A stretch of 64,000 nt of DNA from Halobellus sp. MBLA0158 (GTDB lineage Archaea > Halobacteriota > Halobacteria > Halobacteriales > Haloferacaceae), in NCBI RefSeq assembly GCF_041477585.1, contig NZ_JBGNYA010000001.1:930001-994000 (forward strand), given 5' to 3'. Below the pieces are notes generated by a model. That model was not told where the DNA came from. It searched no databases and saw only the letters and a list, made by a program, of their open reading frames with translations. A program made the position numbers and the translations under genes. Below are positions 1 to 64,000 of the stretch, piece after piece. How positions within the stretch are numbered: position 1 is the first letter of the stretch; each line of letters starts with the position of its first letter.

Positions 1-140
1 TCCGCGAGCGCGGGGCGACGACGACTCGCCGCGACGTCGACGGCGACGGCGTCTCGAGCGTCGTCGCCGCGTTCGACGGGCCGCGGCGGGTCCACCTGAT
101 CGTCCACGACGTCCGGCTCCGGGTGGCGGTGGGCCGATGA
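1..140 (+). CDS. 3' end of a haloarchaeal membrane/pilin-like protein (partial)
   Basis: An open frame runs from the window edge (first full codon at base 3) to TGA at 138-140; the next gene's ATG at 137 overlaps that stop. The visible 45 residues are hydrophilic and beta-rich, ending in VAVGR. The overlap and the four pilin-like genes downstream suggest it is another member of the same operon, but the diagnostic N-terminus lies outside the window, so the family cannot be named. Confidence 0.55.
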   Translation, partial: RERGATTTRRDVDGDGVSSVVAAFDGPRRVHLIVHDVRLRVAVGR

Positions 141-691
141 GCCGGCGGGCTTGCGGACCGGGAGCGCGGTCGACGACACCAGCGCAGTGCCGCGGTTCCG
201 GACGCGACCGCGGGCTCTCGCCGGTCGTCGGCAAGACGCTCGAACTTGGGGTCGGCGTGCTGTTCGTCGCGCTCCTGACGGCGACGTTCTTCGGCGGGCT
301 CGTCCCGGAGTACCGCACCGCCGTCGGTGCCGAACTGGGCGAGCGGGCGACCGTGGCGGCCGCCGAGCGGGTCGAGGCTGCCGTTCCCGGGGACCGCCCG
401 GTCGGCGTCGACCGCCGCGTGACCGTTCGACTCCCGCCGACGATCCGAGGCGACCCGTACCGAATCGTCGCCGTCGCCGCGGACGGCGGGCCCGCGCTCC
501 GGCTCGTCCATCCCGACCCCGCGATCGGCGGGCGCGTCCGGCTCGCCGTTCGGGCCGACGCGTCGGTCTCCGGGTCGTGGACCAGCACGTCGCCCTCCCG
601 GGTTCTGGTCTCGACGACCGACCGTGCGGAGGGGACGGTCTCGGTACGTCTCGTCGACGCCGAGGCGGACCGATCGGGGGACGCGCCGTGA
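137..691 (+). CDS. DUF7266-like pilin-related protein
   Basis: 184 residues. After a 28-residue basic leader comes RGLSPVVGKTLELGVG and one strongly hydrophobic helix (about residues 32-52), then a soluble beta-rich domain. This layout, a short basic leader then one helix with Glu near its start, is the class-III-signal-peptide pattern of archaeal pilins and pseudopilins. I match it to the haloarchaea-specific DUF7266 family by memory of its conserved LSPVVGKTLE segment. The start ATG overlaps the upstream stop, and its own stop overlaps the next GTG, so it sits in a tightly coupled operon. Its exact role (minor pilin or membrane-anchored surface protein) is inference. Confidence 0.7.
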   Translation: MSRRACGPGARSTTPAQCRGSGRDRGLSPVVGKTLELGVGVLFVALLTATFFGGLVPEYRTAVGAELGERATVAAAERVEAAVPGDRPVGVDRRVTVRLPPTIRGDPYRIVAVAADGGPALRLVHPDPAIGGRVRLAVRADASVSGSWTSTSPSRVLVSTTDRAEGTVSVRLVDAEADRSGDAP

Positions 692-1392
692 CGGACCGCG
701 CGCAGGCGAACCTGATCGGTTTCGCCGTGGCGGTGATCGTCGTCGTGACGGTCACCGTCGGCGGCGCGGGGCTCGCGACCGACGCCCTCGCCGACGCCGA
801 GCGCGAGCCGGCCGCCATCCACGCCGCGGAGCGCCTGGCCGACTCCCTCGTCGCCGGCGACAGCGCGCACGCTCGGGGTCCGAACGTCCTCGACGCGGCG
901 GCCACCGCGAATCTCACGCTCGTCGACGTCGACGCCGCGGCTCCGCCCGTGCGCGGCCGCCCGGTTCGGATCTCGCTCGGCGACGACGTGCTCCTGGCCC
1001 GAGGCGCGTTCGGGGATCGGCACTCCGCTGGCGACGAGCCGGTACGGATCGCCCGTCGCGTCCGGGTCGAACGCGACGCGGCCCGCACCGAGCGGCTCGA
1101 CCTCCGGACCGAGCGATCGGTCACGCTCGACGACCACGGCGGAAACGCCGCGGTGACGATCGACCCGGCTCCGGGCCAGTCCGTCACGACGGTCCGCGCC
1201 GGCGGGCGCGTCGTCCTCCACGACCGGTCCGGACTCGACGGCGAATACGCGGTCCGGCTTCCGTCGACGCGGCCGCTCGCGGTTCGGTTCGAGGTCCGCG
1301 GCTCCGGCCTCGGGAGGGCGGGCACGGCGACCGTCGCCTGGGCGGCGCCGACCGGCCGGGACGAACGGCTGGTGGTGGTCGTCGGTGTCTGA
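688..1392 (+). CDS. DUF7263-like pilin-related protein
   Basis: 234 residues from GTG at 688, which overlaps the upstream TGA by 4 bp (GTGA). The N-terminus reads TDRAQANLIGFAVAVIVVVT: a very short polar leader and a single helix (about residues 8-28), then a long extracellular-type domain without cysteines. I recognise the arrangement from haloarchaeal clusters annotated DUF7266-7263-7262-7261. The longer possible frame from 151 lies inside the previous gene and is Arg-rich there, so the GTG is preferred. Probably a pseudopilin-like subunit made together with its neighbours; no enzymatic motif is visible. Confidence 0.65.
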   Translation: MTDRAQANLIGFAVAVIVVVTVTVGGAGLATDALADAEREPAAIHAAERLADSLVAGDSAHARGPNVLDAAATANLTLVDVDAAAPPVRGRPVRISLGDDVLLARGAFGDRHSAGDEPVRIARRVRVERDAARTERLDLRTERSVTLDDHGGNAAVTIDPAPGQSVTTVRAGGRVVLHDRSGLDGEYAVRLPSTRPLAVRFEVRGSGLGRAGTATVAWAAPTGRDERLVVVVGV

Positions 1393-1804
1393 GTCCGCCG
1401 ATCGCGGACAGCTCGCGACGTCGCTCGTCGAGGCCGTGGTCGGCGCGCTGCTGGTGCTGGCGGTCGTCGCCGGGTTCCTCTGGGCTCCCGTCGACGACGG
1501 CCGGGCCGACGCCGAGCCGGACCGCCTCGCGGCCGACGCGCTGGCCGTGCTGCACGCCGAGGCGCCCGCGGGCTCGGGTCGCAGTCGGCTGACGGCGGCC
1601 TGCCGGTCGCCGGCGTCGTTCGCGACCGAGCGCGCCCCCCTGCGGGCGCGTCTGGAAGCGGTGCTTCCTCCCGGGGCGTTCGGACGCGTCGCGACGCCGC
1701 ACGGATCGGTCGGACCGCCGGCCCCGACTACCGTCGTCCAGTCCGGCCGGGCGAGGCTCGACGTCGGGCCGTGTGCGGTCACCCTTCGGGTGTGGTTCCC
1801 GTGA
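1385..1804 (+). CDS. DUF7262-like small pilin-related protein
   Basis: 139 residues from GTG at 1385, overlapping the previous gene by 8 bp. The N-terminus SADRGQLATSLVEAVVGALL resembles type IV pilin and prepilin N-termini: a short leader, a hydrophobic helix, and Glu at about residue 15 inside the helix start. The remainder is a small domain with two cysteines (in AACRS and GPCAV) that could form a disulfide outside the cell. It is the third of four coupled genes. The function as a minor pilin-like subunit is inferred from architecture and context. Confidence 0.65.
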   Translation: MSESADRGQLATSLVEAVVGALLVLAVVAGFLWAPVDDGRADAEPDRLAADALAVLHAEAPAGSGRSRLTAACRSPASFATERAPLRARLEAVLPPGAFGRVATPHGSVGPPAPTTVVQSGRARLDVGPCAVTLRVWFP

Positions 1805-2355
1805 TGCGTTCGCCACTCCGCGGGCGCGCCGACGACCGCGGCCAGATCGTCCTCGTCTCGGCGGCGGTCGTCGCGGTCGCGCTCCTCGCGATGACGGTCG
1901 CGTACGCGCAGTTGGGCTACGACGGCGACCGAGACGCGGCGGCCGACGTCGAAGTGGCGTCGCTCGGGGAGATCGATCGCAGCCTCGCGGGCTCCGTTCG
2001 GACGGCCGCGACTGCGGTGACTGCGCGAAACGACGCCGCCGACCGCTGGCGGGACCGCCGCGTCGTCGCCGCGGAGATCAGCGCGGCAGTCGAGTCCGAC
2101 GTCGCTCGGCTCGAACGGGCGCACGCGTCCGAGAGCCGGTCGCTGACGGTGACGTTCGACGACGCGGCGGCGGCTCGCTGGGCCCGCGAGGAGTGTCCCG
2201 GTGGTCGCGGACGCGACTTCGGCCCCTGCCGAGCGATCGGGGGCATCGTCGTCCAGGAGCGCGCCGGGACGGCGACGCCCGTCGCGGCCGCGTTCCACGT
2301 CCGAGTCGTCTCTCCGGTCGAGTCGACGCACGCGACACTCCTGGTCCGGGTATGA
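1804..2355 (+). CDS. DUF7261-like pilin-related protein
   Basis: 183 residues from ATG at 1804, whose first base is the last base of the upstream TGA; GTG at 1801 is an equally possible start one codon earlier. The N-terminus has DDRGQIVLVSAAVVAVALLA, a single helix preceded by a short charged leader, then an alpha-helical domain rich in Ala/Asp/Arg with a pair of cysteines (ECPGG, GPCRA). It is the last gene of the pilin-like operon; the following 160 bp are AT-richer and hold the next gene's promoter. Family assignment is from memory of the haloarchaeal DUF7261 neighbourhood. Confidence 0.65.
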   Translation: MRSPLRGRADDRGQIVLVSAAVVAVALLAMTVAYAQLGYDGDRDAAADVEVASLGEIDRSLAGSVRTAATAVTARNDAADRWRDRRVVAAEISAAVESDVARLERAHASESRSLTVTFDDAAAARWAREECPGGRGRDFGPCRAIGGIVVQERAGTATPVAAAFHVRVVSPVESTHATLLVRV

Positions 2356-2516
2356 GGCCAATCCCGGCAATGTATCCCGACAACATAGTTAGAAAGATGA
2401 CATTAATCGCTCTTACGGCCGCCGGATCCGGCGATGTCGACCGATATTCGGACTCCTCATCGGACTGGTGGTTTGATGTATGATGATCACCTCGGAACGA
2501 GACGTCGAAGACACGT

Positions 2517-4277
2517 ATGGCGTGGCATCTCTCCTCGATCTCGGCTCTCGGTTTCGCCGCCGTCGGCGTCCACGCGGCGCTCGTCGCCGTCGGATGGCGA
2601 CACCGTGAGTCGCGGTGCGGCACCGAGATCGCGGCGCTCCACGTCCTCGTCGGCCTCTCGGCGCTGGCGTACGCGATCCAGATCGGCTTCGGATCGGTCG
2701 CGATGCAGCGGCGCTGGTGGCAGGTGACGTTCGCGCTGTCGACTGGCGTCCCGATCCTGTGGCTCGTCGTCGTCGTCCAGTACGTCAGCCGCTCGCAGTG
2801 GCTGACGGTCCGGCGCGCGGCGCTGCTCGCGCTCGAACCGCTCGCCGTTCTCATCGCGACCGCGACGAACCCGATGCACCACCTAGTCTGGACAGTTCCC
2901 TCTGGACCGACCGTCGTCGACTCGACTGTGCAGGTCGCGTTCGGGCCGCTCTACTATCTCCACGTCGTCTTTGCTTACACGGCGGTCGCGATCGGGATGG
3001 GGCTGATTCTCCTGGTCGGCGTCCGGATGTCGCTGCTCTACTGGAAGCAAGTCGCCGTCCTCACCGTCGCGCCGCTGCCGCCGTTCCTCTCACACGTCGC
3101 GTTCCTGCTCGGTATGAGCCCGATTCCGGGCGTCGATCTGACGTCGTTCACCTTCGCGATCACCGGCGTTCTCGTGGTGCTCGGGCTGTATCACTTCGAT
3201 CTGCTCGAACGGGTCCCGGTCGCCCGCCGCCGGGCCTTCGAGGCGATGGGCGACGGGCTCGTCGTCCTCGACTCCGACCGCGTCGTCGTCGAGGTCGACG
3301 ACACCGCCCGCCGGGTCCTCGATCCGCCGCCCGACCCCGGCGACCACGTCAGCGACGTCTTCCCCGAGCACGCCTTCGAGGATCTCAAGGGAACGACGGT
3401 CACGGACGGGCGAAGCCGCGCGTACGACATCCGCCTCTCGGAGCTCTCCGACGAGCGGGGCGACGAGGTGGGGTACGCGCTGGCGCTCCGCGACGTCACC
3501 GGGCGGCACCGCTACGAACAGCGCCTCGAAGTCGCGAACCGGATCCTCCGGCACAACCTCCGCAACGATATGAACGTCGTGCGCGGCTACGCCGACATCG
3601 TCGCCTCCGGGACCGTCGAGGACGCCGAGCGCGCGGCCGAGTCCATCCTCAGCCGGACCGACGATCTCCTGACCGTCAGCGACAAGGCCCGGAAGGTCTC
3701 CGAGCTCGAAGACACCCACTCGGAGACGCCGACGGTCCACGACGTGACCGAGATCGTCGCCAGCGCCGTCCGCCGCGCCGAGCGGGGCTACCCCGACGTC
3801 GAGTTCGCCTTCGACGGCGACGCCCACGCCCGCGCGGCGCTCACCGATGCCAACTCGATCGGAACCGCGACCGAGGAGCTGATCGAGCTCCTCGTCACCG
3901 AGTCCGACTCTGAGGGGCTCCGCGTCCGGGTCAGCGTCGAGCGCGAGGCGACGGCCGACTCGGAGCCGTCGATCGCCGTCCGCTTCGCATCGAGCGGCGA
4001 CGGCATCCCCGAAGTGGAGCGGCGGGCGCTCGATGCGGGCTCGGAGACGCCGCTCCAACACGCCGAGGGACTCGGCCTGTGGCTCGCGTACTGGTGCGTC
4101 ATCGAGAACGGCGGGGAGCTCCGGTTCGCCGACGGATCCGGCGGGTCCGCGGGCGACCGCGACGCCCCCGTCGACGGCGATTCGCCCGGCGACGGCGTCG
4201 ACAGCCCCGCCGAGGGCACCGCCGCCACCGACCTCCGAACGATCGTGACGCTCCGGTTCTCCGAGCCCGACGAGTGA
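2517..4277 (+). CDS. Membrane sensor histidine kinase with degraded ATPase domain
   Basis: 586 residues. Residues 1-220 hold about seven hydrophobic helices (histidine-kinase N-terminal 7TM type), about 235-335 a PAS-like domain, then an H-box RILRHNLRND with His346, the haloarchaeal phospho-acceptor form. The C-terminal HATPase region is unusual: where the N-box Asn is expected (ENAxxH) the protein reads ELIELLVTES (454-463), and the G1 box, normally DxGxGIP, is SSGDGIP (492-498). The G2-like EGLGLWL (516-522) remains. It may be a weak or inactive kinase working as a scaffold or phosphatase. No response regulator is adjacent. ATG at 2517 is the only start because an in-frame TGA lies 30 bases upstream. 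Confidence 0.85.
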   Translation: MAWHLSSISALGFAAVGVHAALVAVGWRHRESRCGTEIAALHVLVGLSALAYAIQIGFGSVAMQRRWWQVTFALSTGVPILWLVVVVQYVSRSQWLTVRRAALLALEPLAVLIATATNPMHHLVWTVPSGPTVVDSTVQVAFGPLYYLHVVFAYTAVAIGMGLILLVGVRMSLLYWKQVAVLTVAPLPPFLSHVAFLLGMSPIPGVDLTSFTFAITGVLVVLGLYHFDLLERVPVARRRAFEAMGDGLVVLDSDRVVVEVDDTARRVLDPPPDPGDHVSDVFPEHAFEDLKGTTVTDGRSRAYDIRLSELSDERGDEVGYALALRDVTGRHRYEQRLEVANRILRHNLRNDMNVVRGYADIVASGTVEDAERAAESILSRTDDLLTVSDKARKVSELEDTHSETPTVHDVTEIVASAVRRAERGYPDVEFAFDGDAHARAALTDANSIGTATEELIELLVTESDSEGLRVRVSVEREATADSEPSIAVRFASSGDGIPEVERRALDAGSETPLQHAEGLGLWLAYWCVIENGGELRFADGSGGSAGDRDAPVDGDSPGDGVDSPAEGTAATDLRTIVTLRFSEPDE

Positions 4278-4341
4278 GTGCGCCCCGCCGACGCCGCTGG
4301 CGAATCTCTTTACCGAGGCGCGTCCGATACGCCACCAACAC

Positions 4342-5301
4342 GTGGACGCATCGACCGCCCGCCGGCTCGCCGTGGCCCTCCTCGCCGTCGCCGCACTCGC
4401 CGCGACGGCGGCGACGATCGACACCACCGTCACCGGCGGGACCGGCGGCAGCCTCGGCGGCGCGTCCGGCGGCGCCCCCTCGGGCGCTCCGGCGCCGCTG
4501 ATCGACGTTCCGAGCGGCGAGAGCGCCGCCGTCCTGGGCTCCGTCTGCGTCCCGTTCCTGGCTCGGCCGCCCGTCGTCGCGCTCCTCTTCGCGCTCCTCG
4601 CGGCGGGCCACTACGCGGTCTACCGTCGATCCGAGTCGCTCCCGACCGTCGTCGCGACCGCCGTGGGGGTCGGGTTCCCGCTCGCACTGCTGTGGGCGGT
4701 CCTCGTCTCGTGTCGGCTTCCGACGCTGTCGATCGACGTCGGCTTCGAGTTCGGTCTCGGCGCCGACGGTCCGGGCATCGTTCCGTTCCCCGTCGGGAGC
4801 GGCGGGTTCGGCCTCGGCGGGGAGGGAAGCGGCTCGGTCGCGACGCCGTCTGCGCTCTTCGGCCTCGCGCTGTTCGTCGCGCTCGCGCTCGCCGTCGTCC
4901 TGCTTTTGGCCTCGACGGGGGACGAACTCGCGGGCGACGACGCCGACGATTCCGCCGACGGGGATTCCGAGGCGACCCCGCCGGACGTCAGGCGGGTCGG
5001 CGAGGCCGCCGGCGACGCGGCCGACCGCCTCGAAGCCGAGGCCGACGTCGGGAACGAGGTGTACCGCGCGTGGGTCGAGATGACGAACCACCTCGACGTC
5101 GACCGGCCGGAGTCGTGTACGCCCGGGGAGTTCGCCGCGGCCGCGGTCGACGCCGGGATGGACCGCGACGACGTCGCAGAGCTCACCCGGCTCTTCGAGG
5201 AGGTCCGCTACGGCGACGAGGACGTGACAGACCTGCGCGCCGAACGGGCCGTCTCGGCGCTGCGACGGATCGAATCGGCGTACGCCGGTGAGGGGTCGTG
5301 A
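4342..5301 (+). CDS. DUF4129 domain membrane protein
   Basis: 319 residues from GTG. An N-terminal helix (about 8-25), a Gly/Ser-rich stretch and three further helices (about 70-90, 98-120, 170-190) precede a cytosolic C-terminal domain. The end (NEVYRAWVEMTNHLDV ... FAAAAVDAGMDRDDV ... LFEEVRYG) is the typical DUF4129 signature found beside DUF58, MoxR and transglutaminase genes. The stop overlaps the next GTG by 4 bp. First gene of a four-gene operon; in this family the domain is thought to act at the membrane with the MoxR/DUF58 system, but no reaction is established. Confidence 0.85.
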   Translation: MDASTARRLAVALLAVAALAATAATIDTTVTGGTGGSLGGASGGAPSGAPAPLIDVPSGESAAVLGSVCVPFLARPPVVALLFALLAAGHYAVYRRSESLPTVVATAVGVGFPLALLWAVLVSCRLPTLSIDVGFEFGLGADGPGIVPFPVGSGGFGLGGEGSGSVATPSALFGLALFVALALAVVLLLASTGDELAGDDADDSADGDSEATPPDVRRVGEAAGDAADRLEAEADVGNEVYRAWVEMTNHLDVDRPESCTPGEFAAAAVDAGMDRDDVAELTRLFEEVRYGDEDVTDLRAERAVSALRRIESAYAGEGS

Positions 5302-5888
5302 CCGACGGCGACCTCCTTGTCGGCGTCGGCGCCGCGGTCGTCCTCCTCGGAATCGCGGGGTTCGCGGGGCTCGTGGTGCCCGGTCTGAACGCCTCGTTCG
5401 TCTTCGTCGTCCTGGTGGGCCTCCTCGCGGGCGTCCAGGGGCTCCGGTATCTGGTCCGCCGGTCCGGCGCTGACCGCGTCGCGACCGACCCGGGCGAGCC
5501 GGAGCGGCGGTACCGCGTGCCGGCGCCCGGCGACGAGATCAGGGGCCACGCCGGCTACGACGGCGACCGGGGACGCCCCCGCCGCCGGGCCGACGTCAGG
5601 CGCGGGTCGACCCGTCGCCGGCGGCGGCCGCCGCGGACGCTCCGGCGCCGCATCGAGGAGGCGGCCGTCGAGACGATCTGTCTCTGCGATCACTGCTCGG
5701 TCGAGACCGCTCGGCGTCGGATCGACGAGGGGACCTGGACTGACGACCCCGTCGCGGCGCGCTACCTCGGCGCTGACGTCGACCTCCCCCTCTCGACGCG
5801 GATCCGACGCACCGTGACGCGGCGCTCGCGGCGGGACGCCGCCGAGCGGGCGCTCGACGCGCTCGAAGCGCTCCGGGAGGGCGACTGA
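5298..5888 (+). CDS. DUF7269-like membrane protein
   Basis: 196 residues. Two N-terminal helices (about 6-24 and 30-48) precede a basic, Arg-rich cytosolic region; a segment near residues 125-140 (ETICLCDHCSVETARRRI) has two cysteines spaced by three residues. It starts 4 bp inside the DUF4129 gene and its stop overlaps the DUF58 ATG by 1 bp. The pairing DUF4129 - this protein - DUF58 recurs in haloarchaea and carries the label DUF7269 there; I rely on context and the two-helix N-terminus. Probably an accessory of the DUF58/MoxR system; no catalytic motif seen. Confidence 0.7.
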   Translation: MTDGDLLVGVGAAVVLLGIAGFAGLVVPGLNASFVFVVLVGLLAGVQGLRYLVRRSGADRVATDPGEPERRYRVPAPGDEIRGHAGYDGDRGRPRRRADVRRGSTRRRRRPPRTLRRRIEEAAVETICLCDHCSVETARRRIDEGTWTDDPVAARYLGADVDLPLSTRIRRTVTRRSRRDAAERALDALEALREGD

Positions 5889-7159
5889 TGCGCGCGCTCG
5901 ACACCCACCGCTGGACTGGGATCGAGGGGGCGACGCTCCTGGCCGCCGCCGCGGGGGTCGTCTTCCAGCGCCCCGCGCTCCTGCTCGCGGCCGGCGTCGG
6001 CGTCGCGTTCACGGCCTACGGGTGGTTCGGCGACGCGCCGACCCCGACGCTCGACGTGGAGCGCCGGATCGACGACGCCTCGCCCGACCTCGAAGACGAG
6101 GTGCGGGTCACCGTCGAAGTGCGGAACGCCGGCTCGCGGACGCTCTCGGACCTCCGCCTCGTCGACGGAGTCCCGCCGGCCCTGGCGGTGACCGACGGCT
6201 CGCCGCGGCACGGGACGGCGCTCCGCCCCGGTGCCGGGACGACCTTCTCGTACACGGTTGAGGCCGTGCGCGGCGAGCATACCTGGGAGCCGCTGACCGC
6301 CATCGCCCGGTCCCCGAGCGGCGAGCGCGAGCGGAACGTCGAGGTCGGTCCCGACGGGGCGACGTCGATCTCGTGTACGCCGTCGCTTTCGGCCGTCGAG
6401 ACGCTCCCGCTCCGCGGGCTGACGACGCCGTACGCGGGGCGGGTCACGACGGACGTCGCCGGCTCCGGCCTGGAGTTCTCCTCGACGCGCGAGTACCGGC
6501 GGGGCGACCCGCTCTCCCGTATCGACTGGAACCGCTACGCCCGCACGGGCGACCTCTCGACGGTCGAGTTCCGCCAGGAGCGCGCCGCCGCGGTCGTGCT
6601 CCTGATCGACGCGCGACAGGCCGCGTACGTCGCTCCGGGGCCCGATCGGGAGCACGCCGTCGAGCGGAGCGTCGACGCGGCCGCGGCGGCGTTCGCGTCG
6701 CTGCTGGACGCGGGCGACCGCGTCGGCATCGCCGCGCTGTCGCCGCGGGAGTGCTGGCTCGCCCCGGGCGCCGGCCGCGACCACCGGAGCCGCGGCCGCG
6801 ACCTCCTCGCCTCCAGCCCGGCGCTCTCGCCGACGCCGCCGGAACAGCCGCAGCTGCCGATCTCGGCGCTCCAGCGGCTCCGACGCCGGCTTCCGGCGGA
6901 CGCGCAGGTGCTGTTCTTCTCGCCGCTGGTCGACGACGACGCCTTCGACGCGGCCCGCCGCATCGACGCCCACGGCCACCCGGTCACCGTCGTCTCGCCG
7001 GACGCGACCGCGACCGACACGGCCGGCCGGCGGCTGGCCCGGCTCGAACGCCGGAACCGGATGACGCGGCTCCGACGCGCCGGGATCCGGGTCGTCGACT
7101 GGGGGAACGAACCGCTCGCGGCCCGCGTCGCCCGCGCCGAACGGCGGTGGTCGCAGTGA
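5888..7159 (+). CDS. DUF58 domain protein (vWA-like), partner of MoxR ATPase
   Basis: 423 residues. Two N-terminal helices (about 15-45), a beta-rich CARDB-like region (50-150), then the DUF58 core with SREYRRGDPLSRIDWNRYAR, the diagnostic motif of the family, and a von Willebrand A-like half starting at VVLLIDARQ. Such proteins are paired with MoxR AAA+ ATPases and are thought to be acted on by them during assembly or maturation of envelope or metal-containing proteins. Coupled to both neighbours (1-bp and 4-bp overlaps). The matching moxR lies just downstream but on the opposite strand. Confidence 0.9.
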   Translation: MRALDTHRWTGIEGATLLAAAAGVVFQRPALLLAAGVGVAFTAYGWFGDAPTPTLDVERRIDDASPDLEDEVRVTVEVRNAGSRTLSDLRLVDGVPPALAVTDGSPRHGTALRPGAGTTFSYTVEAVRGEHTWEPLTAIARSPSGERERNVEVGPDGATSISCTPSLSAVETLPLRGLTTPYAGRVTTDVAGSGLEFSSTREYRRGDPLSRIDWNRYARTGDLSTVEFRQERAAAVVLLIDARQAAYVAPGPDREHAVERSVDAAAAAFASLLDAGDRVGIAALSPRECWLAPGAGRDHRSRGRDLLASSPALSPTPPEQPQLPISALQRLRRRLPADAQVLFFSPLVDDDAFDAARRIDAHGHPVTVVSPDATATDTAGRRLARLERRNRMTRLRRAGIRVVDWGNEPLAARVARAERRWSQ

Positions 7160-7671
7160 CCGCCGACGGCCCGCGCGACGGGATGACCGCGAAGCCGCCC
7201 GTTCGCGGAGCGGCGCTGTCGCTCGTCGCCGGCGGCGCCTGTCTCGCGGCCCTCGCGCTGGGTTCGGTCGACGCCCTGGCGGTCGGCGCGCTCGCGCTCG
7301 CCGTGCTCGCGGGCGGGCTGTACGCGGCCGCCCGGCGGGCCGTGACGGTCGCCGGCGCGGGATTCCTGCTCGCGATCCTGCTCGCGGGGAGCCGCGGCGC
7401 CGCCCCCGAACCCCTCCTGCTCGCTACGCTCGGCGCCGTGTTGGCGTGGGACCTCGGCGAGTTCGCCGTCGACGTCGGCGAGCAGCTCGGTCGAGAGGCC
7501 GACACCGACCGCTTACTCCTGGTCCACGCGGCGGTCAGCCTCCTCGTCGGCGTCGCGGGCGCCGGGACGGCCTACGGCGTCTCCCTCGCCGTCGGGGGCG
7601 GCCAGCCGACCTCGGCGGTCGTGTTCCTCCTCGTCGGCGTGGTCGTCCTCGTGGCGGCCCTCCGCCGGTGA
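7156..7671 (+). CDS. DUF7519-like membrane protein
   Basis: 171 residues from GTG at 7156, overlapping the DUF58 stop by 4 bp; the longer open frame upstream is a shadow of DUF58. At least four hydrophobic helices (about 20-38, 42-60, 62-90, 120-170), little else. It is the fourth gene of the DUF4129-DUF7269-DUF58 operon, a position occupied in haloarchaea by proteins called DUF7519. It ends 3 bp before the convergent moxR stop. No function can be read from sequence; a membrane component of the MoxR system is the likely role. Confidence 0.7.
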   Translation: MTADGPRDGMTAKPPVRGAALSLVAGGACLAALALGSVDALAVGALALAVLAGGLYAAARRAVTVAGAGFLLAILLAGSRGAAPEPLLLATLGAVLAWDLGEFAVDVGEQLGREADTDRLLLVHAAVSLLVGVAGAGTAYGVSLAVGGGQPTSAVVFLLVGVVVLVAALRR

Positions 7672-7674
7672 TCG

Positions 7675-8661
7675 CTATTCGCCCCCGTCCGACGCGTCCG
7701 CTCCGGAGTCGGCCTCGACGGTCGGGACCTCCACGCGGTCGAGCACGTCGGCGACGACGTCGGCGGCCGTGGCCTCGTCGACCCGCGCGTCCGGCGTCAG
7801 GACGATCCGGTGGGCGAGGACGGGCTCTGCGACCCGCTTCACGTCGTCGGGGGTGACGAACCCGCGCCCCGAGAGCACCGCCTGCGCGCGGACGGCTTCG
7901 AGCAGGCGCTGAGTGCCGCGGGGGGAGACGCCGACCTCGACGTGGCGGTGCTCGCGGGTCGCCCGCGACACCTCGGCGACGTATTCGAGGAGGTCGTCGT
8001 CGACGCGGACGGTCTCCGGCGCGCGCCGGAGCGCGGTTACCGACGCCCGGTCGAGGACCTGTTCGACGCTCGGACTCCGCGCCTCGCGGCCGATCCGGCG
8101 CCGGAGGAGTTCGACCTCCCCCTTCGAATCGGGGTAGCCGATCTCGGTCTGGACGGCGAAGCGGTCGACCTGCGCCTCCGGCAGCGGGAAGGTCCCCTCG
8201 CTCTCGACGGGGTTCTGCGTCGCGATCACGAAGAACGGCTCCGGGAGCGCGTGGGTCTCGCCGTCGACGGTCACCTGTCGCTCCTCCATCGCCTCCAGGA
8301 GCGCGGCCTGGGTCTTCGGCGGCGCGCGGTTGATCTCGTCGGCGAGGACGACGTTCGCGAAGATCGGCCCCTCGCTGAACTCGAAAGTCCCCTCGCGCTC
8401 GTCGAAGACGTTCGTCCCGGTCACGTCCGCGGGGAGGAGGTCGGGCGTGAACTGCACGCGCGAGAAGGAGAGGCCGAGCGCCGTCGCGACGCTGCGGGCG
8501 GTGAGGGTCTTGCCGGTCCCGGGGACGTCCTCCAGGAGGACGTGCCCGCGGGCGAGGACGCCGAGCAGGACGCGTTCGAGGAAGCGCTCGTCGGCGATGA
8601 CGGCCTTCGAGACCTCCGCGCGGACCGACTCGCAGGCGGCGGTCGCGTCGTCGAGATCCAT
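7675..8661 (-). CDS. MoxR family AAA+ ATPase
   Basis: 328 residues. Walker A DVPGTGKT (about 42-49), Walker B VVLADEINRAPPKTQAALLE with the MoxR-type DEINR, sensor-1 IATQNPVESEG and a C-terminal lid domain (MoxR AAA_lid_3). The ATPase is expected to remodel the DUF58 protein or its clients. It faces the DUF58 operon tail-to-tail, 3 bp apart, so the two transcripts must overlap at their 3' ends. The extended frame upstream of ATG (to 8719) runs into the promoter region and lacks family similarity, so the ATG at 8661 is chosen. Confidence 0.93.
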   Translation of the reverse strand: MDLDDATAACESVRAEVSKAVIADERFLERVLLGVLARGHVLLEDVPGTGKTLTARSVATALGLSFSRVQFTPDLLPADVTGTNVFDEREGTFEFSEGPIFANVVLADEINRAPPKTQAALLEAMEERQVTVDGETHALPEPFFVIATQNPVESEGTFPLPEAQVDRFAVQTEIGYPDSKGEVELLRRRIGREARSPSVEQVLDRASVTALRRAPETVRVDDDLLEYVAEVSRATREHRHVEVGVSPRGTQRLLEAVRAQAVLSGRGFVTPDDVKRVAEPVLAHRIVLTPDARVDEATAADVVADVLDRVEVPTVEADSGADASDGGE

Positions 8662-8742
8662 ACCGGCGTCTGGTGCGGCACGCGCTTATAGGGTCGCCTC
8701 CGGTCGCCCCGTCGCGCACGCGGACTCGACCAAATCGAAACC

Positions 8743-8749
8743 GATTAAA
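8743..8749 (+). promoter_or_regulatory. TATA-like box of the tRNA-Ser gene
   Basis: GATTAAA centred about 30 bases before the first base of the mature tRNA, preceded by an A-rich BRE-like CGAAA at 8736-8740. Spacing fits an archaeal promoter; the call is by position and composition only. Confidence 0.5.
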
Positions 8750-8776
8750 CGCGTCACCGCCCTACTGGTGAGTAGA

Positions 8777-8861
8777 GCCGAGGTAGCCTAGCCTGGCCAA
8801 GGCGGTAGATTCGAAATCTACTGTCCATTCGGACTCGTGAGTTCAAATCTCACCCTCGGCG
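8777..8861 (+). tRNA. tRNA-Ser (anticodon CGA)
   Basis: 85 bases that fold as a class II tRNA: acceptor GCCGAGG (8777-8783) pairs with CCTCGGC (8854-8860), discriminator G; anticodon stem GTAGA/TCTAC closes the loop TTCGAAA, giving anticodon CGA, which reads UCG; a long variable arm (TGTCCATTCGGACTCGTGA region) is typical of tRNA-Ser; the T-loop GTTCAAATC is canonical. No intron and no encoded CCA. The T-arm and 3' end are the start of a 74-bp repeat copied 133 bp downstream. Confidence 0.95.
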
Positions 8862-8914
8862 CTTCTCCGCGATACAACCCACAAGCGGCGCGTGTATGCG
8901 CCGCGATACGCGTT
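8841..8914 (+). repeat. 74-bp direct repeat, copy 1 (contains tRNA-Ser 3' end)
   Basis: Identical over 74 bases to 8974-9047. It begins with GTTCAAATCTCACC of the T-arm, includes the last 21 bases of tRNA-Ser and 53 bases of downstream DNA, and ends at CGATACGCGTT. The flank carries a hairpin GCGGCGC-GTGTAT-GCGCCGC (8885-8904). Copying the 3' end of a tRNA gene is the usual mark left by tRNA-targeting integrases; a plain tandem duplication is the alternative. Confidence 0.9.
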
Positions 8915-8934
8915 GCTCGGGCGGTAGCGACCAC

Positions 8935-8986
8935 GTGAGATTTGAATCAGGGAGGAGCCCCGCTCCGACCGTGGTTCAAATCTCAC
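8935..8986. repeat. 12-bp inverted repeat of the tRNA T-arm sequence
   Basis: GTGAGATTTGAA (8935-8946) is the exact reverse complement of TTCAAATCTCAC (8975-8986), the start of repeat copy 2; 28 bases lie between, including a GGAG/CTCC mini-stem. The spacer between the two 74-bp repeats therefore holds an inverted fragment of the same tRNA 3' sequence, which suggests repeated recombination at this site. Confidence 0.85.
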
Positions 8987-9047
8987 CCTCGGCGCTTCTC
9001 CGCGATACAACCCACAAGCGGCGCGTGTATGCGCCGCGATACGCGTT
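8974..9047 (+). repeat. 74-bp direct repeat, copy 2 (tRNA-Ser 3' end remnant)
   Basis: Perfect copy of 8841-8914 with 59 bases between the copies. It holds only the T-arm and 3' acceptor strand of tRNA-Ser, so it is not a functional tRNA gene. Reads as an attR-like or excision-scar sequence of a lost element; no integrase gene is nearby. Confidence 0.9.
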
Positions 9048-9137
9048 TGCCGCGCCGCCCCGACGCGTTCCCGTGAGGTAAAAATTTCCGGGCCCGTATA
9101 TGTCGGGGCCGTTCGTACCCCCGACCGAGGTGATTCG

Positions 9138-9446
9138 ATGTCGGGAGTCCCGGGGGTCCGCGTGGCGGCCGAGGCCGCGATCCTCTCGTGTGGCCTCGTA
9201 CTCGCCTTTCTGGCGTATCGCGCGTACAGGAACACGGAGTCCGCCGCGCTCGGACTCGTGACCGTCGGCTTCTGCCTCGTGAGTCTCGGCGCGGTCGCGG
9301 GCGTGGCGCTCCCGTTCGTCACGCCCGTAGAGCTCGCTCTCGGACTGACGGTACAGAACGTCCTCACCGCGGTCGGCCTTGCGGCTCTCGTCTACTCGCT
9401 ATGTGTCTCGAAAACGGGCGTCGACACGGGATCGGGACCGGCCTGA
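9138..9446 (+). CDS. Small three-helix membrane protein (DUF7521-like)
   Basis: 102 residues, three hydrophobic helices (about 10-28, 36-58, 68-92) with the FLAYRAYRNTES segment between the first two, a pattern I associate with the haloarchaeal DUF7521 family. A Shine-Dalgarno-like GAGGTGA lies 5 bases before ATG. In other haloarchaea such proteins lie beside small HTH regulators; none is adjacent here. Integral membrane location is clear, function unknown. Confidence 0.75.
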   Translation: MSGVPGVRVAAEAAILSCGLVLAFLAYRAYRNTESAALGLVTVGFCLVSLGAVAGVALPFVTPVELALGLTVQNVLTAVGLAALVYSLCVSKTGVDTGSGPA

Positions 9447-9458
9447 TCCCGTCTTCCG

Positions 9459-9755
9459 TTATGTGGCACTCGTCGCGGTGTCCTGCGTGGCGGTTCCGTC
9501 CGTCGGCGTGAGCACCTTGTAGATGGCCCACACCAGCAGGATCAGCAGCGCCGCCACCACCAGACCGGTGCGGAGCTGCGGGTCGACCATCGGCGTGGCG
9601 ACCACCTCGCCGGCGTCGTTCGTCACCGGCGCCGCGCCGTACGGCGGACCGTCGAGGATTTCGACGACGCCGAGCACGACGACGCTGACGAACATCAGGC
9701 CGGTACTCACGAGCATCACGATCCTGTCGATCGGGTTCAGGTCTTTGAGTGTCAT
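9459..9755 (-). CDS. Small two-helix membrane protein, partner of DoxX
   Basis: 98 residues with two helices (about 12-32 and 62-82) and a polar loop between them. A strong Shine-Dalgarno sequence (GGAGGTGA) precedes ATG by about 7 bases, and the gene follows doxX on the same strand by 14 bp, so the two are co-transcribed. I do not recognise a named family. The pairing suggests a subunit of a membrane complex with DoxX, for instance in sulfur or thiol/quinone chemistry, but this is inference from context only. Confidence 0.75.
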   Translation of the reverse strand: MTLKDLNPIDRIVMLVSTGLMFVSVVVLGVVEILDGPPYGAAPVTNDAGEVVATPMVDPQLRTGLVVAALLILLVWAIYKVLTPTDGTATQDTATSAT

Positions 9756-9769
9756 CTCCTGTCACCTCC

Positions 9770-10306
9770 TCAGCCGAGTAGGTATCTGAGCCGCGGGTGT
9801 TGCTTGATGAACGCGGTCTTCTCGATGATGGCGTCGAGCCCGTAGTAGCGCCCGGCGGCGAACACGATCATCGTCATGAACAGCAGCAGGCCCATCAGGT
9901 CGCCGTTCACGAGCCCGTGGCCGAACTCGGCGTTGCCGGTCCAGAACAGCGTCATGAAGAAGACGCCGCCGAACGCCGCGAGCCGAGTGAGGACGCCGAA
10001 CAGGAGCGCGAGGCCGATCAGCGTCTCGAACAGCGGCACGCCGGCCTTCACGAGCCAGGCGGCGTCGGTGGCCAGGAAGGTCGCGAGGGGCCCGACGACC
10101 GTGCTGCTCATTCCCTCCAGGTACGCCGGCGCGTACGTGTAGTTCAGCCCGTCGGCGATGAGTTTCGTCACGCCGGAATGGAAGAACCACCAGCCGGTGA
10201 GCACCCGAAGGAACGCGATCCAGTACTGGCCCCAGCCGCCGGACAGTGTCAGGGCCGTCTCCTCCCCGAGTAGGTTACCCTCGAACTGGTATGACATACT
10301 TCTCAC
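9770..10306 (-). CDS. DoxX family membrane protein
   Basis: 178 residues with four helices; the first carries WIAFLRVLTGWWFFHSGVTK and a later one ETLIGLALLFGVLTRLAAFGGV, both characteristic of DoxX/SURF4-type proteins. DoxX was named for a subunit of thiosulfate:quinone oxidoreductase, but most family members have no proven substrate. GAGGTGA lies 7 bases before ATG, so this mRNA has a leader, unlike many neighbours. First gene of a two-gene operon with the 98-residue protein. Confidence 0.85.
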   Translation of the reverse strand: MRSMSYQFEGNLLGEETALTLSGGWGQYWIAFLRVLTGWWFFHSGVTKLIADGLNYTYAPAYLEGMSSTVVGPLATFLATDAAWLVKAGVPLFETLIGLALLFGVLTRLAAFGGVFFMTLFWTGNAEFGHGLVNGDLMGLLLFMTMIVFAAGRYYGLDAIIEKTAFIKQHPRLRYLLG

Positions 10307-10555
10307 CTCTACATTCGTTCGTTGTGGTTCCGCGGGGAAAAGCGAATGAAGCGATTTTCATCCGCCGGGAATTGCACAGTCGTCGGACATAATGAAAAAT
10401 AACCGAAAATACGGTATCGGAGGACTCTCCGCGAACTACCGCCACCGACCTGCGCTGTCGCCTCCGCGTCACTCCCTCGGCGGCGACGCCGTCGTTCAGT
10501 TTCACTTTCACTCCGCTAGGCTGACTTACATACCGATTCCCGCCGAACTGCGAGT

Positions 10556-10723
10556 ATGCACGCGACGGCGATCGAAGAGCGGACGACCGAGCGCGCCCAG
10601 CGAACGCGGCGGATCGACGTGACCGACGTCGAGACGGCCCGCGTCACCGAGTACGCCGCGACCAGGGAGGACGTCCGGTTCGAGCGGCGCGGCGGTTGGA
10701 CCTACCTCGTCGAAGAGCGGTAG
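10556..10723 (+). CDS. Small basic/acidic hypothetical protein (55 aa)
   Basis: ATG at 10556 to TAG at 10721-10723, 55 residues, rich in Arg, Glu and Thr, no cysteines, no membrane segment. It begins MHATAIEERTTERAQ and ends GGWTYLVEER, a compact composition typical of haloarchaeal micro-proteins. A TATA-like CTTACATA about 25-32 bases before ATG supports a leaderless transcript. Not recognised; kept because codon use is typical and the promoter is placed correctly. Confidence 0.5.
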   Translation: MHATAIEERTTERAQRTRRIDVTDVETARVTEYAATREDVRFERRGGWTYLVEER

Positions 10724-10751
10724 GACGTCGCGGTCGGCTGAAAGCGCCTCG

Positions 10752-11069
10752 TCACGACCGCGCGTCGCCGTCGAGCGCCGCCTGTTCGCTCCCAGAGTCC
10801 GGAGCGACGTCGCTCGACGCGCCGCTGTCGGAGCCGACGCCCCACGACCGGCGGCCGATCAGGTACGCGTCCGCGTCCGAGCGGTCGTCGGGGTTCGCCG
10901 TTCGGATCCACACCGTCGACTCGCCCTGCGCGGAGAGGCCGGCCGCCCACGCCTCGGCGTCCGCGCGCCCGTCGAAGCGGTGGCGGCTCCCCGCCTGCTG
11001 GATCAGCCGCCCGACCGCGCCGTTCGTCCGGCGCGCCGAGGGCTTCACGTCGACGACGTACTCGCTCAC
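10752..11069 (-). CDS. Conserved haloarchaeal hypothetical protein (105 aa)
   Basis: 105 residues. The first 75 form a compact domain: MSEYVVDVKPSARR at the start, a middle GSRHRFDGRADAEAWAAGL that looks like a helix flanked by strands, then STVWIRTANPDD. The C-terminal 30 residues are a low-complexity acidic/serine tail. No catalytic motif or membrane helix. The central region looks like a small alpha/beta fold, but I do not know a named function. It is tail-to-tail with the 55-residue gene, and leuA lies 72 bp upstream on the same strand. Confidence 0.65.
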   Translation of the reverse strand: MSEYVVDVKPSARRTNGAVGRLIQQAGSRHRFDGRADAEAWAAGLSAQGESTVWIRTANPDDRSDADAYLIGRRSWGVGSDSGASSDVAPDSGSEQAALDGDARS

Positions 11070-11141
11070 ACCCGGGGCTACGGGGCGCTGTCACTTCATC
11101 GTGCGGTCCGTCGAGAAGGCGGTGCGACGCGGCGCCGACGC

Positions 11142-12719
11142 TCAGTCGTCGGCCAGCGTCGCGTCTTCCGGCTCGGCTCCCGGCTCGTCCTCGTCGGCGT
11201 CGGTGGCTAGCAGGCGGTCGAGCGCCTCGACCATCGCCTCGACGCTGCAGCGGGTGATGTCCGAGTCGGAGGTCGCGACCGTCACCGTCCGGTCGCCCTT
11301 CGACATCTCCACCTCGACGGTGACGACGGCGTCGGTGCCGCCGGTGATCGCGTCGACGTGGTAGGATTCGAGCTGCGCGTCGGCCTCGGAGCCGAGCGCG
11401 GCCCGCACGGCCTCGACGGCGGCGTCGACCGGGCCGCTCCCGGTGCCGGAGGCGACGCGCTCTTCGGTGCCGACCCGGAGCCGGACCGAGGCGGTCGGCG
11501 TCCCGCCGCCGGAGGCGGCCGTGAGGTCCAGGAGCTCGACGTGGCGGTCGCGCTCCCGGCCCTGGACGTCCTCGGCGATCGCCAGGAGGTCGGCGTCGGT
11601 GACGCGCTTGTCGCGGTCGCCGAGGCGCTTCACGCGCTCGACGACGTCCGCGAGCTCTTCCTCGCTCACGTCGACGCCGTGCTCGTCGAGCGCCGCGCGG
11701 ACGCCCGCCCGGCCGGCGTGCTTGCCCAGGACGAGCCGGCGTTCGCGACCCACCATCTCTGGGGGATACGGCTCGTACATCGTGTCGTCCTTGAGCGTGC
11801 CGTCGGTGTGGATGCCGCTCTCGTGGGTGAAGGCGTTCTCGCCCACGACCGCCTTGTTCGGCGGGAGCGGCACGCCGGTCGCGTGGGAGACCTGCTGGGC
11901 GAGGTCGTACACCTGTTCTAAGTCCATCGTCTCGACGCCGTAGCCGTGCGCCAGGGCGATGGCGACCTCTTCGAGGGCGACGTTGCCCGCGCGCTCGCCG
12001 ATGCCGTTGATCGTGCCGTGGACGAGGTCCGCGCCGGCCGCGAGGCTGGCCCAGACGTTCGTCATCCCCAGCCCGAGGTCGTCGTGGGTGTGGGTCGACA
12101 CGGGGCCGAGGTCGGCCAGCCGGGAGACGTACTCGTAGGTCGTCTCCGGCGTGGCGTGGCCCACGGTGTCGGCGTAACACGATCGGTCCGCGCCGGCGTC
12201 GAGCGCCTCGGCCATCAGGCGTTCGAGGAAGTCCAGGTCGGCGCGGGAGCCGTCCTCGCCGATGACCTCGACCCAGAGGCCGTGGTCCTTGGCGTAGGCG
12301 ACCAGCTCGCCCGTGTTCTCGACCACCTCGTCGTGGGTGGTGCCGACCTTCCGCTCGACGTGCTTGTCGCTGGCGGGGACGACGATGGTGACGCCGTCTA
12401 CCCCGCAGTCGAGCGCGAGGTCGATGTCGTTCTGGACGCCGCGCGCGAAGCTCGTCACCGTCGCGTCGAGGTCGAGCGCGGTCACCTGGCGGATGGTCTC
12501 GCGCTCGCCCTCGCCGGTGCAGGCGCTGCCGGCCTCGATGTACTCGATGCCGGCCCGGTCGAGCGACCGCGCGATGTCGGCCTTCTCGTCCGGCGTGAGC
12601 GAGACACCCGGGGCTTGTTCGCCGTCTCGGAGCGTCGTGTCTAGCAGCTGTACGGAGTCGTCAGAATCCACGGTGGATGCGAGGGGGTTGTCGGGGTTAC
12701 CCCCGAATAAATCGACCAC
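11142..12719 (-). CDS. leuA: 2-isopropylmalate synthase (LeuA), possibly citramalate synthase-like
   Basis: 525 residues from GTG. Condenses acetyl-CoA with 2-oxoisovalerate, the first committed step of leucine synthesis. HMGL-like TIM barrel begins with LLDTTLRDGEQAPG (catalytic Arg-Asp), has the metal-binding HTHDDLG, and GGGTG-like catalytic positions; the C-terminal third (about 390-500) is the LeuA dimer/allosteric domain (ESYHVDAITGGTDA). Length fits LeuA; the related citramalate synthase for isoleucine is the main alternative. leuB/leuCD are not adjacent. TATA at 12757-12763 gives a leader of about 15 bases. Confidence 0.88.
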   Translation of the reverse strand: MVDLFGGNPDNPLASTVDSDDSVQLLDTTLRDGEQAPGVSLTPDEKADIARSLDRAGIEYIEAGSACTGEGERETIRQVTALDLDATVTSFARGVQNDIDLALDCGVDGVTIVVPASDKHVERKVGTTHDEVVENTGELVAYAKDHGLWVEVIGEDGSRADLDFLERLMAEALDAGADRSCYADTVGHATPETTYEYVSRLADLGPVSTHTHDDLGLGMTNVWASLAAGADLVHGTINGIGERAGNVALEEVAIALAHGYGVETMDLEQVYDLAQQVSHATGVPLPPNKAVVGENAFTHESGIHTDGTLKDDTMYEPYPPEMVGRERRLVLGKHAGRAGVRAALDEHGVDVSEEELADVVERVKRLGDRDKRVTDADLLAIAEDVQGRERDRHVELLDLTAASGGGTPTASVRLRVGTEERVASGTGSGPVDAAVEAVRAALGSEADAQLESYHVDAITGGTDAVVTVEVEMSKGDRTVTVATSDSDITRCSVEAMVEALDRLLATDADEDEPGAEPEDATLADD

Positions 12720-12756
12720 GAGTCATGTGCTCACACAGACTGTGATCGTCCAGCTA

Positions 12757-12763
12757 CTTAAAC
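12757..12763 (-). promoter_or_regulatory. TATA-like box of leuA
   Basis: GTTTAAG on the minus strand, 38-44 bases before the GTG start. The sequence just downstream (12726-12745) has short inverted repeats (GTGTGAGCAC) that could serve an operator. Placement only; no experimental support. Confidence 0.45.
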
Positions 12764-12819
12764 TGCGCCTTCTCGACGAGCGGCTCGACGCGCGCCGTGC
12801 CGCGGTTCCCTCGCACCCC

Positions 12820-13170
12820 TCACTCCTCGACGAGCCGGACGGTGTCTCCGGTCTCGACGCCGTCCGCGGCGCCCGCGGGCAGTTCGACCACGGTGTCGGC
12901 GGTGGCGGCCCCGAGGCCGCGCCACGCCCGCAGGCGCTTTTTCTTCACGACCTCGTCGCCGACGAGCCACAGCGCGTCGAGGTCGAACGGGACGAAGACC
13001 ATGTGGAGGTCGCGGCTGTCGGCCTCGTCGAACTCGAAGACCATCGCGTAGTCGTCGGGGATCGACCGCCGGAACATCAGCCCGCGGGCCCGCGAGAGGA
13101 ACGTGTCGGCCACCTCGACGTCGCTGGCGAGCGTCGCTCGCTCCCCGCCGCTTCGGTGTTCGAGTCGCAC
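12820..13170 (-). CDS. DUF192 domain protein
   Basis: 116 residues from GTG at 13170. The domain signature is complete: ADTFLSRARGLMFRR, a conserved HMVFVPFDLDALWL, and a C-terminal VVELPAGAADGVETGDTVRL. DUF192 proteins are small secreted or cytosolic beta-barrels of unknown reaction. The longer frame to 13296 is rejected: a TATA-like ATTTATG at 13194-13200 lies 24-30 bases before the GTG, placing the transcription start at the chosen codon. Confidence 0.85.
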   Translation of the reverse strand: MRLEHRSGGERATLASDVEVADTFLSRARGLMFRRSIPDDYAMVFEFDEADSRDLHMVFVPFDLDALWLVGDEVVKKKRLRAWRGLGAATADTVVELPAGAADGVETGDTVRLVEE

Positions 13171-13193
13171 AGGCTCCGGTCTGCGGCCGGCCG

Positions 13194-13200
13194 CATAAAT
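13194..13200 (-). promoter_or_regulatory. TATA-like box deciding the DUF192 start
   Basis: ATTTATG on the minus strand, 24-30 bases upstream of GTG at 13170, the spacing of leaderless archaeal promoters. It lies between the DUF192 gene and the divergent HNH-like gene. Confidence 0.55.
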
Positions 13201-13273
13201 CGCTCGGCTGTCGGAGCCGCCGGACCGCCGCGCCACCGGCGGATTCAACTCCCCAGCGGTCACAGCCTGGCGT

Positions 13274-13807
13274 ATGCGGGAGACGCCCACGGGCACGCCG
13301 GTCGGCGTCGACGACCCCTACGACCACGCCGGCGTCTGCGACCACCTCACCGACGACGGCCGGTGCCGCTTCGCGCTGACGCGCGCCGGCGACGACCCAG
13401 AGTTCGCGGCCGCCCGCCGCCGCGCGGACTACGACTGCGTCGCGGCCGCCGACGCCGAGTTCCGCGACTGCCCGCACTACCGATCGACCACCGACGGCCG
13501 CGAGTGCGTCCGCTGCGGCCTGGAAGCCGTCCGGATCGCTCACGACGACTCCCGCCCGCTGCTGGAGGAACACCACCTCTCGTACGGGAGCGCGAGCGGC
13601 GGAGGAGACGACGGCGAGCCGAGCCACGAGATCACGGTCGCGCTCTGTCGGTGGTGCCACGCGAAGATCCACCAGTCGTTCGCGCGCCTCGACGACGACG
13701 CCGCGCCGGACCCCGAAGCGATCGCCGCCCGGGAGGAGCGCCGCGCGAAGGAGCAGTCGGAGTTCGGCTTCACGACCGCGCGCGAGCGGCGGGACGAGGA
13801 CGGTTGA
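13274..13807 (+). CDS. HNH-like zinc protein (DUF7097-type)
   Basis: 177 residues. The N-terminal half has paired cysteines (VCDHLTDDGRCRFA, YDCVAAADAEFRDCPHY); the C-terminal half reads CVRCGLEA ... EEHHLSYG ... ITVALCRWCHAKIHQ, which matches the layout of an HNH nuclease: CxxC, a His-His pair, then CxxCHxxxH. The haloarchaeal family name I recall is DUF7097. It could cut DNA or be a structural zinc protein; no partner gene hints at a phage or defence role. It is divergent from DUF192. Confidence 0.75.
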   Translation: MRETPTGTPVGVDDPYDHAGVCDHLTDDGRCRFALTRAGDDPEFAAARRRADYDCVAAADAEFRDCPHYRSTTDGRECVRCGLEAVRIAHDDSRPLLEEHHLSYGSASGGGDDGEPSHEITVALCRWCHAKIHQSFARLDDDAAPDPEAIAAREERRAKEQSEFGFTTARERRDEDG

Positions 13808-13841
13808 CTCGCCGGTGCTACGACTGCGCCCCCCGTCGGCG

Positions 13842-14045
13842 CTACGTCCCGCTCCGCCGGGCTCGGACCAGCGTCGCCGCGCCGGCGGTCAGGAGCAGGA
13901 GACAGCCGCCGAGCGCGATGATTCCGTAGGGACGCGGTGAGGCACTCGATGCGGCCGTTCCGGCCGGGCCGACGGCCACGAGCGCGACCAGTCCGGCCGC
14001 GCCGAGAAGCGTCGCCCCGAGCCCCCACGCGCGCTGTCTGTCCAT
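13842..14045 (-). CDS. Small two-helix membrane protein (67 aa)
   Basis: 67 residues from ATG at 14045: MDRQRAWGLG, then two Ala/Gly/Leu-rich helices (about 8-28 and 39-58) and a basic end VRARRSGT. The longer frame upstream lacks similarity and crosses the promoter region. Hypothetical membrane protein; not recognised. Tail-to-tail with the HNH-like gene. Confidence 0.55.
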   Translation of the reverse strand: MDRQRAWGLGATLLGAAGLVALVAVGPAGTAASSASPRPYGIIALGGCLLLLTAGAATLVRARRSGT

Positions 14046-14190
14046 ACGCCGCCTGCGTCGCCGGTCCGGATTACGGTATCGGAATCCGAATTCGAAACGG
14101 AATTCGAATCTACGGCTCAGCGAGCGACGGGACTGTGACGCCGCCAGACCGGGCGCTTTTTGGCTCCCTTCGGTGTATAGCCCCCAACTG

Positions 14191-14739
14191 ATGACAAGCA
14201 TCGTCGTCATCGACAACCACGGTCAGTTCACGCACCTCGAGCGCCGCGCGCTCCGGGACCTCGGCGTCGACGTCGAGCTCGTCGACAACACCACCCCGCC
14301 GGAGGAGATCGACGCCGACGGGATCGTCCTCTCGGGCGGCCCGGACATGGACCGCATCGGCAACTGCCCCGAGTACCTCGACCTCGACGTCCCGGTCTTC
14401 GGCATCTGCCTGGGGATGCAGATCCTCGCGGCCGAGCTGGGCGGCGAGGTCGGCTCCGGCGACTACGGCGGCTACGCCGACGTCGACGTCGACATCCTCG
14501 ACGGCGGCGACCCCCTCGTGGGATCGCTCGCGCCCCGGACGCGCGTGTGGGCCAGCCACGCCGACGAGGTGAAAGAGGTCCCCGAGGGCTTCGCCCACAC
14601 CGCGACCTCCGACGTCTGCGACGTCGAGGCGATGAGCGACCCCGACCGCGACCTCTACGGCGTCCAGTGGCACCCCGAGGTCGCCCACACCGAGCGCGGC
14701 GAGGAAGTCTTCCGCAACTTCGTCTCGATCTGCGAGTAG
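14191..14739 (+). CDS. guaAA: GMP synthase glutaminase subunit A
   Basis: 182 residues. Class I glutamine amidotransferase that supplies ammonia to the separate PP-ATPase subunit GuaAB for XMP to GMP; archaea split the enzyme in two. The N-terminus IVVIDNHGQFTHLE is typical; the nucleophile is Cys73 in FGICLGMQ, and the triad is completed by His161 and Glu163 in VQWHPEVAHTE. The second M of the open frame (14191) matches the family N-terminus, so six extra residues are dropped. The partner GuaAB gene is not in the window. Confidence 0.92.
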   Translation: MTSIVVIDNHGQFTHLERRALRDLGVDVELVDNTTPPEEIDADGIVLSGGPDMDRIGNCPEYLDLDVPVFGICLGMQILAAELGGEVGSGDYGGYADVDVDILDGGDPLVGSLAPRTRVWASHADEVKEVPEGFAHTATSDVCDVEAMSDPDRDLYGVQWHPEVAHTERGEEVFRNFVSICE

Positions 14740-14797
14740 CCGCGAGCGGCCGCCGTCAGATCGGCCGAACCGACTCTCCAGCCCCCCCGAATCCTGT

Positions 14798-16762
14798 ATG
14801 ACATCCACACAAAGCGATCTCGCCGGCCTCTCGCGGTTCATCTTCCGCGCCCCGAGTTGGTACACCAGCCTCGCCTTCGCGCTCCTGATCGCCGCCGTCG
14901 CGGGCGTGGCCGCCTTCGACTCCGGCGTCTACGCCCGCAGCTGGCGCGGCCTGTTCTTCCTCGGCCGCGACGCCTGGGAGGGCATCTTCTTCATCGGCAT
15001 CCCGACGGTCGTCGCCGCCTTCGGCACGACGGGGCTCGACCGCTTCGTCGGCGGCAAGCTCACGCACAACCGCTCGTCGCTCCTGGCGCTCGTCTCGGAG
15101 GTGATCGTCGTCGCCATCGTCACGCTCGCGGCGATCGTCTCGGTCTTCACCGGGCTCGGACAGCGCTTCGTCTTCGACGCCCTGGTCGTCGCGCTCGCGT
15201 CGGTGTTCGCCTTCCGTCTCCTGGTCGTGATGGCGGTCTCGCGCTCGTCGCTGCTTGTCGCGACCGTCCCCGCGAGCCTCCAGACCGCGGCCGCGGCGGT
15301 GCTTCTGTTCATCTACAGCGGCACGCTCCGCTTTCTCTCCGTCGGCGGACCGATCCTCGACGTCTACCTGATGCCGTACCTCGCGCGCTCGGCCGACGCG
15401 CCCGCGGAGCTCTCTGTCATCTCCGCGGAGCACTTCCTCCTCCTGGGCGTCACCTGCGCCCTCTACGCGCTGGCGGTCTACGCCTTCGTCGTCGCGGTCG
15501 ACCGCCCCTGGCGGCGCAGCCTGGGCGTCTCGATGCTGGACTTCCTCCGGGGCTTCGTCGGCCACGTCGCCGAGGGCTCGCGCGAACTGGAGGAGTTCTT
15601 CCAGCAGCTGGGCGAGCAGGCGATCGTGCCCGTCTCGGTGCTCTCGTTCCGGACGGTCGCCGACGGGGGGAGCGACGTCGACGGGACGGACGACGCCGAC
15701 GAGACCGCGACCGACGGTGACGCCGAGAAAGCGCGGTTCGTCCTCCCGATGATCCACCCCGGCCCGATGGGCGAGATCGGCGGCGGGAACTTCCCCGAGC
15801 GCGTCGCGTCCGACTGCTCGGCGCTCGTCTTCCCGCCGCACGCGACCGCCGGCCACGACTTCAACCTCGTGACAGAGCGCGAGGTCGACACGATCCTCGA
15901 CGCCGCCCGCGAGGCCGCAGACCGCGTCACCTACGCGCCCGAGGCCTCCCCGAGCGTCCGCGTCCAGTCCGGCGAGGCCTCGATGCTCGGCCAGGCCTTC
16001 GGCGACGACGCGCTCTTGGTGTCGACGTACGCGCCCGGCTACGCCGACGACGTCGAGTACGGCGTCGGTCTCTCCGCGGCCGCCGAGGCCCGCACCAGCG
16101 GCCTCGACGACGTGATGCTCGTCGACGCGCACAACTCCAACGACGGGCTCTCGGGCCCGGACCTGGGCCACGTCACGCCCGGCTCACAGCGCGCCTTCGA
16201 TATGATCGGCGCCGCCGGCGTCTCCGGCCAGCGCCTCGCGACGGCCGAGCGGGGCGACCTCGAACTCGGCGTCGCCTGGGACGAGACGCCCTGGGAGCCG
16301 ATGGACGGAATCGGCCCGCTCGGCGTCCGCGTCGCGGTCACGGCGGTCGACGGGGCCGAGACGGCCTACGTCCTCGTCGACGGCAACAATATGGAGCCGG
16401 GGCTCCGCGGCGAGCTCGTCGACGCCCTGGTCGAGGACGGCCCGGTCGACGCGGCCGAGGTGATGACGACGGACACGCACATCGTCAACACCGTCGAGGC
16501 CGACAATCAGGTCGGCGCGGCCATCGACTGGGACGAACTCCGCGGGCTGATCTGTGACCTGGCGGACGAAGCGCGCGCCGACCTGGAGCCCGTCGAGGCC
16601 GGCGTCGCGGTCGAGCGCGCGGAGGTGACGGTCTTCGGCAACGACCGCACCGAGACGCTGGCCAGCCACGCCAACGCCGTCGTCGCGATGGGCGGCGCCT
16701 TCGCCCTGTCGGTGATCCTCGCGGCCGTGGCCGTCAGCGTGCTGATCTTCCTGTTCGCATAA
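14798..16762 (+). CDS. DUF2070 family membrane protein
   Basis: 654 residues. About seven hydrophobic helices in the first 235 residues, then a large cytosolic domain (about 250-625) and a final helix (about 630-652). Conserved DUF2070 features are visible: MIHPGPMGEIGGGNFPE, VDAHNSNDG and TTDTHIVN, which look like metal-binding His/Asp sites of a hydrolase-like core. This family is archaeal, widely conserved and functionally uncharacterised. It follows guaAA by 58 bp on the same strand. Confidence 0.88.
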   Translation: MTSTQSDLAGLSRFIFRAPSWYTSLAFALLIAAVAGVAAFDSGVYARSWRGLFFLGRDAWEGIFFIGIPTVVAAFGTTGLDRFVGGKLTHNRSSLLALVSEVIVVAIVTLAAIVSVFTGLGQRFVFDALVVALASVFAFRLLVVMAVSRSSLLVATVPASLQTAAAAVLLFIYSGTLRFLSVGGPILDVYLMPYLARSADAPAELSVISAEHFLLLGVTCALYALAVYAFVVAVDRPWRRSLGVSMLDFLRGFVGHVAEGSRELEEFFQQLGEQAIVPVSVLSFRTVADGGSDVDGTDDADETATDGDAEKARFVLPMIHPGPMGEIGGGNFPERVASDCSALVFPPHATAGHDFNLVTEREVDTILDAAREAADRVTYAPEASPSVRVQSGEASMLGQAFGDDALLVSTYAPGYADDVEYGVGLSAAAEARTSGLDDVMLVDAHNSNDGLSGPDLGHVTPGSQRAFDMIGAAGVSGQRLATAERGDLELGVAWDETPWEPMDGIGPLGVRVAVTAVDGAETAYVLVDGNNMEPGLRGELVDALVEDGPVDAAEVMTTDTHIVNTVEADNQVGAAIDWDELRGLICDLADEARADLEPVEAGVAVERAEVTVFGNDRTETLASHANAVVAMGGAFALSVILAAVAVSVLIFLFA

Positions 16763-16808
16763 GAGCCGCGTCGCCGTCGGGTCGCCGCGTTCGGCTACCC
16801 GCGAGCCG

Positions 16809-17057
16809 CTACGAGTCGCCCTCGCCGAACAGCTCGTCGACGGCCTCTCGGGCCGTCAACGCGGCCTCGTCGGCGACCGCCTCGGCGCTCTCGTCGGCGT
16901 CGTCGGGGGCGTTGACGTACACGTCGACGTCGAGGACGCCCTCCTCGAACGTCACGGTCACGTCGAAGTCGGTGAGCTCCGACTGCTTGTAGTGGGCGAG
17001 AATCACACCCTCGGCGGCCTCGGCCGCCGTCTGGACGACCTCCTCGTCGGTCGGCAT
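16809..17057 (-). CDS. DUF3194 family protein
   Basis: 82 residues, acidic, with MPTDEEVVQTAAEAAEGVILAHYKQSE at the start and a strand VDVYVNAPDD. This small family is nearly always directly behind the prefoldin beta gene in archaea, as here (4 bp gap). No known activity; an accessory of prefoldin or a ribosome-associated protein is speculation from context. Confidence 0.8.
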   Translation of the reverse strand: MPTDEEVVQTAAEAAEGVILAHYKQSELTDFDVTVTFEEGVLDVDVYVNAPDDADESAEAVADEAALTAREAVDELFGEGDS

Positions 17058-17061
17058 CGGC

Positions 17062-17460
17062 TTACGCGCCGCCGGCGCCGCCCGGACCCATCGGGCCGCC
17101 GCCCGCGCCGCCTGCGCCGCCCTGGAGCATCTGCTGGAGCTCCTGCTGGAGGTCCTCGAACTGCTCTTGGACGCGCTCTTCCTGCTTCGTCAGCTGTTCG
17201 ACGCGGATCTCGAGGCTGTCGACCTTGTCTTCGAGTTCGTCGTAGGCCTCGTCGTACTCGGTCTCGACGAGCAGCTCGCCGACCTCGCGGTACATCGTGG
17301 TGTCGTCGTCGATGTCTTCGAGCGCGTCGAGCGCCGTCTGGGACTCGTTGAGCGTCGACTCCGCCTGCTCCTTCTGGGCGGCCACCTTCTGGGCCGTCTC
17401 CTGTAGGTCCTGCAGTTCTTCGAGCTTCTCCTGTGCTTCCGGCGGCAGATTGCCCTGCAT
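17062..17460 (-). CDS. pfdB: Prefoldin subunit beta
   Basis: 132 residues. Two long coiled-coil helices (about 5-50 and 70-115) joined by a beta hairpin ([14 protein letters not shown]), the prefoldin layout, ending in a Gly/Met-rich tail [15 protein letters not shown]. With PfdA it forms the six-subunit, jellyfish-shaped co-chaperone that hands unfolded proteins to the thermosome. It lies in the conserved archaeal cluster eL43-rpoP-pcc1-pfdB. Confidence 0.95.
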
Positions 17461-17524
17461 ACCCGGGGCGACGGGACGCTGACTGAAAAAGGCCCGTATT
17501 CTCCGCTCGGCCGGTCTACGGCGG

Positions 17525-17842
17525 TTACGACCGCTCGCCCGCGGTCTCGTCTGTCGATCCGCTCGCCGCGTCGGCGTCCGCAGCGACGTCCTCGGCGACG
17601 TCGACGAGGCGGACCCAGGTGTTGAGTCCGGCGCGCAGCGCGACCAGGTCGGCGGCCGCGACGTCGACGCTGACGACGGCCCCGTCGCGGCTCACGTCGG
17701 CCCGCGAGCGCTCGTCGGCGATCTCGCCGACCTCGACGCCGACGCTCTCGGCCACGGTGCGAGCGCGCCGCTCGTCGTCGTAGACGAAATCGACCGTGGC
17801 CGCGTGTTCGGCCCCCCGTTCGGGAGCCTCACGGTTCGACAT
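17525..17842 (-). CDS. pcc1: KEOPS complex subunit Pcc1
   Basis: 105 residues. Matches the Pcc1 fold: a strand with [46 protein letters not shown], the helix carrying the conserved R-x-x-x-N/L-N-S/T motif. Pcc1 dimerises and supports Kae1-dependent N6-threonylcarbamoyladenosine synthesis on ANN-decoding tRNAs. The C-terminal 20 residues are a variable tail. It follows rpoP by 16 bp on the same strand. Confidence 0.88.
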
Positions 17843-17858
17843 CGACGGGAGAGAAACC

Positions 17859-17993
17859 CTATTCGACCGGGACTTCCTTCACGTCCGGCGCGCGCTCCTT
17901 CAGGAGGACGCGGTGCCCGCAGTAGGGACAGCGGACGCCGCCGTACTCGTCCAGTTCGACGTCGCGCTTGCACCGGGAACACTTGTAGCTCAT
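17859..17993 (-). CDS. rpoP: DNA-directed RNA polymerase subunit P
   Basis: 44 residues from ATG at 17993. The zinc ribbon is complete: SYKCSRC at the start and RCPYCGHR in the middle, four cysteines in two CxxC pairs, then VLLKERAP, the signature of archaeal RpoP and eukaryotic Rpb12. It anchors subunits D and L in the polymerase assembly platform. Flanked by the eL43 and pcc1 genes, as in most archaea. Confidence 0.95.
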
Positions 17994-18045
17994 CGTTGGA
18001 TGCGTGGGGATGTGGGGTGTTGTGCCTTTCGCGATTCCGGATCGG

Positions 18046-18318
18046 TCACTCTTCGTCGTCGCCGGAGAGGGCGGCGCGGATCGAGCGGCGGACCTGCTTG
18101 CCGCCGGGGGTCTGCGGGCGGTAGGTGCCGCCGGTGAAGACCTCGCCGGTCTCCTCGTTCTTCCAGATGCCGGGTTCGAGACGGGTGACGTCGTCGTCGT
18201 CGACCGTCGCGCTCCGCATCTCCGCTTCGATCTCCTTCACGCGCCGGCGGGCGACCCGCCCGTAGCGCGCGCCAAAGCGACCGGCGCTGCCGGTCTTTCG
18301 CGCCTTCTTTTCGGCCAT
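18046..18318 (-). CDS. rpl37ae: Ribosomal protein eL43 (L37Ae) without its zinc cysteines
   Basis: 90 residues from ATG at 18318 (the 25 extra residues of the longer frame are dropped). Flanking blocks are typical: [19 protein letters not shown] at the start and [20 protein letters not shown] at the end. Between them, where family members usually have two CxxC pairs for zinc, this protein has [20 protein letters not shown] and contains no cysteine at all. The protein is still expected in the 50S subunit. TATA-like GGTTTATCC at 18345-18353 precedes it. First gene of the eL43-rpoP-pcc1-pfdB-DUF3194 set. Confidence 0.92.
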
Positions 18319-18447
18319 AGTACCGCGTCCTACCTCCGGCGTCGGGATAAACCCTGCGAGACGTGGCCGCCGCGTCCCGCCGCTCCCGGGCACCGCTCAT
18401 TACCCCCGTTCGTACTCGTGCTCGCGCGACCCGCTTCCGCCTCTTCG

Positions 18448-19776
18448 TCACACGGTTTCGAGCAGGTAGTCGAACGCGTCCGATCCCGGGTGGAAGTGGG
18501 CGAAGGTCCCGAGGGTCCGGTACTCGGTGAGCCCGTCGTTGGCGCCGTCGACGCCGGCTCCCCGGACCATCTCGAAGGCGAACCGCGCGTCCGACGCGGC
18601 CGTCGCAGAGGAGAAGTGGTACTCGTGGCCGCGGCGCGTCTCGCCCGCCGGCGCGATGAGCGTGTCCCGCGTGGCCCGCACGCCGACGTGATCCAGGCCC
18701 ACGAGGCGGTCGCGCATCCGCGTCTCAACGGGGAGGACGCCCGCCATCTCGTACTCGCCGTCGTCGGTCGACAGCGACTCGCCGAGGATGATCGTCCCGC
18801 CGCACTCCCCGAAGACGGCCAGCCCCTCGGCGGCGCGCGCGCGGAGTTCGTCCAGCGTCGGCGACGCCGCCAGCGCCGCGGCGTGGCGCTCGGGGTACCC
18901 CCCGGGGAGGTAGACGGCGTCGCAGTCGGGGATCGGATCGCCCGCGAGCGGCGAGAACTGCTCGACGACGCCGCGTCCGCGGAGCCGATCGCGCGTGCTC
19001 GGGTAGACGAACCGGAACGCGTCGTCGGCCGCGACCGCGATCCGGGCGCCCGTCTCGTCGGCCGCGCGGAGCGAGGGCGTCGTATCGAGATTGGGCGGCC
19101 GGGCGACGTCGACGAGCCGGTCGGTTCGGATCCCCCGCGCCGCGGCGTCGAGGGTCTCCTCGCGGATCGGCGAGTCGTCGCCGAGGTCCGCTCCGAGGTG
19201 TCGGCTCGGGAGCTCCAGACCGTCCAGCGGCGGGGTCCGTCCCACGTACCGCAGGCCGGCGACCGCGTCGCGGATGCCGCGCTCGTGTCGGCCGCCGCGT
19301 GCCCGCGCCGCGAGCAGGCCGACGACGTCGACGTCGTAGTCCGCGCGGTCGGCGTACTGCTGGAAGCCCAGCGCCGTGGCGGCGACGCTCTCGATCCCCG
19401 CCGACGCGTCGACGACGAGGATCACCGGGAGGTCCAGCGCCGCGGCGACGGCGGCGGTGCTCACGTCGCTGTCGTAGAGCCCCATCGTCCCCTCGACGAC
19501 GCAGACGTCGCCGTCGTCGGCGCCGCGGGCGTACGCCCGCCGGACGCCAGTCTCCCCGGCGAGCCAGGGGTCGAGCGTCCGCGAGGGGCGGCCGAGGACG
19601 GTGGCGTGGTGGCTGGGGTCGACGAAGTCCGGGCCGGCCTTGGCGGCGACCGGCGTCTTCCCCTCGCGTTCGAGCGCGCGACAGACCGCGAGCGTCGCGA
19701 CGGTCTTTCCCACTCCGGAGGCCGTCCCCGCGAGGACCACCCCGGGCAGGTCGGAGGGGACCGCGTCGGTCGGCAT
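18448..19776 (-). CDS. cbiA: Cobyrinic acid a,c-diamide synthase (CbiA)
   Basis: 442 residues. Amidates the a and c side chains of cobyrinate with glutamine and ATP. N-terminal dethiobiotin synthase-like domain has P-loop GTASGVGKT (17-25) and VVEGTMGLYD; the C-terminal glutaminase domain has nucleophile Cys325 in VFGECGGT and a late His in FAHFHPG. Length fits CbiA. It is the last gene of the eight-gene cobalamin operon, 30 bp after cbiZ, and shows that this operon serves de novo ring modification and not only salvage. Confidence 0.92.
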   Translation of the reverse strand: MPTDAVPSDLPGVVLAGTASGVGKTVATLAVCRALEREGKTPVAAKAGPDFVDPSHHATVLGRPSRTLDPWLAGETGVRRAYARGADDGDVCVVEGTMGLYDSDVSTAAVAAALDLPVILVVDASAGIESVAATALGFQQYADRADYDVDVVGLLAARARGGRHERGIRDAVAGLRYVGRTPPLDGLELPSRHLGADLGDDSPIREETLDAAARGIRTDRLVDVARPPNLDTTPSLRAADETGARIAVAADDAFRFVYPSTRDRLRGRGVVEQFSPLAGDPIPDCDAVYLPGGYPERHAAALAASPTLDELRARAAEGLAVFGECGGTIILGESLSTDDGEYEMAGVLPVETRMRDRLVGLDHVGVRATRDTLIAPAGETRRGHEYHFSSATAASDARFAFEMVRGAGVDGANDGLTEYRTLGTFAHFHPGSDAFDYLLETV

Positions 19777-19806
19777 TACCCGACCTCCGCCGCGCGGTCT
19801 GTTAAG

Positions 19807-20634
19807 TCAACCGCCCTCACTATCGACGTTGATACTCTCGACGGCCGCGCGCCGGTCGGTCACGGTGCCGTACTCGGCGGCCACGACCGACTTTGGGGGA
19901 TCCTCGCTATCGTATCGCGACTCCAGCGCCGCGAGCAGCGCGTCCCGGACGCAGGCCCGCGCCGCCGACCCGACCGCGGTCGCGCTCCCGGAGAAGGCCG
20001 CCCGCTCGCCGGCGGGGTCGCAGGCGGCGAGCACGGCGTCCGAGGTCGTCCCCGGAACGCCCGTGCCCGGGAGCAGCGTCGCCGCCTTCGCCTCGGCCGC
20101 GACCGCGACGAGGTTCGCGAGCGCGCCGGGCGCGAGCGAGCGGGTCGTCCCGATCACGACGTTGACGGTGCCGATGTGGCGTTCGTCGTCGCGGTCGTCG
20201 CGGTCGTCGCCGTCGGCGTCGAGCGTTCCCCCTCGGGCGTCGTCGCCGTCACTCTCGTCGGGCACCGGCAGCGCGGCGGGGTTGCTCAGCCCGGCCGTGA
20301 CGACCGCCTCCGCCGGTCCCAGCCGCGCCCGGTGCGCGTGGCGCATCGAGACGCCGGTGAGGAGCGCGGGCGCGGCGTCGAGGGGCGCGTCCGGCGCCCC
20401 CGCAAAGCCCGCCGCTCGCCGCCGCCGCGCGACGTAGCCCGCGACGTCGACGTCGTCCCAGCCCTCGGGGACCGAGACGAGATACGCGGCGTCCGCCCGC
20501 GACTCCCCGCCGTCGTGGCCGGTCGAGAGCCACCGCGTGCCGGGTCGTCGCAGGCGACAGACCTCCTCGCGGACCGTCGCCTCGAAGATTGGGTCGGATT
20601 CGTCGCGGTCGGCCGCGTCGTCGCTCCCGCTCAT
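19807..20634 (-). CDS. cbiZ: Adenosylcobinamide amidohydrolase (CbiZ)
   Basis: 275 residues. CbiZ cuts the aminopropanol arm from adenosylcobinamide to give adenosylcobyric acid, letting scavenged cobinamide re-enter the pathway at CbiB. Typical blocks: RWLSTGHDGGESRADAAYLVSVP, LLTGVSMRHAH, AVVTAGLSNPAALP, TVNVVIGTTRSLAPGALANLVAVAAEAKAATLL. It overlaps the cobD stop by 4 bp. Presence beside cbiB is the standard archaeal salvage arrangement. Confidence 0.92.
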   Translation of the reverse strand: MSGSDDAADRDESDPIFEATVREEVCRLRRPGTRWLSTGHDGGESRADAAYLVSVPEGWDDVDVAGYVARRRRAAGFAGAPDAPLDAAPALLTGVSMRHAHRARLGPAEAVVTAGLSNPAALPVPDESDGDDARGGTLDADGDDRDDRDDERHIGTVNVVIGTTRSLAPGALANLVAVAAEAKAATLLPGTGVPGTTSDAVLAACDPAGERAAFSGSATAVGSAARACVRDALLAALESRYDSEDPPKSVVAAEYGTVTDRRAAVESINVDSEGG

Positions 20635-21641
20635 CGCTCATCGAGCAGCGCGTCGAGCAGCCGGTCGTTCTCGTGCGGTCGGCGGACCGCCACCCGAATG
20701 TGGGAGTCCAGCCGGGCGAACGTCCGCGCGTCCCGGACCGCGACGCCGCCCTCGCGCGCCCGTTCGAGTATCCGGTCCACGGACTCGTCGCCGACGTCGA
20801 GAAGCAGGAACGGCGCGTCCGAGGGATAGACGTCGTACTCGGTCGACAGCGCCGCTCGGAGCCGCGCCCGCTCGCTCGCGACCCGCTCGCGCGTGCGCTC
20901 GACGAACGCGGTCTGTCGGAGGCAGTGCGCGCCGACTTCGGCCGCCGGGGTCGAGAGCCCCCACGCCGGGCGCGCGGCGCGGAGCCGACTCCCCAGTTCG
21001 CCGGTCGCGACGGCGAAGCCAGCGCGGATCCCCGGCAGGCCGAACATCTTGGTGAGCGAGCGGGCGACGATCGCTCCGTCCCGGCCCGCGAGGCTCGCCG
21101 CGTCGGTGAAGTCGAGGAACGCCTCGTCGACGACGAGGGGCGTCCCCGCCGCGCGGCAGTCGGCCAGAAACGACCGGAGCGCGTCGGGATCGGGGAGTTC
21201 GCCGGTCGGATTGTTCGGTGCACAGACCACGGCCGCCTCGACGTCCCGGGGATCCGTTTCGAGCAGTTCGTCGTGGGCGACCCCGACCGGCTCGCCGCCC
21301 TGGAGCCTGATCTCGCGGGCGTACTCGCCGAAGCTCGGTTCGGGCACGGCGACGCGGTCGCCCGGACCGACGGTGACGCCGAACGCCAGCCGGAGCGCGG
21401 CGAGGCCGCCGGCCGTCGGGACGATCTGTTCGGCGTCGCAGTCGACGTAGTCGGCCGCGGCCGCGCGGTAGTCGGGGCGGTCGTCGGCGTACCGCGTCGC
21501 GTCCGCGAGCGCGGCCTCGTAGACGTCGCTGACGCCTTCGGGCCGGCTCGGATTCGTATTCGCGCTGAAGTCGAGGAGGTCCGCGTCGTCGCTCCCGCCG
21601 TGGGGCACGCGGTCGATGTCGGCGACGGCGTCGGGGTCCAT
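20631..21641 (-). CDS. cobD: L-threonine-O-3-phosphate decarboxylase (CobD)
   Basis: 336 residues. PLP-dependent class I/II fold enzyme that makes (R)-1-aminopropan-2-ol phosphate, the linker attached by CbiB. Key sites: NTNPSRPEGV at the start, CAPNNPTGELP, VVDEAFLDF, and the PLP Lys198 in ARSLTKMFGLPGIRAGF. Histidinol-phosphate aminotransferase is the close relative, but the operon and the SLTKMFGLPG block point to CobD. Gap of 5 bp to cobT. Confidence 0.9.
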   Translation of the reverse strand: MDPDAVADIDRVPHGGSDDADLLDFSANTNPSRPEGVSDVYEAALADATRYADDRPDYRAAAADYVDCDAEQIVPTAGGLAALRLAFGVTVGPGDRVAVPEPSFGEYAREIRLQGGEPVGVAHDELLETDPRDVEAAVVCAPNNPTGELPDPDALRSFLADCRAAGTPLVVDEAFLDFTDAASLAGRDGAIVARSLTKMFGLPGIRAGFAVATGELGSRLRAARPAWGLSTPAAEVGAHCLRQTAFVERTRERVASERARLRAALSTEYDVYPSDAPFLLLDVGDESVDRILERAREGGVAVRDARTFARLDSHIRVAVRRPHENDRLLDALLDER

Positions 21642-21646
21642 CGCCG

Positions 21647-22675
21647 TCAGTCGCCCCGCTCGCGCTTCCGCTCCCGGTCTGTCACCCGGTCGAGCACGTC
21701 GAGGGTCGCGTCAGTCACCGCGTCGAGCCGTCCGGCCTCGTCGGCCAGCGCGAGCGCGCCGCCCATCGCGGCGCCCTCCTTGCCGACGCCGTCGGCGAAG
21801 GCCGACAGCGGCCCCGCCGCGGGGACGTCGAAGCCGGGGTCCGAGACGGTCAGGTCGAGATCGAGTGCCGCGGCGGCCGATTCGAGCCCGGGGACGTCGC
21901 CCGCGAGGTACGACGTCGTCGCGAGCGTCGCGGGCCGCGGGACGCCCGCGTGGCGGACCAGGGCGGCGACCGCGAGCAGCTGGGTCCCGCCGCCGAGCAC
22001 GACCTCGGTCCCGGATTCGAGCGCGCCCGCGACGAGCCCGGACGCGACCGCGAGCACCGGATCGCCGACGAAGCGGACCGCGAGCTCGGGCGTGTGGGCG
22101 GCCTGACCGGGTTCGATCTCCGAGGAGGCGAAGGCTTCCTCGACGACCTCCCGTTTCAGGTCGAGCGGGTTCTCCGGCAGCGACGACGAGGTCTCGATGC
22201 CGTCCTCGCCGAGCGCGCGCAGGACGGCCATCGCCGTGGTCGTCCCGCCGGGGATGGTCTCGCCGACGACGACGCGCTCGTCGGGGAGCGCGCGGCCGAA
22301 CTCCCGGCCCGCGGTGAAGGCGCCGGGCGCGGTATGGACGGGGTCGGCCTCGCGGATGTCGCGGCCGGGCTTTGCGCCGACCGAGACCGTCGGGGCGCCG
22401 GTCGGGCGCGCGAGGCCGCCGTCGACGACCGTGACGTCGAAGCCGAGGAGCTCGCGGACAGCCCGGGTCACGACCGCGGGCGTCGGACAGCCCGTCGGAC
22501 TCACCGGGACGGCCGGCGCCCGGACGACGTCGCCGAAGGTCAGGAGTTCGGCGTCCGCGCCGGGGGTGTGCAAGAGCGCCTCCCGCGAGGCGCCGGCGGC
22601 GCTGATGCCGTCGATCCGTCCCGTCTCTGTCGTCCCCGCGACGAGGATCACGCGGGGAGCGTCGCTCCCGCTCAT
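21647..22675 (-). CDS. cobT: Nicotinate-nucleotide-dimethylbenzimidazole phosphoribosyltransferase-like (CobT, archaeal type)
   Basis: 342 residues from ATG at 22675. The archaeal CobT-like family transfers phosphoribose from nicotinate mononucleotide to the lower ligand base. Blocks: LVAGTTETGRIDGIS, VGAKPGRDIREADPVHT, GETIPGGTTTAMAVLRALG and EVVLGGGTQLLAVAAL, all typical. The long N-terminal open frame is a shadow of cobY. Overlaps the cobY stop by 4 bp. It makes the nucleotide-loop precursor used by CobS. Confidence 0.87.
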   Translation of the reverse strand: MSGSDAPRVILVAGTTETGRIDGISAAGASREALLHTPGADAELLTFGDVVRAPAVPVSPTGCPTPAVVTRAVRELLGFDVTVVDGGLARPTGAPTVSVGAKPGRDIREADPVHTAPGAFTAGREFGRALPDERVVVGETIPGGTTTAMAVLRALGEDGIETSSSLPENPLDLKREVVEEAFASSEIEPGQAAHTPELAVRFVGDPVLAVASGLVAGALESGTEVVLGGGTQLLAVAALVRHAGVPRPATLATTSYLAGDVPGLESAAAALDLDLTVSDPGFDVPAAGPLSAFADGVGKEGAAMGGALALADEAGRLDAVTDATLDVLDRVTDRERKRERGD

Positions 22676-23298
22676 CCGCACAGCGCCTCCGCGAGGGCTC
22701 GGTCTCGGGGTCGGTTCACGTTGACCGCCAGGCGCGCGTCGTACGTCAACGCCACGGTGTCGCCGTCGCCGGCGACGACGTTCAGTCCCGTCGGGGTGAC
22801 CTCTCTCCCCTCGTGCTCGAACGTCGTGTCCGCCGACGCGCCCAGTTGGCGCTTCAGTGCCGCCGGGACACAGACCGTGAGCGAGGTGGGCTCGGAGTCC
22901 GCGTTCGCCGCCCCGCCGTCTCCCGTTCCCGCTCTCGCGAGCGCGTCGTCGACGTGCTCGGCCGAGAGCAGCGGCAGGTCCGCGGGGACGGTGAGCGCCG
23001 GCCGTCCGACGGCGTCCAGTGCCGTCCCGAGGTCGGCCACGTACCCCTCGCCCGGCGTCTCGACGGTCGAAAGCGACAGGTCCGCGGCGCGGGCCGCGGT
23101 CTCGGGCGCCTGCGGCGAGACGACGGCGTGGACGGTCCCGTCGAGGCCGCTCTCCCGGAGCGCCTCGGCGACGCGTTCGAGCATCGATCGGCCGCAGACC
23201 TCGACGAGGGGCTTTTCGGTCTCGACGCCGCTGGCGTCCCGATCGCTTCCGTCGCGAAGGCGGGTGCCGCGGCCGCCGCACATCACAAGAGCGTCCAC
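22672..23298 (-). CDS. cobY: GTP:adenosylcobinamide-phosphate guanylyltransferase (CobY)
   Basis: 208 residues from GTG at 23298. Nucleotidyltransferase fold with MCGGRGTRLRDGSDR at the start, KPLVEVCGRSMLERV, and PADLPLLSAEHVDDAL. CobY is the archaeal replacement of bacterial CobU and lacks its kinase function; it guanylates AdoCbi-phosphate before CobS. The start lies 16 bp inside cobS; an ATG five codons later is possible but would remove the first strand of the fold. Confidence 0.88.
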   Translation of the reverse strand: MDALVMCGGRGTRLRDGSDRDASGVETEKPLVEVCGRSMLERVAEALRESGLDGTVHAVVSPQAPETAARAADLSLSTVETPGEGYVADLGTALDAVGRPALTVPADLPLLSAEHVDDALARAGTGDGGAANADSEPTSLTVCVPAALKRQLGASADTTFEHEGREVTPTGLNVVAGDGDTVALTYDARLAVNVNRPRDRALAEALCG

Positions 23299-24047
23299 GC
23301 GATCACCCCCGCGTGGACGCCCGCGACCCGACCGAGCTCGTTCGCCGCGCCGAGGACGTCGCCGCTGATCCCGCCGAGCGCGCCGGCCGCCCAGGCGCCG
23401 ACGAGCCACGCGGTCCCGATGGGCGCGAGGACCGCCGCGGCGGCGCTCGCGTGGCCGGCGCCCAGCCCGGACGCGACGACGATGGCCGGCGCGAGGACGA
23501 GCGCGACCGGAAGTAAGGCCGTCGGCGTCGCGTGCTCGGTGAGGGCCGAGCCGAGCCCCTCGTGCGAGGGCTCGCGGGCACAGACGAGGAGCGCCATCCC
23601 GGCCTTCGCACCGACCTCGACTGCGAGCGCCAGCGCGAACGCGACTCGCGGGCGCGTCCCCGCGAGGCCGAGCGCGCCGAGGCCGAGCGCGACCACCGCG
23701 AGCGAGACGGCGAGCGCGCCGCCGACCCCCGTCTGCGAGTCCTTCAGCACCTCGCGCCGGCGCGCGCGATCGGCCCCGCCGTGGACCGCGGCCGCGTCGC
23801 CCAGGTCCGCGAGGCCGTCGGCGTGGGTCACGCCCGTGAGGAGCACGAGCGTCACGAGGTACAGCGCCGCGGCGCTCGGCACCGGAATCGGAAGGAAAAG
23901 CGGGAGCGCCGCGAGCGCGCCGACGAGGTACCCGGCGAGCGGGATCGCCGCGGGCGTCCGCCGGAAGGCCTCCCAGGACGCCTCGTCGCCGCCGACGGGG
24001 AGGCGCGTCAGGAAGCCGACCGCCCCGCGGAGCGCGCTCAGCACCAC
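23283..24047 (-). CDS. cobS: Adenosylcobinamide-GDP ribazoletransferase (CobS)
   Basis: 254 residues, five to six membrane helices. The active-site motif is THADGLADLGDA (CobS consensus has DGLADxxDG) and a second block is KDSQTGVGGALAV. Joins AdoCbi-GDP with alpha-ribazole (or its phosphate) to form cobalamin (or its phosphate) in the membrane. Two GTG codons in a row (24047, 24044) can start it; both overlap cbiB by 7-10 bp, so the genes are translationally coupled. Confidence 0.9.
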   Translation of the reverse strand: MVLSALRGAVGFLTRLPVGGDEASWEAFRRTPAAIPLAGYLVGALAALPLFLPIPVPSAAALYLVTLVLLTGVTHADGLADLGDAAAVHGGADRARRREVLKDSQTGVGGALAVSLAVVALGLGALGLAGTRPRVAFALALAVEVGAKAGMALLVCAREPSHEGLGSALTEHATPTALLPVALVLAPAIVVASGLGAGHASAAAAVLAPIGTAWLVGAWAAGALGGISGDVLGAANELGRVAGVHAGVIAWTLL

Positions 24048-25093
24048 GCGACCACCCCCGCGAGCGCCGCGGCGAGGAGGCCGGCCCGTCGCGTCACTCG
24101 CACGGCGCGCGTCGCCGTCGAGATGTCGGGAAGCCGAGCCGACACCTCGACGCAGTATCCCGTTTCCGTACTGTCTGACGCGTCTGACAGCGCGGCGTCC
24201 TCCGTTCCCGGCCCCGGGTCGAGGTCGTACGCCCCGGGCTTTTCGAGCCGCACCGAGAGCGCGGCCGCCATCGTCGCCATCGGCCAGCCCGAGTTCGGCG
24301 AGGCGGGCCGGCGGGCGAGGCGCCGGACCGGGGCGCGAAACGGGAGCGACGGCGCCCCGGCCGCGACGGCGATCAGCAGCGCCGACGTGCGGGCGGGGAG
24401 CCACATCACGAGGTCGTCCAGGCGCGCGGGAGCCCAGCCGACCGGCTTCGAGCGGTATCCCAGCATCGAATCCAGCGTGTTGACGGCCTTGACCCACGCG
24501 GCCGCGCCCGCGGCGAGCGGGAGTGCGAGCGCACGGAGGTCCGCGCCCGCGACGGGGCCAGCACCAGCGAGCGCGCTCGCGCCGGCCGCGACGACCGCGA
24601 ACGCGGCGAGCGGCGCGACCAGCCCGTCGGCGAGGTTCTCGGCTAGGCTCTCGACGGCCGCCGAGCGGACGTGCGCCGCGTCCAGCGCGGCGGCGTCGCG
24701 GCCGGCCAGCGCCCGGAGGGCCGTCCGCGCCTCGCCGAGGTCGGCGTCGCTCGCGTCGATCACCTCGCGGGCGCTCGCGAGCAACAGGCGGAGGCTCGTC
24801 GTCGAGAAGAGCACGCCGCCGGCCAGCGCGGCGCCGAGCCACGGATCGACCGCGGCGCCGGCCGCGACGACGCCGACGGCGACGCCCGCGAATCCGAGCG
24901 GGAGCGCCAGCGCGGCCAGCGCGCCGACGAGTCGCGGGGAGAGCGCGGCATCTGCCGACGGCTCGGCCCCGCGATCGACCAGTCCGACGACGCGGCCGAG
25001 GAGCGCGACCGGGTGGATCCGGGCCGGCGGCTCGCCGACCGCGGCGTCGAGCCCCGCGGCCAGCGCGACCGCGACCGTCGCCGTCACCGGCAC
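24038..25093 (-). CDS. cbiB: Adenosylcobinamide-phosphate synthase (CbiB)
   Basis: 351 residues from GTG at 25093, mostly membrane helices. Attaches aminopropanol phosphate to adenosylcobyric acid. Typical blocks: AVGEPPARIHPVALLGRVV near the start, ESLAENLADGLVAPLA, WVKAVNTLDSMLGYRS and RRPASPNSGWPMATMAAAL. It overlaps the upstream HAD gene by 10 bp. Together with CobD, CbiZ, CobY and CobS it completes nucleotide-loop assembly. Confidence 0.93.
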   Translation of the reverse strand: MPVTATVAVALAAGLDAAVGEPPARIHPVALLGRVVGLVDRGAEPSADAALSPRLVGALAALALPLGFAGVAVGVVAAGAAVDPWLGAALAGGVLFSTTSLRLLLASAREVIDASDADLGEARTALRALAGRDAAALDAAHVRSAAVESLAENLADGLVAPLAAFAVVAAGASALAGAGPVAGADLRALALPLAAGAAAWVKAVNTLDSMLGYRSKPVGWAPARLDDLVMWLPARTSALLIAVAAGAPSLPFRAPVRRLARRPASPNSGWPMATMAAALSVRLEKPGAYDLDPGPGTEDAALSDASDSTETGYCVEVSARLPDISTATRAVRVTRRAGLLAAALAGVVAWC

Positions 25094-25776
25094 GAGCGCG
25101 CCCCCCGTGGGTCGTCGGTCCCGGCGCCGTCGACTGACGCGAGCGACGCGAGGGCATCCCCCGCTTTCAGCCGCGTCGCCAGCGTCTCCAGGTCGATGTC
25201 GCCCACGTCGACGAACGCCCCGCCGAGGGCTTCGATGCCGCCGTCGGTCGCGGGGTCGTCGCCGATGTGGATCACCTCCGCGGCGTCGACCTGGAGGCGC
25301 TCGGCGACCGTCTCGAACGCTCCCGCGTGCGGCTTGCGCCACCCGCAGCCGACGCTCGTCACCACGGCGTCGAACGCCGCTCGGTCGAAATCCGAGCGAA
25401 TCAGCGTCCGCGAGACGAGTTCCGGCACCGAGCAGTTCGAGAGCAGGCCGACGGGACCGCGCTCGCTCGCCGCTCGCACCGCGTCGACGGCGGCCGGACG
25501 CGTGGTCACGGCCGGGTCGAACGCGGCGACGACGGCCCGTCTGACGGCGTTGGCGGGGGCGTCGACGTCGCAGGCGCGGAGGGCGGCGGCGACGTGTGCG
25601 GGAAGCGGGACTTCGGCCCCGTCGGGAGCGTCGACGTGCGGCTCGGCGTAGCGATCGCGCCAGCCCTCCGGGACGGACACCCCGCGGTCGCGGAGTTCGG
25701 TCGCCACCGCCGCGGCGGGGCCGTCGGGGCGGTCGACCGCGACGAGGGTGCCGAAGAGATCGAACGTGACTGCCAC
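25084..25776 (-). CDS. HAD-family phosphatase at the head of the cobalamin operon
   Basis: 230 residues from GTG at 25776. HAD motif I is FDLFGTLV, motif II LLSNCS, motif III GWRKPHAG and motif IV HIGDDPATDGG, so the phosphatase site looks complete. It overlaps cbiB by 10 bp and is the first gene of the operon. CobS can yield adenosylcobalamin 5'-phosphate or use alpha-ribazole phosphate, which then needs a phosphatase; bacterial CobC and archaeal CobZ do this, and neither is in the cluster. The HAD enzyme is a fair candidate for that step, but this is inference. Confidence 0.85.
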   Translation of the reverse strand: MAVTFDLFGTLVAVDRPDGPAAAVATELRDRGVSVPEGWRDRYAEPHVDAPDGAEVPLPAHVAAALRACDVDAPANAVRRAVVAAFDPAVTTRPAAVDAVRAASERGPVGLLSNCSVPELVSRTLIRSDFDRAAFDAVVTSVGCGWRKPHAGAFETVAERLQVDAAEVIHIGDDPATDGGIEALGGAFVDVGDIDLETLATRLKAGDALASLASVDGAGTDDPRGARSCR

Positions 25777-25801
25777 TACGCTTGGATCGGTGAAAGCAGA
25801 C

Positions 25802-25811
25802 TTGAATTTGC
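25802..25811 (-). promoter_or_regulatory. Candidate promoter of the cobalamin operon
   Basis: AT-rich CAAATTCAAG-like stretch on the minus strand, 26-36 bases before the first GTG (25776), spaced for a leaderless transcript of the eight-gene operon. No cobalamin riboswitch can be seen in the 118 bp between the operon and cdrL. Confidence 0.4.
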
Positions 25812-25894
25812 CGGAGGCGCGGGCCCGAGTAGGGCGACAGACATCCGTCAGACACGAGGGAAGATTGAAATACTGGGTCGCGTATGTTGAACCG

Positions 25895-26452
25895 ATGAGT
25901 AAGATCACGTTCCGCGCCGATGACGACCTCGTCGAGCGGCTGGAGGCCCTGGAGACCTCCAAGAGCGAGGCGATGCGCGAGGCCCTGCGCACGTACCTCG
26001 ACGGCGCGGACCGTGACGAGAGCCCGGCCGCGTCCGACAGCGTCGACGACGTGATCCGCGAGCGCGTCGACGAACTCGTGACAGAGCGCCTCGACGATCT
26101 GGTCGGACGCACCCGGCCGCGGCCCGCGCGTGACCTCAACGTCAACGTGACCGTCGACGGCGTGCAAACGCCTGAAACGGACGAAAACGACGTCGTCGAG
26201 GTCGATGAGTCCGACGCGTCCGAACGTAAGACACGCGCCGATCCCGGCGTTGACGCGGGCGCGGCGCGCGACAAGACGTGCGACAAATGCGGCGAAAACG
26301 TCGACGCAGACCACGTTTACTGCCCGAACTGCGGCGAGAAGGCGTCCCACCGCGTGTTCTGCGAGTGCGGCGACGAGCTCCGGTCGGACTGGGCGTTCTG
26401 CCCCAGCTGCGGCCGCCGAACCTCCGCCGCCGACGTCCTCGAACGCACGTAA
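25895..26452 (+). CDS. cdrL: CdrL-type ribbon-helix-helix regulator with double zinc ribbon
   Basis: 185 residues. Residues 2-38 (KITFRADDDLVERLEAL ... EAMREALRTYL) form a ribbon-helix-helix DNA-binding domain; a linker rich in Asp/Glu follows; the C-terminus holds two zinc ribbons (Cys129, 132, 143, 146 and Cys156, 158, 169, 172). The position upstream of cdrS and ftsZ2 matches CdrL, the long partner of the haloarchaeal cell-division regulator pair, which acts on the cdrS-ftsZ2 promoter. TATA-like TTGAAATAC 22-30 bases before ATG suggests a leaderless transcript. Confidence 0.85.
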   Translation: MSKITFRADDDLVERLEALETSKSEAMREALRTYLDGADRDESPAASDSVDDVIRERVDELVTERLDDLVGRTRPRPARDLNVNVTVDGVQTPETDENDVVEVDESDASERKTRADPGVDAGAARDKTCDKCGENVDADHVYCPNCGEKASHRVFCECGDELRSDWAFCPSCGRRTSAADVLERT

Positions 26453-26491
26453 ACGACGTGTACCTCCCGTATACGCCACTCTCGGCGTGTT

Positions 26492-26498
26492 GTCTTAC
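26492..26498 (+). promoter_or_regulatory. GTCTTAC half-site upstream of the cdrS TATA box
   Basis: GTCTTAC starting 20 bases before the TATA box. One of five copies of this heptamer (either orientation) between 26492 and 26842. Likely contact site of an RHH regulator such as CdrL; inferred from repetition and position. Confidence 0.6.
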
Positions 26499-26511
26499 GA
26501 CCGGCGTTACT

Positions 26512-26518
26512 TTTATAT
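26512..26518 (+). promoter_or_regulatory. TATA box of the cdrS-ftsZ2 operon
   Basis: TTTATAT within an AT-rich stretch in otherwise GC-rich DNA; predicted transcription start near 26540, leaving a leader of roughly 120 bases before cdrS. That long leader is unusual here, since most neighbours look leaderless, and it contains the operator-like repeats. Confidence 0.6.
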
Positions 26519-26543
26519 TGCATCAGTCTGTGGTATCTGTCGC

Positions 26544-26561
26544 GTAAGACGGTCGTCTTAC
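26544..26561. promoter_or_regulatory. Palindromic operator GTAAGAC-N4-GTCTTAC
   Basis: GTAAGACGGTCGTCTTAC: two perfect 7-base arms around a 4-base spacer, centred about 37 bases after the TATA box, so a bound protein would sit over the transcription start. A two-fold symmetric site fits a dimeric ribbon-helix-helix protein. Strongest single operator candidate in the window. Confidence 0.7.
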
Positions 26562-26611
26562 AGATCCGGCGTGTGGGCGGGAGATGACTCCTGCCGGCCG
26601 TTTTCGGTGAT

Positions 26612-26647
26612 GTAAGACGTTTGCACAGGGTGTGCGCGCCGTCTTAC
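26612..26647. promoter_or_regulatory. Second GTAAGAC ... GTCTTAC pair in the cdrS leader
   Basis: GTAAGAC at 26612-26618 and GTCTTAC at 26641-26647 with 22 bases between, ending 15 bases before the cdrS ATG. The arms could also pair in RNA. Repeats the motif of 26544-26561, so the leader holds at least two inverted pairs. Confidence 0.6.
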
Positions 26648-26662
26648 CGGGGGAATGCAACA

Positions 26663-26839
26663 ATGGAGCGTGTGACACTACGAATTCCGAAGCAGCAGAT
26701 CGAGGAGGTCGAACAGATGGTCGAAACCGGCGAGTTCCCGAACCGGTCGGAGGCCATCCGTTCAGCCGTCCGCGAGATGCTCAACGAACAGCAGCCGGAG
26801 AACCGCGAGTCGCCGACGAAACACTGGGCCAAGGTGTAA
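26663..26839 (+). CDS. cdrS: CdrS, short ribbon-helix-helix cell-division regulator
   Basis: 58 residues from ATG at 26663; the 14 extra residues of the longer frame are not conserved in the family. Almost the whole protein is an RHH domain: [38 protein letters not shown]. In Halobacterium and Haloferax CdrS controls ftsZ2 and cell division and is co-transcribed with ftsZ2, as the 4-bp gap here suggests. GTAAGAC recurs across its stop codon (26836-26842). Confidence 0.9.
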
Positions 26840-26843
26840 GACG

Positions 26844-28049
26844 ATGCAGGATATTGTCAGAGAGGCGATGGAGCGGGACGAAGAAGAGCGCGACGCGGCC
26901 GCGGCGGCCGACGACGAAGAGGAGTTCGGGAGTCCCCGAATCGTCATCGTCGGCTGCGGCGGCGCCGGCAACAACACGGTCAACCGCCTCTACAACATCG
27001 GCGTCGAGGGCGCTGACACGGTGGCGATCAACACCGACAAGCAGCACCTCAAGATGATCGAGGCCGACACGAAGATCCTCGTCGGCAAGTCTCTCACGCA
27101 GGGGCTCGGCGCCGGCGGCGACCCCTCGATGGGCGAGCGGGCGACCGAGATGGCCCAGGGGACCATCAAGGAGGTCCTCGGCGAGGCCGATCTCGTCTTC
27201 GTCACCGCGGGGATGGGCGGCGGCACCGGCACCGGTGCGGCCCCCGTCGTCTCGAAGATCGCCAAAGAGCAGGGCGCGATCGTCGTCGGGATGGTCTCGA
27301 CGCCGTTCAACGTCGAGCGCGCGCGGACGGTGAAGGCCGAAGAGGGGCTCGAAAAGCTCCGCAACGAGGCCGACTCGATCATCGTCCTCGACAACAACCG
27401 CCTGCTCGATTACGTCCCGAACCTCCCGATCGGGAAGGCCTTCTCGGTGATGGACCAGATCATCGCCGAGACCGTCAAGGGCATCTCCGAGACCATCACC
27501 CAGCCCTCGCTCATCAATCTGGACTACGCGGACATGTCCACGATTATGGACCAGGGCGGCGTCGCGGTGATGCTCGTCGGCCAGACCCAGGACAAGAACA
27601 AGACCCAGGAGGTCGTCAACGACGCGATGAACCACCCGCTGTTGGACGTCGACTACCGCGGCGCCTCCGGCGGCCTGGTCCACATCACCGGCGGCCCCGA
27701 CCTGACTCTGAAGGAGGCCGAGGGAATCGCGAACAACATCACAGAGCGCCTCGAAGCGCGCGCGAACGTGATCTGGGGCGCCCGCATCCGCGACGAGTAC
27801 AAGGGGAAAGTCCGCGTGATGGCGATCATGACGGGCGTCCAGTCCGCCCAGGTGCTCGGCCCCTCGACGCAGAAACAGGCCAACAAGTCCAGAGAGAGCA
27901 TCGAGTCTTCGGAGTTCGACGCCAGCGAAAACGCCGACTTCGCACAGGGGGGAACCTCTTCGGGGTCGACCGCGACCGGCGGGTCCTGGCAGTCCGACGG
28001 CGGCAAGGACAAGCGCGAACAGCAGCACGGCGTCGACGTCATCCGCTGA
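26844..28049 (+). CDS. ftsZ2: Cell division protein FtsZ2
   Basis: 401 residues. Tubulin-family GTPase; the tubulin signature GGGTGTG is at 125-131, the T7 catalytic loop NLDYAD at 225-230, and the N-terminal 25 residues ([16 protein letters not shown] and an Ala/Asp run) are typical of the FtsZ2 clade, as opposed to FtsZ1. In haloarchaea FtsZ2 drives mid-cell constriction. The C-terminal 60 residues are a Ser/Gly-rich linker ending in DVIR. It forms one operon with cdrS; ncsA converges on it. Confidence 0.96.
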
Positions 28050-28180
28050 CGGACGCCGACGATTCGTCGATCCGACCCGTCCGGTGACCACCCGGACACG
28101 CGCCGTTCCGGCGCACTCGACCGTCTCCAGTCGGTCGCCCGTGCGATTCGCTTTTCGGCTTCGATTTCGATTTTCGGATC

Positions 28181-29146
28181 TCAGACGGGTTCCAGCGACT
28201 CCAACAGCCGACACTTCCGACAGACGTCCCGCGTCGTCTGCGAGCCGCAGCGCTCGCACTCGCGCATCGCCGCCGCCGACTCGCCGCGGTACTTCTCCGC
28301 AGCCATCGACGCCAACTCCTCGTAGCCCGAAATGATCGAGTGTCTGGTCCCCGGGTGATCGTCCTCCAAGGAGAGCAACAGCTCCTGGATCTCACCGCGG
28401 AACGCCTCGGAGGCGTGGGGGCACTCGGTGATATGTGCTGGAAGGTCCTTCAGGTGCGCGTAGAGCGCGACCTCCTTTTCCGGCACGTCCCGAAGCGGTT
28501 TCGCCCGGGGGACGAAGTGCTCGGACTCGTGGCGCTCGTCGAAGGGGCCGAGGCTCGCGTCGAAGTGCTTGGCCATCTGCTCGACGTCGCCCTCCAGGAT
28601 GTTCATCAGCGCGGTCTGGGCCTCGTCGTCGAGGTTGTGGCCCGTGAGCATGATGTCGGCGTCGAACTCGTCGGCATATGTTTCGAGGAGATCGCGCCGG
28701 AAGACGCCGCAGTACGCGCAGGCGGCCATCCCCTCGGGGTCGTCCTCGACGACGTCGTCCATCCGGACGCCGAACTCCTCCTCGTAGGAGACGAGCTCGT
28801 GGCGGATCTCCAGGTCAGAAGCGAGCTCGACGCAGGCGTCGACGCTCTCGTCGCGGTAGCCCTCGATCCCCTCGTGGATCGTCAGCGCGAGGATCTCGAT
28901 GCGGGGGTCGCGGCCGAACGTCTCGTCGAGGATGTGGGTGAGCACGACGCTGTCCTTGCCGCCCGAGAGGCCGACGACCCAGCGCTCGGGGTCGTCGGGC
29001 GAGGCGTCTCTCGGGACGAGACTGTCCCGGCGGATCCGGCGTCGGACGCGCTTTTCCACGGAGGCGCAGAAGTGCTCCTCGCAGAGGTGCGCCCCGGAGT
29101 AGCCCGCGTGCATCACGGCGTCGCGTCCGCACTTGTCGCACTCCAT
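28181..29146 (-). CDS. ncsA: tRNA 2-thiolation protein NcsA (Ncs6/TtuA family)
   Basis: 321 residues from ATG at 29146. PP-loop SGGKDSVVL, N-terminal zinc cysteines (MECDKCGRD, HLCEEHFC), the central catalytic pair CAYCGVFRRDLL, and a C-terminal zinc finger CERCGSQTTRDVCRKC. Adds sulfur to U34 of tRNAs for Lys, Glu and Gln, using SAMP2-type ubiquitin-like sulfur carriers in haloarchaea. The 43 extra N-terminal residues of the longer frame are proline/arginine shadow from G-rich DNA and are rejected. Confidence 0.92.
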   Translation of the reverse strand: MECDKCGRDAVMHAGYSGAHLCEEHFCASVEKRVRRRIRRDSLVPRDASPDDPERWVVGLSGGKDSVVLTHILDETFGRDPRIEILALTIHEGIEGYRDESVDACVELASDLEIRHELVSYEEEFGVRMDDVVEDDPEGMAACAYCGVFRRDLLETYADEFDADIMLTGHNLDDEAQTALMNILEGDVEQMAKHFDASLGPFDERHESEHFVPRAKPLRDVPEKEVALYAHLKDLPAHITECPHASEAFRGEIQELLLSLEDDHPGTRHSIISGYEELASMAAEKYRGESAAAMRECERCGSQTTRDVCRKCRLLESLEPV

Positions 29147-29531
29147 CGCCCGGGCGTTGGCCGTCGGGGAGGATACGGGTTTCGTCTCGCGGGGACGGCG
29201 CCGGCGCTCGGCCCTCTCGAAATAGGTGGGGCACGCCGGATCGAAGGGAGAGGGGGGGATGGGGGGGAAAGGCACCCCAGGGTAGCGTTGCCCCGAGTGG
29301 TCACCGTCGCGATGACCGGTCGATCGACACCCCAGAGGTGCCAGTCGATCATTGGACGACCGTACTCAAAATTCCTCCGGAAGCGCGGTGGGCGTTGTCA
29401 CACCGTCGGACTCCTGTCGAATCGTCTCTCGTCAGGGCCTACGCCGGACGGTCGCGACCGGCCGATGGCCGGTCCCCGGTCGTGATCCGGCCGTCGAAAC
29501 ACATTCGGCGGTCCCCCTCGGACACGGGTGT
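29147..29531. other. Non-coding gap with a G-rich tract
   Basis: 385 bp between divergent ncsA and the DUF7095 gene. It holds a run of guanines on the plus strand at 29246-29267 (runs of 3, 7 and 7 G) that could form a G-quadruplex, lying 100-121 bases before the ncsA start. No TATA box of good quality and no open frame with normal codon use could be assigned; the rest shows nothing recognisable. Confidence 0.5.
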
Positions 29532-30176
29532 ATGGAACGCGAGCGCGCCCTGGCCCGGATCGAAGCCGTCCTCGACGCCGTCGAGTCCGAGCCGATGCCG
29601 GTCCCCGTCCGGGAGGTCTGGGTCTACGGCGACGTCGCGCTCGGCCTCGACCCGGTCGAGCGCCTCGACGTCTACGTGACGAAGGACCTCCTCCTGCGCG
29701 GCGACAGCGAGGCCGCCGAACGGTTCGAGGCCGAACACGGCGTCAAGGGCGTCGGCCGGAGCGTCTCCGCGGAGTGGGCCGAGGCCCACCCCGACCTCCT
29801 TCGAACGAACGCCAGCGGCCACGCGGCCCCCGAGAAGTGCCTCGCGGCGCACCTGCTGTCCGACGACGAGCCCGTCCACCTGGAGGTGTGCAACGCCTCC
29901 TTCGAGGACAACGTCCAGCAGCGCCTCAAGAGCGCCGTCGACCGCGACGCCTACGAGCAGATCCTCGACCCGCGGGGCGTCTGTCTGTACGCCGACGGCC
30001 GACGCTCGGAGTCGGCGCTGGAGAAGCTCCGCGAGGGCGAACTGGTCTTTCCCACTCTCGGGGAGGCGCTGTCGATGCTCGGCCTGGACGAGGACCAGGC
30101 GGCCGCCGCCGCCGACGCGGTCCGGGAGTACCGCGCCTCGCAGTCGGGGGCGACCGTCCGCGGCGACGTCGTCTGA
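29532..30176 (+). CDS. Haloarchaeal conserved protein (DUF7095-type)
   Basis: 214 residues from ATG at 29532. The N-terminal block PVPVREVWVYGDVALGLDPVERLDVYVTKDLL resembles a nucleotidyltransferase fold strand with a GD..LG turn, then PEKCLAAHLLSDDEPVHLEVCNASFEDNVQ and a C-terminal helical part. I recognise it as the DUF7095 family, haloarchaea-only and uncharacterised. No membrane segment. A role in nucleotide or RNA handling would be a guess. The 60 upstream residues of the longer frame have atypical composition and are excluded. Confidence 0.75.
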   Translation: MERERALARIEAVLDAVESEPMPVPVREVWVYGDVALGLDPVERLDVYVTKDLLLRGDSEAAERFEAEHGVKGVGRSVSAEWAEAHPDLLRTNASGHAAPEKCLAAHLLSDDEPVHLEVCNASFEDNVQQRLKSAVDRDAYEQILDPRGVCLYADGRRSESALEKLREGELVFPTLGEALSMLGLDEDQAAAAADAVREYRASQSGATVRGDVV

Positions 30177-30180
30177 ACGC

Positions 30181-30993
30181 TCACTCGCCGCCAGACCGAA
30201 CGCGACCGACGACGACGTCGAACGGGACGACCTCGGCGCGTCGGTAGGTCCCGTCCTGCATCGCCTCGACGACCGCCCGCCCCATCTCGCGCCACTCCCG
30301 CCTGAGGGCGTCGTACTCGTCGGCCGAGAGCGCCCTCCGCAACTCGGTCTCGTGGTCGGCCAGCCCCGCGCCGCTGGCCTTCCGGGCGGCCGCCGACAGC
30401 GCCGCCTCGTCGTAGGGGGGCTCGACCAGCTTCCGGTGGTAGTACCGACGCGTCTCGACCTCCGCGAGGCCCGCCTCCCGGAACGACGACACCAGCCGCT
30501 CGCCCAGGGCGACGTCCGTCTCGACGCCCTCGATATACGCCTCGCGGACCTGGCGTTCGAGGGCGACCTCCCGCTCGACGGTCGAGTCGACGCCGACGTC
30601 GGCGTTGTCGGGCTCGATCGCCGCCACGAGGTCCGTCGAGAGGTCGGCGAACGTCCGGAGCGCGGCCGTCGGATCGGGGAGATTCACGAGCAGGGCCTGA
30701 CAGACGACGAGGTCGAAGGCGCCGTCGGCGACGGGCGGCCGGAGCGCGTCCCCCGCGACGGCGTCGAGTCCCGTCTCCGCGCGCGCGACCGCCAGGAGAT
30801 CGGGGTCGGCGTCGAGGCAGACCACCTCCGCGGGGGACTCCTCGTCCAGCACGCGGGCGAGTTCGCCCGTGCCCGCGCCCGCGTCGAGGATCCGCGCCCG
30901 GTCCGAGAGCGACAGCGGCGCGAGCGCCGCTCGGGAGTCCTCCCACATCCCCTCGCGCGTCCGCCGCAGGTACTCGGGCGAGAACTTCCGCAC
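30181..30993 (-). CDS. Class I SAM-dependent methyltransferase
   Basis: 270 residues. SAM motif I is ARILDAGAGTGELARVL, acidic residue of motif II in VVCLDADPDLL, then FDLVVCQALLVNLPDP (post-motif). The first 30 residues (MRKFSPEYLRRTREGMWED) form an N-terminal helix seen in ubiE/arsM-like haloarchaeal enzymes. The substrate cannot be told; a small molecule or quinone precursor is plausible. It converges on the DUF7095 gene with 4 bp between stops. Confidence 0.85.
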   Translation of the reverse strand: MRKFSPEYLRRTREGMWEDSRAALAPLSLSDRARILDAGAGTGELARVLDEESPAEVVCLDADPDLLAVARAETGLDAVAGDALRPPVADGAFDLVVCQALLVNLPDPTAALRTFADLSTDLVAAIEPDNADVGVDSTVEREVALERQVREAYIEGVETDVALGERLVSSFREAGLAEVETRRYYHRKLVEPPYDEAALSAAARKASGAGLADHETELRRALSADEYDALRREWREMGRAVVEAMQDGTYRRAEVVPFDVVVGRVRSGGE

Positions 30994-31044
30994 GCGAGGT
31001 GGTAGCGTCGGCGCGGTAGAAAAGCGGGGCGGTTCGCCGGACGG

Positions 31045-32499
31045 TCAGGAGTCGTCGCGTCGCCGCCGAGCGCCCGCCAGCGCGCCGACCCCGGCTCCGA
31101 GCAGCGCGACGGCGGCGGACGCGACGCCGAACCCGGGCGTCGAAGCCGAAGTCGCGGTCCCGGTCGGCGATCCATCGCCCGAGTCCGTCGCGTTCCCGGT
31201 TCGGGCACCCTGCTCTCCCGCCGCCGCGGAGCCGGCGTCCGTCGGCGACTCGGTCGTCGTCGCGCTCGCGCTCTCCGACGTCGCCCTGTCGTCCGTCGCC
31301 GCGGTCAATTCGACGGCGACGCCGGCGTGGTCCGACACCCACCGCCGCTCGCCATCGATGCGGACCGGATCGGCGCCGACGCGCCGGACCGACTCCGCGG
31401 CGAGGCCGTCGGCGAGCACGTGGTCGATCCGCTGCGGGAGCCCGTCCTCGTCGGGCGGCCGGAGCGACGCCGGCCGGCAGCAGGTCCCGCCCGCGCCCGA
31501 GAGCCCGTCGCCGACGACGTCCGAGAGCGACGCGGTCAGGATGCCGTAGGCGTCGGGATCGTCGCTTTCTGCGTCTGCTTCGCCCGTCGTCGTTTCGGTC
31601 CCGCCGTCGGTCGCGGTCGGCGCGTCCCGCTCGGGGCCGTCGTTGAGGTCGCCGGCGACGACGAGCGGCGACGGGAAGGCGTCGAGGTCGGCCGCGAGCT
31701 CCTCGGCCTGCGCCGTCCGGATGCCTTCCAGCCCGGATTCGAGGTGCGTGCTCACGACGCCGACCGACTCGTCGCCGACGCCGAGGGTCGCGCCGGCGTA
31801 TCCCCGATCGATCTCGACCGTCCGGCCGCCGCCGATCGGGAGCGTCAGCGACTCCCCGTACGTGTGGGCGGCCGTCGATTCGACGGCGACGTCGCCGTCC
31901 GCGCGGACCAAGAGCGCGTCCCGATCGGTGAGCCGCACGTCGATCGCGCCGCCGTCGAGGCGGGCCGGGAACTCCAGATCCGCGTTAGTGTTGATCGCGA
32001 CGGGCCGGTACGGGACGCCGCGCTCCGAGAGCGCCTCGCGGAGCGTCGCGAGGAAGTCGAAGACGACGGTGCCGGCGTCGGGGTCTTCGGGATCGTTGCC
32101 GGAGCGCGGCCCGCGACGCACGAGCGCGACCTCTTGGAGGGCGAGGACGTCCGGGGGCTCGCGGGCCAGCAGATCTGCGAGCGCGCGCATCCGCGCCCGC
32201 GGCTCGCTCGCGCGGACGCCGGCGTAAAGGTCGCCCACCCGCTCGGGGATCGACGCGTCGTCTCCGGGGCGGGCGATCGAGAGGAAATCCGCGCCCAGTC
32301 CGAGGTTCTGAGTCGCCAGCGAGAGGTCGGGGGCGTCGGCGCCGTCGCCCGCGTCGCCCCCGCCGCTCGCGGACGTCGCGGTCGGCGTCGCCGCCACGGT
32401 ACCGAGACCGTCACGGCCGAGCGTCGAGCCGGCGAGGAGGGCGGTCGCCTGCGCGCCGGCGCGGAGGACGCGTCGGCGCGAGCGGTCGATGTCGTCCAC
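31045..32499 (-). CDS. Tat-exported endonuclease/exonuclease/phosphatase-fold protein with PGF-CTERM
   Basis: 484 residues. Twin-arginine signal SRRRVLRAG at the N-terminus; EEP domain with LALQEVALV (Glu123), STHLESG (His252), AGDLNDG (Asp284, Asn286), IDHV (His360) and SDHAG (Asp390, His391), a complete metal-dependent phosphodiesterase site. A Ser/Thr-rich linker follows and then STPGFGVAS (PGF at 455-457), a helix and RRRR, the PGF-CTERM tag cut and lipid-anchored by archaeosortase ArtA. So it acts outside the cell, perhaps as a nuclease or phosphatase scavenging nutrients. Confidence 0.87.
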   Translation of the reverse strand: MDDIDRSRRRVLRAGAQATALLAGSTLGRDGLGTVAATPTATSASGGGDAGDGADAPDLSLATQNLGLGADFLSIARPGDDASIPERVGDLYAGVRASEPRARMRALADLLAREPPDVLALQEVALVRRGPRSGNDPEDPDAGTVVFDFLATLREALSERGVPYRPVAINTNADLEFPARLDGGAIDVRLTDRDALLVRADGDVAVESTAAHTYGESLTLPIGGGRTVEIDRGYAGATLGVGDESVGVVSTHLESGLEGIRTAQAEELAADLDAFPSPLVVAGDLNDGPERDAPTATDGGTETTTGEADAESDDPDAYGILTASLSDVVGDGLSGAGGTCCRPASLRPPDEDGLPQRIDHVLADGLAAESVRRVGADPVRIDGERRWVSDHAGVAVELTAATDDRATSESASATTTESPTDAGSAAAGEQGARTGNATDSGDGSPTGTATSASTPGFGVASAAVALLGAGVGALAGARRRRDDS

Positions 32500-32540
32500 G
32501 GTCGGTGGCCCTTCCGGCTACGGGGCCAAGAACGGACCGC

Positions 32541-33371
32541 TTACGACTCGCGGAGCTCGCGGGTCCGCTCGATGTTCCACGCGAAGCCCTTCCCGTCTTC
32601 GGTGGGGGTCTCCAGCACCAGCGGCACGTCGCGGATCGCCTCGTGGTTGACGAACGCGGTCATTCCCGCTTCGCCGATCAGGCCCTCGCCGATGTGGGCG
32701 TGTTCGTCCTTGTTGGTCCCGCACTCGTGTTTGGAATCGTTGAGGTGGACGCACGCGAGGTTGTCGAGGCCGACCTCGGCGTGGAGTTCCTCGATCGTCT
32801 CGTCGACGCCCGCGGGCGTCGAGAGGTCGTAGCCCGCGGCGAACGCGTGGGCCGTGTCGAGACAGACTTCGAGGTCCTGAGCGCTCTCGTCGAGCACGTA
32901 GCCCAGGTGGGCGAAGTCGTCGCCCATCTTCGTCCCCGAGCCGGCGTCGGACTCGACGAGGACGGTGACGCCGTCGGGGACGTCGAGCTCGTCGAGCGCC
33001 GAGACCGCGTTGTCGAGGCCCTGCTCCTCGCCCGCGCCCGTGTGCGCGCCGAGGTGGACGTTCACGTAGGGGATGCCGAGCGTGGCCGCGGCGTCGACCT
33101 CGCGCTGCATCGAGTCGATCGACTTCTCGCGGAGGTCGTCCTTCGGCGTGCAGAGGTTCACGAGGTACGACGAGTGGATCACCCACGGCCCGACGTCGTG
33201 CTCCGCCGACCGCTCGCGGAAGGCCGCGGCGTCGTCGTCGTCCAGGTCGGGGTCCTGCCAGACCTGCGGGGAGTGGGTGAAGATCTGTCCGCAGTTACCG
33301 CCGTCGTCGAGTTGCCGATCGACGGCGTTCGCGACGCCGCCGGCGATCGATTCGTGTGCTCCGACTCGCAT
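32541..33371 (-). CDS. nfo: Endonuclease IV (apurinic/apyrimidinic)
   Basis: 276 residues from ATG at 33371. AP endonuclease family 2 TIM barrel: [16 protein letters not shown] at the start, [65 protein letters not shown] and LVLETP carry the His/Asp/Glu ligands for the three zinc ions. Cuts 5' of abasic sites in base-excision repair. Length matches the family (about 280). It precedes the Tat-exported protein on the same strand with 41 bp between. Confidence 0.92.
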
Positions 33372-33426
33372 CGTACAGCGGTCGGACCGCGGGGAGTAAA
33401 GCGGCTTCGGAAGCCCTATCGCTTCG

Positions 33427-34248
33427 CTACCGGTCGTCGGGGCGTCGCCGCACCCAGTCGTCGCTCTCGTACTTCTCCGTCGCGCGCTCGCGCGCTCGCG
33501 AGAGTTCGTCGTCGGTCCACGAGCCCTCGGCGGCCTCGGCCCACGTCGCGAGCGACGATTCGACGGCGTCGACGAACTCCGCGCGGGTGACGTCCGCCAG
33601 CTCGTCGACGCCGACGACGCGCTCGCGGAACCGTTCGGGGCTGACGTCGTGTCCGGCGAAGGCCGAGAGGTGGTCGTCGGCGCGCACCGAGTAGGTGAGC
33701 GACCCGTGCTGGATGACGGCGTCGCGCCGCCGGTACTGGGCGTTGCCGCTGATCTTCCGCTCCGCGGCGACGACGTCGTGTGCGGGGTGGAGCTCCCGGA
33801 GGTAGCACGCCGGCGACCAGATCTCCGGGACTGACTCCGGAACGTAGTCGGCGTCGATCCCGACGCGGTCGAAGGCGTCCAGGATCGGCTCGCACAGGAG
33901 GTGGTAGGCGTCGAGTAGATCTCCCGGCAGTTCCGCCTTGGGGGCGACGATCGAGTAGGAGACGTCGCCGTCGACGTCGTGGTAGATTCCGCCACCGCCG
34001 GTCTGTCGCCGAGTGACGGAGACCCCGCGCTCCGCACAGCCCTCCCAGTCGACCGTCTCGGGGTCCTGCCCGTACCCGAGCGAGAGCGTACTCGGGTCCC
34101 ACTGATAGACGCGGACCGTCCGCGGCCCGCCGTCGGCGGCGGTCTCGGCGGCGATCTCGTCCAGCGCCATCTGCATCGGCCCGTCGCGCGCCTCCTCGCG
34201 GATGAGCCGCCACTCCTTGTCGGCGAGGGGGCCGCTGTCGTCGGTCAT
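33427..34248 (-). CDS. Lipoate-protein ligase A family protein
   Basis: 273 residues. Biotin/lipoate ligase fold: [15 protein letters not shown]-like strand, [21 protein letters not shown] (the RRxxGGGxVxH lipoate motif), and the catalytic lysine in [13 protein letters not shown]. Attaches lipoate or octanoate to acceptor domains of 2-oxoacid dehydrogenases or the glycine cleavage H protein. No small LplB-like accessory gene is adjacent. TGAGGT immediately precedes ATG. It is divergent from rio2 with a 14-bp perfect palindrome between them. Confidence 0.88.
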
Positions 34249-34304
34249 ACCTCAGGCTACGCTCGGCGGGTGAAAGCGGTTTCGTCGTCCGGCAGCGCGA
34301 TTTC

Positions 34305-34318
34305 ATATCGCGATATGT
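34305..34318. promoter_or_regulatory. Perfect 14-bp palindrome CATATCGCGATATG
   Basis: Fully self-complementary, midway between the divergent lplA-like and rio2 starts (57 and 62 bases away). AT-rich arms in GC-rich DNA make chance less likely. Candidate operator for one or both genes. A shorter related site CGATATCG occurs near 35363-35370, downstream of rio2. Confidence 0.55.
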
Positions 34319-34379
34319 GATATACCGACTCGCTTCGCCGACTCGCGACCCTTTTACCCGTCGCTGTCCAGGATTCGGT

Positions 34380-35285
34380 ATGGTGCGGAACGTCGCCGGC
34401 GTGATGGCCGAACTCGAACCCGAGGACTTCTATCTCCTCTCCGGCGTCGAGCAGGGAATGCGCTTTTCCGAGTGGGTCAACCGCGGGAAGCTCCCCGAAC
34501 TCTCGAATCTCACCTCCGAGGAGGTCGAATATCGCCTCGATCGGTGTGCGACCCGCGGACTGATCGAACGGAAGACGATTCAGTACGAGGGCTACACCCT
34601 GACCGCCGAGGGGTACGACGCGCTCGCGCTCCGGACGTTCTCGAAGCGGGACACGATCGAGGGCGTCGGCGCGCCGCTGGGCGTGGGCAAGGAAAGCGAC
34701 GTGCTCGAAGTGCAGTCCTACCGGCCGCTGGCGCTGAAGTTCCACCGCGAGGGGTACACGAACTTCCGGGAAGTGATGCGCGAGCGCGACTACGCCTCCG
34801 ACAAGCAACACGTCTCGTGGCTCTACACCGCGCGCAAGGCGGCCGAACGGGAGTACGAGGCGCTCGAAGCGCTCTACCCCGAGGTGTCGGTCCCGCGGCC
34901 GATCGATCAGAACCGCCACGCGATCGTGATGGCGAAACTGGAGGGCGTCGAACTCGACCGCGCCAAGCTCCCCGACGAGCAGGTCGTCGGCGTCCTCGAC
35001 CTGATCCTCCGGGAGCTCGCGAGCGCGTACCAGGTCGGATACGTCCACGCGGATATGAGCGAGTACAACGTCGCCGTCAGCGAGTCCGGCGTCACCGTCT
35101 TCGACTGGCCGCAGGCGGTGTCGACCGACCACGACAACGCGCGCGAACTGCTGTCGCGGGACGTCTCGAACCTCGTGTCGTACTTCGAGCGGAAGTACCC
35201 GCGAAACCTCCCCGATCTCGACGTCGACAGCGTCAGCGAGAGTCTCGCGGCCGACGACTTCGAGACCGTGCGAAACCACGCCTGA
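34380..35285 (+). CDS. rio2: RIO2 atypical serine kinase
   Basis: 301 residues from ATG at 34380. Winged-helix domain (about 1-90) then the RIO kinase: P-loop-like GVGKESDV (101-108), ATP lysine Lys120 in LALKFHREG, catalytic HADMSEYN with Asp225 and Asn230, and metal-binding Asp242 in VFDWPQ. Rio2 acts in late 40S/30S ribosome maturation, mainly as an ATPase. CCTTTTACC about 26 bases before ATG fits a leaderless promoter. The first 21 residues of the longer frame are excluded because the wHTH starts at MVRNVAGVM. Confidence 0.95.
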   Translation: MVRNVAGVMAELEPEDFYLLSGVEQGMRFSEWVNRGKLPELSNLTSEEVEYRLDRCATRGLIERKTIQYEGYTLTAEGYDALALRTFSKRDTIEGVGAPLGVGKESDVLEVQSYRPLALKFHREGYTNFREVMRERDYASDKQHVSWLYTARKAAEREYEALEALYPEVSVPRPIDQNRHAIVMAKLEGVELDRAKLPDEQVVGVLDLILRELASAYQVGYVHADMSEYNVAVSESGVTVFDWPQAVSTDHDNARELLSRDVSNLVSYFERKYPRNLPDLDVDSVSESLAADDFETVRNHA

Positions 35286-35376
35286 GTCGGCTTCTCACCG
35301 TTTCAGCCGCTTTTTGATGAGTCTCTCACCGGGGCGTATCGACAAAGAGTAAATCGTATACTGCGATATCGAATCG

Positions 35377-36564
35377 CTATGCGTGCGGTTGGTCGTACTC
35401 CCAGGTGTCGGTGTAGGCGTCGACGACGCGCCGCAGCATCCCCGCGTCGGCCAGCAGTCGGTACGCGATGCCGGGGTGGCGCGCGACCCGTGCGACCACG
35501 CGACGCGGCGAGCGCGTGATGTCGTCGACGCTCAGGCCGTCGAGCGCCTCGGCGACGTCCGCCAGCAGGCGCGCGTCCCCGTGTTCGACCCAGACGCCGC
35601 GCATCAGGTGGGCCAGTCGGTACTCGGACCGCATCAGGTCATAGAGCCGTTCGGGGTACGTCTCGGGGCGACCCTCGGCGATCGTCTCGGCGGCCAGGTG
35701 CGACGAGCGAATCGCCTGGCAGATCCCCTCGCCCTGGTAGCGGTTGGCGATCCCCGCGGCGTCCCCGACGAGGAAGACGTTCTCGCCCGCGCGGTAGGTC
35801 GCCGCCGGATCGAGACTCGGGCCCCGAGGGATGGTGTAGATGTTCGTCTCCGAGCGGTCGGGCACCGGGAGGTCGTTCCGGCGGCAGGCCCCCGTCAGGG
35901 CCTCGTAGTAGTCGTCCGGGCGCTCGTCGCCGGCCCAGCCGATCCCGAGGTTCGCGCGCGAGTCGGACTTGGGAAAGAGCCACGCGTAGCCGACGTATCC
36001 CTCGAAGAAGATCTGCGGGTACGCTTCGATCGCGGCGAAGTCGCCTTTCACGTCGGCGTTGACGGCGACGATCTCGCCGGTGTAGGCGTCGAGGTCGCCG
36101 AAGGCGCGCATCGAGAGCGCCGGCTGTCCGGTCGCGTCGATCACGTAGTCGTGGGTCCGACAGAGTTCGCGGAACTCGTCCGGTCCGATCGCCGCGTTCT
36201 CCCTGACGTCGACGCCCTTCTCGGCCAGCCGTTCGGCCCACCGGCGCTCGACGACGTTCCGGTCGGTGATGTAGCCCGGCGCACAGCGGATCCGGGCGTC
36301 CCCGAGCGGTTCGTCCGCCGGGCCGTGATCGCGGCCGCGAAAGATCCGCAGCTCGAAGCCGTCGACCTCGTTCAGGAACCCGTTTTCGGGCGTCTTCGCT
36401 AAGGGGACCAGCGGGGCGTCGTTGATCGCTTCGCCGCAGTTGACGCGCTTTTCGTCGTACGACTGGCGTTCGAAGAGGGTCACCGCCGCGTCGGCCGCCA
36501 GCCGGTCCGCGGCGGCGAGGCCGGCGACGGCCCCGCCGACGACTGCGATCGACCTCTCGTCCAT
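35377..36564 (-). CDS. Geranylgeranyl reductase family flavoprotein
   Basis: 395 residues from ATG at 36564. FAD-binding VVGGAVAGLAAADRL at the start, the family's YAWLFPKS, and GDAAGIANRYQGEGICQAIRSS, the second FAD motif. Members reduce double bonds in archaeal isoprenoid lipids, menaquinone side chains or chlorophyll-type chains. Here the specific substrate (archaeol chain or quinone) cannot be told. TATA-like AAAATATTTG at 36587-36596 precedes it by 23-32 bases. Divergent from the DUF5793 gene. Confidence 0.88.
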   Translation of the reverse strand: MDERSIAVVGGAVAGLAAADRLAADAAVTLFERQSYDEKRVNCGEAINDAPLVPLAKTPENGFLNEVDGFELRIFRGRDHGPADEPLGDARIRCAPGYITDRNVVERRWAERLAEKGVDVRENAAIGPDEFRELCRTHDYVIDATGQPALSMRAFGDLDAYTGEIVAVNADVKGDFAAIEAYPQIFFEGYVGYAWLFPKSDSRANLGIGWAGDERPDDYYEALTGACRRNDLPVPDRSETNIYTIPRGPSLDPAATYRAGENVFLVGDAAGIANRYQGEGICQAIRSSHLAAETIAEGRPETYPERLYDLMRSEYRLAHLMRGVWVEHGDARLLADVAEALDGLSVDDITRSPRRVVARVARHPGIAYRLLADAGMLRRVVDAYTDTWEYDQPHA

Positions 36565-36586
36565 ATCAGTCGAACGCGACGCCGTG

Positions 36587-36596
36587 CAAATATTTT
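36587..36596 (-). promoter_or_regulatory. TATA-like box of the geranylgeranyl reductase family gene
   Basis: CAAATATTTT (plus strand) 23-32 bases before the ATG, typical leaderless spacing. Confidence 0.5.
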
Positions 36597-36678
36597 GTCG
36601 GAGGCGGCGGGATCGGCGGGCGCCGTCTGACGCGGGCGTTACGTTCATACGCGATGACGTCTAACCCCGAGGTACGGA

Positions 36679-37155
36679 ATGAGGCGGGACTACTTCGAGT
36701 TGGACGTCGAAAACATCTCCTGGGTCGACGACGACGGCGACCCGCGCAAGCCCCTGGTCCGGATCGCCTTCCACGGCCCCCGAGAGGAACTGGAGCGCCG
36801 GCTCTCCGATCCGTCCGGCGAGTACCTCGACGCCGGCGAGACGGACGTCGCGTTCCGGCTGCAGGAGTCGCTGGACGACCCGGAGGCGACGGGCGTGGTC
36901 AGCGTCACGAACCGAATCACCGGCGACTTCGTCCTCGAACTCAACGAGGACGCCGACGACGTACTCACGTTTATCCGCGCGGCCCGGGAGTACGGCCGCG
37001 ACGCAGCGGACGCCGACGACGGCCGCTACCGCGTCGAGGTGCTGCTCGACGGCGAGGAGGCCGTCGCCTACGAGAAACAGACGTTCCTCGTCTACGACGC
37101 CGACGGACACCTCCTCCGCTCTCACAGTCTGATCCCCTCGGGCGTCGAACTGTAA
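36679..37155 (+). CDS. DUF5793 family protein
   Basis: 158 residues. Starts MRRDYFELDVENISWVDDDG, the hallmark I recall of haloarchaeal DUF5793, followed by beta strands with acidic loops and DVLTFIRAAREYGR, ending HSLIPSGVEL. No cysteine, no membrane helix, no catalytic motif. Soluble, haloarchaea-specific, function unknown. The gene stands alone: divergent from the flavoprotein and 52 bp before the glycosylase-like gene. Confidence 0.78.
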   Translation: MRRDYFELDVENISWVDDDGDPRKPLVRIAFHGPREELERRLSDPSGEYLDAGETDVAFRLQESLDDPEATGVVSVTNRITGDFVLELNEDADDVLTFIRAAREYGRDAADADDGRYRVEVLLDGEEAVAYEKQTFLVYDADGHLLRSHSLIPSGVEL

Positions 37156-37207
37156 CTCGGTTCGAACCGCGTCGGTTTTCAATTCGCGTCCTCCAAGGGA
37201 CCTCATC

Positions 37208-37837
37208 GTGGAGAACGTCACCGACCGAACGAGCAATCCCTTCGGTATGCGACCGCCCTGTGACCGGTTCGTCCCCGGATACGGCGACGCCAACGCCGAC
37301 TTCCACGTCGTCGGCGACAGGCCGGAGGTCCACGGCGGCCTCGATACCGCGGTTCCGTTCACCAACGACGCGGGCCGCAGGCTCCAGGACGCGCTGGTCG
37401 CGGCCGGTCTCCTCCGCTCGGCCGGCGACGACCCCGACGTGCGGAAGACCTTCCTCTCGTACCTCCATATGTGCGCCCTCGGGCCCGACGAGCCCCCGCA
37501 GTCGTCCTACGACGACCTCGAACGCTTCTTCGACGCCGAACTCCGGGCGATCGCCGCGCACGTCCTCCTCCCGGTCGGCGAGCGGGCGACGCGGCACGTC
37601 CTCGAAACCTACACGGCCCAGGCGTGGAAGACCGACGTGGAGATGGAGACCCTCCACGCCACCGAGATCCGCGGGAGCGGCTTCCTCGTCGTTCCGATCC
37701 GAGAGCCCGCCGACTGGGACGACACGCACCACGACCGCCTCGTCGACGGCCTCCGGACGCTGCGGTCGACGGACTACCGGCGCGAGGCCGACCTCGGACG
37801 GTTCAACCCCGGCGACGATCCGTACCTCGTCCGATGA
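37208..37837 (+). CDS. Uracil-DNA glycosylase superfamily protein
   Basis: 209 residues from GTG. The first motif, HVVGDRPEVHGGLDTAVPFTNDAGRRLQDAL, is shaped like the UDG superfamily start (GExPG ... PFxGxAGxxL), with Asn-Asp in the loop. KTFLSYLHMCAL is the second strand. The usual four cysteines of family 4 iron-sulfur UDGs are absent. The final catalytic H-P-S motif is not clear. Likely a haloarchaeal divergent branch; may bind but not cut uracil. Role in base excision is inference. Confidence 0.7.
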   Translation: MENVTDRTSNPFGMRPPCDRFVPGYGDANADFHVVGDRPEVHGGLDTAVPFTNDAGRRLQDALVAAGLLRSAGDDPDVRKTFLSYLHMCALGPDEPPQSSYDDLERFFDAELRAIAAHVLLPVGERATRHVLETYTAQAWKTDVEMETLHATEIRGSGFLVVPIREPADWDDTHHDRLVDGLRTLRSTDYRREADLGRFNPGDDPYLVR

Positions 37838-37951
37838 CCCCTCGACCTCACCGAATTTTCAGTAATCGATCAGGATCTATCCGGAACGTACACTGACCTC
37901 CTCTGGAGATTTACATATTTATTTTCTGGAAGCGAAATCCGCGCAGTATTA

Positions 37952-37958
37952 TTTAATA
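37952..37958 (+). promoter_or_regulatory. Possible TATA box of the hairpin-rich region
   Basis: TTTAATA in an AT-rich stretch (37905-37960); a second candidate ATTTATT lies at 37917-37923. Transcription would start near 37980 and run into the hairpins at 38034-38134. Composition-based only. Confidence 0.4.
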
Positions 37959-37979
37959 TTCACCTCTCGTCGCAGAGGA

Positions 37980-38140
37980 CGGTTGATATTGGTACTATCA
38001 CAGAACTTTTGAGCACAAACGTCGAAATCCATTCTGACGCGCGTGGTCGATACCGGGCGCGTCAGGTAAGGACCTGCGAGACTGGTGCTCTTCGCAGTGG
38101 CTTGGTCAGTCAGGGGGACCGCCCTGCGGTCCCCGTTTCC
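37980..38140 (+). ncRNA. Candidate structured RNA between UDG and J-domain genes
   Basis: A 330-bp gap (37838-38167) with no credible gene holds several perfect hairpins in order: CTGACGCGC/GCGCGTCAG (38034-38042 with 38057-38065, plus inner GGT/ACC), AGGT/ACCT (38064-38075), CTGCGA/TCGCAG (38074-38079 with 38092-38097) and a 9-bp stem at 38114-38134 followed by T-rich bases. TATA-like boxes lie upstream. I read this as a possible small RNA of about 160 bases on the plus strand. The class (guide RNA, regulator) is not recognisable, and an unknown translated product cannot be excluded. Confidence 0.4.
38114..38134 (+). terminator. Terminator-like hairpin
   Basis: GGGGACCGC - CCT - GCGGTCCCC, 9 perfect base pairs with a 3-base loop, followed on the plus strand by GTTTCCTTTC. 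Could end a transcript of the hairpin region, or act after the convergent J-domain gene, although the minus-strand side lacks a T-tract. Confidence 0.5.
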
Positions 38141-38167
38141 TTTCGTGACACGCTTCGAGAGTACTCA

Positions 38168-39175
38168 CTATCTGGCCGCGTAGCGTCCGACGTCGACCGC
38201 GAACAGGAGCGTCGCACCGATCGGCACCGCGGCGACGAGCGCCAACACGACCCCATCGGAGAGGGCGACGACCGGCCCCACGGCGAGGGCGGCGACGGGA
38301 GCGAGCCCGCCCACCAGATAGAGGTACGCCGAACCGCGCCCGAACGAACTGACGACAGCCAGGAACGCGACGGCGAGCGCGACGGCCCCGACGGGAAACA
38401 GCAGTTCGGGGCCGGGGGCGGCAGCGCCGGATATCGTCCGGAGCGCGAACGTCCCGGGCGCGAGCAGCCGCGTCGCGGTCAGGGCGCCGATCGGGTCGGC
38501 GGCGACCGCCTCGCGGAACGACCCGACGGCGGCCGCGTTCGCGCCGAGGTACTGCCAGAGCCCGGCCAGATAGACGGTCCCCGCCAGCAACACGCCGAGC
38601 CACCCGTACTGGAGCCGTGTGAGCCCGCGGCGGGCCGTCGAGTCCCGATTTGCGGTACGGCCGGCCGTTGTCGACCGTCCGCTGCCGCCGGCGGACTGTG
38701 ACTGCCCGCTCGCCGTCGACGTCCGCGACGTCCCTCCCGGGTGTCCCGTCTGCGACCCGCCGCCCGATCCCGTTCGATCCGACCTCGCGCCGCCTGATCG
38801 GGTTCCGCTCGCTCCCGCGTTTCCGGTCGCGTCTGTACTCCGTTTCGACTCCCTCTTGGGGCCTTCCGTCGCGTCGTCGCTTTCGTCGCCTTCGTCGTCT
38901 TCGTCGATCGCGTCCGGGCCGGGCTGGCCGGCTGTCGGGAGGCCGCCGAGTCGCTCTCGGACGTACGTCTCGTGGCCCAGTCTGTCGTAGGCGGCGCGTT
39001 TCTCCTCCGATGAGAGCACCTCGTGGGCCGCCTTGAGCGTCTTGAACTGCGCGTTCGCCCTGGCGTCGTCGTTGACGTCCGGGTGGTAGGTTCGGACCCG
39101 GTCGCGCCACGCGCGGTCGATCTCCTCGGCCGGGGCGTTCTCCGACACCCCGAGCAGGTCGTAGAAGTCCTCCAT
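38168..39175 (-). CDS. J-domain membrane protein
   Basis: 335 residues from ATG at 39175. N-terminal J-domain (about 1-66): [20 protein letters not shown] and the essential HPD in TYHPDVN, so it should stimulate an Hsp70/DnaK ATPase. A low-complexity Ser/Gly/Thr/Arg linker (about 85-180) follows, then four hydrophobic helices at the C-terminus. A membrane-bound J-protein may recruit DnaK to the inner face of the membrane. It lacks the G/F and zinc regions of DnaJ. The longer frame upstream is rejected. Confidence 0.87.
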
Positions 39176-39277
39176 CCCCTCCCGCCGGCTTCGCCGTCGA
39201 CGGAATTGAATGTACCGACGGCCCCGCTTCCCCCCGGTATGACAACTCTCATAGTCGTTCGCCCGGTTCCTCGGCGT

Positions 39278-40294
39278 ATGGATCTCACCCGCATCCCGCT
39301 CGGCAACACGGTCTTCGAGGGGGAGAACAACGCCTACCTCGTCGAGGGCGAGGTGACGACGCTCGTCGACGTCGGCGCGTCGACCGAGACCGTCCGCGCC
39401 GATCTCGAAGACGGCCTCGACGAGGCCGGCGTCGCCCTCTCGGAGATCGATCGCATCCTCCTGACGCACTGGCACTCGGACCACTGCGGCCTCGCGGGCG
39501 AACTCCAGGCCGAATCGGACGCGACGGTGTACGCCCACGAGGACGACGCCGCGGTCATCGCCGGCGACGACGACGCCATCGCGGACCTCCACGACCTCCG
39601 CGACCGGCGCTTCCGGGAGTGGGGTATTCCCGAGGACAAACTCGACGAGCTCCGGGCCGTGCAGTCGGACTTCGAGGCGGTCGCGGGCGACCCCGCCGAC
39701 GTCGAGACGCTCGCGGACGGCGACCGCATCACCGCGGGCGACGAAGAGTTAGAGACGATCCACCTACCGGGCCACGCCGCCGGCCACGTCGCTTTCGCCT
39801 TCGACCGAGAGTCCGAGGATCCGTCGGAGATCGGCGCCGCTCCCCGTTCGGAGATCTTCGTCGGCGACGTGATCCTTCCCGAGTACACCCCGAACGTCGG
39901 CGGCGCGGACCTCCGCCTCGACGAGCCCTTGGAGCGGTACGTCGAGAGCCTCGACCGCCTGGCCGCCCGCGACTTCGACCTCGCGTGGCCGGGGCACCGC
40001 GATCCGATCGACGACCCGAGCGGGCGGGCGCGCGTCATCCGCGAGCACCACCTCGACCGCACCCGGCGCGTGATCGAGGCGCTCCGCGAGTACGGCCCGG
40101 CGGACGCCTGGACGGTCAGCGCACATCTCTTCGGCGAGCTGGAGCACATCCACATCCTCCACGGGCCGGGCGAGGCGTACGCCCATCTGGACCACCTCGA
40201 ACGCGTCGGCGCGGTCGAGCGCGAGGACTTCGAGTACCGCCTCGTCGACTCCGATCCGGACGTCGAGGCCCTGTTCCCGAATACGAAATACTGA
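39278..40294 (+). CDS. Metallo-beta-lactamase fold hydrolase
   Basis: 338 residues from ATG at 39278. Zinc motif [14 protein letters not shown] (HxHxDH), later [20 protein letters not shown] and AWPGHRDPI complete the metal ligands. The C-terminal 80 residues ([24 protein letters not shown]) look like a winged helix as in LACTB2-type hydrolases and endoribonucleases. Could be a hydroxyacylglutathione hydrolase-like thioesterase or an RNase; substrate unknown. Divergent from the J-domain gene, 26 bp before rpoL. Confidence 0.88.
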
Positions 40295-40320
40295 AACGCC
40301 GTCGCCGGGAAAGAGCGGGT

Positions 40321-40605
40321 ATGGAACTGCGGGTCATCGACAAGACAGACGAGGAACTCCGCATCGAGGTCGCCGGGGAGGACCACACCTTTATGAACGT
40401 GATCAAGGGCGCACTCTTGGAGACCGAGGGCGTCGCCGCCGCGACCTACGACGTGAACCCCGAACAGTCCGGCGGCCAGACCGAACCGATCCTCTCGATC
40501 AAGACCGAAGACGGCGTCGACCCCCTCGACGCGCTGGGCGACGCCTCCCGGCACGTCCAGTCGACCGTCGACGAGTTCTCCGCGGCGTTCGAGGCCGCGA
40601 CGTAA
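40321..40605 (+). CDS. rpoL: DNA-directed RNA polymerase subunit L
   Basis: 94 residues. [32 protein letters not shown] is the RpoL/Rpb11 block that pairs with subunit D to form the polymerase assembly platform. Begins with the usual [17 protein letters not shown]. Length is standard. It lies 26 bp after the metallo-hydrolase gene and converges on hisF with 4 bp between. Confidence 0.95.
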
Positions 40606-40609
40606 CCCC

Positions 40610-41425
40610 TCAGAGTCTTACGGGCACGCCGCGCTCGTCGAGGTACTCCTTCGTCTCCTGGATGCTGTACTCGTCGAAGTGGAAGATCGAGGCCGCCAGT
40701 CCCGCGTCCGCGCCGGCCTCGGTGAACACCTCGTACATATCCTCGGGGCCGCCGCAGCCCGAGGAGGCGATCACGGGCGTCGAGACGGTGTCGCAGACGG
40801 CCTTCGTCAGCGGGATGTCGTAGCCGTCTTTCGTGCCGTCGGCGTCGATGGAGTTGACGAACAGCTCGCCCGCGCCGCGGGACTCGGCCTCGCTCGCCCA
40901 CTCGACCACGTCGACGCCGGTGCCCTCGCGGCCGCCCTTGATGGTGCATTCGAACCAACAGGACTCGCCGTCGACCTCGACGTAGTGTTCGCCCTCCTCG
41001 TCGAAGCGACGGCGCGCGTCCACCGAGATGACGATGCACTGCGAGCCGAACGCGCGGGCGCCCTCGTCGATCAGGTCCGGATTCTCCAGCGCGGCGGTGT
41101 TGATCGAGACCTTGTCCGCCCCGGCCCGGAGCGTCTCCTTGACGTCCTCGCGGGTACGGATCCCGCCGCCGACTGTCAGGGGAATAAACACCTCGTCGGC
41201 GACTCGCGAGACGGTGTCGAGCATCGTCTCGCGGCCCGCCGCGGAGGCGGTGATGTCGAGGAAGACGAACTCGTCGGCGCCGGCCTCATTGTACCGCTTT
41301 GCCATCTCGACCGGGTCGCCGGTGTACTTCAGGTCCTCGAAGTTGACGCCGGTGTAGACCGCCGGATTCCCGTCGTCGTCGAGGTCGACGTCGATACAGG
41401 GAATGATCCGCTTCGTGAGGGTCAT
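40610..41425 (-). CDS. hisF: Imidazole glycerol phosphate synthase subunit HisF
   Basis: 271 residues from ATG at 41425. The half-barrel repeats are plain: [14 protein letters not shown] (catalytic Asp) and [15 protein letters not shown] (second catalytic Asp), with [10 protein letters not shown] and [10 protein letters not shown] phosphate loops. Forms imidazole glycerol phosphate and AICAR in histidine synthesis together with HisH, which is not in the window. The longer frame upstream is an intergenic shadow. A GCTTTTGG TATA-like element lies about 25-35 bases upstream. Confidence 0.95.
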
Positions 41426-41521
41426 CGATGGATCGGGGTAGGCCCCCCGCCCCCAAAAGCGGTCCGAACGGGCGCCCAGCCGGCCGAACGATTCAATCCG
41501 ATCCGCTCCCGTGCTTCGAAT

Positions 41522-41890
41522 ATGTCGGCCGACGCTGACGGGGGCGACCGCGACGGCGGCGCCGAGGCGACCGCCCCGTGCGACCGCTGTGAGATGTCGA
41601 TCCCGGTCGACGCGGCCCAGTGTCCGGTCTGCGGTTACCGCCCCGGCGGATACAGCCCCCGCCTGCTGCGGGCCGGAGAGGTCGCCTTCGCGGTCGCGAT
41701 CTTCGGTTCGATCCTGATCTTCGTCGGCGGCGTGATGCGACTCTCTCTCGGAGTTCCGACCGACATCCTCGCCCAGGTCGCGGTCGTCACGCCCTACACG
41801 GCGGGCATCTCGGGGTTCTTCCTGTACTACCTCCGAAAGAAGCGTCGGGCGACGCCGACTGACAGCCGGATCTTCGGGCGGGACTCGTGA
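41522..41890 (+). CDS. Zinc-ribbon two-helix membrane protein
   Basis: 122 residues from ATG at 41522. A zinc ribbon with two CxxC pairs (PCDRCEMSI and [11 protein letters not shown], 12 residues apart) precedes two helices (about 50-70 and 85-105) and a basic end LRKKRRATP. The zinc ribbon would lie in the cytosol. Function unknown; similar proteins occur across haloarchaea. Divergent from hisF with a 96-bp gap. The longer upstream frame is a shadow of hisF. Confidence 0.75.
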
Positions 41891-42069
41891 CCGCCCGAGG
41901 CGATCGTTTTTATGCGAACACGGGGCCAGACGCGCCGTGCGCTGAGGACTGCCGCGATGCGCCCGCGGGTGTGCGACACGCCGCGTCGCGGAGCGGCGGC
42001 CGTGTCGCCTGTTCGCCCTCTCCACTCGGATCGGGAGCGTTTTAGTAGCCGGCGCTCGATCGCTCGGGT

Positions 42070-42219
42070 ATGAGCGACCACGACGACCACGGACACGACG
42101 AAGACGAGGGACGGGTCACCGCGCCGATGCAGGACTTCGGGATGAGCCAGGTCACGACGGGACTCGTCGTCCTCGTCGTCGGGCTCGTCGTCGTCTTCGG
42201 CGTCCCGCTTTTGGTTTGA
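42070..42219 (+). CDS. Short single-helix membrane protein (DUF7550-like)
   Basis: 49 residues from ATG at 42070 to TGA at 42217-42219. A His/Asp/Glu-rich N-terminus ([15 protein letters not shown]) then [15 protein letters not shown] and a single helix [20 protein letters not shown] recall haloarchaeal DUF7550 as having this layout. TTTTAGTA about 25-30 bases before ATG fits a leaderless promoter. The His-rich tail could bind metal; unproven. Confidence 0.7.
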
Positions 42220-42281
42220 CCGTCTGAACGGCGATCGAACCGCCCGTCGCCGACCGACACGAAAAACGTCCGTTTTCGGTC

Positions 42282-44411
42282 TCAGTCGAGTTCCGCTTCG
42301 ATGACGTCCCGGAGCGCCGCGACCTCTTCGCTCGCGACCGCGAGCCGCTCGTCGCCGACCGACAGCGACAGCGTTCCGTCCCGGGTCGCCTCGCCCAGCT
42401 CCGCCACCGGCGCGACGCCGTCGAACGCGTCGCGGACCGCCTCGGGGGCTTCGGTCTCGACGACCGCGCGCCCCGGCGTCTCCGCGAACAGCGACGCGAC
42501 GTCCTCGACGGCGACGTCGGCGCCCGCGTCCGCGGTGATCATCTCGGCGAGCGTCACCGCGAGGCCGCCGTTGCTGACGTCGTGGGTCGCGAGCGTCGCA
42601 TCCGCGTTCGCGACCTCGGCGAGCGTCGCGACGACCTCGCTCGCGTTCTCGGGGAGCGTCGGGAACCGGTCCACGCCGCCGACCTGCGCGAGCAGTTCGG
42701 AGCCGCCGAGCGCGTCGCTTCCGGCGCCGACGAGCAGGAGCGTCCCGCGCCCGTCGAGCGCCGCCGGCGGCGCCTCGTAGCCCGGCTTCGTGCCGACCAT
42801 CGCGAGCGTCGGCGTCGGCGGGATCGGCCCCGCCGCGGAGTCGTTGTACAGCGAGACGTTGCCGCCGACCACCGGGACCGAGAGGTCCCGACACATATCG
42901 GCGAGCCCGTCGACGATCGCGGTAAAGCGGCCGTAGACGTCCGACTTCTCGGGGTTACCGCCGTTCAGGCAGTCGACCGCCGCCAGCGGCGTCGCGCCCT
43001 TCGCGGCGAGGTTGGTGGCGTTCTCCAGGGCGACCGCCCGCGCGCCGTCGTAGGGCGCGCAGTCGGTCCACGCGGGCACCGCGCCGGCCGACAGCGCCAG
43101 TCCGGTGCCGGCCTCGCGGATCGCCATCACGGCGGCGTCGTCGCCGGGCTTCAGCGCCGTCCGCGCGCCGACCTCGTGGTCGTACTGGCGGAAGACCCAG
43201 CGCTTCGATGCCGTGTTGGGCGCGCCCACCACGGCCTCGAACGCGGACTGGAGGTCGACGTCCGGTCGGTCGGGCTCCGGCTGTGCCGGCTCGACGGCGT
43301 CGAGGTCGTTCATCGGCGCGCCGTCGGCGAGGAACTCCGCGGGCACGTCGACGACGGTCTCGCCCTCGAAGGTGCAGACGTAGTTGCCCTCGCTGACCTC
43401 GCCGATGACCGAACAGCCGAGGTCGTACTTCTCGGCGATCTCCTCCACGCTCTCGACGTCCTCCGGCCGGACCTCGTAGCACATCCGCTCTTGGGACTCG
43501 GCGAGGACGATCTCCAGGGCGTTCATGTTCGGCTCGCGCTGGTGGACCCGCTCCAGTTCGATCCGCGCGCCGAGGCCGCCCTTCGCGACCATCTCCGAGG
43601 AGGCGCCGCCGAGGCCGGCCGCGCCGAGGTCGCGGGCGGACTGGACCAGCCCGCCGTCGATGAGCTCCTCGTTCGCCTCGATCAGGAGCTTCTCCGAGTA
43701 GGGGTCGCCCACCTGGACGGCGGGGCGGTCCTCGGTCTCGGCGTCCTCAGCGAGGTCTTCGCTCGCGAACGACGCGCCGCCGAGGCCGTCCCGACCGGTC
43801 GCGTTGCCGACGAGGACGAGCTTGTTCCCTGGCTCCTGGGCCTCGGCGGTCACGAGCCGCTCCTCGTCGACGAGGCCGACGCAGGCGACGTTGACGAGCG
43901 GATTCCCCTCGTAGTCGTCGTGGAACTCCACGCTCCCGCCGACGGTCGGCACGCCGATCGCGTTGCCGTAGTCGGAGATCCCCTCGACGACGCCCTCGAA
44001 CAGGTAGCGGGTGTGCTCGCGGTCGAAGCCGCCGAAGTAGAGGCTGTCCGCGAGCGCGATGGGGTAGGCGCCCATCGAGAGGGTATCGCGGACGATTCCG
44101 CCGACGCCCGTCGCCGCGCCGTCGTAGGGGTCGACGTACGACGGGTGATTGTGGCTCTCGATGCCCATCGTCACGTACGTCTCCGCGTCGCTCTCGCCGC
44201 CGTTGTCTGGGACGCGGACGACGGCCGCGTCGTCGCCGGGGCCGACGACGACCTGGTCGCCCTCGGAGGAGAACGCCGAAAGAAGCGGTCGGGACGAGCG
44301 GTACGCGCAGTGTTCGCTCCAGAGATTCTCGAAGAGCGCGGCCTCGGTCGGGGTGGGATCGCGCCCGAGTTCGGCCGTCACGAGTTCGCGGTCGGAGTCC
44401 GCCAGGCTCAT
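42282..44411 (-). CDS. purL: Phosphoribosylformylglycinamidine synthase subunit PurL
   Basis: 709 residues. Archaeal small-type PurL (works with separate PurS and PurQ). Signature blocks: [18 protein letters not shown] at the start, [53 protein letters not shown] and [17 protein letters not shown], covering both AIR-synthase-like halves. Catalyses the amidation of FGAR in purine synthesis. CATTAATT at 44436-44443, 25-32 bases before ATG, suggests a leaderless transcript. Length is normal. Confidence 0.96.
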
Positions 44412-44435
44412 TCACCTACCTGTTCAAGAAGGCCG

Positions 44436-44443
44436 AATTAATG
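44436..44443 (-). promoter_or_regulatory. TATA-like box of purL
   Basis: AATTAATG (plus), CATTAATT on the coding strand, 25-32 bases before the ATG at 44411. Shares the 168-bp intergenic region with the divergent PHP gene, whose own box is at 44551-44559. Confidence 0.55.
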
Positions 44444-44550
44444 CTTTTCTGTATGCACGGACGTGTATCTCAGCCGGACGAGCGGCGCCCTGCGGGGCGG
44501 AGCGATCGGCGTCGCGGAGGCGACGTGGGCCGCGGCACGGATCGGGTCGC

Positions 44551-44559
44551 TTTTTTAAT
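44551..44559 (+). promoter_or_regulatory. TATA-like box of the PHP-domain gene
   Basis: TTTTTTAAT 21-29 bases before GTG at 44580; its spacing supports that GTG as start of a leaderless mRNA. Confidence 0.55.
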
Positions 44560-44579
44560 CCGGGTCACTACGGGCACTC

Positions 44580-45263
44580 GTGCTATCGGTCGAGCTGCAC
44601 GCGCACTCGTCGCTCTCGTACGACGGCCGCGACCCGGTCGACCTGCTCTTAGCGCAGGCCCGGGCGGTCGGCCTCGACGCGCTGGCGGTCACCGACCACG
44701 ACGAGATCGACGCGAGCCTCGAAGCCGCCGCGAAGGCCGAGGAGTACGGCCTCGTCGGCATCCCGGGAATGGAGGTCACCTCCGAGGTCGGCCACATCCT
44801 CGCGTTCGGCATCGACGAGCTCGTGCCCGCCGGGCTCTCCTACGACGAGACGCTCGACCGGATCCACGAGCAGGGCGGCCTCGCGGTCGTGCCGCACCCC
44901 TTCCAGTCCTCGCGCCACGGCGTCGCCGCCCACATCTCCCGCGACCAGCTCGCCCGCGCGGACGCCATCGAGGTGTACAACTCCCGGCTGTTCACCGGCT
45001 GGGCCAACCGCCGCGCCGAGCGCTTCGCGACGGCCCGCGAACTCCCGAAGACCGCCGGCAGCGACGCGCACATCGGCGAGATGGTCGGTCAGGCCGTCAC
45101 CGAGGTCGCGACCGACGACCGCTCGGTCGAGGGCATCCTCGAAGCCATCCGCGAGGGGAAGACGAGCGTCGTCGGGAACCGGACCCCCTGGCGGATCTCC
45201 TTCCGGCAGTTCGGCGGCGGCGTCAAGCGCCGGATCAAACGCACCGTCTCGGACCTCGTGTAG
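44580..45263 (+). CDS. PHP-domain phosphoesterase
   Basis: 227 residues from GTG. Metal-site motifs of the PHP superfamily: ELHAHSSLSYDG (HxH), TDHDEIDAS, GMEVTSEVGHILAFGI, VPHPFQSSRHG and GSDAHIGEM. These enzymes hydrolyse phosphate esters (histidinol phosphate, nucleotides or oligoribonucleotides). The stop TAG ends at 45263 and the next ATG begins at 45264, so the downstream asparagine-synthase-like gene is translationally coupled and may act on the same pathway. The C-terminus is basic (GGGVKRRIKRTVSDLV). Confidence 0.88.
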   Translation: MLSVELHAHSSLSYDGRDPVDLLLAQARAVGLDALAVTDHDEIDASLEAAAKAEEYGLVGIPGMEVTSEVGHILAFGIDELVPAGLSYDETLDRIHEQGGLAVVPHPFQSSRHGVAAHISRDQLARADAIEVYNSRLFTGWANRRAERFATARELPKTAGSDAHIGEMVGQAVTEVATDDRSVEGILEAIREGKTSVVGNRTPWRISFRQFGGGVKRRIKRTVSDLV

Positions 45264-46424
45264 ATGCCCGCCGCTTCTGACGCCGGGGCGGCGTCCGACC
45301 TCGACGGCGCCTCTGCCGCGACGGTTCGGGCCGCGCTCCGCTCGGCTGACCCGCTCCCCGGAACCGCGGGCTTCGCCGGGCGCGTCGACGACCGACTCGT
45401 CCGCGACGTCCTCGGGCGACGGCCCCTGTTCGTCGACGCCGACGATCCGTCGGCGTGGGCGTTCGACCCGGCCCGCCTCTCGGACCCGACGTCGGTCCCC
45501 CCCGGAGTCGCCCGTCAGGTGGGCGACCGTCCGACGGACGGCGACCGCGTGTGGACGCTCCCCGACCCCGCTCCCGACGACCGCGAGCCCGCGCTCGCGG
45601 CCGTGCGCGAGGCGGTGCGGGCGCAGACGCGGGCCGTCGACGCCGACGAGGGTTCCGCGTCGGCCGGCGGCGACCTCGCGGTCGCGTTCTCCGGGGGCGT
45701 CGACTCCGCGGTCGTCGCCGCGGGCGTGCCCGACGCCCCCTGCTACGTCGCGGGCTTCGAGGGCTGTCACGACGTCGCCGCCGCCCGTGAGGCCGCGGAC
45801 GCGATGGATCGAGACCTCCGCGTCGTCGAACTCACCCACGACGACCTCCGCGAGGCAGTCCCCCGACTGGCGAGCGTGCTCGGCCGCACGAACCCGATGG
45901 ACCTCTCGATCGCGCTTCCCCTCCATCTCGTCGCTCGGCGCGCCGCCGCCGACGGCTTCGACCGGCTGGCACTCGGCCAGGGCGCCGACGAGCTGTTCGG
46001 CGGCTACGCCAAGGTCGCGAAGGCGCCCGAGGACCCGCGGGTCGACGCCGACACCGTCCGCGGCGCTCGCCGCGAGGTGCTCGCGACGATCCCCGCCCAG
46101 GCCGAGCGCGACGTCCTCGCGATCCGCGCGGCCGGCGTCGAGCCCGTGACGCCGCTCCTCCACGACGACGTCGTCGCCGCGGCGCTCCGGCTTCCCGGGG
46201 AGTCGCTCGTTGATGACGGAGTCCGGAAGGTCGCGCTTCGGGAGGCGGCCCGCGGGCTCGTCCCCGATTCGGTCCGGACCGCCGACAAAAAGGCCGTCCA
46301 GTACGGCACCTACGTCTCCCGCGAACTCGACCGGCTCGCCCGGCAGGCGGGCTTCAAGCGCCGGATGGACAATCACGTCGAGCGGTACGTCCGGTCGCTG
46401 TGCGACGGGGCGGCGACGGAATAG
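45264..46424 (+). CDS. Asparagine synthase C-terminal-like ATP pyrophosphatase
   Basis: 386 residues. Contains the PP-loop AVAFSGGVDSAV (139-150, Ser143-Ser148) and downstream blocks GRTNPMDLSIALPLHL, LALGQGADELFGGYAK and TADKKAVQYGTYVSREL typical of the asparagine synthase synthetase domain. There is no N-terminal glutaminase domain; the first 130 residues are poorly conserved and have no nucleophile Cys at position 2. It may use ammonia or another partner, or adenylate a different substrate. Coupled to the PHP gene without a gap. Not confidently AsnB. Confidence 0.8.
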   Translation: MPAASDAGAASDLDGASAATVRAALRSADPLPGTAGFAGRVDDRLVRDVLGRRPLFVDADDPSAWAFDPARLSDPTSVPPGVARQVGDRPTDGDRVWTLPDPAPDDREPALAAVREAVRAQTRAVDADEGSASAGGDLAVAFSGGVDSAVVAAGVPDAPCYVAGFEGCHDVAAAREAADAMDRDLRVVELTHDDLREAVPRLASVLGRTNPMDLSIALPLHLVARRAAADGFDRLALGQGADELFGGYAKVAKAPEDPRVDADTVRGARREVLATIPAQAERDVLAIRAAGVEPVTPLLHDDVVAAALRLPGESLVDDGVRKVALREAARGLVPDSVRTADKKAVQYGTYVSRELDRLARQAGFKRRMDNHVERYVRSLCDGAATE

Positions 46425-46434
46425 ACCGAGGGCG

Positions 46435-46914
46435 TCAGCCGTCCGCGCGCTCGGCCGCTTCGATGGCCTCCAGCGAGAACTGGACGGTGTCGGGGTCGAT
46501 GTCGCTCCCTTTCAGTTCCTGCTCGTCGTACCATCCCCAGACCTCGGTATCGGCCTCGTCGTCGCCGGCGGGGTCGATCTCGCGGGAGTCGACGCGGGCG
46601 TAGTAGACGTGGTCGATGTGCTGGTGGCCGACGCTGCCGTCGTCGTGGACGTTGATGTCGTAGAGCATCTGGTGGCGGGGCTGGGGGAGCCGCTCGCCGG
46701 CCGGCGCGCCCACGGGCTCCGTGCGGTCGAGCAACTCCGCGTCGAGCCCCGTCTCCTCGTACACCTCGCGGAGGCCCGCCTCGTGGGGGACCTCGTCGCG
46801 GTCGACGTGGCCGCCCGGCGGGATCCGGATCCCGAGTCGCTCGTGGTGGTGTAGCGCGACCGCGCCGCTCTCGACGATGTAGACCGTCGCAGTGAAATGC
46901 CGCGTCGTCTCCAT
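46435..46914 (-). CDS. NUDIX hydrolase
   Basis: 159 residues. Complete Nudix box GHVDRDEVPHEAGLREVYEETGL (G-x5-E-x7-REVxEETGL) preceded by ETTRHFTATVYIVESG. Hydrolyses a nucleoside diphosphate linked to another moiety; the region after the box (RHQMLYDINVHDDGSVGHQHIDHVYYAR) is His-rich. Substrate unknown. It converges on the asparagine-synthase-like gene with 10 bp between stops and is divergent from gatC. Confidence 0.9.
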   Translation of the reverse strand: METTRHFTATVYIVESGAVALHHHERLGIRIPPGGHVDRDEVPHEAGLREVYEETGLDAELLDRTEPVGAPAGERLPQPRHQMLYDINVHDDGSVGHQHIDHVYYARVDSREIDPAGDDEADTEVWGWYDEQELKGSDIDPDTVQFSLEAIEAAERADG

Positions 46915-47015
46915 ACCCTCCCGTTCGTCGGGGACGCCGAGTCTCTTACTATCCGCTCCGCACGCGCCCGGAGCGCACCGAAACCCTTACTCCCGGGCCA
47001 CGGCTCTCCTCGGAT

Positions 47016-47294
47016 ATGAGCGAAACGCCCGTCGACGCCGAGGAGGTCGAACACGTCGCCGAACTGGCGCGCGTCGACCTCGCCGACGACGAAGTCGACG
47101 CGTTCACGACGCAGTTCGCGGAGATCCTCGAGTACTTCGAGGCCCTCGACGAGGTGCCCGAAGTCGACAGCGAGCCGGAGCTCGTGAACGTGATGCGCGA
47201 AGACGAGGTCGCAGAGGGCCTCGACCAGGAGGAGGCGCTCCGGAACGCCGAAGAGACCGAAGACGGCTTCTTCAAGGGTCCGCGGGTGTCGTAG
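47016..47294 (+). CDS. gatC: Asp-tRNA(Asn)/Glu-tRNA(Gln) amidotransferase subunit C
   Basis: 92 residues. EEVEHVAELARVDLADDEVDAFTTQFAEILEYFEALDEVPEV is the GatC helix pair that wraps GatA. The end EETEDGFFKGPRVS is typical. Part of GatCAB, which amidates mischarged tRNA. The stop at 47292-47294 abuts the gatA ATG, so they are co-translated. gatB is not in the window. Confidence 0.94.
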   Translation: MSETPVDAEEVEHVAELARVDLADDEVDAFTTQFAEILEYFEALDEVPEVDSEPELVNVMREDEVAEGLDQEEALRNAEETEDGFFKGPRVS

Positions 47295-48617
47295 ATGAGC
47301 CTGAACGCGTTCATCACCGACGCCGAGATCGAGGGCGACGCCGACGGCCCGCTCTCGGGGATGCGAGTCGCAGTCAAGGACAACATCAGCACCGAGGGCG
47401 TCCGCACGACCTGCGGCTCTGCGATGTTAGACGACTACGTGCCGCCGTACGACGCGACGGTCGTCGAGCGGCTCAAGGACGCCGGCGCGACCATCGTCGG
47501 CAAGGCCAACATGGACGAGTTCGGGATGGGCGGCACGACCGAGACCTCCGCGTTCGGCCCCGCGAAGAACCCCGTCGACGAGGCTCACGTCCCCGGGGGC
47601 TCTTCGGGCGGCTCGGCGGCCGCCGTCGCGGGCGGCGAGGCCGACCTCGCGCTCGGGTCGGATACTGGAGGATCGGTCCGCAACCCCGCGGCGTTCTGCG
47701 GCGTCGTCGGCATCAAGCCCACCTACGGCCTCGTCTCCCGCTACGGCCTCGTCGCCTACGCCAACTCCCTCGAACAGATCGGCCCGATCGCGAACACCGT
47801 CGAGGACGCCGCCGCGCTCTTGGACGTCATCTCCGGCCCGGACCCGCGCGACGCGACGACGCAGTACGGCTCGGCGGCCGGCCCCGACGGGGCGGACGAG
47901 GGGGTCGACGAGGCGCACCCCGCGGCCGACTCGAACTACGCCGCGGCCGCCGACGGCGACGTCGACGGGACCACGATCGGCGTCATCACGAACCTCTTGG
48001 AGGGCGCCGACGAGCGCGTCGTCGAGACCTTCGAGGCCGCGCTCTCTGACCTCCGCGCGCAGGGCGCCGAGACCGTCGAGGTCTCGCTGGACTCGGTCGA
48101 GCACGCGGTCCAGGCGTACTACGTCATCGCGATGTCGGAGGCCTCCTCGAACCTCGCGCGCTTCGACGGCGTGAGGTACGGGACGTCGGGCGGCTACGAG
48201 GGCAACTGGAACGACGCCTTCGCCCGTGCCCGCGAGGACGGCTTCGGCGAGGAGGTAAAGCGCCGGATCCTCCTCGGCACGTACGCGCTGTCGGCGGGCT
48301 ACCACGACAAGTACTACAAGAAGGCCCAGGACGCCCGCGCGTGGGTGAAGCGCGACTTCGACGAGGCGCTCGACGAGGCGGACGTGCTGGCGACGCCGAC
48401 GATGCCCGTCCTGCCGCCGGAACTGGGCGAGAGCCTCGACGACCCGCTCCAGCTGTATCTGATGGACGCCAACACCGTCCCGGTGAACCTCGCGAACCTC
48501 CCCGCGATCTCGGTGCCGGCGGGCGCGGCCGACGGCCTCCCCGTGGGGCTGCAGCTGATCGGCCCGAAGTTCGGCGAGGAAGCGATCGTCCGGGCGGCCT
48601 CGGCCGTCGAGGACTGA
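47295..48617 (+). CDS. gatA: Asp-tRNA(Asn)/Glu-tRNA(Gln) amidotransferase subunit A
   Basis: 440 residues. Amidase signature with Lys in RVAVKDNISTEG, the cis-Ser/Ser region VPGGSSGGSAAAVAGGEADL and the Ser nucleophile in GSDTGGSVRNPAAFCG, the Ser-cisSer-Lys triad of GatA. Liberates ammonia from glutamine or asparagine for transfer by GatB. An acidic insertion (about 195-225: GADEGVDEAHPAADSN) looks like a haloarchaeal adaptation. Directly follows gatC. Confidence 0.95.
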   Translation: MSLNAFITDAEIEGDADGPLSGMRVAVKDNISTEGVRTTCGSAMLDDYVPPYDATVVERLKDAGATIVGKANMDEFGMGGTTETSAFGPAKNPVDEAHVPGGSSGGSAAAVAGGEADLALGSDTGGSVRNPAAFCGVVGIKPTYGLVSRYGLVAYANSLEQIGPIANTVEDAAALLDVISGPDPRDATTQYGSAAGPDGADEGVDEAHPAADSNYAAAADGDVDGTTIGVITNLLEGADERVVETFEAALSDLRAQGAETVEVSLDSVEHAVQAYYVIAMSEASSNLARFDGVRYGTSGGYEGNWNDAFARAREDGFGEEVKRRILLGTYALSAGYHDKYYKKAQDARAWVKRDFDEALDEADVLATPTMPVLPPELGESLDDPLQLYLMDANTVPVNLANLPAISVPAGAADGLPVGLQLIGPKFGEEAIVRAASAVED

Positions 48618-48726
48618 CCCGGCTCGCCGCGCGGCGATTTCCGCGGGAGGCGGTCGACGGCGGCATCGACGCCGACGCGAGTAGCGATATGTTTTCAACG
48701 CTGGCCCGAAGAGCGCCAACACCGAG

Positions 48727-49407
48727 ATGTACATCATCGTCGTCGGCGCCGGCAACATCGGGACGCCGCTCATCGAGATCGCCACCGAGGGCGGGAACGA
48801 GGTCGTCGTCATCGAGCGCGACGAGGCGAAGGCCGAGGCCGCCGCGACGGCGTTCGACTGCCTCGTCTTGAACGACGACGCCACCGAGAAGGAGACGCTG
48901 CGCGACGCCGGCGCCGAGCGCGCCGACGCGCTCATCTCCACCACCGACCAGGACGCGACGAACATCATGGTCTGTCTGCTCTCGAATGAACTGGAGATCC
49001 CCGATATCGTCTCTGTCGTCCACAATCCCGAGCATATGACGCTCTACCGCCAGATCGGCGTGAACACGATGGAGAACCCCCAGCGGCTGATCGCGGAGTA
49101 CCTGTACCGCGCCGTCAAGCGGCCCTCCATCGTCGACTACATGCGGATCGGCGAGCAGGCCGAGGTCTTCGAGATCGAGGTCGACACCGACGCGCCCATC
49201 GCCGGGCTGTCGATCCGCGAGGCGGCCGACCAGGGGCACCTCCGGAGCGATATGCTCATCGTGGCCGTCGAGCGCGACGGTGAGGGCGATCCGATCACGC
49301 CGAACGGCGGCACGGTCCTCCAGGCCGGCGACCTCCTGACGGTCTACTCCGCCCAGGGGGCGACGCCGGAGGTGACCGACGTGTTCGGCCACTTCGAGGA
49401 CCACTGA
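48727..49407 (+). CDS. trkA: Trk potassium uptake regulatory subunit TrkA (single-domain)
   Basis: 226 residues. RCK domain: IIVVGAGNIGTPLIEIATEGG NAD-binding loop, DALISTTDQDATN, then a C-terminal RCK_C (IGEQAEVFEIEVDTDAPIAG ... GDLLTVYS). Binds NAD(H)/ATP and gates the TrkH channel. One RCK_N plus one RCK_C, so it likely forms a dimer or tetramer. The stop overlaps the trkH ATG by 1 bp. GATATGTTTT lies 32-43 bases before ATG. Confidence 0.92.
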   Translation: MYIIVVGAGNIGTPLIEIATEGGNEVVVIERDEAKAEAAATAFDCLVLNDDATEKETLRDAGAERADALISTTDQDATNIMVCLLSNELEIPDIVSVVHNPEHMTLYRQIGVNTMENPQRLIAEYLYRAVKRPSIVDYMRIGEQAEVFEIEVDTDAPIAGLSIREAADQGHLRSDMLIVAVERDGEGDPITPNGGTVLQAGDLLTVYSAQGATPEVTDVFGHFEDH

Positions 49408-51065
49408 TGCCGCGCCGGCGCGACAGGGACGTCGCGGGCTGGCCGCGCGACCTGGCGACCATCGCCCGCGACGTCGGCTCGCTGCTGACGATGGAGGCCG
49501 TCCTGATGACCGTCTCCGTCCTGGTCGCGGCCGTCTTCCGGGAGTGGTACGTCGCCCTCGCGTTCGCGCTCGCGGGCGGCGTGACGGCCGCGATCGGACT
49601 CGGCGCCCGCCGCGCGTTCGCCGACGCGCCCGACCCGCGGATGAAACACGGGATGATAATCGCCGCGTCGGGCTGGCTGCTCGTCGCCGTCTTCGGGGCG
49701 CTGCCGTTCTTCCTCGCGGCCCACTTCGTCCCCCCGGCGGTCGCGGTCGGCTACGTGCCCGCGGGCGTCGCATACGGTCAGTCGAGCCTCGTGTACTTCG
49801 CGGATCCGCTCCACGCCCTCTTCGAGAGTATGAGCGGCTGGACCGGCAGCGGGCTCACGATGGCCGTCCACGAGCCGTCGCTGCCGCGGTCGATCCAGTG
49901 GTGGCGCTCGCTCATCCAGTGGGTCGGCGGCGTCGGCGTGATCGTCCTCACCGTCTCGATCCTGGCGCGACCGGGCAGCGGGAGCTACGCGCTCTACCGC
50001 TCTGAGACCCGCGAGGAGAAGATCCACCCGAGCGTGGTCTCGACGGTCCGGACCGTCTGGAAGATCTTCGTCGGCTACACCCTCGCGTCGGTGCTCGTCC
50101 TCTTCGCCGCCATCCTCACCTCGGACTACGGCTCGCAGCTCCCGCTGTGGGAGGTGGCCTGGCAGGCGCTCAACCACGCGATGACGGGGCTGTCGACCGG
50201 GGGATTCTCCGTCACCGACAACTCGATCGCGACCTACGACTCCCCGTTCATCGAGTCGGTGCTGCTGCCCGTGATGGCGCTCGGCGCGATCGCCTTTCCC
50301 GTCCACTACGCGGTGCTGGCCGACCGCGACATCCGGGCGGTCGCGTCGGACCTCCAGACGCGGTGGCTCTTCCTGCTGTTCCTCGTCGGCGTCGTCGCGC
50401 TCGCGGTCCAGAACGTCGTCTCCATCCCGGCGGCCGAGGGCGCGTTCACCCCGGCGACGTGGCTCGGCGTCGACGCGCTCTTGGGACCGCTCGCCGCCGA
50501 CGCCGCCCGCGACTCCGCGTTCCAGTGGATCAGCGCGCTCACCTGTACGGGCTTTCAGTCCGCGCCGATCGGCCGCTGGGCCGCGGGGGGGAAGCTCCTC
50601 CTGTCGGGCGCGATGGTGCTCGGCGGCGCGGCCGGCTCGACCGTCGGCGGCATCAAGATCATCCGCGGGTACGTGATCGGCCGCGGCATCGCCTGGCAGT
50701 TCCGCCGGGTGTTCCTCCCGGCCAGCGCGGTCGTCGGGACGCGCCTGAACGGCCGCCGGCTGAACCGCGAGGAGATGGAGCGGGAGTTCTCCGAGGCCGC
50801 CATCGTCACACTGCTGTGGCTCTTCGTCCTCGCGGCCTCGAGCGTCGTCCTCGTCAACCTCGTCGGGCCGGAGTTCACCTACGCCGACGCGCTCTTCGAG
50901 GTCGCCTCCGCGCAGGGGAACGTCGGGCTCTCGACTGGCATCACCGGGCCGACGATGCACCCCGTCGCCGAGGCGCTGTTCCTCCTGAATATGTGGGTCG
51001 GGCGCCTGGAGATCATCCCGATCCTCGTCTTCGCGCGGTCGGTGCTGTACGGCCTCGAACCGTGA
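49407..51065 (+). CDS. trkH: Trk potassium transporter TrkH
   Basis: 552 residues, about ten to twelve helices. The four K+-filter loops are visible: SGWTGSGLTMAV, TGLSTGGFSVT, TCTGFQSAP and GNVGLSTGITG, each with the conserved Gly. After the third loop GGAAGSTVGGIKIIRGYVIGRG is the intramembrane gate region. Starts 1 bp inside trkA. Imports potassium, which haloarchaea accumulate to molar level. Converges on a second TrkH gene with 45 bp between. Confidence 0.93.
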   Translation: MPRRRDRDVAGWPRDLATIARDVGSLLTMEAVLMTVSVLVAAVFREWYVALAFALAGGVTAAIGLGARRAFADAPDPRMKHGMIIAASGWLLVAVFGALPFFLAAHFVPPAVAVGYVPAGVAYGQSSLVYFADPLHALFESMSGWTGSGLTMAVHEPSLPRSIQWWRSLIQWVGGVGVIVLTVSILARPGSGSYALYRSETREEKIHPSVVSTVRTVWKIFVGYTLASVLVLFAAILTSDYGSQLPLWEVAWQALNHAMTGLSTGGFSVTDNSIATYDSPFIESVLLPVMALGAIAFPVHYAVLADRDIRAVASDLQTRWLFLLFLVGVVALAVQNVVSIPAAEGAFTPATWLGVDALLGPLAADAARDSAFQWISALTCTGFQSAPIGRWAAGGKLLLSGAMVLGGAAGSTVGGIKIIRGYVIGRGIAWQFRRVFLPASAVVGTRLNGRRLNREEMEREFSEAAIVTLLWLFVLAASSVVLVNLVGPEFTYADALFEVASAQGNVGLSTGITGPTMHPVAEALFLLNMWVGRLEIIPILVFARSVLYGLEP

Positions 51066-51110
51066 TCGAGTCCGGGAGCGATCCGGTGACGCGGGGCGCT
51101 CCGCGGTCGC

Positions 51111-52718
51111 TCACCGCGTCCAGTACTCCGGCGTCAACAGCACCAGGACGGGGATGATCTCCAGGCGGCCGATCCACATCAGCACGAACATAAAGAGCTT
51201 GCTCGCGTTCGAGAACGCCAGGTAGCTCCCCATCGGGCCGACCACGCCGAACCCGGGACCGACGTTGCCGAGCGTCGCGGCCGTCGCCGACAGCACCTCC
51301 AGGATCGAGAGCGACACCCCGATCCGCATCGCGTCGAGGAAGAGGATCCCCGCCCCGACGAAGAAGATGACCAGGTACAGGAGCGTGAAGCCGTAGATCC
51401 CGCGGATCGCCCGCTCGTCGATCGTCCGACCGCCGAGCCGGACCGGCCGGACCGCCTCTGGGTGGGCGGTGGTGAAGAGCTCCCGGCGGATCGACTTGAG
51501 GATCACGTACCACCGGACGATCTTCACCGCACCGCCCGTCGACCCGGCCGAGCCGCCGATGAACATCGCGAACAGGAGGAGGTACTGCGCGACCGGTCCC
51601 CAGGCGTTGAAGTCCATATTCGCGTACCCCGTCGTCGTGACGATCGAGGCCGCCTGGAAGGCGGCGTACCGCAGCGAGGGCTCGAGCTGGCCGACGATCT
51701 CCGCCCGGAACGTCTCCAGGTACGCCGCGTCGAACGTCTCGCCGGCCGGGGCAGCGCTGACGAGCCCGTCGGCGAAGAGGACTGCCGTGATGATCGCCGT
51801 CAGCGTCGCCAGCACGCCGACGTAGAACTTGAACTCCGCGTCGCGGACGAGCCGCTTCGGCTCGCCCTTGAGCACGTGCCAGAACAGCGCGAAGTTCGTC
51901 CCCGCGGCGATCATAAACGGGATGATGATCCACTGCGCCGCCGAACTGAACGCCTCGATGCTCCGTGCCTCCGGCGAGAATCCGCCGGTCGGCATCGTCG
52001 TCAGCCCGTGGGCGACGGCGTTGTAGAACGTCATCGCCTGGTCGATCCCCGCGACGTTGAGCGAGTACAGCAGAATGATCTCCAGGACGGTCAGCCCGAG
52101 GTAGGCGCCCCACAGCGCCCGCGCGGTCTCGGCGATCCGGGGCGTGAGCTTCTCGATGCCCGGCCCGGGCGCCTCGGCGTCCATCAGCTGTGCGCCGCCG
52201 ACCGAAAGCTCCGGGAGGATCGCGACCGCGAGGACGACGATCCCCATCCCGCCGAGCCACTGGGTGAGCTGGCGCCACAGCATGATCGCGCGGGTGTGCG
52301 ACTCGAAGGAGATGTCGCCGAGCACGGTCGCACCGGTCGTCGTGAAGCCGCTCATCGTCTCGAAGAGCGCGTTCGCGGGGTTCCGGAGCGTCGACTCCGG
52401 GTGGACGGGCTCGACGACCATCGGGATCCCGTGGGCCTCGATCAGGTAGGGGAGCGCGCCGACGACGGCGACCGCGAGCCACGTCGCCGCCACCATCAGA
52501 AAGCCCTCGCGCGCCCGGAGGTCGGGGTCGGGATCGAGCCGTTCGAGGCCGACGCCGACCGCGACGGTGACGAGGATCGTCCCGACGAAGGGGACGACGG
52601 TCTCGCCGTAGTACAGCGCCACGACGAGCGGGAGACACAGCGGCACCGCGAGGTACTTCAGGACGGACCCGACGAGGCTGAGGCTGGCCCGGGTGTCGAC
52701 GCGGAGGTTCGGCGTCAT
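51111..52718 (-). CDS. trkH: Trk potassium transporter TrkH, second copy
   Basis: 535 residues with the same architecture: filter loops SGFTTTGATVLG, TTMPTGGFSPEA, VTTTGYANMDF and ATLGNVGPGFG, and gate FIGGSAGSTGGAVKIVRWY. Low overall likeness in loops to the first copy, so it is an old duplicate or distinct subfamily and not a recent repeat. It overlaps its trkA partner (ATG/stop overlap at 52715-52718). Confidence 0.93.
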   Translation of the reverse strand: MTPNLRVDTRASLSLVGSVLKYLAVPLCLPLVVALYYGETVVPFVGTILVTVAVGVGLERLDPDPDLRAREGFLMVAATWLAVAVVGALPYLIEAHGIPMVVEPVHPESTLRNPANALFETMSGFTTTGATVLGDISFESHTRAIMLWRQLTQWLGGMGIVVLAVAILPELSVGGAQLMDAEAPGPGIEKLTPRIAETARALWGAYLGLTVLEIILLYSLNVAGIDQAMTFYNAVAHGLTTMPTGGFSPEARSIEAFSSAAQWIIIPFMIAAGTNFALFWHVLKGEPKRLVRDAEFKFYVGVLATLTAIITAVLFADGLVSAAPAGETFDAAYLETFRAEIVGQLEPSLRYAAFQAASIVTTTGYANMDFNAWGPVAQYLLLFAMFIGGSAGSTGGAVKIVRWYVILKSIRRELFTTAHPEAVRPVRLGGRTIDERAIRGIYGFTLLYLVIFFVGAGILFLDAMRIGVSLSILEVLSATAATLGNVGPGFGVVGPMGSYLAFSNASKLFMFVLMWIGRLEIIPVLVLLTPEYWTR

Positions 52719-54052
52719 AGTAGCGGCGCGACGTCCTCGACGACGTCGATTCCGGCGAAGACGACGACGTGATCGCCCACCTCGACGACGGTGTCGCCGC
52801 GCGGGGTGACGAACTCACGATCGCGGGTGATCGCGCCGATCACGACGCTCTCGGGGAGCTCCTGGACCGACTCGCGGATCGGTCGGCCGGCCAGCAGGCT
52901 CTCGCCGTCGACTTCCACCTCCAGCACTTCGGCCTTGTCCGATTCGATGAGCGCGACGTTCTCGGCCTCGCCCTCGCGGGTGAACCGCGTGATCTCCTCG
53001 GCGACGACGCTCCGCGGGCTCACCCCGACGTCGACGCCGACGGTCTCGAAGAGGTCGACGTACTCGTCGGCGTCGATGATCGCGACCGTGCGCTCGACGC
53101 CCATCCGGCGGGCCAGAAGCGACACGAGCAGATTCTTCTCGTCGGAGTCCAGCGCCGAGACGACGATGTCGGCCTCGCCGACGTGTTCGCGCTCCAAGAA
53201 CTCGATGTCGGTCGCGTCCGACTCCATCACGACCGTCTTGGGAAGGCGCTCGGCGAGTTCGCGCGCCCGCTCCGTGTCCTGTTCGATGAGCCGCGGGCTG
53301 AAGTCCCGCGATTCGAGCAGGCGCGCGACGTGGTAGCCGATCTCAGAGCCGCCGACGATGACGACCTCCTCGGCGTTCCCGGGCGACTCCTCGGGGTCGA
53401 CAGAGCGCGCGAACTCCTGGACGCTCTCGGGCGAGCCGATGACGATGGCGCGGTCGCCCGGCTTGATCACCGTCTCGCCGCGGGCGATCTCGACGCAGCC
53501 GTTCCGGAGGATGGCGACGAACGTCAGCGAGTCGAAGCGGTCGGCCTCGGCGACCGTCTGGTCGGCGATCGGGCTGTCGTCGTCGACCTCGAACTCGGCC
53601 ATCTGGACCTTCCCGCCGGCGAAGGGGTCGACGTCGCGGGCGGCGGGAAGGCCGATCATCCGGACGATCGACTCCGCGGCGAGCAGGTTCGTACAGACCA
53701 TGAAGTCGACGCCGAAGGCGCGCTCGGAGCGCTGCCACGTCCGGAGGTACTCGGTGTTTTTCACCCGGGCGATGGTGAACGCGTCCGAGATCGCCTTCAC
53801 CGTCGAGCAGACGACGATGTTGGTCTCGTCGTCGTCGGTCGAGGCGATCACCATATCGGTCTCCTCGATGCCCGCCTCTTCGAGCGTCGCCATCGACGTC
53901 CCGTCGCCGGTCACGCCGAGGACGTCCAGCGAGTAGTTCAGTTCCTCGACGCGGTCGGCGTCGCAGTCGACGACGACCACCTCGTGCGTGTCCGCGAGGT
54001 CGGCCGCGATACTGGATCCGACCTGGCCCGCGCCGACGATGACTACGCGCAC
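52715..54052 (-). CDS. trkA: Trk potassium uptake regulatory protein TrkA, tandem RCK
   Basis: 445 residues from GTG at 54052. Two full RCK_N domains (VVIVGAGQVGSSIAADL; later VVIVGGSEIGYHVARLL) each followed by an RCK_C domain, so this TrkA is a fused dimer, unlike the single-domain 226-residue one upstream. The long extra open frame above the GTG is a shadow. Gates the adjacent TrkH. Overlaps its trkH stop by 4 bp. GTG is chosen because V-R-V-V-I-V-G is the domain start. Confidence 0.92.
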   Translation of the reverse strand: MRVVIVGAGQVGSSIAADLADTHEVVVVDCDADRVEELNYSLDVLGVTGDGTSMATLEEAGIEETDMVIASTDDDETNIVVCSTVKAISDAFTIARVKNTEYLRTWQRSERAFGVDFMVCTNLLAAESIVRMIGLPAARDVDPFAGGKVQMAEFEVDDDSPIADQTVAEADRFDSLTFVAILRNGCVEIARGETVIKPGDRAIVIGSPESVQEFARSVDPEESPGNAEEVVIVGGSEIGYHVARLLESRDFSPRLIEQDTERARELAERLPKTVVMESDATDIEFLEREHVGEADIVVSALDSDEKNLLVSLLARRMGVERTVAIIDADEYVDLFETVGVDVGVSPRSVVAEEITRFTREGEAENVALIESDKAEVLEVEVDGESLLAGRPIRESVQELPESVVIGAITRDREFVTPRGDTVVEVGDHVVVFAGIDVVEDVAPLL

Positions 54053-54177
54053 TGACGACCACCCCGATGCATTCGTATCGACTGTGCCGGGCGAGGCGGT
54101 ATCCCTCTTTCGGCATCGCTCCGGCGCCGGCGGGGCGACCGAGACGCCCTCGGACGCCGGAAATCGCGCGGTTCGGC

Positions 54178-54711
54178 CTACGATCGGCGCTCGACGGAGA
54201 GGTCGACCGCCCGCCGGCGCCCTTCGAGGTCCTCGACGACGCGCTCGACGACGCGCTCTGCCTCGTTCGTGATCGCGGGCTTGAGCCGGTCGATCACCCA
54301 CCCGAACGAGACGAACCGCGGGAGGTCGATCCCGCCCTCGTTGGCCGAGTCGGGGTCGTACGCGACCTCGAAGGAGACGCGGGTCGCCGCGTCGGTCCCG
54401 GCGGGGGCGCCCTCGGGCACCTCGTCGAGCGCCTCGATCCGCCAGCGCCCGCCGGCGTCGAGGTTCCGGACCGTCCGCCACTCGATCCGCTCCGGCCGCT
54501 CGACCTCTGTCACCTCCGACTCGACGGTGTAGGTGAGCTTCCACCACGCGAAGCGCATCGCATAGCGGGTCCCGGCGCCGCCGTCGCCGCGGCGCCGCGT
54601 GACGTCCCGCAGGTGCTCGGAGTAGCGGGCGTATCTGGGAAAGTCGATCAGGAACTCGTAGACCTCCTCGGCCGGGAGGTAGACGACGGTGCTGACGACG
54701 AGTTCGTCCAC
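54178..54711 (-). CDS. SRPBCC/START-like lipid- or ligand-binding protein
   Basis: 177 residues from GTG at 54711 (VDELVVSTVVYLPAEEVYEFLIDFPRYARYSEHL), the usual start of this haloarchaeal group; an ATG at 54801 would add 30 residues. SRPBCC fold: helix-grip with RYAMRFAWWKLTYTVESEV and EWRTVRNLDAGGRWRIEAL strands. May bind a hydrophobic ligand or cyclise/aromatise a polyketide-like chain; function unknown. Divergent from the DUF7551 gene. Confidence 0.8.
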   Translation of the reverse strand: MDELVVSTVVYLPAEEVYEFLIDFPRYARYSEHLRDVTRRRGDGGAGTRYAMRFAWWKLTYTVESEVTEVERPERIEWRTVRNLDAGGRWRIEALDEVPEGAPAGTDAATRVSFEVAYDPDSANEGGIDLPRFVSFGWVIDRLKPAITNEAERVVERVVEDLEGRRRAVDLSVERRS

Positions 54712-54815
54712 GCCAGGACCTCGGACCGCGACACGGAAAGCGTTGCGGGCGGCGGCGCGACCGCACCGCGCACCGATCGGAACGTACTTGTCTTTCAGCA
54801 TTCATATTCGAGTCG

Positions 54816-55697
54816 ATGGTCGGGTCGACGCTCCGGGACATCCGCCGGCACGTGGACGCGCTCGCCGCGCCCGAGGGACCCTACGCCGTCGTCTGCGGCC
54901 GGACCGGCTGTGAGCCCTCGCCGGTCGCCGGCCTGCGGTTCGACGACCGCGACACCGCGGCCGAGGCGGCCGACGTGACCGCCGAGTACCGCGCGACGCT
55001 CCGGCAGTACGACCCGCAGGTGCCCTTCTACGAGCCGCTCGTCCACGACGTCGAGGAGTCCCCGCCGGGCGTCGCGACGGCCGGCCGCGCCGACGAGCGC
55101 CTGCGGTATCTCTCGTTCTGCCACGACGTCGCGGGCGCGGTGCTCGAAGCCTTCTCGGACGCGGGCCTCCGCGAGGTCGAATCGGCGGCGATGGAGACCT
55201 ACCTGACGCTCGCGGAGGTCGTCGAGGACCGCGACGACTTCTGTCTCACGATGCTGTGGAGTATGACGAGCGAACTGGCCCACCGGACCGGTCGGCGGGA
55301 CCAGACCGCGGTCGTCGCCTCGGCGGCGTCCTCGCTCCGCGTGCCCGACGCGGCCGCCACGCTGCGACCCGACGAGGGCGTCGAGGCGACGATGACCCAC
55401 CTCGACCGGGTCGGCTTCGTCGACGGCTACCGCGTCGCCCGCGCCGACGGGACGGGCTGGCGGGTCACGATCGACGACTACGCGCTCGCCGAGCGCACCG
55501 GCCGGCTCCCGACGCTCCCGATCGCGATCGCCCTCGCCCAGCGGCTCCCCGAGACGCCGTTCCGGCTGGCGGAGGCGACCCCGCTGGGCGACCGCTCCTG
55601 GCGGCTCCGCGTCGAGCCGGGTCGGGTGCCCGCGGGGCTCGCCTCCGTCGACGCCCGCGACGACGAGCAGCTCTACGACACCGACTCCGAGTACTGA
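54816..55697 (+). CDS. DUF7551-like haloarchaeal protein
   Basis: 293 residues. Starts MVGSTLRDIRRHVDALAAPE, then PYAVVCGRTGCEPSPVAGLRFDDRDTAAEAAD, a segment I associate with haloarchaeal DUF7551. Helical middle part (TAEYRATLRQYDPQVPFYEPLVHDVEES), two Cys in the N-terminal part. No membrane helix. Function unknown; a nucleotide-related role is not supported. It is 69 bp before the flavoprotein gene on the same strand. Confidence 0.75.
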   Translation: MVGSTLRDIRRHVDALAAPEGPYAVVCGRTGCEPSPVAGLRFDDRDTAAEAADVTAEYRATLRQYDPQVPFYEPLVHDVEESPPGVATAGRADERLRYLSFCHDVAGAVLEAFSDAGLREVESAAMETYLTLAEVVEDRDDFCLTMLWSMTSELAHRTGRRDQTAVVASAASSLRVPDAAATLRPDEGVEATMTHLDRVGFVDGYRVARADGTGWRVTIDDYALAERTGRLPTLPIAIALAQRLPETPFRLAEATPLGDRSWRLRVEPGRVPAGLASVDARDDEQLYDTDSEY

Positions 55698-55766
55698 CTC
55701 TCCCTCCCGACGCCCGAGCGCCGCCGGACCGTGACACTCACGGCCCCCGGCGGCGTCTCGGCGCGT

Positions 55767-56609
55767 ATGTCCTCTCACGACACCGACTCCGACGCAGCGC
55801 CGACGGACGCCCCCGACGCCGCGGACGTCCTCGTCGTCGGCGGGGGCGTCGCCGGGCTGACGGCGGCCACCTTCACCGCCCGCGCGGGCCTCGACACGCT
55901 CGTCGTCGACGCGCCCGAGAGCATCCTCGCGCGCAACGCACACCTCGAAAACGTCCCGGGCTTCCCCGGCGGCGTCGACCCGCGACGCTTCCTCGATCTC
56001 CTGCGCGAGCAGGCCGACGAGAGCGGCGCCCGCCGGCGCTCGGGCCGTGTCGCCGACGTCGTCGCGAGCGGCGACGGCTTCGAGGTCCGCGTCGAGGCCG
56101 GCGACGCCCCCGCCGGCGATGGAGACGCAGACGCCGACGCGCCCGCGGAGTGGTCGACCCGCGCGGATGCCGTGATCGCCGCGTCGTGGTCGGACGTCTC
56201 CTACCTCGACGGCCTCGGCGTCGAGATCCGCGACGCGGGCTCGAAGCGCTACGTCGACGTCGACGACCTGGGCCGGACGGCCGTCGAGGGCGTCTACGCG
56301 GCGGGGCGCATCACCGAGAAGTACCACCAGGCCGTCGTCGCGGCCGGTCACGGCGCCGAGGTCGGGCTGACGGTCGTCCACGACTCCGAGACGCCGTACT
56401 ACAACGACTGGGTGACGCCGGAGGGCTACTTCACCGACCGGGGTCGGGAGGTCCCGCCGGGCTGTGAGGAGATCGACGCCGACGAGCGCGAGCGGCGCCG
56501 GGCGGCCGCCCGCGACGGGATGCGCCGGGCCTTCGAGGACCCGCACCCCGAGCCACAGCGGACGCACCCGAGCCTCGTCGAGGACGACCTGGGCCGACTG
56601 GACGAGTAG
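55767..56609 (+). CDS. FAD-dependent oxidoreductase, thioredoxin reductase-like without CxxC
   Basis: 280 residues from ATG at 55767. FAD motif DVLVVGGGVAGLTAATFTARAG and C-terminal VYAAGRITEKYHQAVVAAGHGAEVGL. The overall shape is that of thioredoxin reductase, but the usual active-site CxxC of the NADPH domain is missing and the NADPH domain is very short (about residues 115-170). The acidic insert EAGDAPAGDGDADADAPAEW separates the parts. Members of this type may be ferredoxin-NADP or simple FAD-binding proteins; the reaction is unknown. Confidence 0.8.
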   Translation: MSSHDTDSDAAPTDAPDAADVLVVGGGVAGLTAATFTARAGLDTLVVDAPESILARNAHLENVPGFPGGVDPRRFLDLLREQADESGARRRSGRVADVVASGDGFEVRVEAGDAPAGDGDADADAPAEWSTRADAVIAASWSDVSYLDGLGVEIRDAGSKRYVDVDDLGRTAVEGVYAAGRITEKYHQAVVAAGHGAEVGLTVVHDSETPYYNDWVTPEGYFTDRGREVPPGCEEIDADERERRRAAARDGMRRAFEDPHPEPQRTHPSLVEDDLGRLDE

Positions 56610-56631
56610 CGGGCTCGGCGGAGAGACGACG

Positions 56632-57066
56632 CTATCCGTCCAGGCCGTCGAGTTCGATCCCGTCGCGGTACTCCTCGAAGGCGTCGTCCAGTTCGGCCTT
56701 GATCGCCTGACGCTCCGCCTCGGTCAGTTCGCGTTTCTCCTGGGCCGCGAGGACCGCCCGCGCGAGCAGTTCGTTGTTCATCCGCATCGAGGGGTTCGCG
56801 AAGTTGCTCGACAGGTCCTGACGGTCCCGCGACATCTGGTTCCAGACGCCCCCCTCGGTGTAGAAGTACGTGAAGAGCAGCGTCCCGCCGAGGGTGACGC
56901 CGATCAGCGGCCAGGCGTACTCGCCGTGGCCGTACTGTCGGAGGGTGATCGTCGCGGTCGAGAGCCCGGTCATCCCGAGCATCGCCAGGCGAACCATTCC
57001 GGAGACGCCGTCGACGCGGGCCAGCCACCGGGCGGCCAGTCTGACCCACCAGCGTTCTGCTGTCAT
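56632..57066 (-). CDS. Two-helix membrane protein with coiled C-terminus
   Basis: 144 residues. Two helices (about 22-40 and 50-70) then a hydrophilic tail (WNQMSRDRQDLSSNFANPSMRMNNELLARAVLAAQEKREL), probably a helical hairpin or coiled coil in the cytosol. No cysteines, no motif recognised. It converges on the flavoprotein gene (22 bp). Conserved-looking composition but I cannot name a family. Confidence 0.65.
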   Translation of the reverse strand: MTAERWWVRLAARWLARVDGVSGMVRLAMLGMTGLSTATITLRQYGHGEYAWPLIGVTLGGTLLFTYFYTEGGVWNQMSRDRQDLSSNFANPSMRMNNELLARAVLAAQEKRELTEAERQAIKAELDDAFEEYRDGIELDGLDG

Positions 57067-57138
57067 TGCCGCGCCGTAGGCGGTCGACGGACAAAACGAG
57101 CGTGCCTCGCGGTCGGAGCGGTCGCCGGCGAAGCGGCC

Positions 57139-57672
57139 TCAGCCGGCCGACTGCCCCGCGGGCGTGTTCATCTGCCGCACAGTGAGGATGAGCGTGTTCT
57201 CGTCGGCGTTCACGGCGTCGACCGTGCCCGACAGCCGCAGGCCGGTCGACGGGGTCGGTCCCACGGTCACGTGGTCGCTCTCCGAGAACGTCCGGACGGA
57301 CCCGCGGAACCGCACCTCCGCGCGGCACAGGTCCGGATGGTGGACCGTGGCGAGGTCGATCTCCTCGACGTTGACGCCCTCGACGGTCCCGCCGTTCTGC
57401 TCGACCGGCACCTGTGCGGGCTCGTCCATCCGCTCGATGTCGAGCGCCTCGTAGGCGTCCGCGGTCGGTTTGTACCCGCCCTTCGGGCCGGGGATGCCTT
57501 CGACCAACTGGAGCGCGCGGAGGCTCTGCATCTGGTTCCGGATCGTCCCGGGGTTGCGGTCGATCTCGTCGGCGATCCGCTCGCCCCGCACCACCTGGTC
57601 GGAGCCGCCGGCGAGGTCGACGAGCGATCTGAGGATCCGCTTCTGACTCGAACTCAACTCTGGGGTCGGCAT
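57139..57672 (-). CDS. Winged-helix transcriptional regulator (Rrf2/HTH-like, haloarchaeal)
   Basis: 177 residues. N-terminal wHTH (about 5-75): SSSQKRILRSLVDLAG ... RIADEIDRNPGTIRNQMQSLRALQLVEGIPGPKGGYKPTADAYEAL, the form annotated as Rrf2-type in haloarchaea. The C-terminal half is beta-rich with one Cys and two His (ATVHHPDLCRAEV) that could bind a metal or ligand. Acts as DNA-binding regulator. TATA-like ATTTATC is 25-31 bases before ATG, and an inverted repeat at 57711-57725 lies further upstream, suggesting autoregulation. Confidence 0.8.
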   Translation of the reverse strand: MPTPELSSSQKRILRSLVDLAGGSDQVVRGERIADEIDRNPGTIRNQMQSLRALQLVEGIPGPKGGYKPTADAYEALDIERMDEPAQVPVEQNGGTVEGVNVEEIDLATVHHPDLCRAEVRFRGSVRTFSESDHVTVGPTPSTGLRLSGTVDAVNADENTLILTVRQMNTPAGQSAG

Positions 57673-57696
57673 AGTATACGAGTGGGCCTGATTTTT

Positions 57697-57703
57697 GATA
57701 AAT
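57697..57703 (-). promoter_or_regulatory. TATA-like box of the winged-helix regulator gene
   Basis: GATAAAT (plus) read as ATTTATC on the coding strand, 25-31 bases before the ATG at 57672; consistent with a leaderless transcript. Confidence 0.55.
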
Positions 57704-57710
57704 GTTCGTA

Positions 57711-57725
57711 TATAATGGGATTATA
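57711..57725. repeat. Inverted repeat TATAAT-GGG-ATTATA
   Basis: Perfect 6-base arms around GGG, 39-53 bases before the winged-helix regulator start and just upstream of its TATA box. Candidate operator for the regulator itself. Confidence 0.5.
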
Positions 57726-58068
57726 TTCCTTGGACAGGATATCAAAACCGAAAATAAGAGAACGAATATCCAAATAAAGACCAGAACAGTTCAACATTGC
57801 TGATCCGGTATTGGGTAGGGGAAGTAGAGGGAGTCGACGAAAACGTCCACAAATATGCGTAATTATTTTCCGATAACACGCAGTCTGAGAGAATATCTGG
57901 AAAGTATCTTCTTTCCTCCGAGATCCTTAAACAGATAGTACATAGGGACTTTATGTCAGTGTCGGCGACCGCGAGACGATGACAGAAAGACGAGCGACCG
58001 GGCGGGAGACGCGGCGCGTGTGCGAGGCGGAGCGACGGACGGACCCACTCGCCGGGGGTCGGTGAGCG

Positions 58069-58923
58069 GTGACAGATCCCACCGTTCGCCCCGCATCGGA
58101 CACGGGTCGGACCGACGGAGATCCGACCGAGGGCGCGATCGACCCCGACGCCCAACACGAGCGGATCTGTGAGTTCCTCCGGGACTACGTCGCCGACGCG
58201 TCGGCCGATGGCGTCGTCGTCAATCTGAGCGGCGGGCTCGACTCGACGGTCACCGCGGCGCTCGCGGCGGACGCGCTGGGGCCCGAGCGCGTCTACGGGC
58301 TGATCCTCCCGTGTAACAAGCTCGGCGCGCCCTCGGCCAGGGACGCGGAGGCGCTCGCCGAGGCGCTGGGCATCGACCACGACACGGTCCACCTCCAGCC
58401 GCTTTTCACCCAGTTCGGCGCGGTCGCCCCCGACCGCTTCGACGCCCACGACGACCCCGTCTCGGCCGGCAACGCCGTCGCCCGGCTCCGGATGGCGCTG
58501 GCGTACCTCGCGGCCAACGCGACGGGCCGGCTGGTCTGCGGGACGACGAACCGGAGCGAGCGGCTCCTCGGCTACTTCACGAAGCACGGCGACGGCGCGG
58601 CCGACCTCCTCCCGATCGGCCACCTCTACAAGACCGACGTGCGGGCGCTGGCCGAGATCCTCGACGTGCCCGAGTTCGTCGTCGACAAAGCGCCAAGCGC
58701 GGGCTTTCTCGCCGGCCAGGTCGACGCCGACGACCTCGGGGCGCCGTACGACGTCGTCGATCCGGTCCTGCGACTCGGCGTCGACGAGGGGTGCGACGCC
58801 GACACCGTCGCGCGACGGCTCGACGTCGACGAGGCGACCGTGACCGACCTGCTCGACCGACACGCCGCCACCGCACACAAGCGAGGCGCGCCCCCGACGC
58901 CGATCGATCCGCGCGGTGCCTGA
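58069..58923 (+). CDS. nadE: NAD synthetase (NadE)
   Basis: 284 residues from GTG. PP-loop VNLSGGLDSTVTAAL, then ARLRMALAYLAANATGRLVCGTTNRSERLLGYFTKHGDGAADLLPIGHLYKTDVRAL, the NAD synthetase signature. Uses ATP to convert deamido-NAD with ammonia (no glutaminase domain, so ammonia-dependent or aided elsewhere). Length normal for the short archaeal form. A 28-codon reading frame ends 3 bp before it. coaBC follows on the same strand after 77 bp with its own TATA-like box. Confidence 0.92.
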   Translation: MTDPTVRPASDTGRTDGDPTEGAIDPDAQHERICEFLRDYVADASADGVVVNLSGGLDSTVTAALAADALGPERVYGLILPCNKLGAPSARDAEALAEALGIDHDTVHLQPLFTQFGAVAPDRFDAHDDPVSAGNAVARLRMALAYLAANATGRLVCGTTNRSERLLGYFTKHGDGAADLLPIGHLYKTDVRALAEILDVPEFVVDKAPSAGFLAGQVDADDLGAPYDVVDPVLRLGVDEGCDADTVARRLDVDEATVTDLLDRHAATAHKRGAPPTPIDPRGA

Positions 58924-58970
58924 GGCGGACCGACACGCCGGTCCGGCGACGGCCGCCGAAGAGCGGGGAG

Positions 58971-58977
58971 TTTTATT
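58971..58977 (+). promoter_or_regulatory. TATA-like box of coaBC
   Basis: TTTTATT 24-30 bases before the ATG at 59001, so coaBC can be read separately from nadE as a leaderless mRNA. Confidence 0.5.
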
Positions 58978-59000
58978 CGCCGCCCCCGAATCGGGGAGCG

Positions 59001-60227
59001 ATGCTGGAGGGTGTCAACGTCGCGCTCGGCGTCTCGGGGAGCATCGCCGCCGTGAAGGTGGTCGAACTCGCCCACGAACTGCGGCGGCAGGGGGCGTCGG
59101 TCCGCGGCGTGATGACCGAGAGCGCGCGGGGCATCGTCCACCCCTGGGCGGTCGAGTTCGCGACCGACAACGACGTCGTGACCGAGATCACGGGCCGGGT
59201 CGAACACGTCGAGCTCTGCGGCCGCGACGGCTGGGCCGACGTGTTGCTGATCGCGCCCGCGACGGCCAACACCGTCGGCAAGATCGCCGGCGCCGTCGAC
59301 GACACGCCGGTGACGACCTGTGCGACCACCGCGCTGGGCGCGGACGTGCCCGTCGTGATCGCGCCCGCGATGCACGAGCCGATGTACGACCACCCCGGCG
59401 TGCTCGACGCGATCGACCGCGTGGCGTCCTGGGACGTCGACTTCGTCGACCCGCGGATCGAAGAGGGGAAGGCGAAGATCGCGACCGAGGCGGCGATCGT
59501 CACCGCGACCGCCCGCGCGACCGCCGAGCAGTCCCTCGCCGGCCGCCACGTCGTCGTGACCTCGGGCGCGACCGCCGAGGCGATCGACCCCGTGCGGATT
59601 CTCACGAACCGCGCGTCGGGCAAGACGGGCCGCGCGGTCGCGCGCGCCTGTCACGTCCGCGGCGCCGACGTCACGCTCGTCCACCCCGACGGCGACGTCC
59701 ACTACGCCGACGCCGTGACGGTCGAGTCCGCCGCTGAGATGCGCGACGCCGTCCTCGACTCCGTCGACGCCGACACCGACGCCGTCGTCTCCGCGGCCGC
59801 GATCTCGGATTACACCGTCGACCGGGCCGACGAGAAGCTCCGCTCGGGCGAAGAGCGGACGCTGGAACTCCGCCCGACGCCGAAGCTTCTGGACGACGTC
59901 CGCGAGGCCCACCCGGACCTGCCGATCGTCGGGTTCAAGGCCGAGACGTCGGGCGACGACGCGGAGATGACCGAGGCGGCGCGGGGGATCCTCGACCGCG
60001 TCGGCCTCGCCTTTGTCGTCGCCAACGACGCCTCCGTGATGGGCGACGACGAGACGCGGACGCTGTTCGTCGACGGCGACGACGCGGTCGAGTTCTCGGG
60101 GACGAAGACCGAACTCGGCGGCGCGATCGCCGATCGAATTGCCACGGTCGTCTCCGAATCCGATCCGGACTCCGCGTCCGCGTCCGATTCCGACGCCGAT
60201 TCCGATTCTGCGCCGGCTCCCGAGTGA
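59001..60227 (+). CDS. coaBC: Bifunctional phosphopantothenoylcysteine decarboxylase/ligase CoaBC
   Basis: 408 residues. N-terminal flavin decarboxylase (CoaC, about 1-185) with LGVSGSIAAVKVVELA and APAMHEPMYDHPGV; C-terminal ligase (CoaB, about 190-385) with TSGATAEAIDPVRILTNRASGKTGRAVA, AAAISDYTVDRADEKL and FVVANDASVMG. Joins cysteine to phosphopantothenate and decarboxylates it, in coenzyme A synthesis. The last 25 residues are a Ser/Asp low-complexity tail (SESDPDSASASDSDADSD) encoded by a repetitive stretch, unusual for the family. Confidence 0.92.
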   Translation: MLEGVNVALGVSGSIAAVKVVELAHELRRQGASVRGVMTESARGIVHPWAVEFATDNDVVTEITGRVEHVELCGRDGWADVLLIAPATANTVGKIAGAVDDTPVTTCATTALGADVPVVIAPAMHEPMYDHPGVLDAIDRVASWDVDFVDPRIEEGKAKIATEAAIVTATARATAEQSLAGRHVVVTSGATAEAIDPVRILTNRASGKTGRAVARACHVRGADVTLVHPDGDVHYADAVTVESAAEMRDAVLDSVDADTDAVVSAAAISDYTVDRADEKLRSGEERTLELRPTPKLLDDVREAHPDLPIVGFKAETSGDDAEMTEAARGILDRVGLAFVVANDASVMGDDETRTLFVDGDDAVEFSGTKTELGGAIADRIATVVSESDPDSASASDSDADSDSAPAPE

Positions 60228-60228
60228 C

Positions 60229-60504
60229 TCACGCCGACCGGCGCGCGGCGGCGGTGGCGTCGGCGACGACCTTGTAGACGAGGCCGACGACGCCGCCGAG
60301 GACGGTCACGAAGCCCGCGAGCAGGAGCCCCACCGCGACCACCCGTCCGAGGACGCCGGCGCCCCCGCCGCGGACCGCCCAGTTCGCGCCCGCCCAGCCG
60401 CCGGCGAGGAGGGCGAGATACCCGACTCCCACGACGAGATACAGCAGTATCATCTCCCGGCCGAGCGCGTACCCGAGCGCCTCGCGTGGACTGACAGTCG
60501 CCAT
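60229..60504 (-). CDS. Small two-helix membrane protein
   Basis: 91 residues. Two Gly/Ala/Val-rich helices (about 22-42 and 54-78), short charged ends (MATVSPREALGYALGRE, VADATAAARRSA). No motif known. It lies between coaBC (convergent, stop 1 bp away) and the antiporter gene (same strand, 39 bp downstream of this gene). Haloarchaea often carry such small proteins of unknown role. Confidence 0.65.
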   Translation of the reverse strand: MATVSPREALGYALGREMILLYLVVGVGYLALLAGGWAGANWAVRGGGAGVLGRVVAVGLLLAGFVTVLGGVVGLVYKVVADATAAARRSA

Positions 60505-60543
60505 ACGTCCCCGACGGCGGCCCGGATCAAAAAGCCGGGCCGA

Positions 60544-62355
60544 CTACAGCAGGCCGACGAGCGTCGCGGTCAGCACCGCGGCCACGAGCAGCACGCTCGT
60601 CGCGATCGTCGCCCGGAGGCTCCCCTCGTGGAGCGACTCGCTGTCGCGGCCGATCACGGCGACGGCCGGCCCGCGGATCGTCCCGTAGGGGTCGGACGCG
60701 GCGGCGAGCGCGGCGTTCGTGGCCGCGACGACCGCGCGGTCGACGGCGGCGAACAGGCCCGTGGTCCCGCGGACGAGGCCGCGCATCCCGTAGAAGGTCG
60801 CGGGCTCGATCACGACGTCGACGTCGACGCCGTTGCCGATCTTCGAGAGCGGCTTCTTCAGGAGCGCGAAGCCGACGACGCCCAGGGCGGCGAGCAGGAA
60901 GCCCTCGCCGAGGTGGCTCAGCGTGAACGGGTGGGCGTCGGCGGTGCTGCCGGGCAGCAGCAGGAACAGCGCGTCGGGGTAGAGCCCCAGGATCACACAG
61001 AGCGCGGCGACGCCGAGCATCGCGACGCGCTGGCCCGTCGCCGATTTCCTGAGCGTCCAGTTGCCCGTCCCCGACCGGAGGAAGGCGTAGTAGCCGAACT
61101 TGATGAAGGACATAAACGTCCCGACGCCCGCCGCGAGCAGGATGTAGAAGATCCCGTCGAGGTGCTCCTTGTGGGCGGCGGCGGTGATCATCCCCTTGCT
61201 CACGAAGCCGTTGAAGCCGGGGAAGCCGCTGATCGACAGCGCCGCGACGGTGAAGGCCAGCGCCGTCACAGGCAGCGCCCGGCCCAGACCGCCGAGGTAC
61301 TTCAGGCTCTGCTCGTCGGTCCGCGCGATGACGACGCCCGCGGTCATAAAGAGCAGCGCCTTGTAGAGGATGTGATTGAACACGTGGGCGAACGCGCCCG
61401 CGGTCGCCAGGGCCGTCCCGACGCCGACGCCGGCGACCATGTAGCCGACCTGCGACTGGATGTGGTACGACAGCAGGCGGCGCATATCGTTCTGGAGCAG
61501 GGCGTACATCACGCCCACGAGCGCCATCGCCGCGCCCATGTACGCGATCGCGAGGTTGCCGTCGGGGAACGCCCGCGCGAGGCCGTAGACGCCCGTCTTG
61601 GTCGTGTACACCGACAGGAAGACGCTGGCGGCGACGTGCGGGCGCGGGTAGGTGTCCGGCAGCCAGGTGTGCAGGCCGACGAAGCCGACGTTGACGCCGA
61701 TGCCGACCGCCGCCAGGACGGCCGGGATCCCGGCGCTCATCCCCGCGCTGGCGCTGAACAGGAACGAGCCGACCTCGACGTAGTGCCAGACGATCGCCGC
61801 CATCAGGAGGCTGCCGCCGAGGCCGTGGTAGACCGCGTACCGGAAGCCCGCGCGGACGGCCTCGCCGCCGTAGTCCCACACGAGCAGGGTGCTCGTGACG
61901 GCCATCAGCTCCCAGAAGAAGATCATCGTCAGCCAGTCGCCGGCGAAGACCGCGCCGACGCTGGTGCCGACGTAGCCCAGCGCGAACGCCGTCTGGCGGT
62001 TCGTCGCCTCCGACGAGTAGGAGTACAGCACCGCGGCCGCGCCGATCAGCCCGAAGATGACGCCCATCAGCCGCGAGAGCGTGTCGACGTTGAGCAGCAC
62101 CGCGTCGAACCCGAGGAACGAGACAGGGAGGTAGACTCCCGCCGGCACGAGCAGCGACCACAGCGAGACCCCTCCGGTCGCGATGACGCCGAGCGCGTGG
62201 CCGAGCCGCCGCGAGAGGAACGGCATCACGACCGCGACCGCGAGGATCACGAGCGCCGGCGGCAGGACTGTCGGCAGGTCGACCGTCGGGAGCGAGCCCG
62301 CCGGCTCCGACGCCAGGAGCGTCGCCGTCGCGGGCGCGGTGGCGAGTCCGCTCAT
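60544..62355 (-). CDS. Mrp-type Na+/H+ antiporter subunit MnhD-like
   Basis: 603 residues, about 14 helices, proton-conducting membrane subunit related to NuoL/M/N. Key blocks: FFWELMAVTSTLLVWDY (conserved Glu), GLHTWLPDTYPRPHVAASVFLSVYTTKTGVYGL (Lys), SYHIQSQVGYMVAG and HVFNHILYKALLFM (Lys). One of several MnhD/MnhA-like proteins in haloarchaeal Mrp operons, used for sodium export and pH control. Its ATG overlaps the upstream stop by 1 bp (minus strand). Confidence 0.87.
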   Translation of the reverse strand: MSGLATAPATATLLASEPAGSLPTVDLPTVLPPALVILAVAVVMPFLSRRLGHALGVIATGGVSLWSLLVPAGVYLPVSFLGFDAVLLNVDTLSRLMGVIFGLIGAAAVLYSYSSEATNRQTAFALGYVGTSVGAVFAGDWLTMIFFWELMAVTSTLLVWDYGGEAVRAGFRYAVYHGLGGSLLMAAIVWHYVEVGSFLFSASAGMSAGIPAVLAAVGIGVNVGFVGLHTWLPDTYPRPHVAASVFLSVYTTKTGVYGLARAFPDGNLAIAYMGAAMALVGVMYALLQNDMRRLLSYHIQSQVGYMVAGVGVGTALATAGAFAHVFNHILYKALLFMTAGVVIARTDEQSLKYLGGLGRALPVTALAFTVAALSISGFPGFNGFVSKGMITAAAHKEHLDGIFYILLAAGVGTFMSFIKFGYYAFLRSGTGNWTLRKSATGQRVAMLGVAALCVILGLYPDALFLLLPGSTADAHPFTLSHLGEGFLLAALGVVGFALLKKPLSKIGNGVDVDVVIEPATFYGMRGLVRGTTGLFAAVDRAVVAATNAALAAASDPYGTIRGPAVAVIGRDSESLHEGSLRATIATSVLLVAAVLTATLVGLL

Positions 62356-64000
62356 CAGAACGCCACCCCCGTTGCGTCCGCGACGACGCGCTGGATCAGC
62401 GCGAGGAACACCATCGCCTTCGGCGCGATGCCGAGCGCGATGGCGCCGGCCGCGACGACGGTGATCGGCCCGAGCATAAACCACGTGCTCTCCTCGCCGA
62501 AGCCGCGGCGCTCCCAGCCGGAGGCCGGCGGGCCGCCGTGGTCGACATGGTGGTCGTCGGCGCCGGCCTCCGTGATCGACATCTCCCCGCCCGCGGAGTC
62601 GTCGGCGCCGTCGCCGGCGCCGTCGCTCCCGTCGTCGCGGAGGTGATCGCTCGGGTACCGGTCGACGGCGTACTCGCCGTCTTCGACCCGCGCGTCGACC
62701 TCGACTCGGCCCTCGCTCTCGGAGGGCTCTACGTCGGGGTCGACCTCGGGCTCGATCCGCTCGGCGGTGTTGATCGGCACCTCGTCCTGCTCTGCTTCCG
62801 GATCGGTGAGGTCGCGTCCGTCGGCGGCCTCAACGTCGCCGTCGTCGACCTGTTCGTCCTCCTCGGGCCGTTCGCCGCCGTCCGTGCGGACGCGGCGCCC
62901 GCCCATCGGGAACTCCACGAGCGGCTTCGCGTCGCTGTCCTCCGGCGTCTGGAAGAACGCCTGGTAGACGATCGGCCAGAAGTAGCCGATGTTGAGCAGC
63001 CCCGAGGTGAGAAGCACCACGGCGAAGATCGCCGTCCCGTTGTCGAGGCTCCCGATCAGGAGGTACCACTTGCTCACGAAGCCCGCGACGAGCGGCAGGC
63101 CCGCCATCCCGACGCTCGCGACCGCGAAGGCCGCCATCGTCACGGGCATCCGCTTTCCGATCCCGGCCATCTCGCTGATGTCGTCGGTGTGGGTCTCGAC
63201 GTGGATCGCGCCCGCACAGAAGAACAGCGTGAGCTTCATGAAGGCGTGCGCGGGGATGTGGAGTAGCCCGCCGACGAGCGCCGCGGGCGACAGCAGGCCC
63301 AGCCCCAGGACGATATACGACAGTTGGCTGATCGTCGAGTACGCCAGCCGGCGCTTGAGGTTGTCCTGCCGGAGCGCGATCACGCTCGCGACGACGATCG
63401 TGATCGCCGCGACCGTCGCCAGCGGCAGGCCGACGCCGAGGTCCGAGACCGTCTGCGGGCCGAAGACGTCCAGCACCACCCGCGCGATGCCGAACACGCC
63501 GCTCTTGACGACCGCGACGGCGTGCAAGAGCCCGGAGACGGGCGTCGGCGCCACCATCGCGTCCGGGAGCCACGAGTGGACGGGGATGAGCGCCGCCTTC
63601 ACGCCGAAGCCGCCGGCCAAGAGTGCGAACGCCGCCCGCGCGAGGACGGGATCGGCGCTCGCGAGCTCGGCGATGCCGCCGGGCGTGAACGCCACCGTGC
63701 CGGTCGTCCAGAAGACCAACACGGTCCCGGCCAGCACCGCGACGCCGCCGCCGAAGGTGTAGGTGAGGTACTTCCGGCCCGCCTTCCGCGCCGTGTCGCT
63801 CTCGTCGTGGGCGACGAGCGGGTAGGTCGCGACCGTCAGGAGCTCGTAGAAGATGTACAGCGCGACGAGGTTCGACGCGAACGCGACGCCGAGCGCCGAG
63901 CCGACGCTCCCCGCGAACGCCGCGAAGTACCGCGTCTGGGAGTGCTCGTCGAGGCCGCGCATGTAGCCGATGCTGTAGAAGCTCGTGACGAGCCACAGCC
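62355..64000 (-). CDS. Mrp-type Na+/H+ antiporter subunit MnhD/A-like, 5' end beyond window
   Basis: At least 548 residues; the frame continues past 64000 (the visible part begins LWLVTSFYSIGYMRGLDEHSQ). Helices with YIFYELLTVATYPLVAHDE, HSWLPDAMVAPTPVSGLLHAVAVVKSGVFG and RLAYSTISQLSYIVLG mark a NuoL/MrpD family proton channel. Between two helices near the C-terminus sits a hydrophilic segment of about 140 residues (62500-62930), strongly acidic, with HHVDHGG near its end. Same operon as the gene at 60544. Confidence 0.88.
   Translation of the reverse strand, partial: LWLVTSFYSIGYMRGLDEHSQTRYFAAFAGSVGSALGVAFASNLVALYIFYELLTVATYPLVAHDESDTARKAGRKYLTYTFGGGVAVLAGTVLVFWTTGTVAFTPGGIAELASADPVLARAAFALLAGGFGVKAALIPVHSWLPDAMVAPTPVSGLLHAVAVVKSGVFGIARVVLDVFGPQTVSDLGVGLPLATVAAITIVVASVIALRQDNLKRRLAYSTISQLSYIVLGLGLLSPAALVGGLLHIPAHAFMKLTLFFCAGAIHVETHTDDISEMAGIGKRMPVTMAAFAVASVGMAGLPLVAGFVSKWYLLIGSLDNGTAIFAVVLLTSGLLNIGYFWPIVYQAFFQTPEDSDAKPLVEFPMGGRRVRTDGGERPEEDEQVDDGDVEAADGRDLTDPEAEQDEVPINTAERIEPEVDPDVEPSESEGRVEVDARVEDGEYAVDRYPSDHLRDDGSDGAGDGADDSAGGEMSITEAGADDHHVDHGGPPASGWERRGFGEESTWFMLGPITVVAAGAIALGIAPKAMVFLALIQRVVADATGVAF

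Follow-up and report, generated by a model that had tools for sequence, protein, structure and literature searches.

A predicted small RNA gene conserved across most of one haloarchaeal family carries a tail complementary to the start of gltB

The gap between a UDG-like gene and a J-domain gene in a haloarchaeal genome of 3.29 Mb (G000, genus g1) raises the question of whether it encodes an RNA of its own, and on what such an RNA might act. A preliminary description of the 64,000-nucleotide stretch that was analysed (the window, from a haloarchaeon) had proposed a structured RNA there, on the strength of four perfect stems. The gap runs from the stop of the UDG-superfamily gene (37208-37837, PF03167; stop ending at 37837) to that of the DnaJ-domain gene on the minus strand (38168-39175, PF00226; stop at 38168), and its size was recomputed as the 330 bp given before. 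All four stems are present in the sequence, and the coordinates of most of them were recomputed. The AGGT/ACCT stem does exist around 38064-38075, but it overlaps both adjacent stems and is lost in alignments, and the conserved promoter, with its T-run CTTTTGA, lies elsewhere than the AT-rich "TATA candidates" of 37905-37965. The terminator-like hairpin of nine base pairs, GGGGACCGC/GCGGTCCCC, was recovered together with its T-rich end, GTTTCCTTTC. Within the 5' hairpin an inner UGGU/ACCG stem and a variable loop were also found. On comparative sequence grounds the gap holds, in our reading, a genuine gene for an RNA of about 105 nt, whose parts are a promoter, two hairpins (5' and core), a near-invariant tail and a terminator hairpin (Table 1). 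The properties looked for were those of a trans-acting antisense sRNA, namely a conserved secondary structure, a transcription unit of its own, bounded by promoter and terminator, and complementarity to an mRNA segment that is maintained in evolution.

Table 1. Features of the predicted RNA gene, in window coordinates
Feature	Position	Strand	Remarks
Predicted small RNA, about 105 nt	38035-38140	+	both ends estimated from the TATA spacing and the terminator
Upstream promoter element ATATTGGTACTATCACAG	37986-38003	+	loose ATATTGG-like motif, 63/64 loci
TATA-like box CTTTTGA	38006-38012	+	T-run in 63/64 loci
5' hairpin CTGACGCGC (38034-38042) / GCGCGTCAG (38057-38065)	38034-38065	+	two-sided changes, 8/11 modelled pairs
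Core hairpin CTGCGA (38074-38079) / TCGCAG (38092-38097)	38074-38097	+	two-sided changes, 4/6 modelled pairs
Core-hairpin apical loop CTGGTGC	38082-38088	+	mostly GGTGC; AGTGC or GGTAC in some genera
Predicted antisense tail GTGGCTTGGTCA	38097-38108	+	complement of gltB coding sequence nt 2-13
Terminator hairpin, 9 bp, then T-rich GTTTCCTTTC	38114-38134	+	terminator scan

The distribution of the RNA was followed by a DNA search and by two covariance models, R1 built from 27 sequences and R2 from 64 loci. The DNA search gave matches in 75 of 148 family genomes, two of which (G039 and G041) were chance matches of 23-24 nt on reading. In the large R1 and R2 searches, whose strict filters may miss weak matches, R1 had matches in 75 of 292 class genomes and in 12 of 294 from the phylum, every match being in the same family, and R2 gave 111 matches in 391 class genomes, 110 of them inside the family; the outlier, G197, looks spurious. 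The covariance search of relatives that had been suggested as a check was carried out with R2 and matched 117 of the 148 family genomes (E<=0.01), spanning 23 of 28 genera, or 115 genomes and 21 genera when the matches in g17 and g19, which look spurious, are left out; no match was obtained in this family search in genera g3, g4, g5, g9 and g16. The R2 matches in G019, G017 and G197, and a second match in G091, were judged spurious on reading. At its own locus, which is among the sequences behind it, R2 scored 86.8 bits (38034-38116). Core letters of the RNA were found in 18 named records, from Halobellus, Haloferax, Halogeometricum, Haloplanus, Salinigranum and Haloquadratum; genus g13, considered below, is probably Halorubrum.

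The predicted RNA (106 nt) folded at -53.5 kcal/mol, as compared to -43.3 kcal/mol for shuffled sequences (z -2.83; 1 of 200 shuffles as good), and a stretch of 161 nt gave a z of -3.2, with none of 200 shuffles as good. The preliminary description had made its structured RNA depend on compensatory base changes among relatives, and these were found: in an alignment of 64 loci (61 distinct rows, divergent genera included), both partners vary in 12 of the 17 pairs, which supports a structured RNA and constitutes the conserved secondary structure looked for. In the same alignment, which was fitted to the model and so favours the structure somewhat, 95.6% of cells pair, two-sided changes occupy 70 cells where shuffling gives 16.9 on average (a count matched by 0 of 500 shuffles), and the covariation score is 0.305, compared with 0.161 for shuffles and 0.02-0.05 for slid pairings, a value reached by 0 of 500 shuffles. 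Among the 27 close sequences covariation did not rise above shuffles (152 of 500 as high for pairs and 142 of 500 for the score), so that the evidence for it comes from the divergent genera. The core stem takes the forms CTGCGA/TCGCAG, CTGTGG/CCACAG, CCGTA/TACGG and CTGTGA/TCACAG; in g15 members it is very short, with loop and tail retained, and these two therefore seem to be essential parts. Two other readings of the sequence were examined and rejected. An H-type pseudoknot, GACUG:CAGUC, is kept in the 27 close sequences (99.2% of cells) and lost in Haloplanus and g10 members, and a small-protein mRNA is contradicted by aligned lengths that differ modulo 3 (26, 25 and 13 of the 64) and by an internal ATG in 16 of 64 loci.

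Upstream of the RNA, 63 of 64 loci have a T-run that begins 26-29 nt 5' of the model start, as compared to 1-7 of 64 at other offsets. About 20 nt 5' of this TATA box sits an ATATTGG-like element that was recovered at 63 of 64 loci; shuffled sequences gave it at 10 of 64, and five alternative offsets at 0-7 of 64. The promoter scan found no sigma-70-type promoter, as expected of an archaeal host. At the other end, two terminator-like sites were found in a 1-kb stretch where shuffling predicts 0.8; a strict perfect-stem terminator test was passed in 42 of 64 loci, and a bulged hairpin could be read in several others. The sequence thus offers the promoter and terminator of an independent transcription unit, and from the conserved promoter and the terminator-like hairpin we infer that the RNA is transcribed.

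These promoter elements bear on the relation of the RNA to its neighbour. The UDG-like gene lies 5' of the RNA, on the same strand and 117-311 nt away, in 69 of 76 loci (62 of the 64 behind R2 and 7 of 12 further divergent ones), and the gene on the 3' side varies among loci. Such linkage would suit a mere 3'UTR of the UDG-like gene that has no function of its own, an explanation that we find scarcely credible: promoter elements of its own accompany the RNA at 63 of 64 loci, its structure covaries, it is present at seven loci that have no adjacent UDG-like gene (three of the Haloquadratum type, three in g11, and L079), and the best UDG match in 28 genomes of other families is not accompanied by the RNA as judged by R2 (best E 0.26; 2 of the 30 other-family genomes lacked a UDG match). 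In Haloferax volcanii, HVO_1038 is listed as Udg4 (PMC7776575, in excerpt) and HVO_1040 as a DnaJ-domain protein (PMC6267482, in excerpt), and for this reason the RNA would be expected near these two genes in that species.

A modification guide of the H/ACA or C/D class, or some other housekeeping RNA, was also considered. Haloarchaeal guides may be non-canonical, according to the part of PMC2584109 that was available, a point in favour of a guide. Conserved ACA or C/D boxes were not seen on reading the alignments, however, and the longest complement to the rRNA region is 10 nt, within the 8-14 nt given by 20 shuffled RNAs. Rfam 15 covariance models gave no match at E<=5 in 37850-38250, and the RNA is confined to one family in the searches made; a guide or housekeeping role is thus very improbable. 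In the whole window, Rfam at gathering scores returned nothing but a tRNA; this tRNA-Ser (CGA), at 8777-8862, was the sole match of Rfam and of ARAGORN in the window.

What the RNA might act upon was approached from its tail, and the target was in this sense identified post hoc. The tail, GUGGCUUGGUCA, is perfectly antisense to gltB (glutamate synthase), so that the start codon is covered; the duplex has 12 contiguous pairs and an energy of -24.0 kcal/mol. Against the 381 ATG starts of the window, taken from mechanical ORFs of 60 aa or more, the same tail gave a mean of -9.8 kcal/mol (sd 2.5) and a minimum of -17.8 kcal/mol, and none of 19,902 random 25-mers lay at or below -24 kcal/mol; as a rough estimate, chance matches of 12 nt near start codons would number about 0.06 per genome. 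The target protein matches an annotated gltB product (H1) with 64% identity. The string ATGACCAAGYC occurs at a single site in the source genome, the gltB start, and begins gltB in 11 of 12 genomes searched; in the twelfth, G105, the gene starts with ATGACCGAGCCAC, which forms a 12-nt pairing that includes one G-U. A comparison of 12 genomes shows gltB almost invariant at positions 1-13 and variable in the flanks; 11 of the genes in it were picked by the pattern at positions 1-11, so that positions 12-13 and the later finds, located by gene order, are the ones free of choice. All 15 genomes in which both the RNA and gltB were read have at least 10 consecutive pairs; the complementary mRNA segment is thus maintained in evolution. 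Codon 4 of gltB is CCA in nine of the ten genes that have proline there (11 genomes), as compared to 1 of 268 proline codons from codon 16 on, an argument made weaker by other rare A-ended codons near the gltB start.

Complementarity of this kind was sought more widely. The only haloarchaeal gltB found outside the family, that of Haladaptatus, has no match to the tail (longest complement 5 nt). ATGACCAAGYC is not enriched in 12 genomes (30 sites, against 49 for a reversed control), and neither is a bipartite tail-plus-loop pattern in 30 genomes (10 sites against 58); three of those 10 sites are a Haloferax 3'UTR site described below, one is a g13 gltB start, and the other six look unrelated on reading. 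A search of 40 relatives for the 12-mer complement gave nine sites outside the RNA that were read, none with an adjacent loop complement. Within the ensemble of the RNA folded by itself the tail takes part in some pairing, with a mean unpaired probability of 0.42; on co-folding with gltB the duplex forms, and the 5' hairpin, the core hairpin and the terminator stay.

A TATA-like box begins 27-29 nt 5' of the ATG in 18 of 18 gltB genes of the family. The RNA's own box is spaced alike, and for gltB such a distance agrees with a leaderless mRNA. Leaderless starts are common in H. volcanii, where they account for 1329 of 1851 protein-coding start sites (PMC4983044, in excerpt). Further upstream, 35-75 nt 5' of gltB, a conserved block (about CCTTATATG ... 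CCCTTAT ... TCAGG) was noted at L250, L243, L256, L252 and other loci, and from its sequence it looks like the site of a regulator.

In genus g13, tail and target were seen to change together. One group of genomes (G013, G095 and G100) has the tail GACUUGG and AAGUC in gltB, and a second (G105 and G081) has GGCUUGG and GAGCC, so that between RNA and mRNA a G-C pair is exchanged for an A-U pair; AAGUC is also present in G132, G134 and G144, known from gltB alone. This co-change is a single event in one genus, and the calculated energies are asymmetric: the RNA of group one on the mRNA of group two gives -13.8 kcal/mol, compared with -18.0 for the matched pair, and the reverse swap (GGCUUGG RNA on AAGUC mRNA) gives -19.4 by way of G-U pairing, slightly better than the matched -18.0. 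Other members diverge further. In three of the Haloquadratum type (L063, L190 and L191), at which no UDG gene is adjacent, the tail differs, GUCAAUUGAUCA being an example, with UGAUCA kept; these RNAs may have switched target. The g11 loci L187-L189, again with no adjacent UDG gene, have the tail GUGACGUGGUCA in two cases and the standard tail in one. No gltB could be found in those Haloquadratum-type and g11 genomes where it was sought.

A further complementary site was met in Haloferax, where second R2 matches in two genomes (G049 and G112; L198 and L200) turned out to be the antisense strand of a target-like site. This site lies after the stop codon of a gene for a small zinc-ribbon microprotein and before a helicase gene labelled UvrD-type from its sequence motifs, and it is complementary to both the tail and the loop of the RNA, its second half being the part that matches the loop. 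The microprotein presumably resembles HVO_0758, a name taken from the title of PMC10716476. The site is retained in all eight genomes examined (L203-L208, L198 and L200), in one case with a base substitution in the segment that matches the tail, and its spacer and flanks vary; the tail duplex ranges from -18.2 to -26.3 kcal/mol, and in the seven of eight loci measured the site lies 10-13 nt past the stop codon. That a two-part site is kept suggests base pairing as the mode of action of loop and tail, and from its sequence the site may be either a target or a decoy. With both tail and loop complemented there, one could suppose that the main target lies elsewhere, for instance in this microprotein and helicase region or in several mRNAs, with gltB belonging to a larger regulon or being activated instead of repressed. 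We hold this to be unlikely, as the same helicase gene at 23 loci of other genera lacks the site (longest complement 4-8 nt), which therefore cannot explain conservation across the family.

The loop is also where a different explanation finds its footing. In the three g13 genomes of group one, in which the loop reads GGUAC, it has a gltB complement of 7 nt; in the other 12 of 15 genomes the complement is 3-5 nt. Loop and tail are moreover held more strictly than most stem positions, as would be the case if this were a structured RNA that binds protein, or a component of an RNP, with tail and loop kept for recognition by a protein and the match to gltB a coincidence fixed early in the family. 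A contact with protein would also fit the strictness; it does not account for the change of the g13 tail being matched by gltB, nor for a separate complementary site in eight of eight Haloferax 3'UTRs, one with a changed base, and we consider such an RNA rather improbable. An extension of the antisense reading can be entertained tentatively, though it seems doubtful: across the family the sRNA would recognise nt 1-13 of a leaderless mRNA through a grip in two parts, the tail on the start codon and the loop a few nucleotides downstream, and Haloferax would have added a decoy with both complements in the 3'UTR of the zinc-ribbon microprotein gene.

Taken together, we think it likely that the gap encodes a trans-acting sRNA, with its own promoter and terminator, that blocks the translation of gltB. 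The tail, flanked by hairpins, would pair with nt 2-13 of the gltB mRNA, start codon included. Given a leaderless gltB mRNA, pairing at the start should exclude the ribosome and lower GltB: a 12-bp duplex at the extreme 5' end would keep the ribosome off and initiation would be blocked. Less GltB (glutamate synthase, GOGAT) would in turn trim nitrogen assimilation, and a signal would presumably act through the conserved upstream promoter element of the RNA. Starvation experiments with H. mediterranei name glutamate synthase among the genes that change strongly (PMC10779274, in excerpt), in a different haloarchaeon it is up-regulated when trmB is mutated (PMC10817205, in excerpt), and these changes make further control of the gene plausible.

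The closest parallel among known systems is sRNA162 of Methanosarcina mazei, in which, as far as the available part of PMC3510493 goes, a single-stranded segment of an archaeal sRNA likewise masks the translation start of its target mRNA. That RNA differs in lineage, sequence and target, and the ribosome binding site that it masks is located within a bicistronic mRNA, whereas the RNA described here is predicted to cover the start codon of a probably leaderless one. With s132, s479 and SHOxi of H. volcanii, as portrayed in excerpts, it would share the character of a haloarchaeal regulatory RNA with a metabolic or stress role. Staphylococcal IsrR is likewise a small RNA linked to the glutamate synthase mRNA, with gltB as a target; IsrR is bacterial and iron-controlled, and the likeness is no more than an analogy. 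PMC9410917 mentions gltB 29 times. Among the open-licence PMC papers listed in our searches we found no report of the present RNA or of an sRNA acting on haloarchaeal gltB.

Haloarchaeal sRNAs are numerous, and few have a known target. Most of those tested are poorly conserved, and 22 of 27 sRNAs are confined to H. volcanii (PMC3956466, in excerpt), none of the 27 in that excerpt having a locus number near HVO_1038-1040. As opposed to these mostly species-confined RNAs, the one described here is found in about 21 genera and combines wide conservation with covariation, a likely target at a start codon and a matching two-sided change in one genus. With it, the question of whether and by what means an sRNA can silence a leaderless mRNA becomes open to direct test. 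A master regulator of the NrpR or NrpA type is not conserved in haloarchaea (PMC6801745, in excerpt), and the RNA is a candidate regulator of the haloarchaeal GS/GOGAT route.
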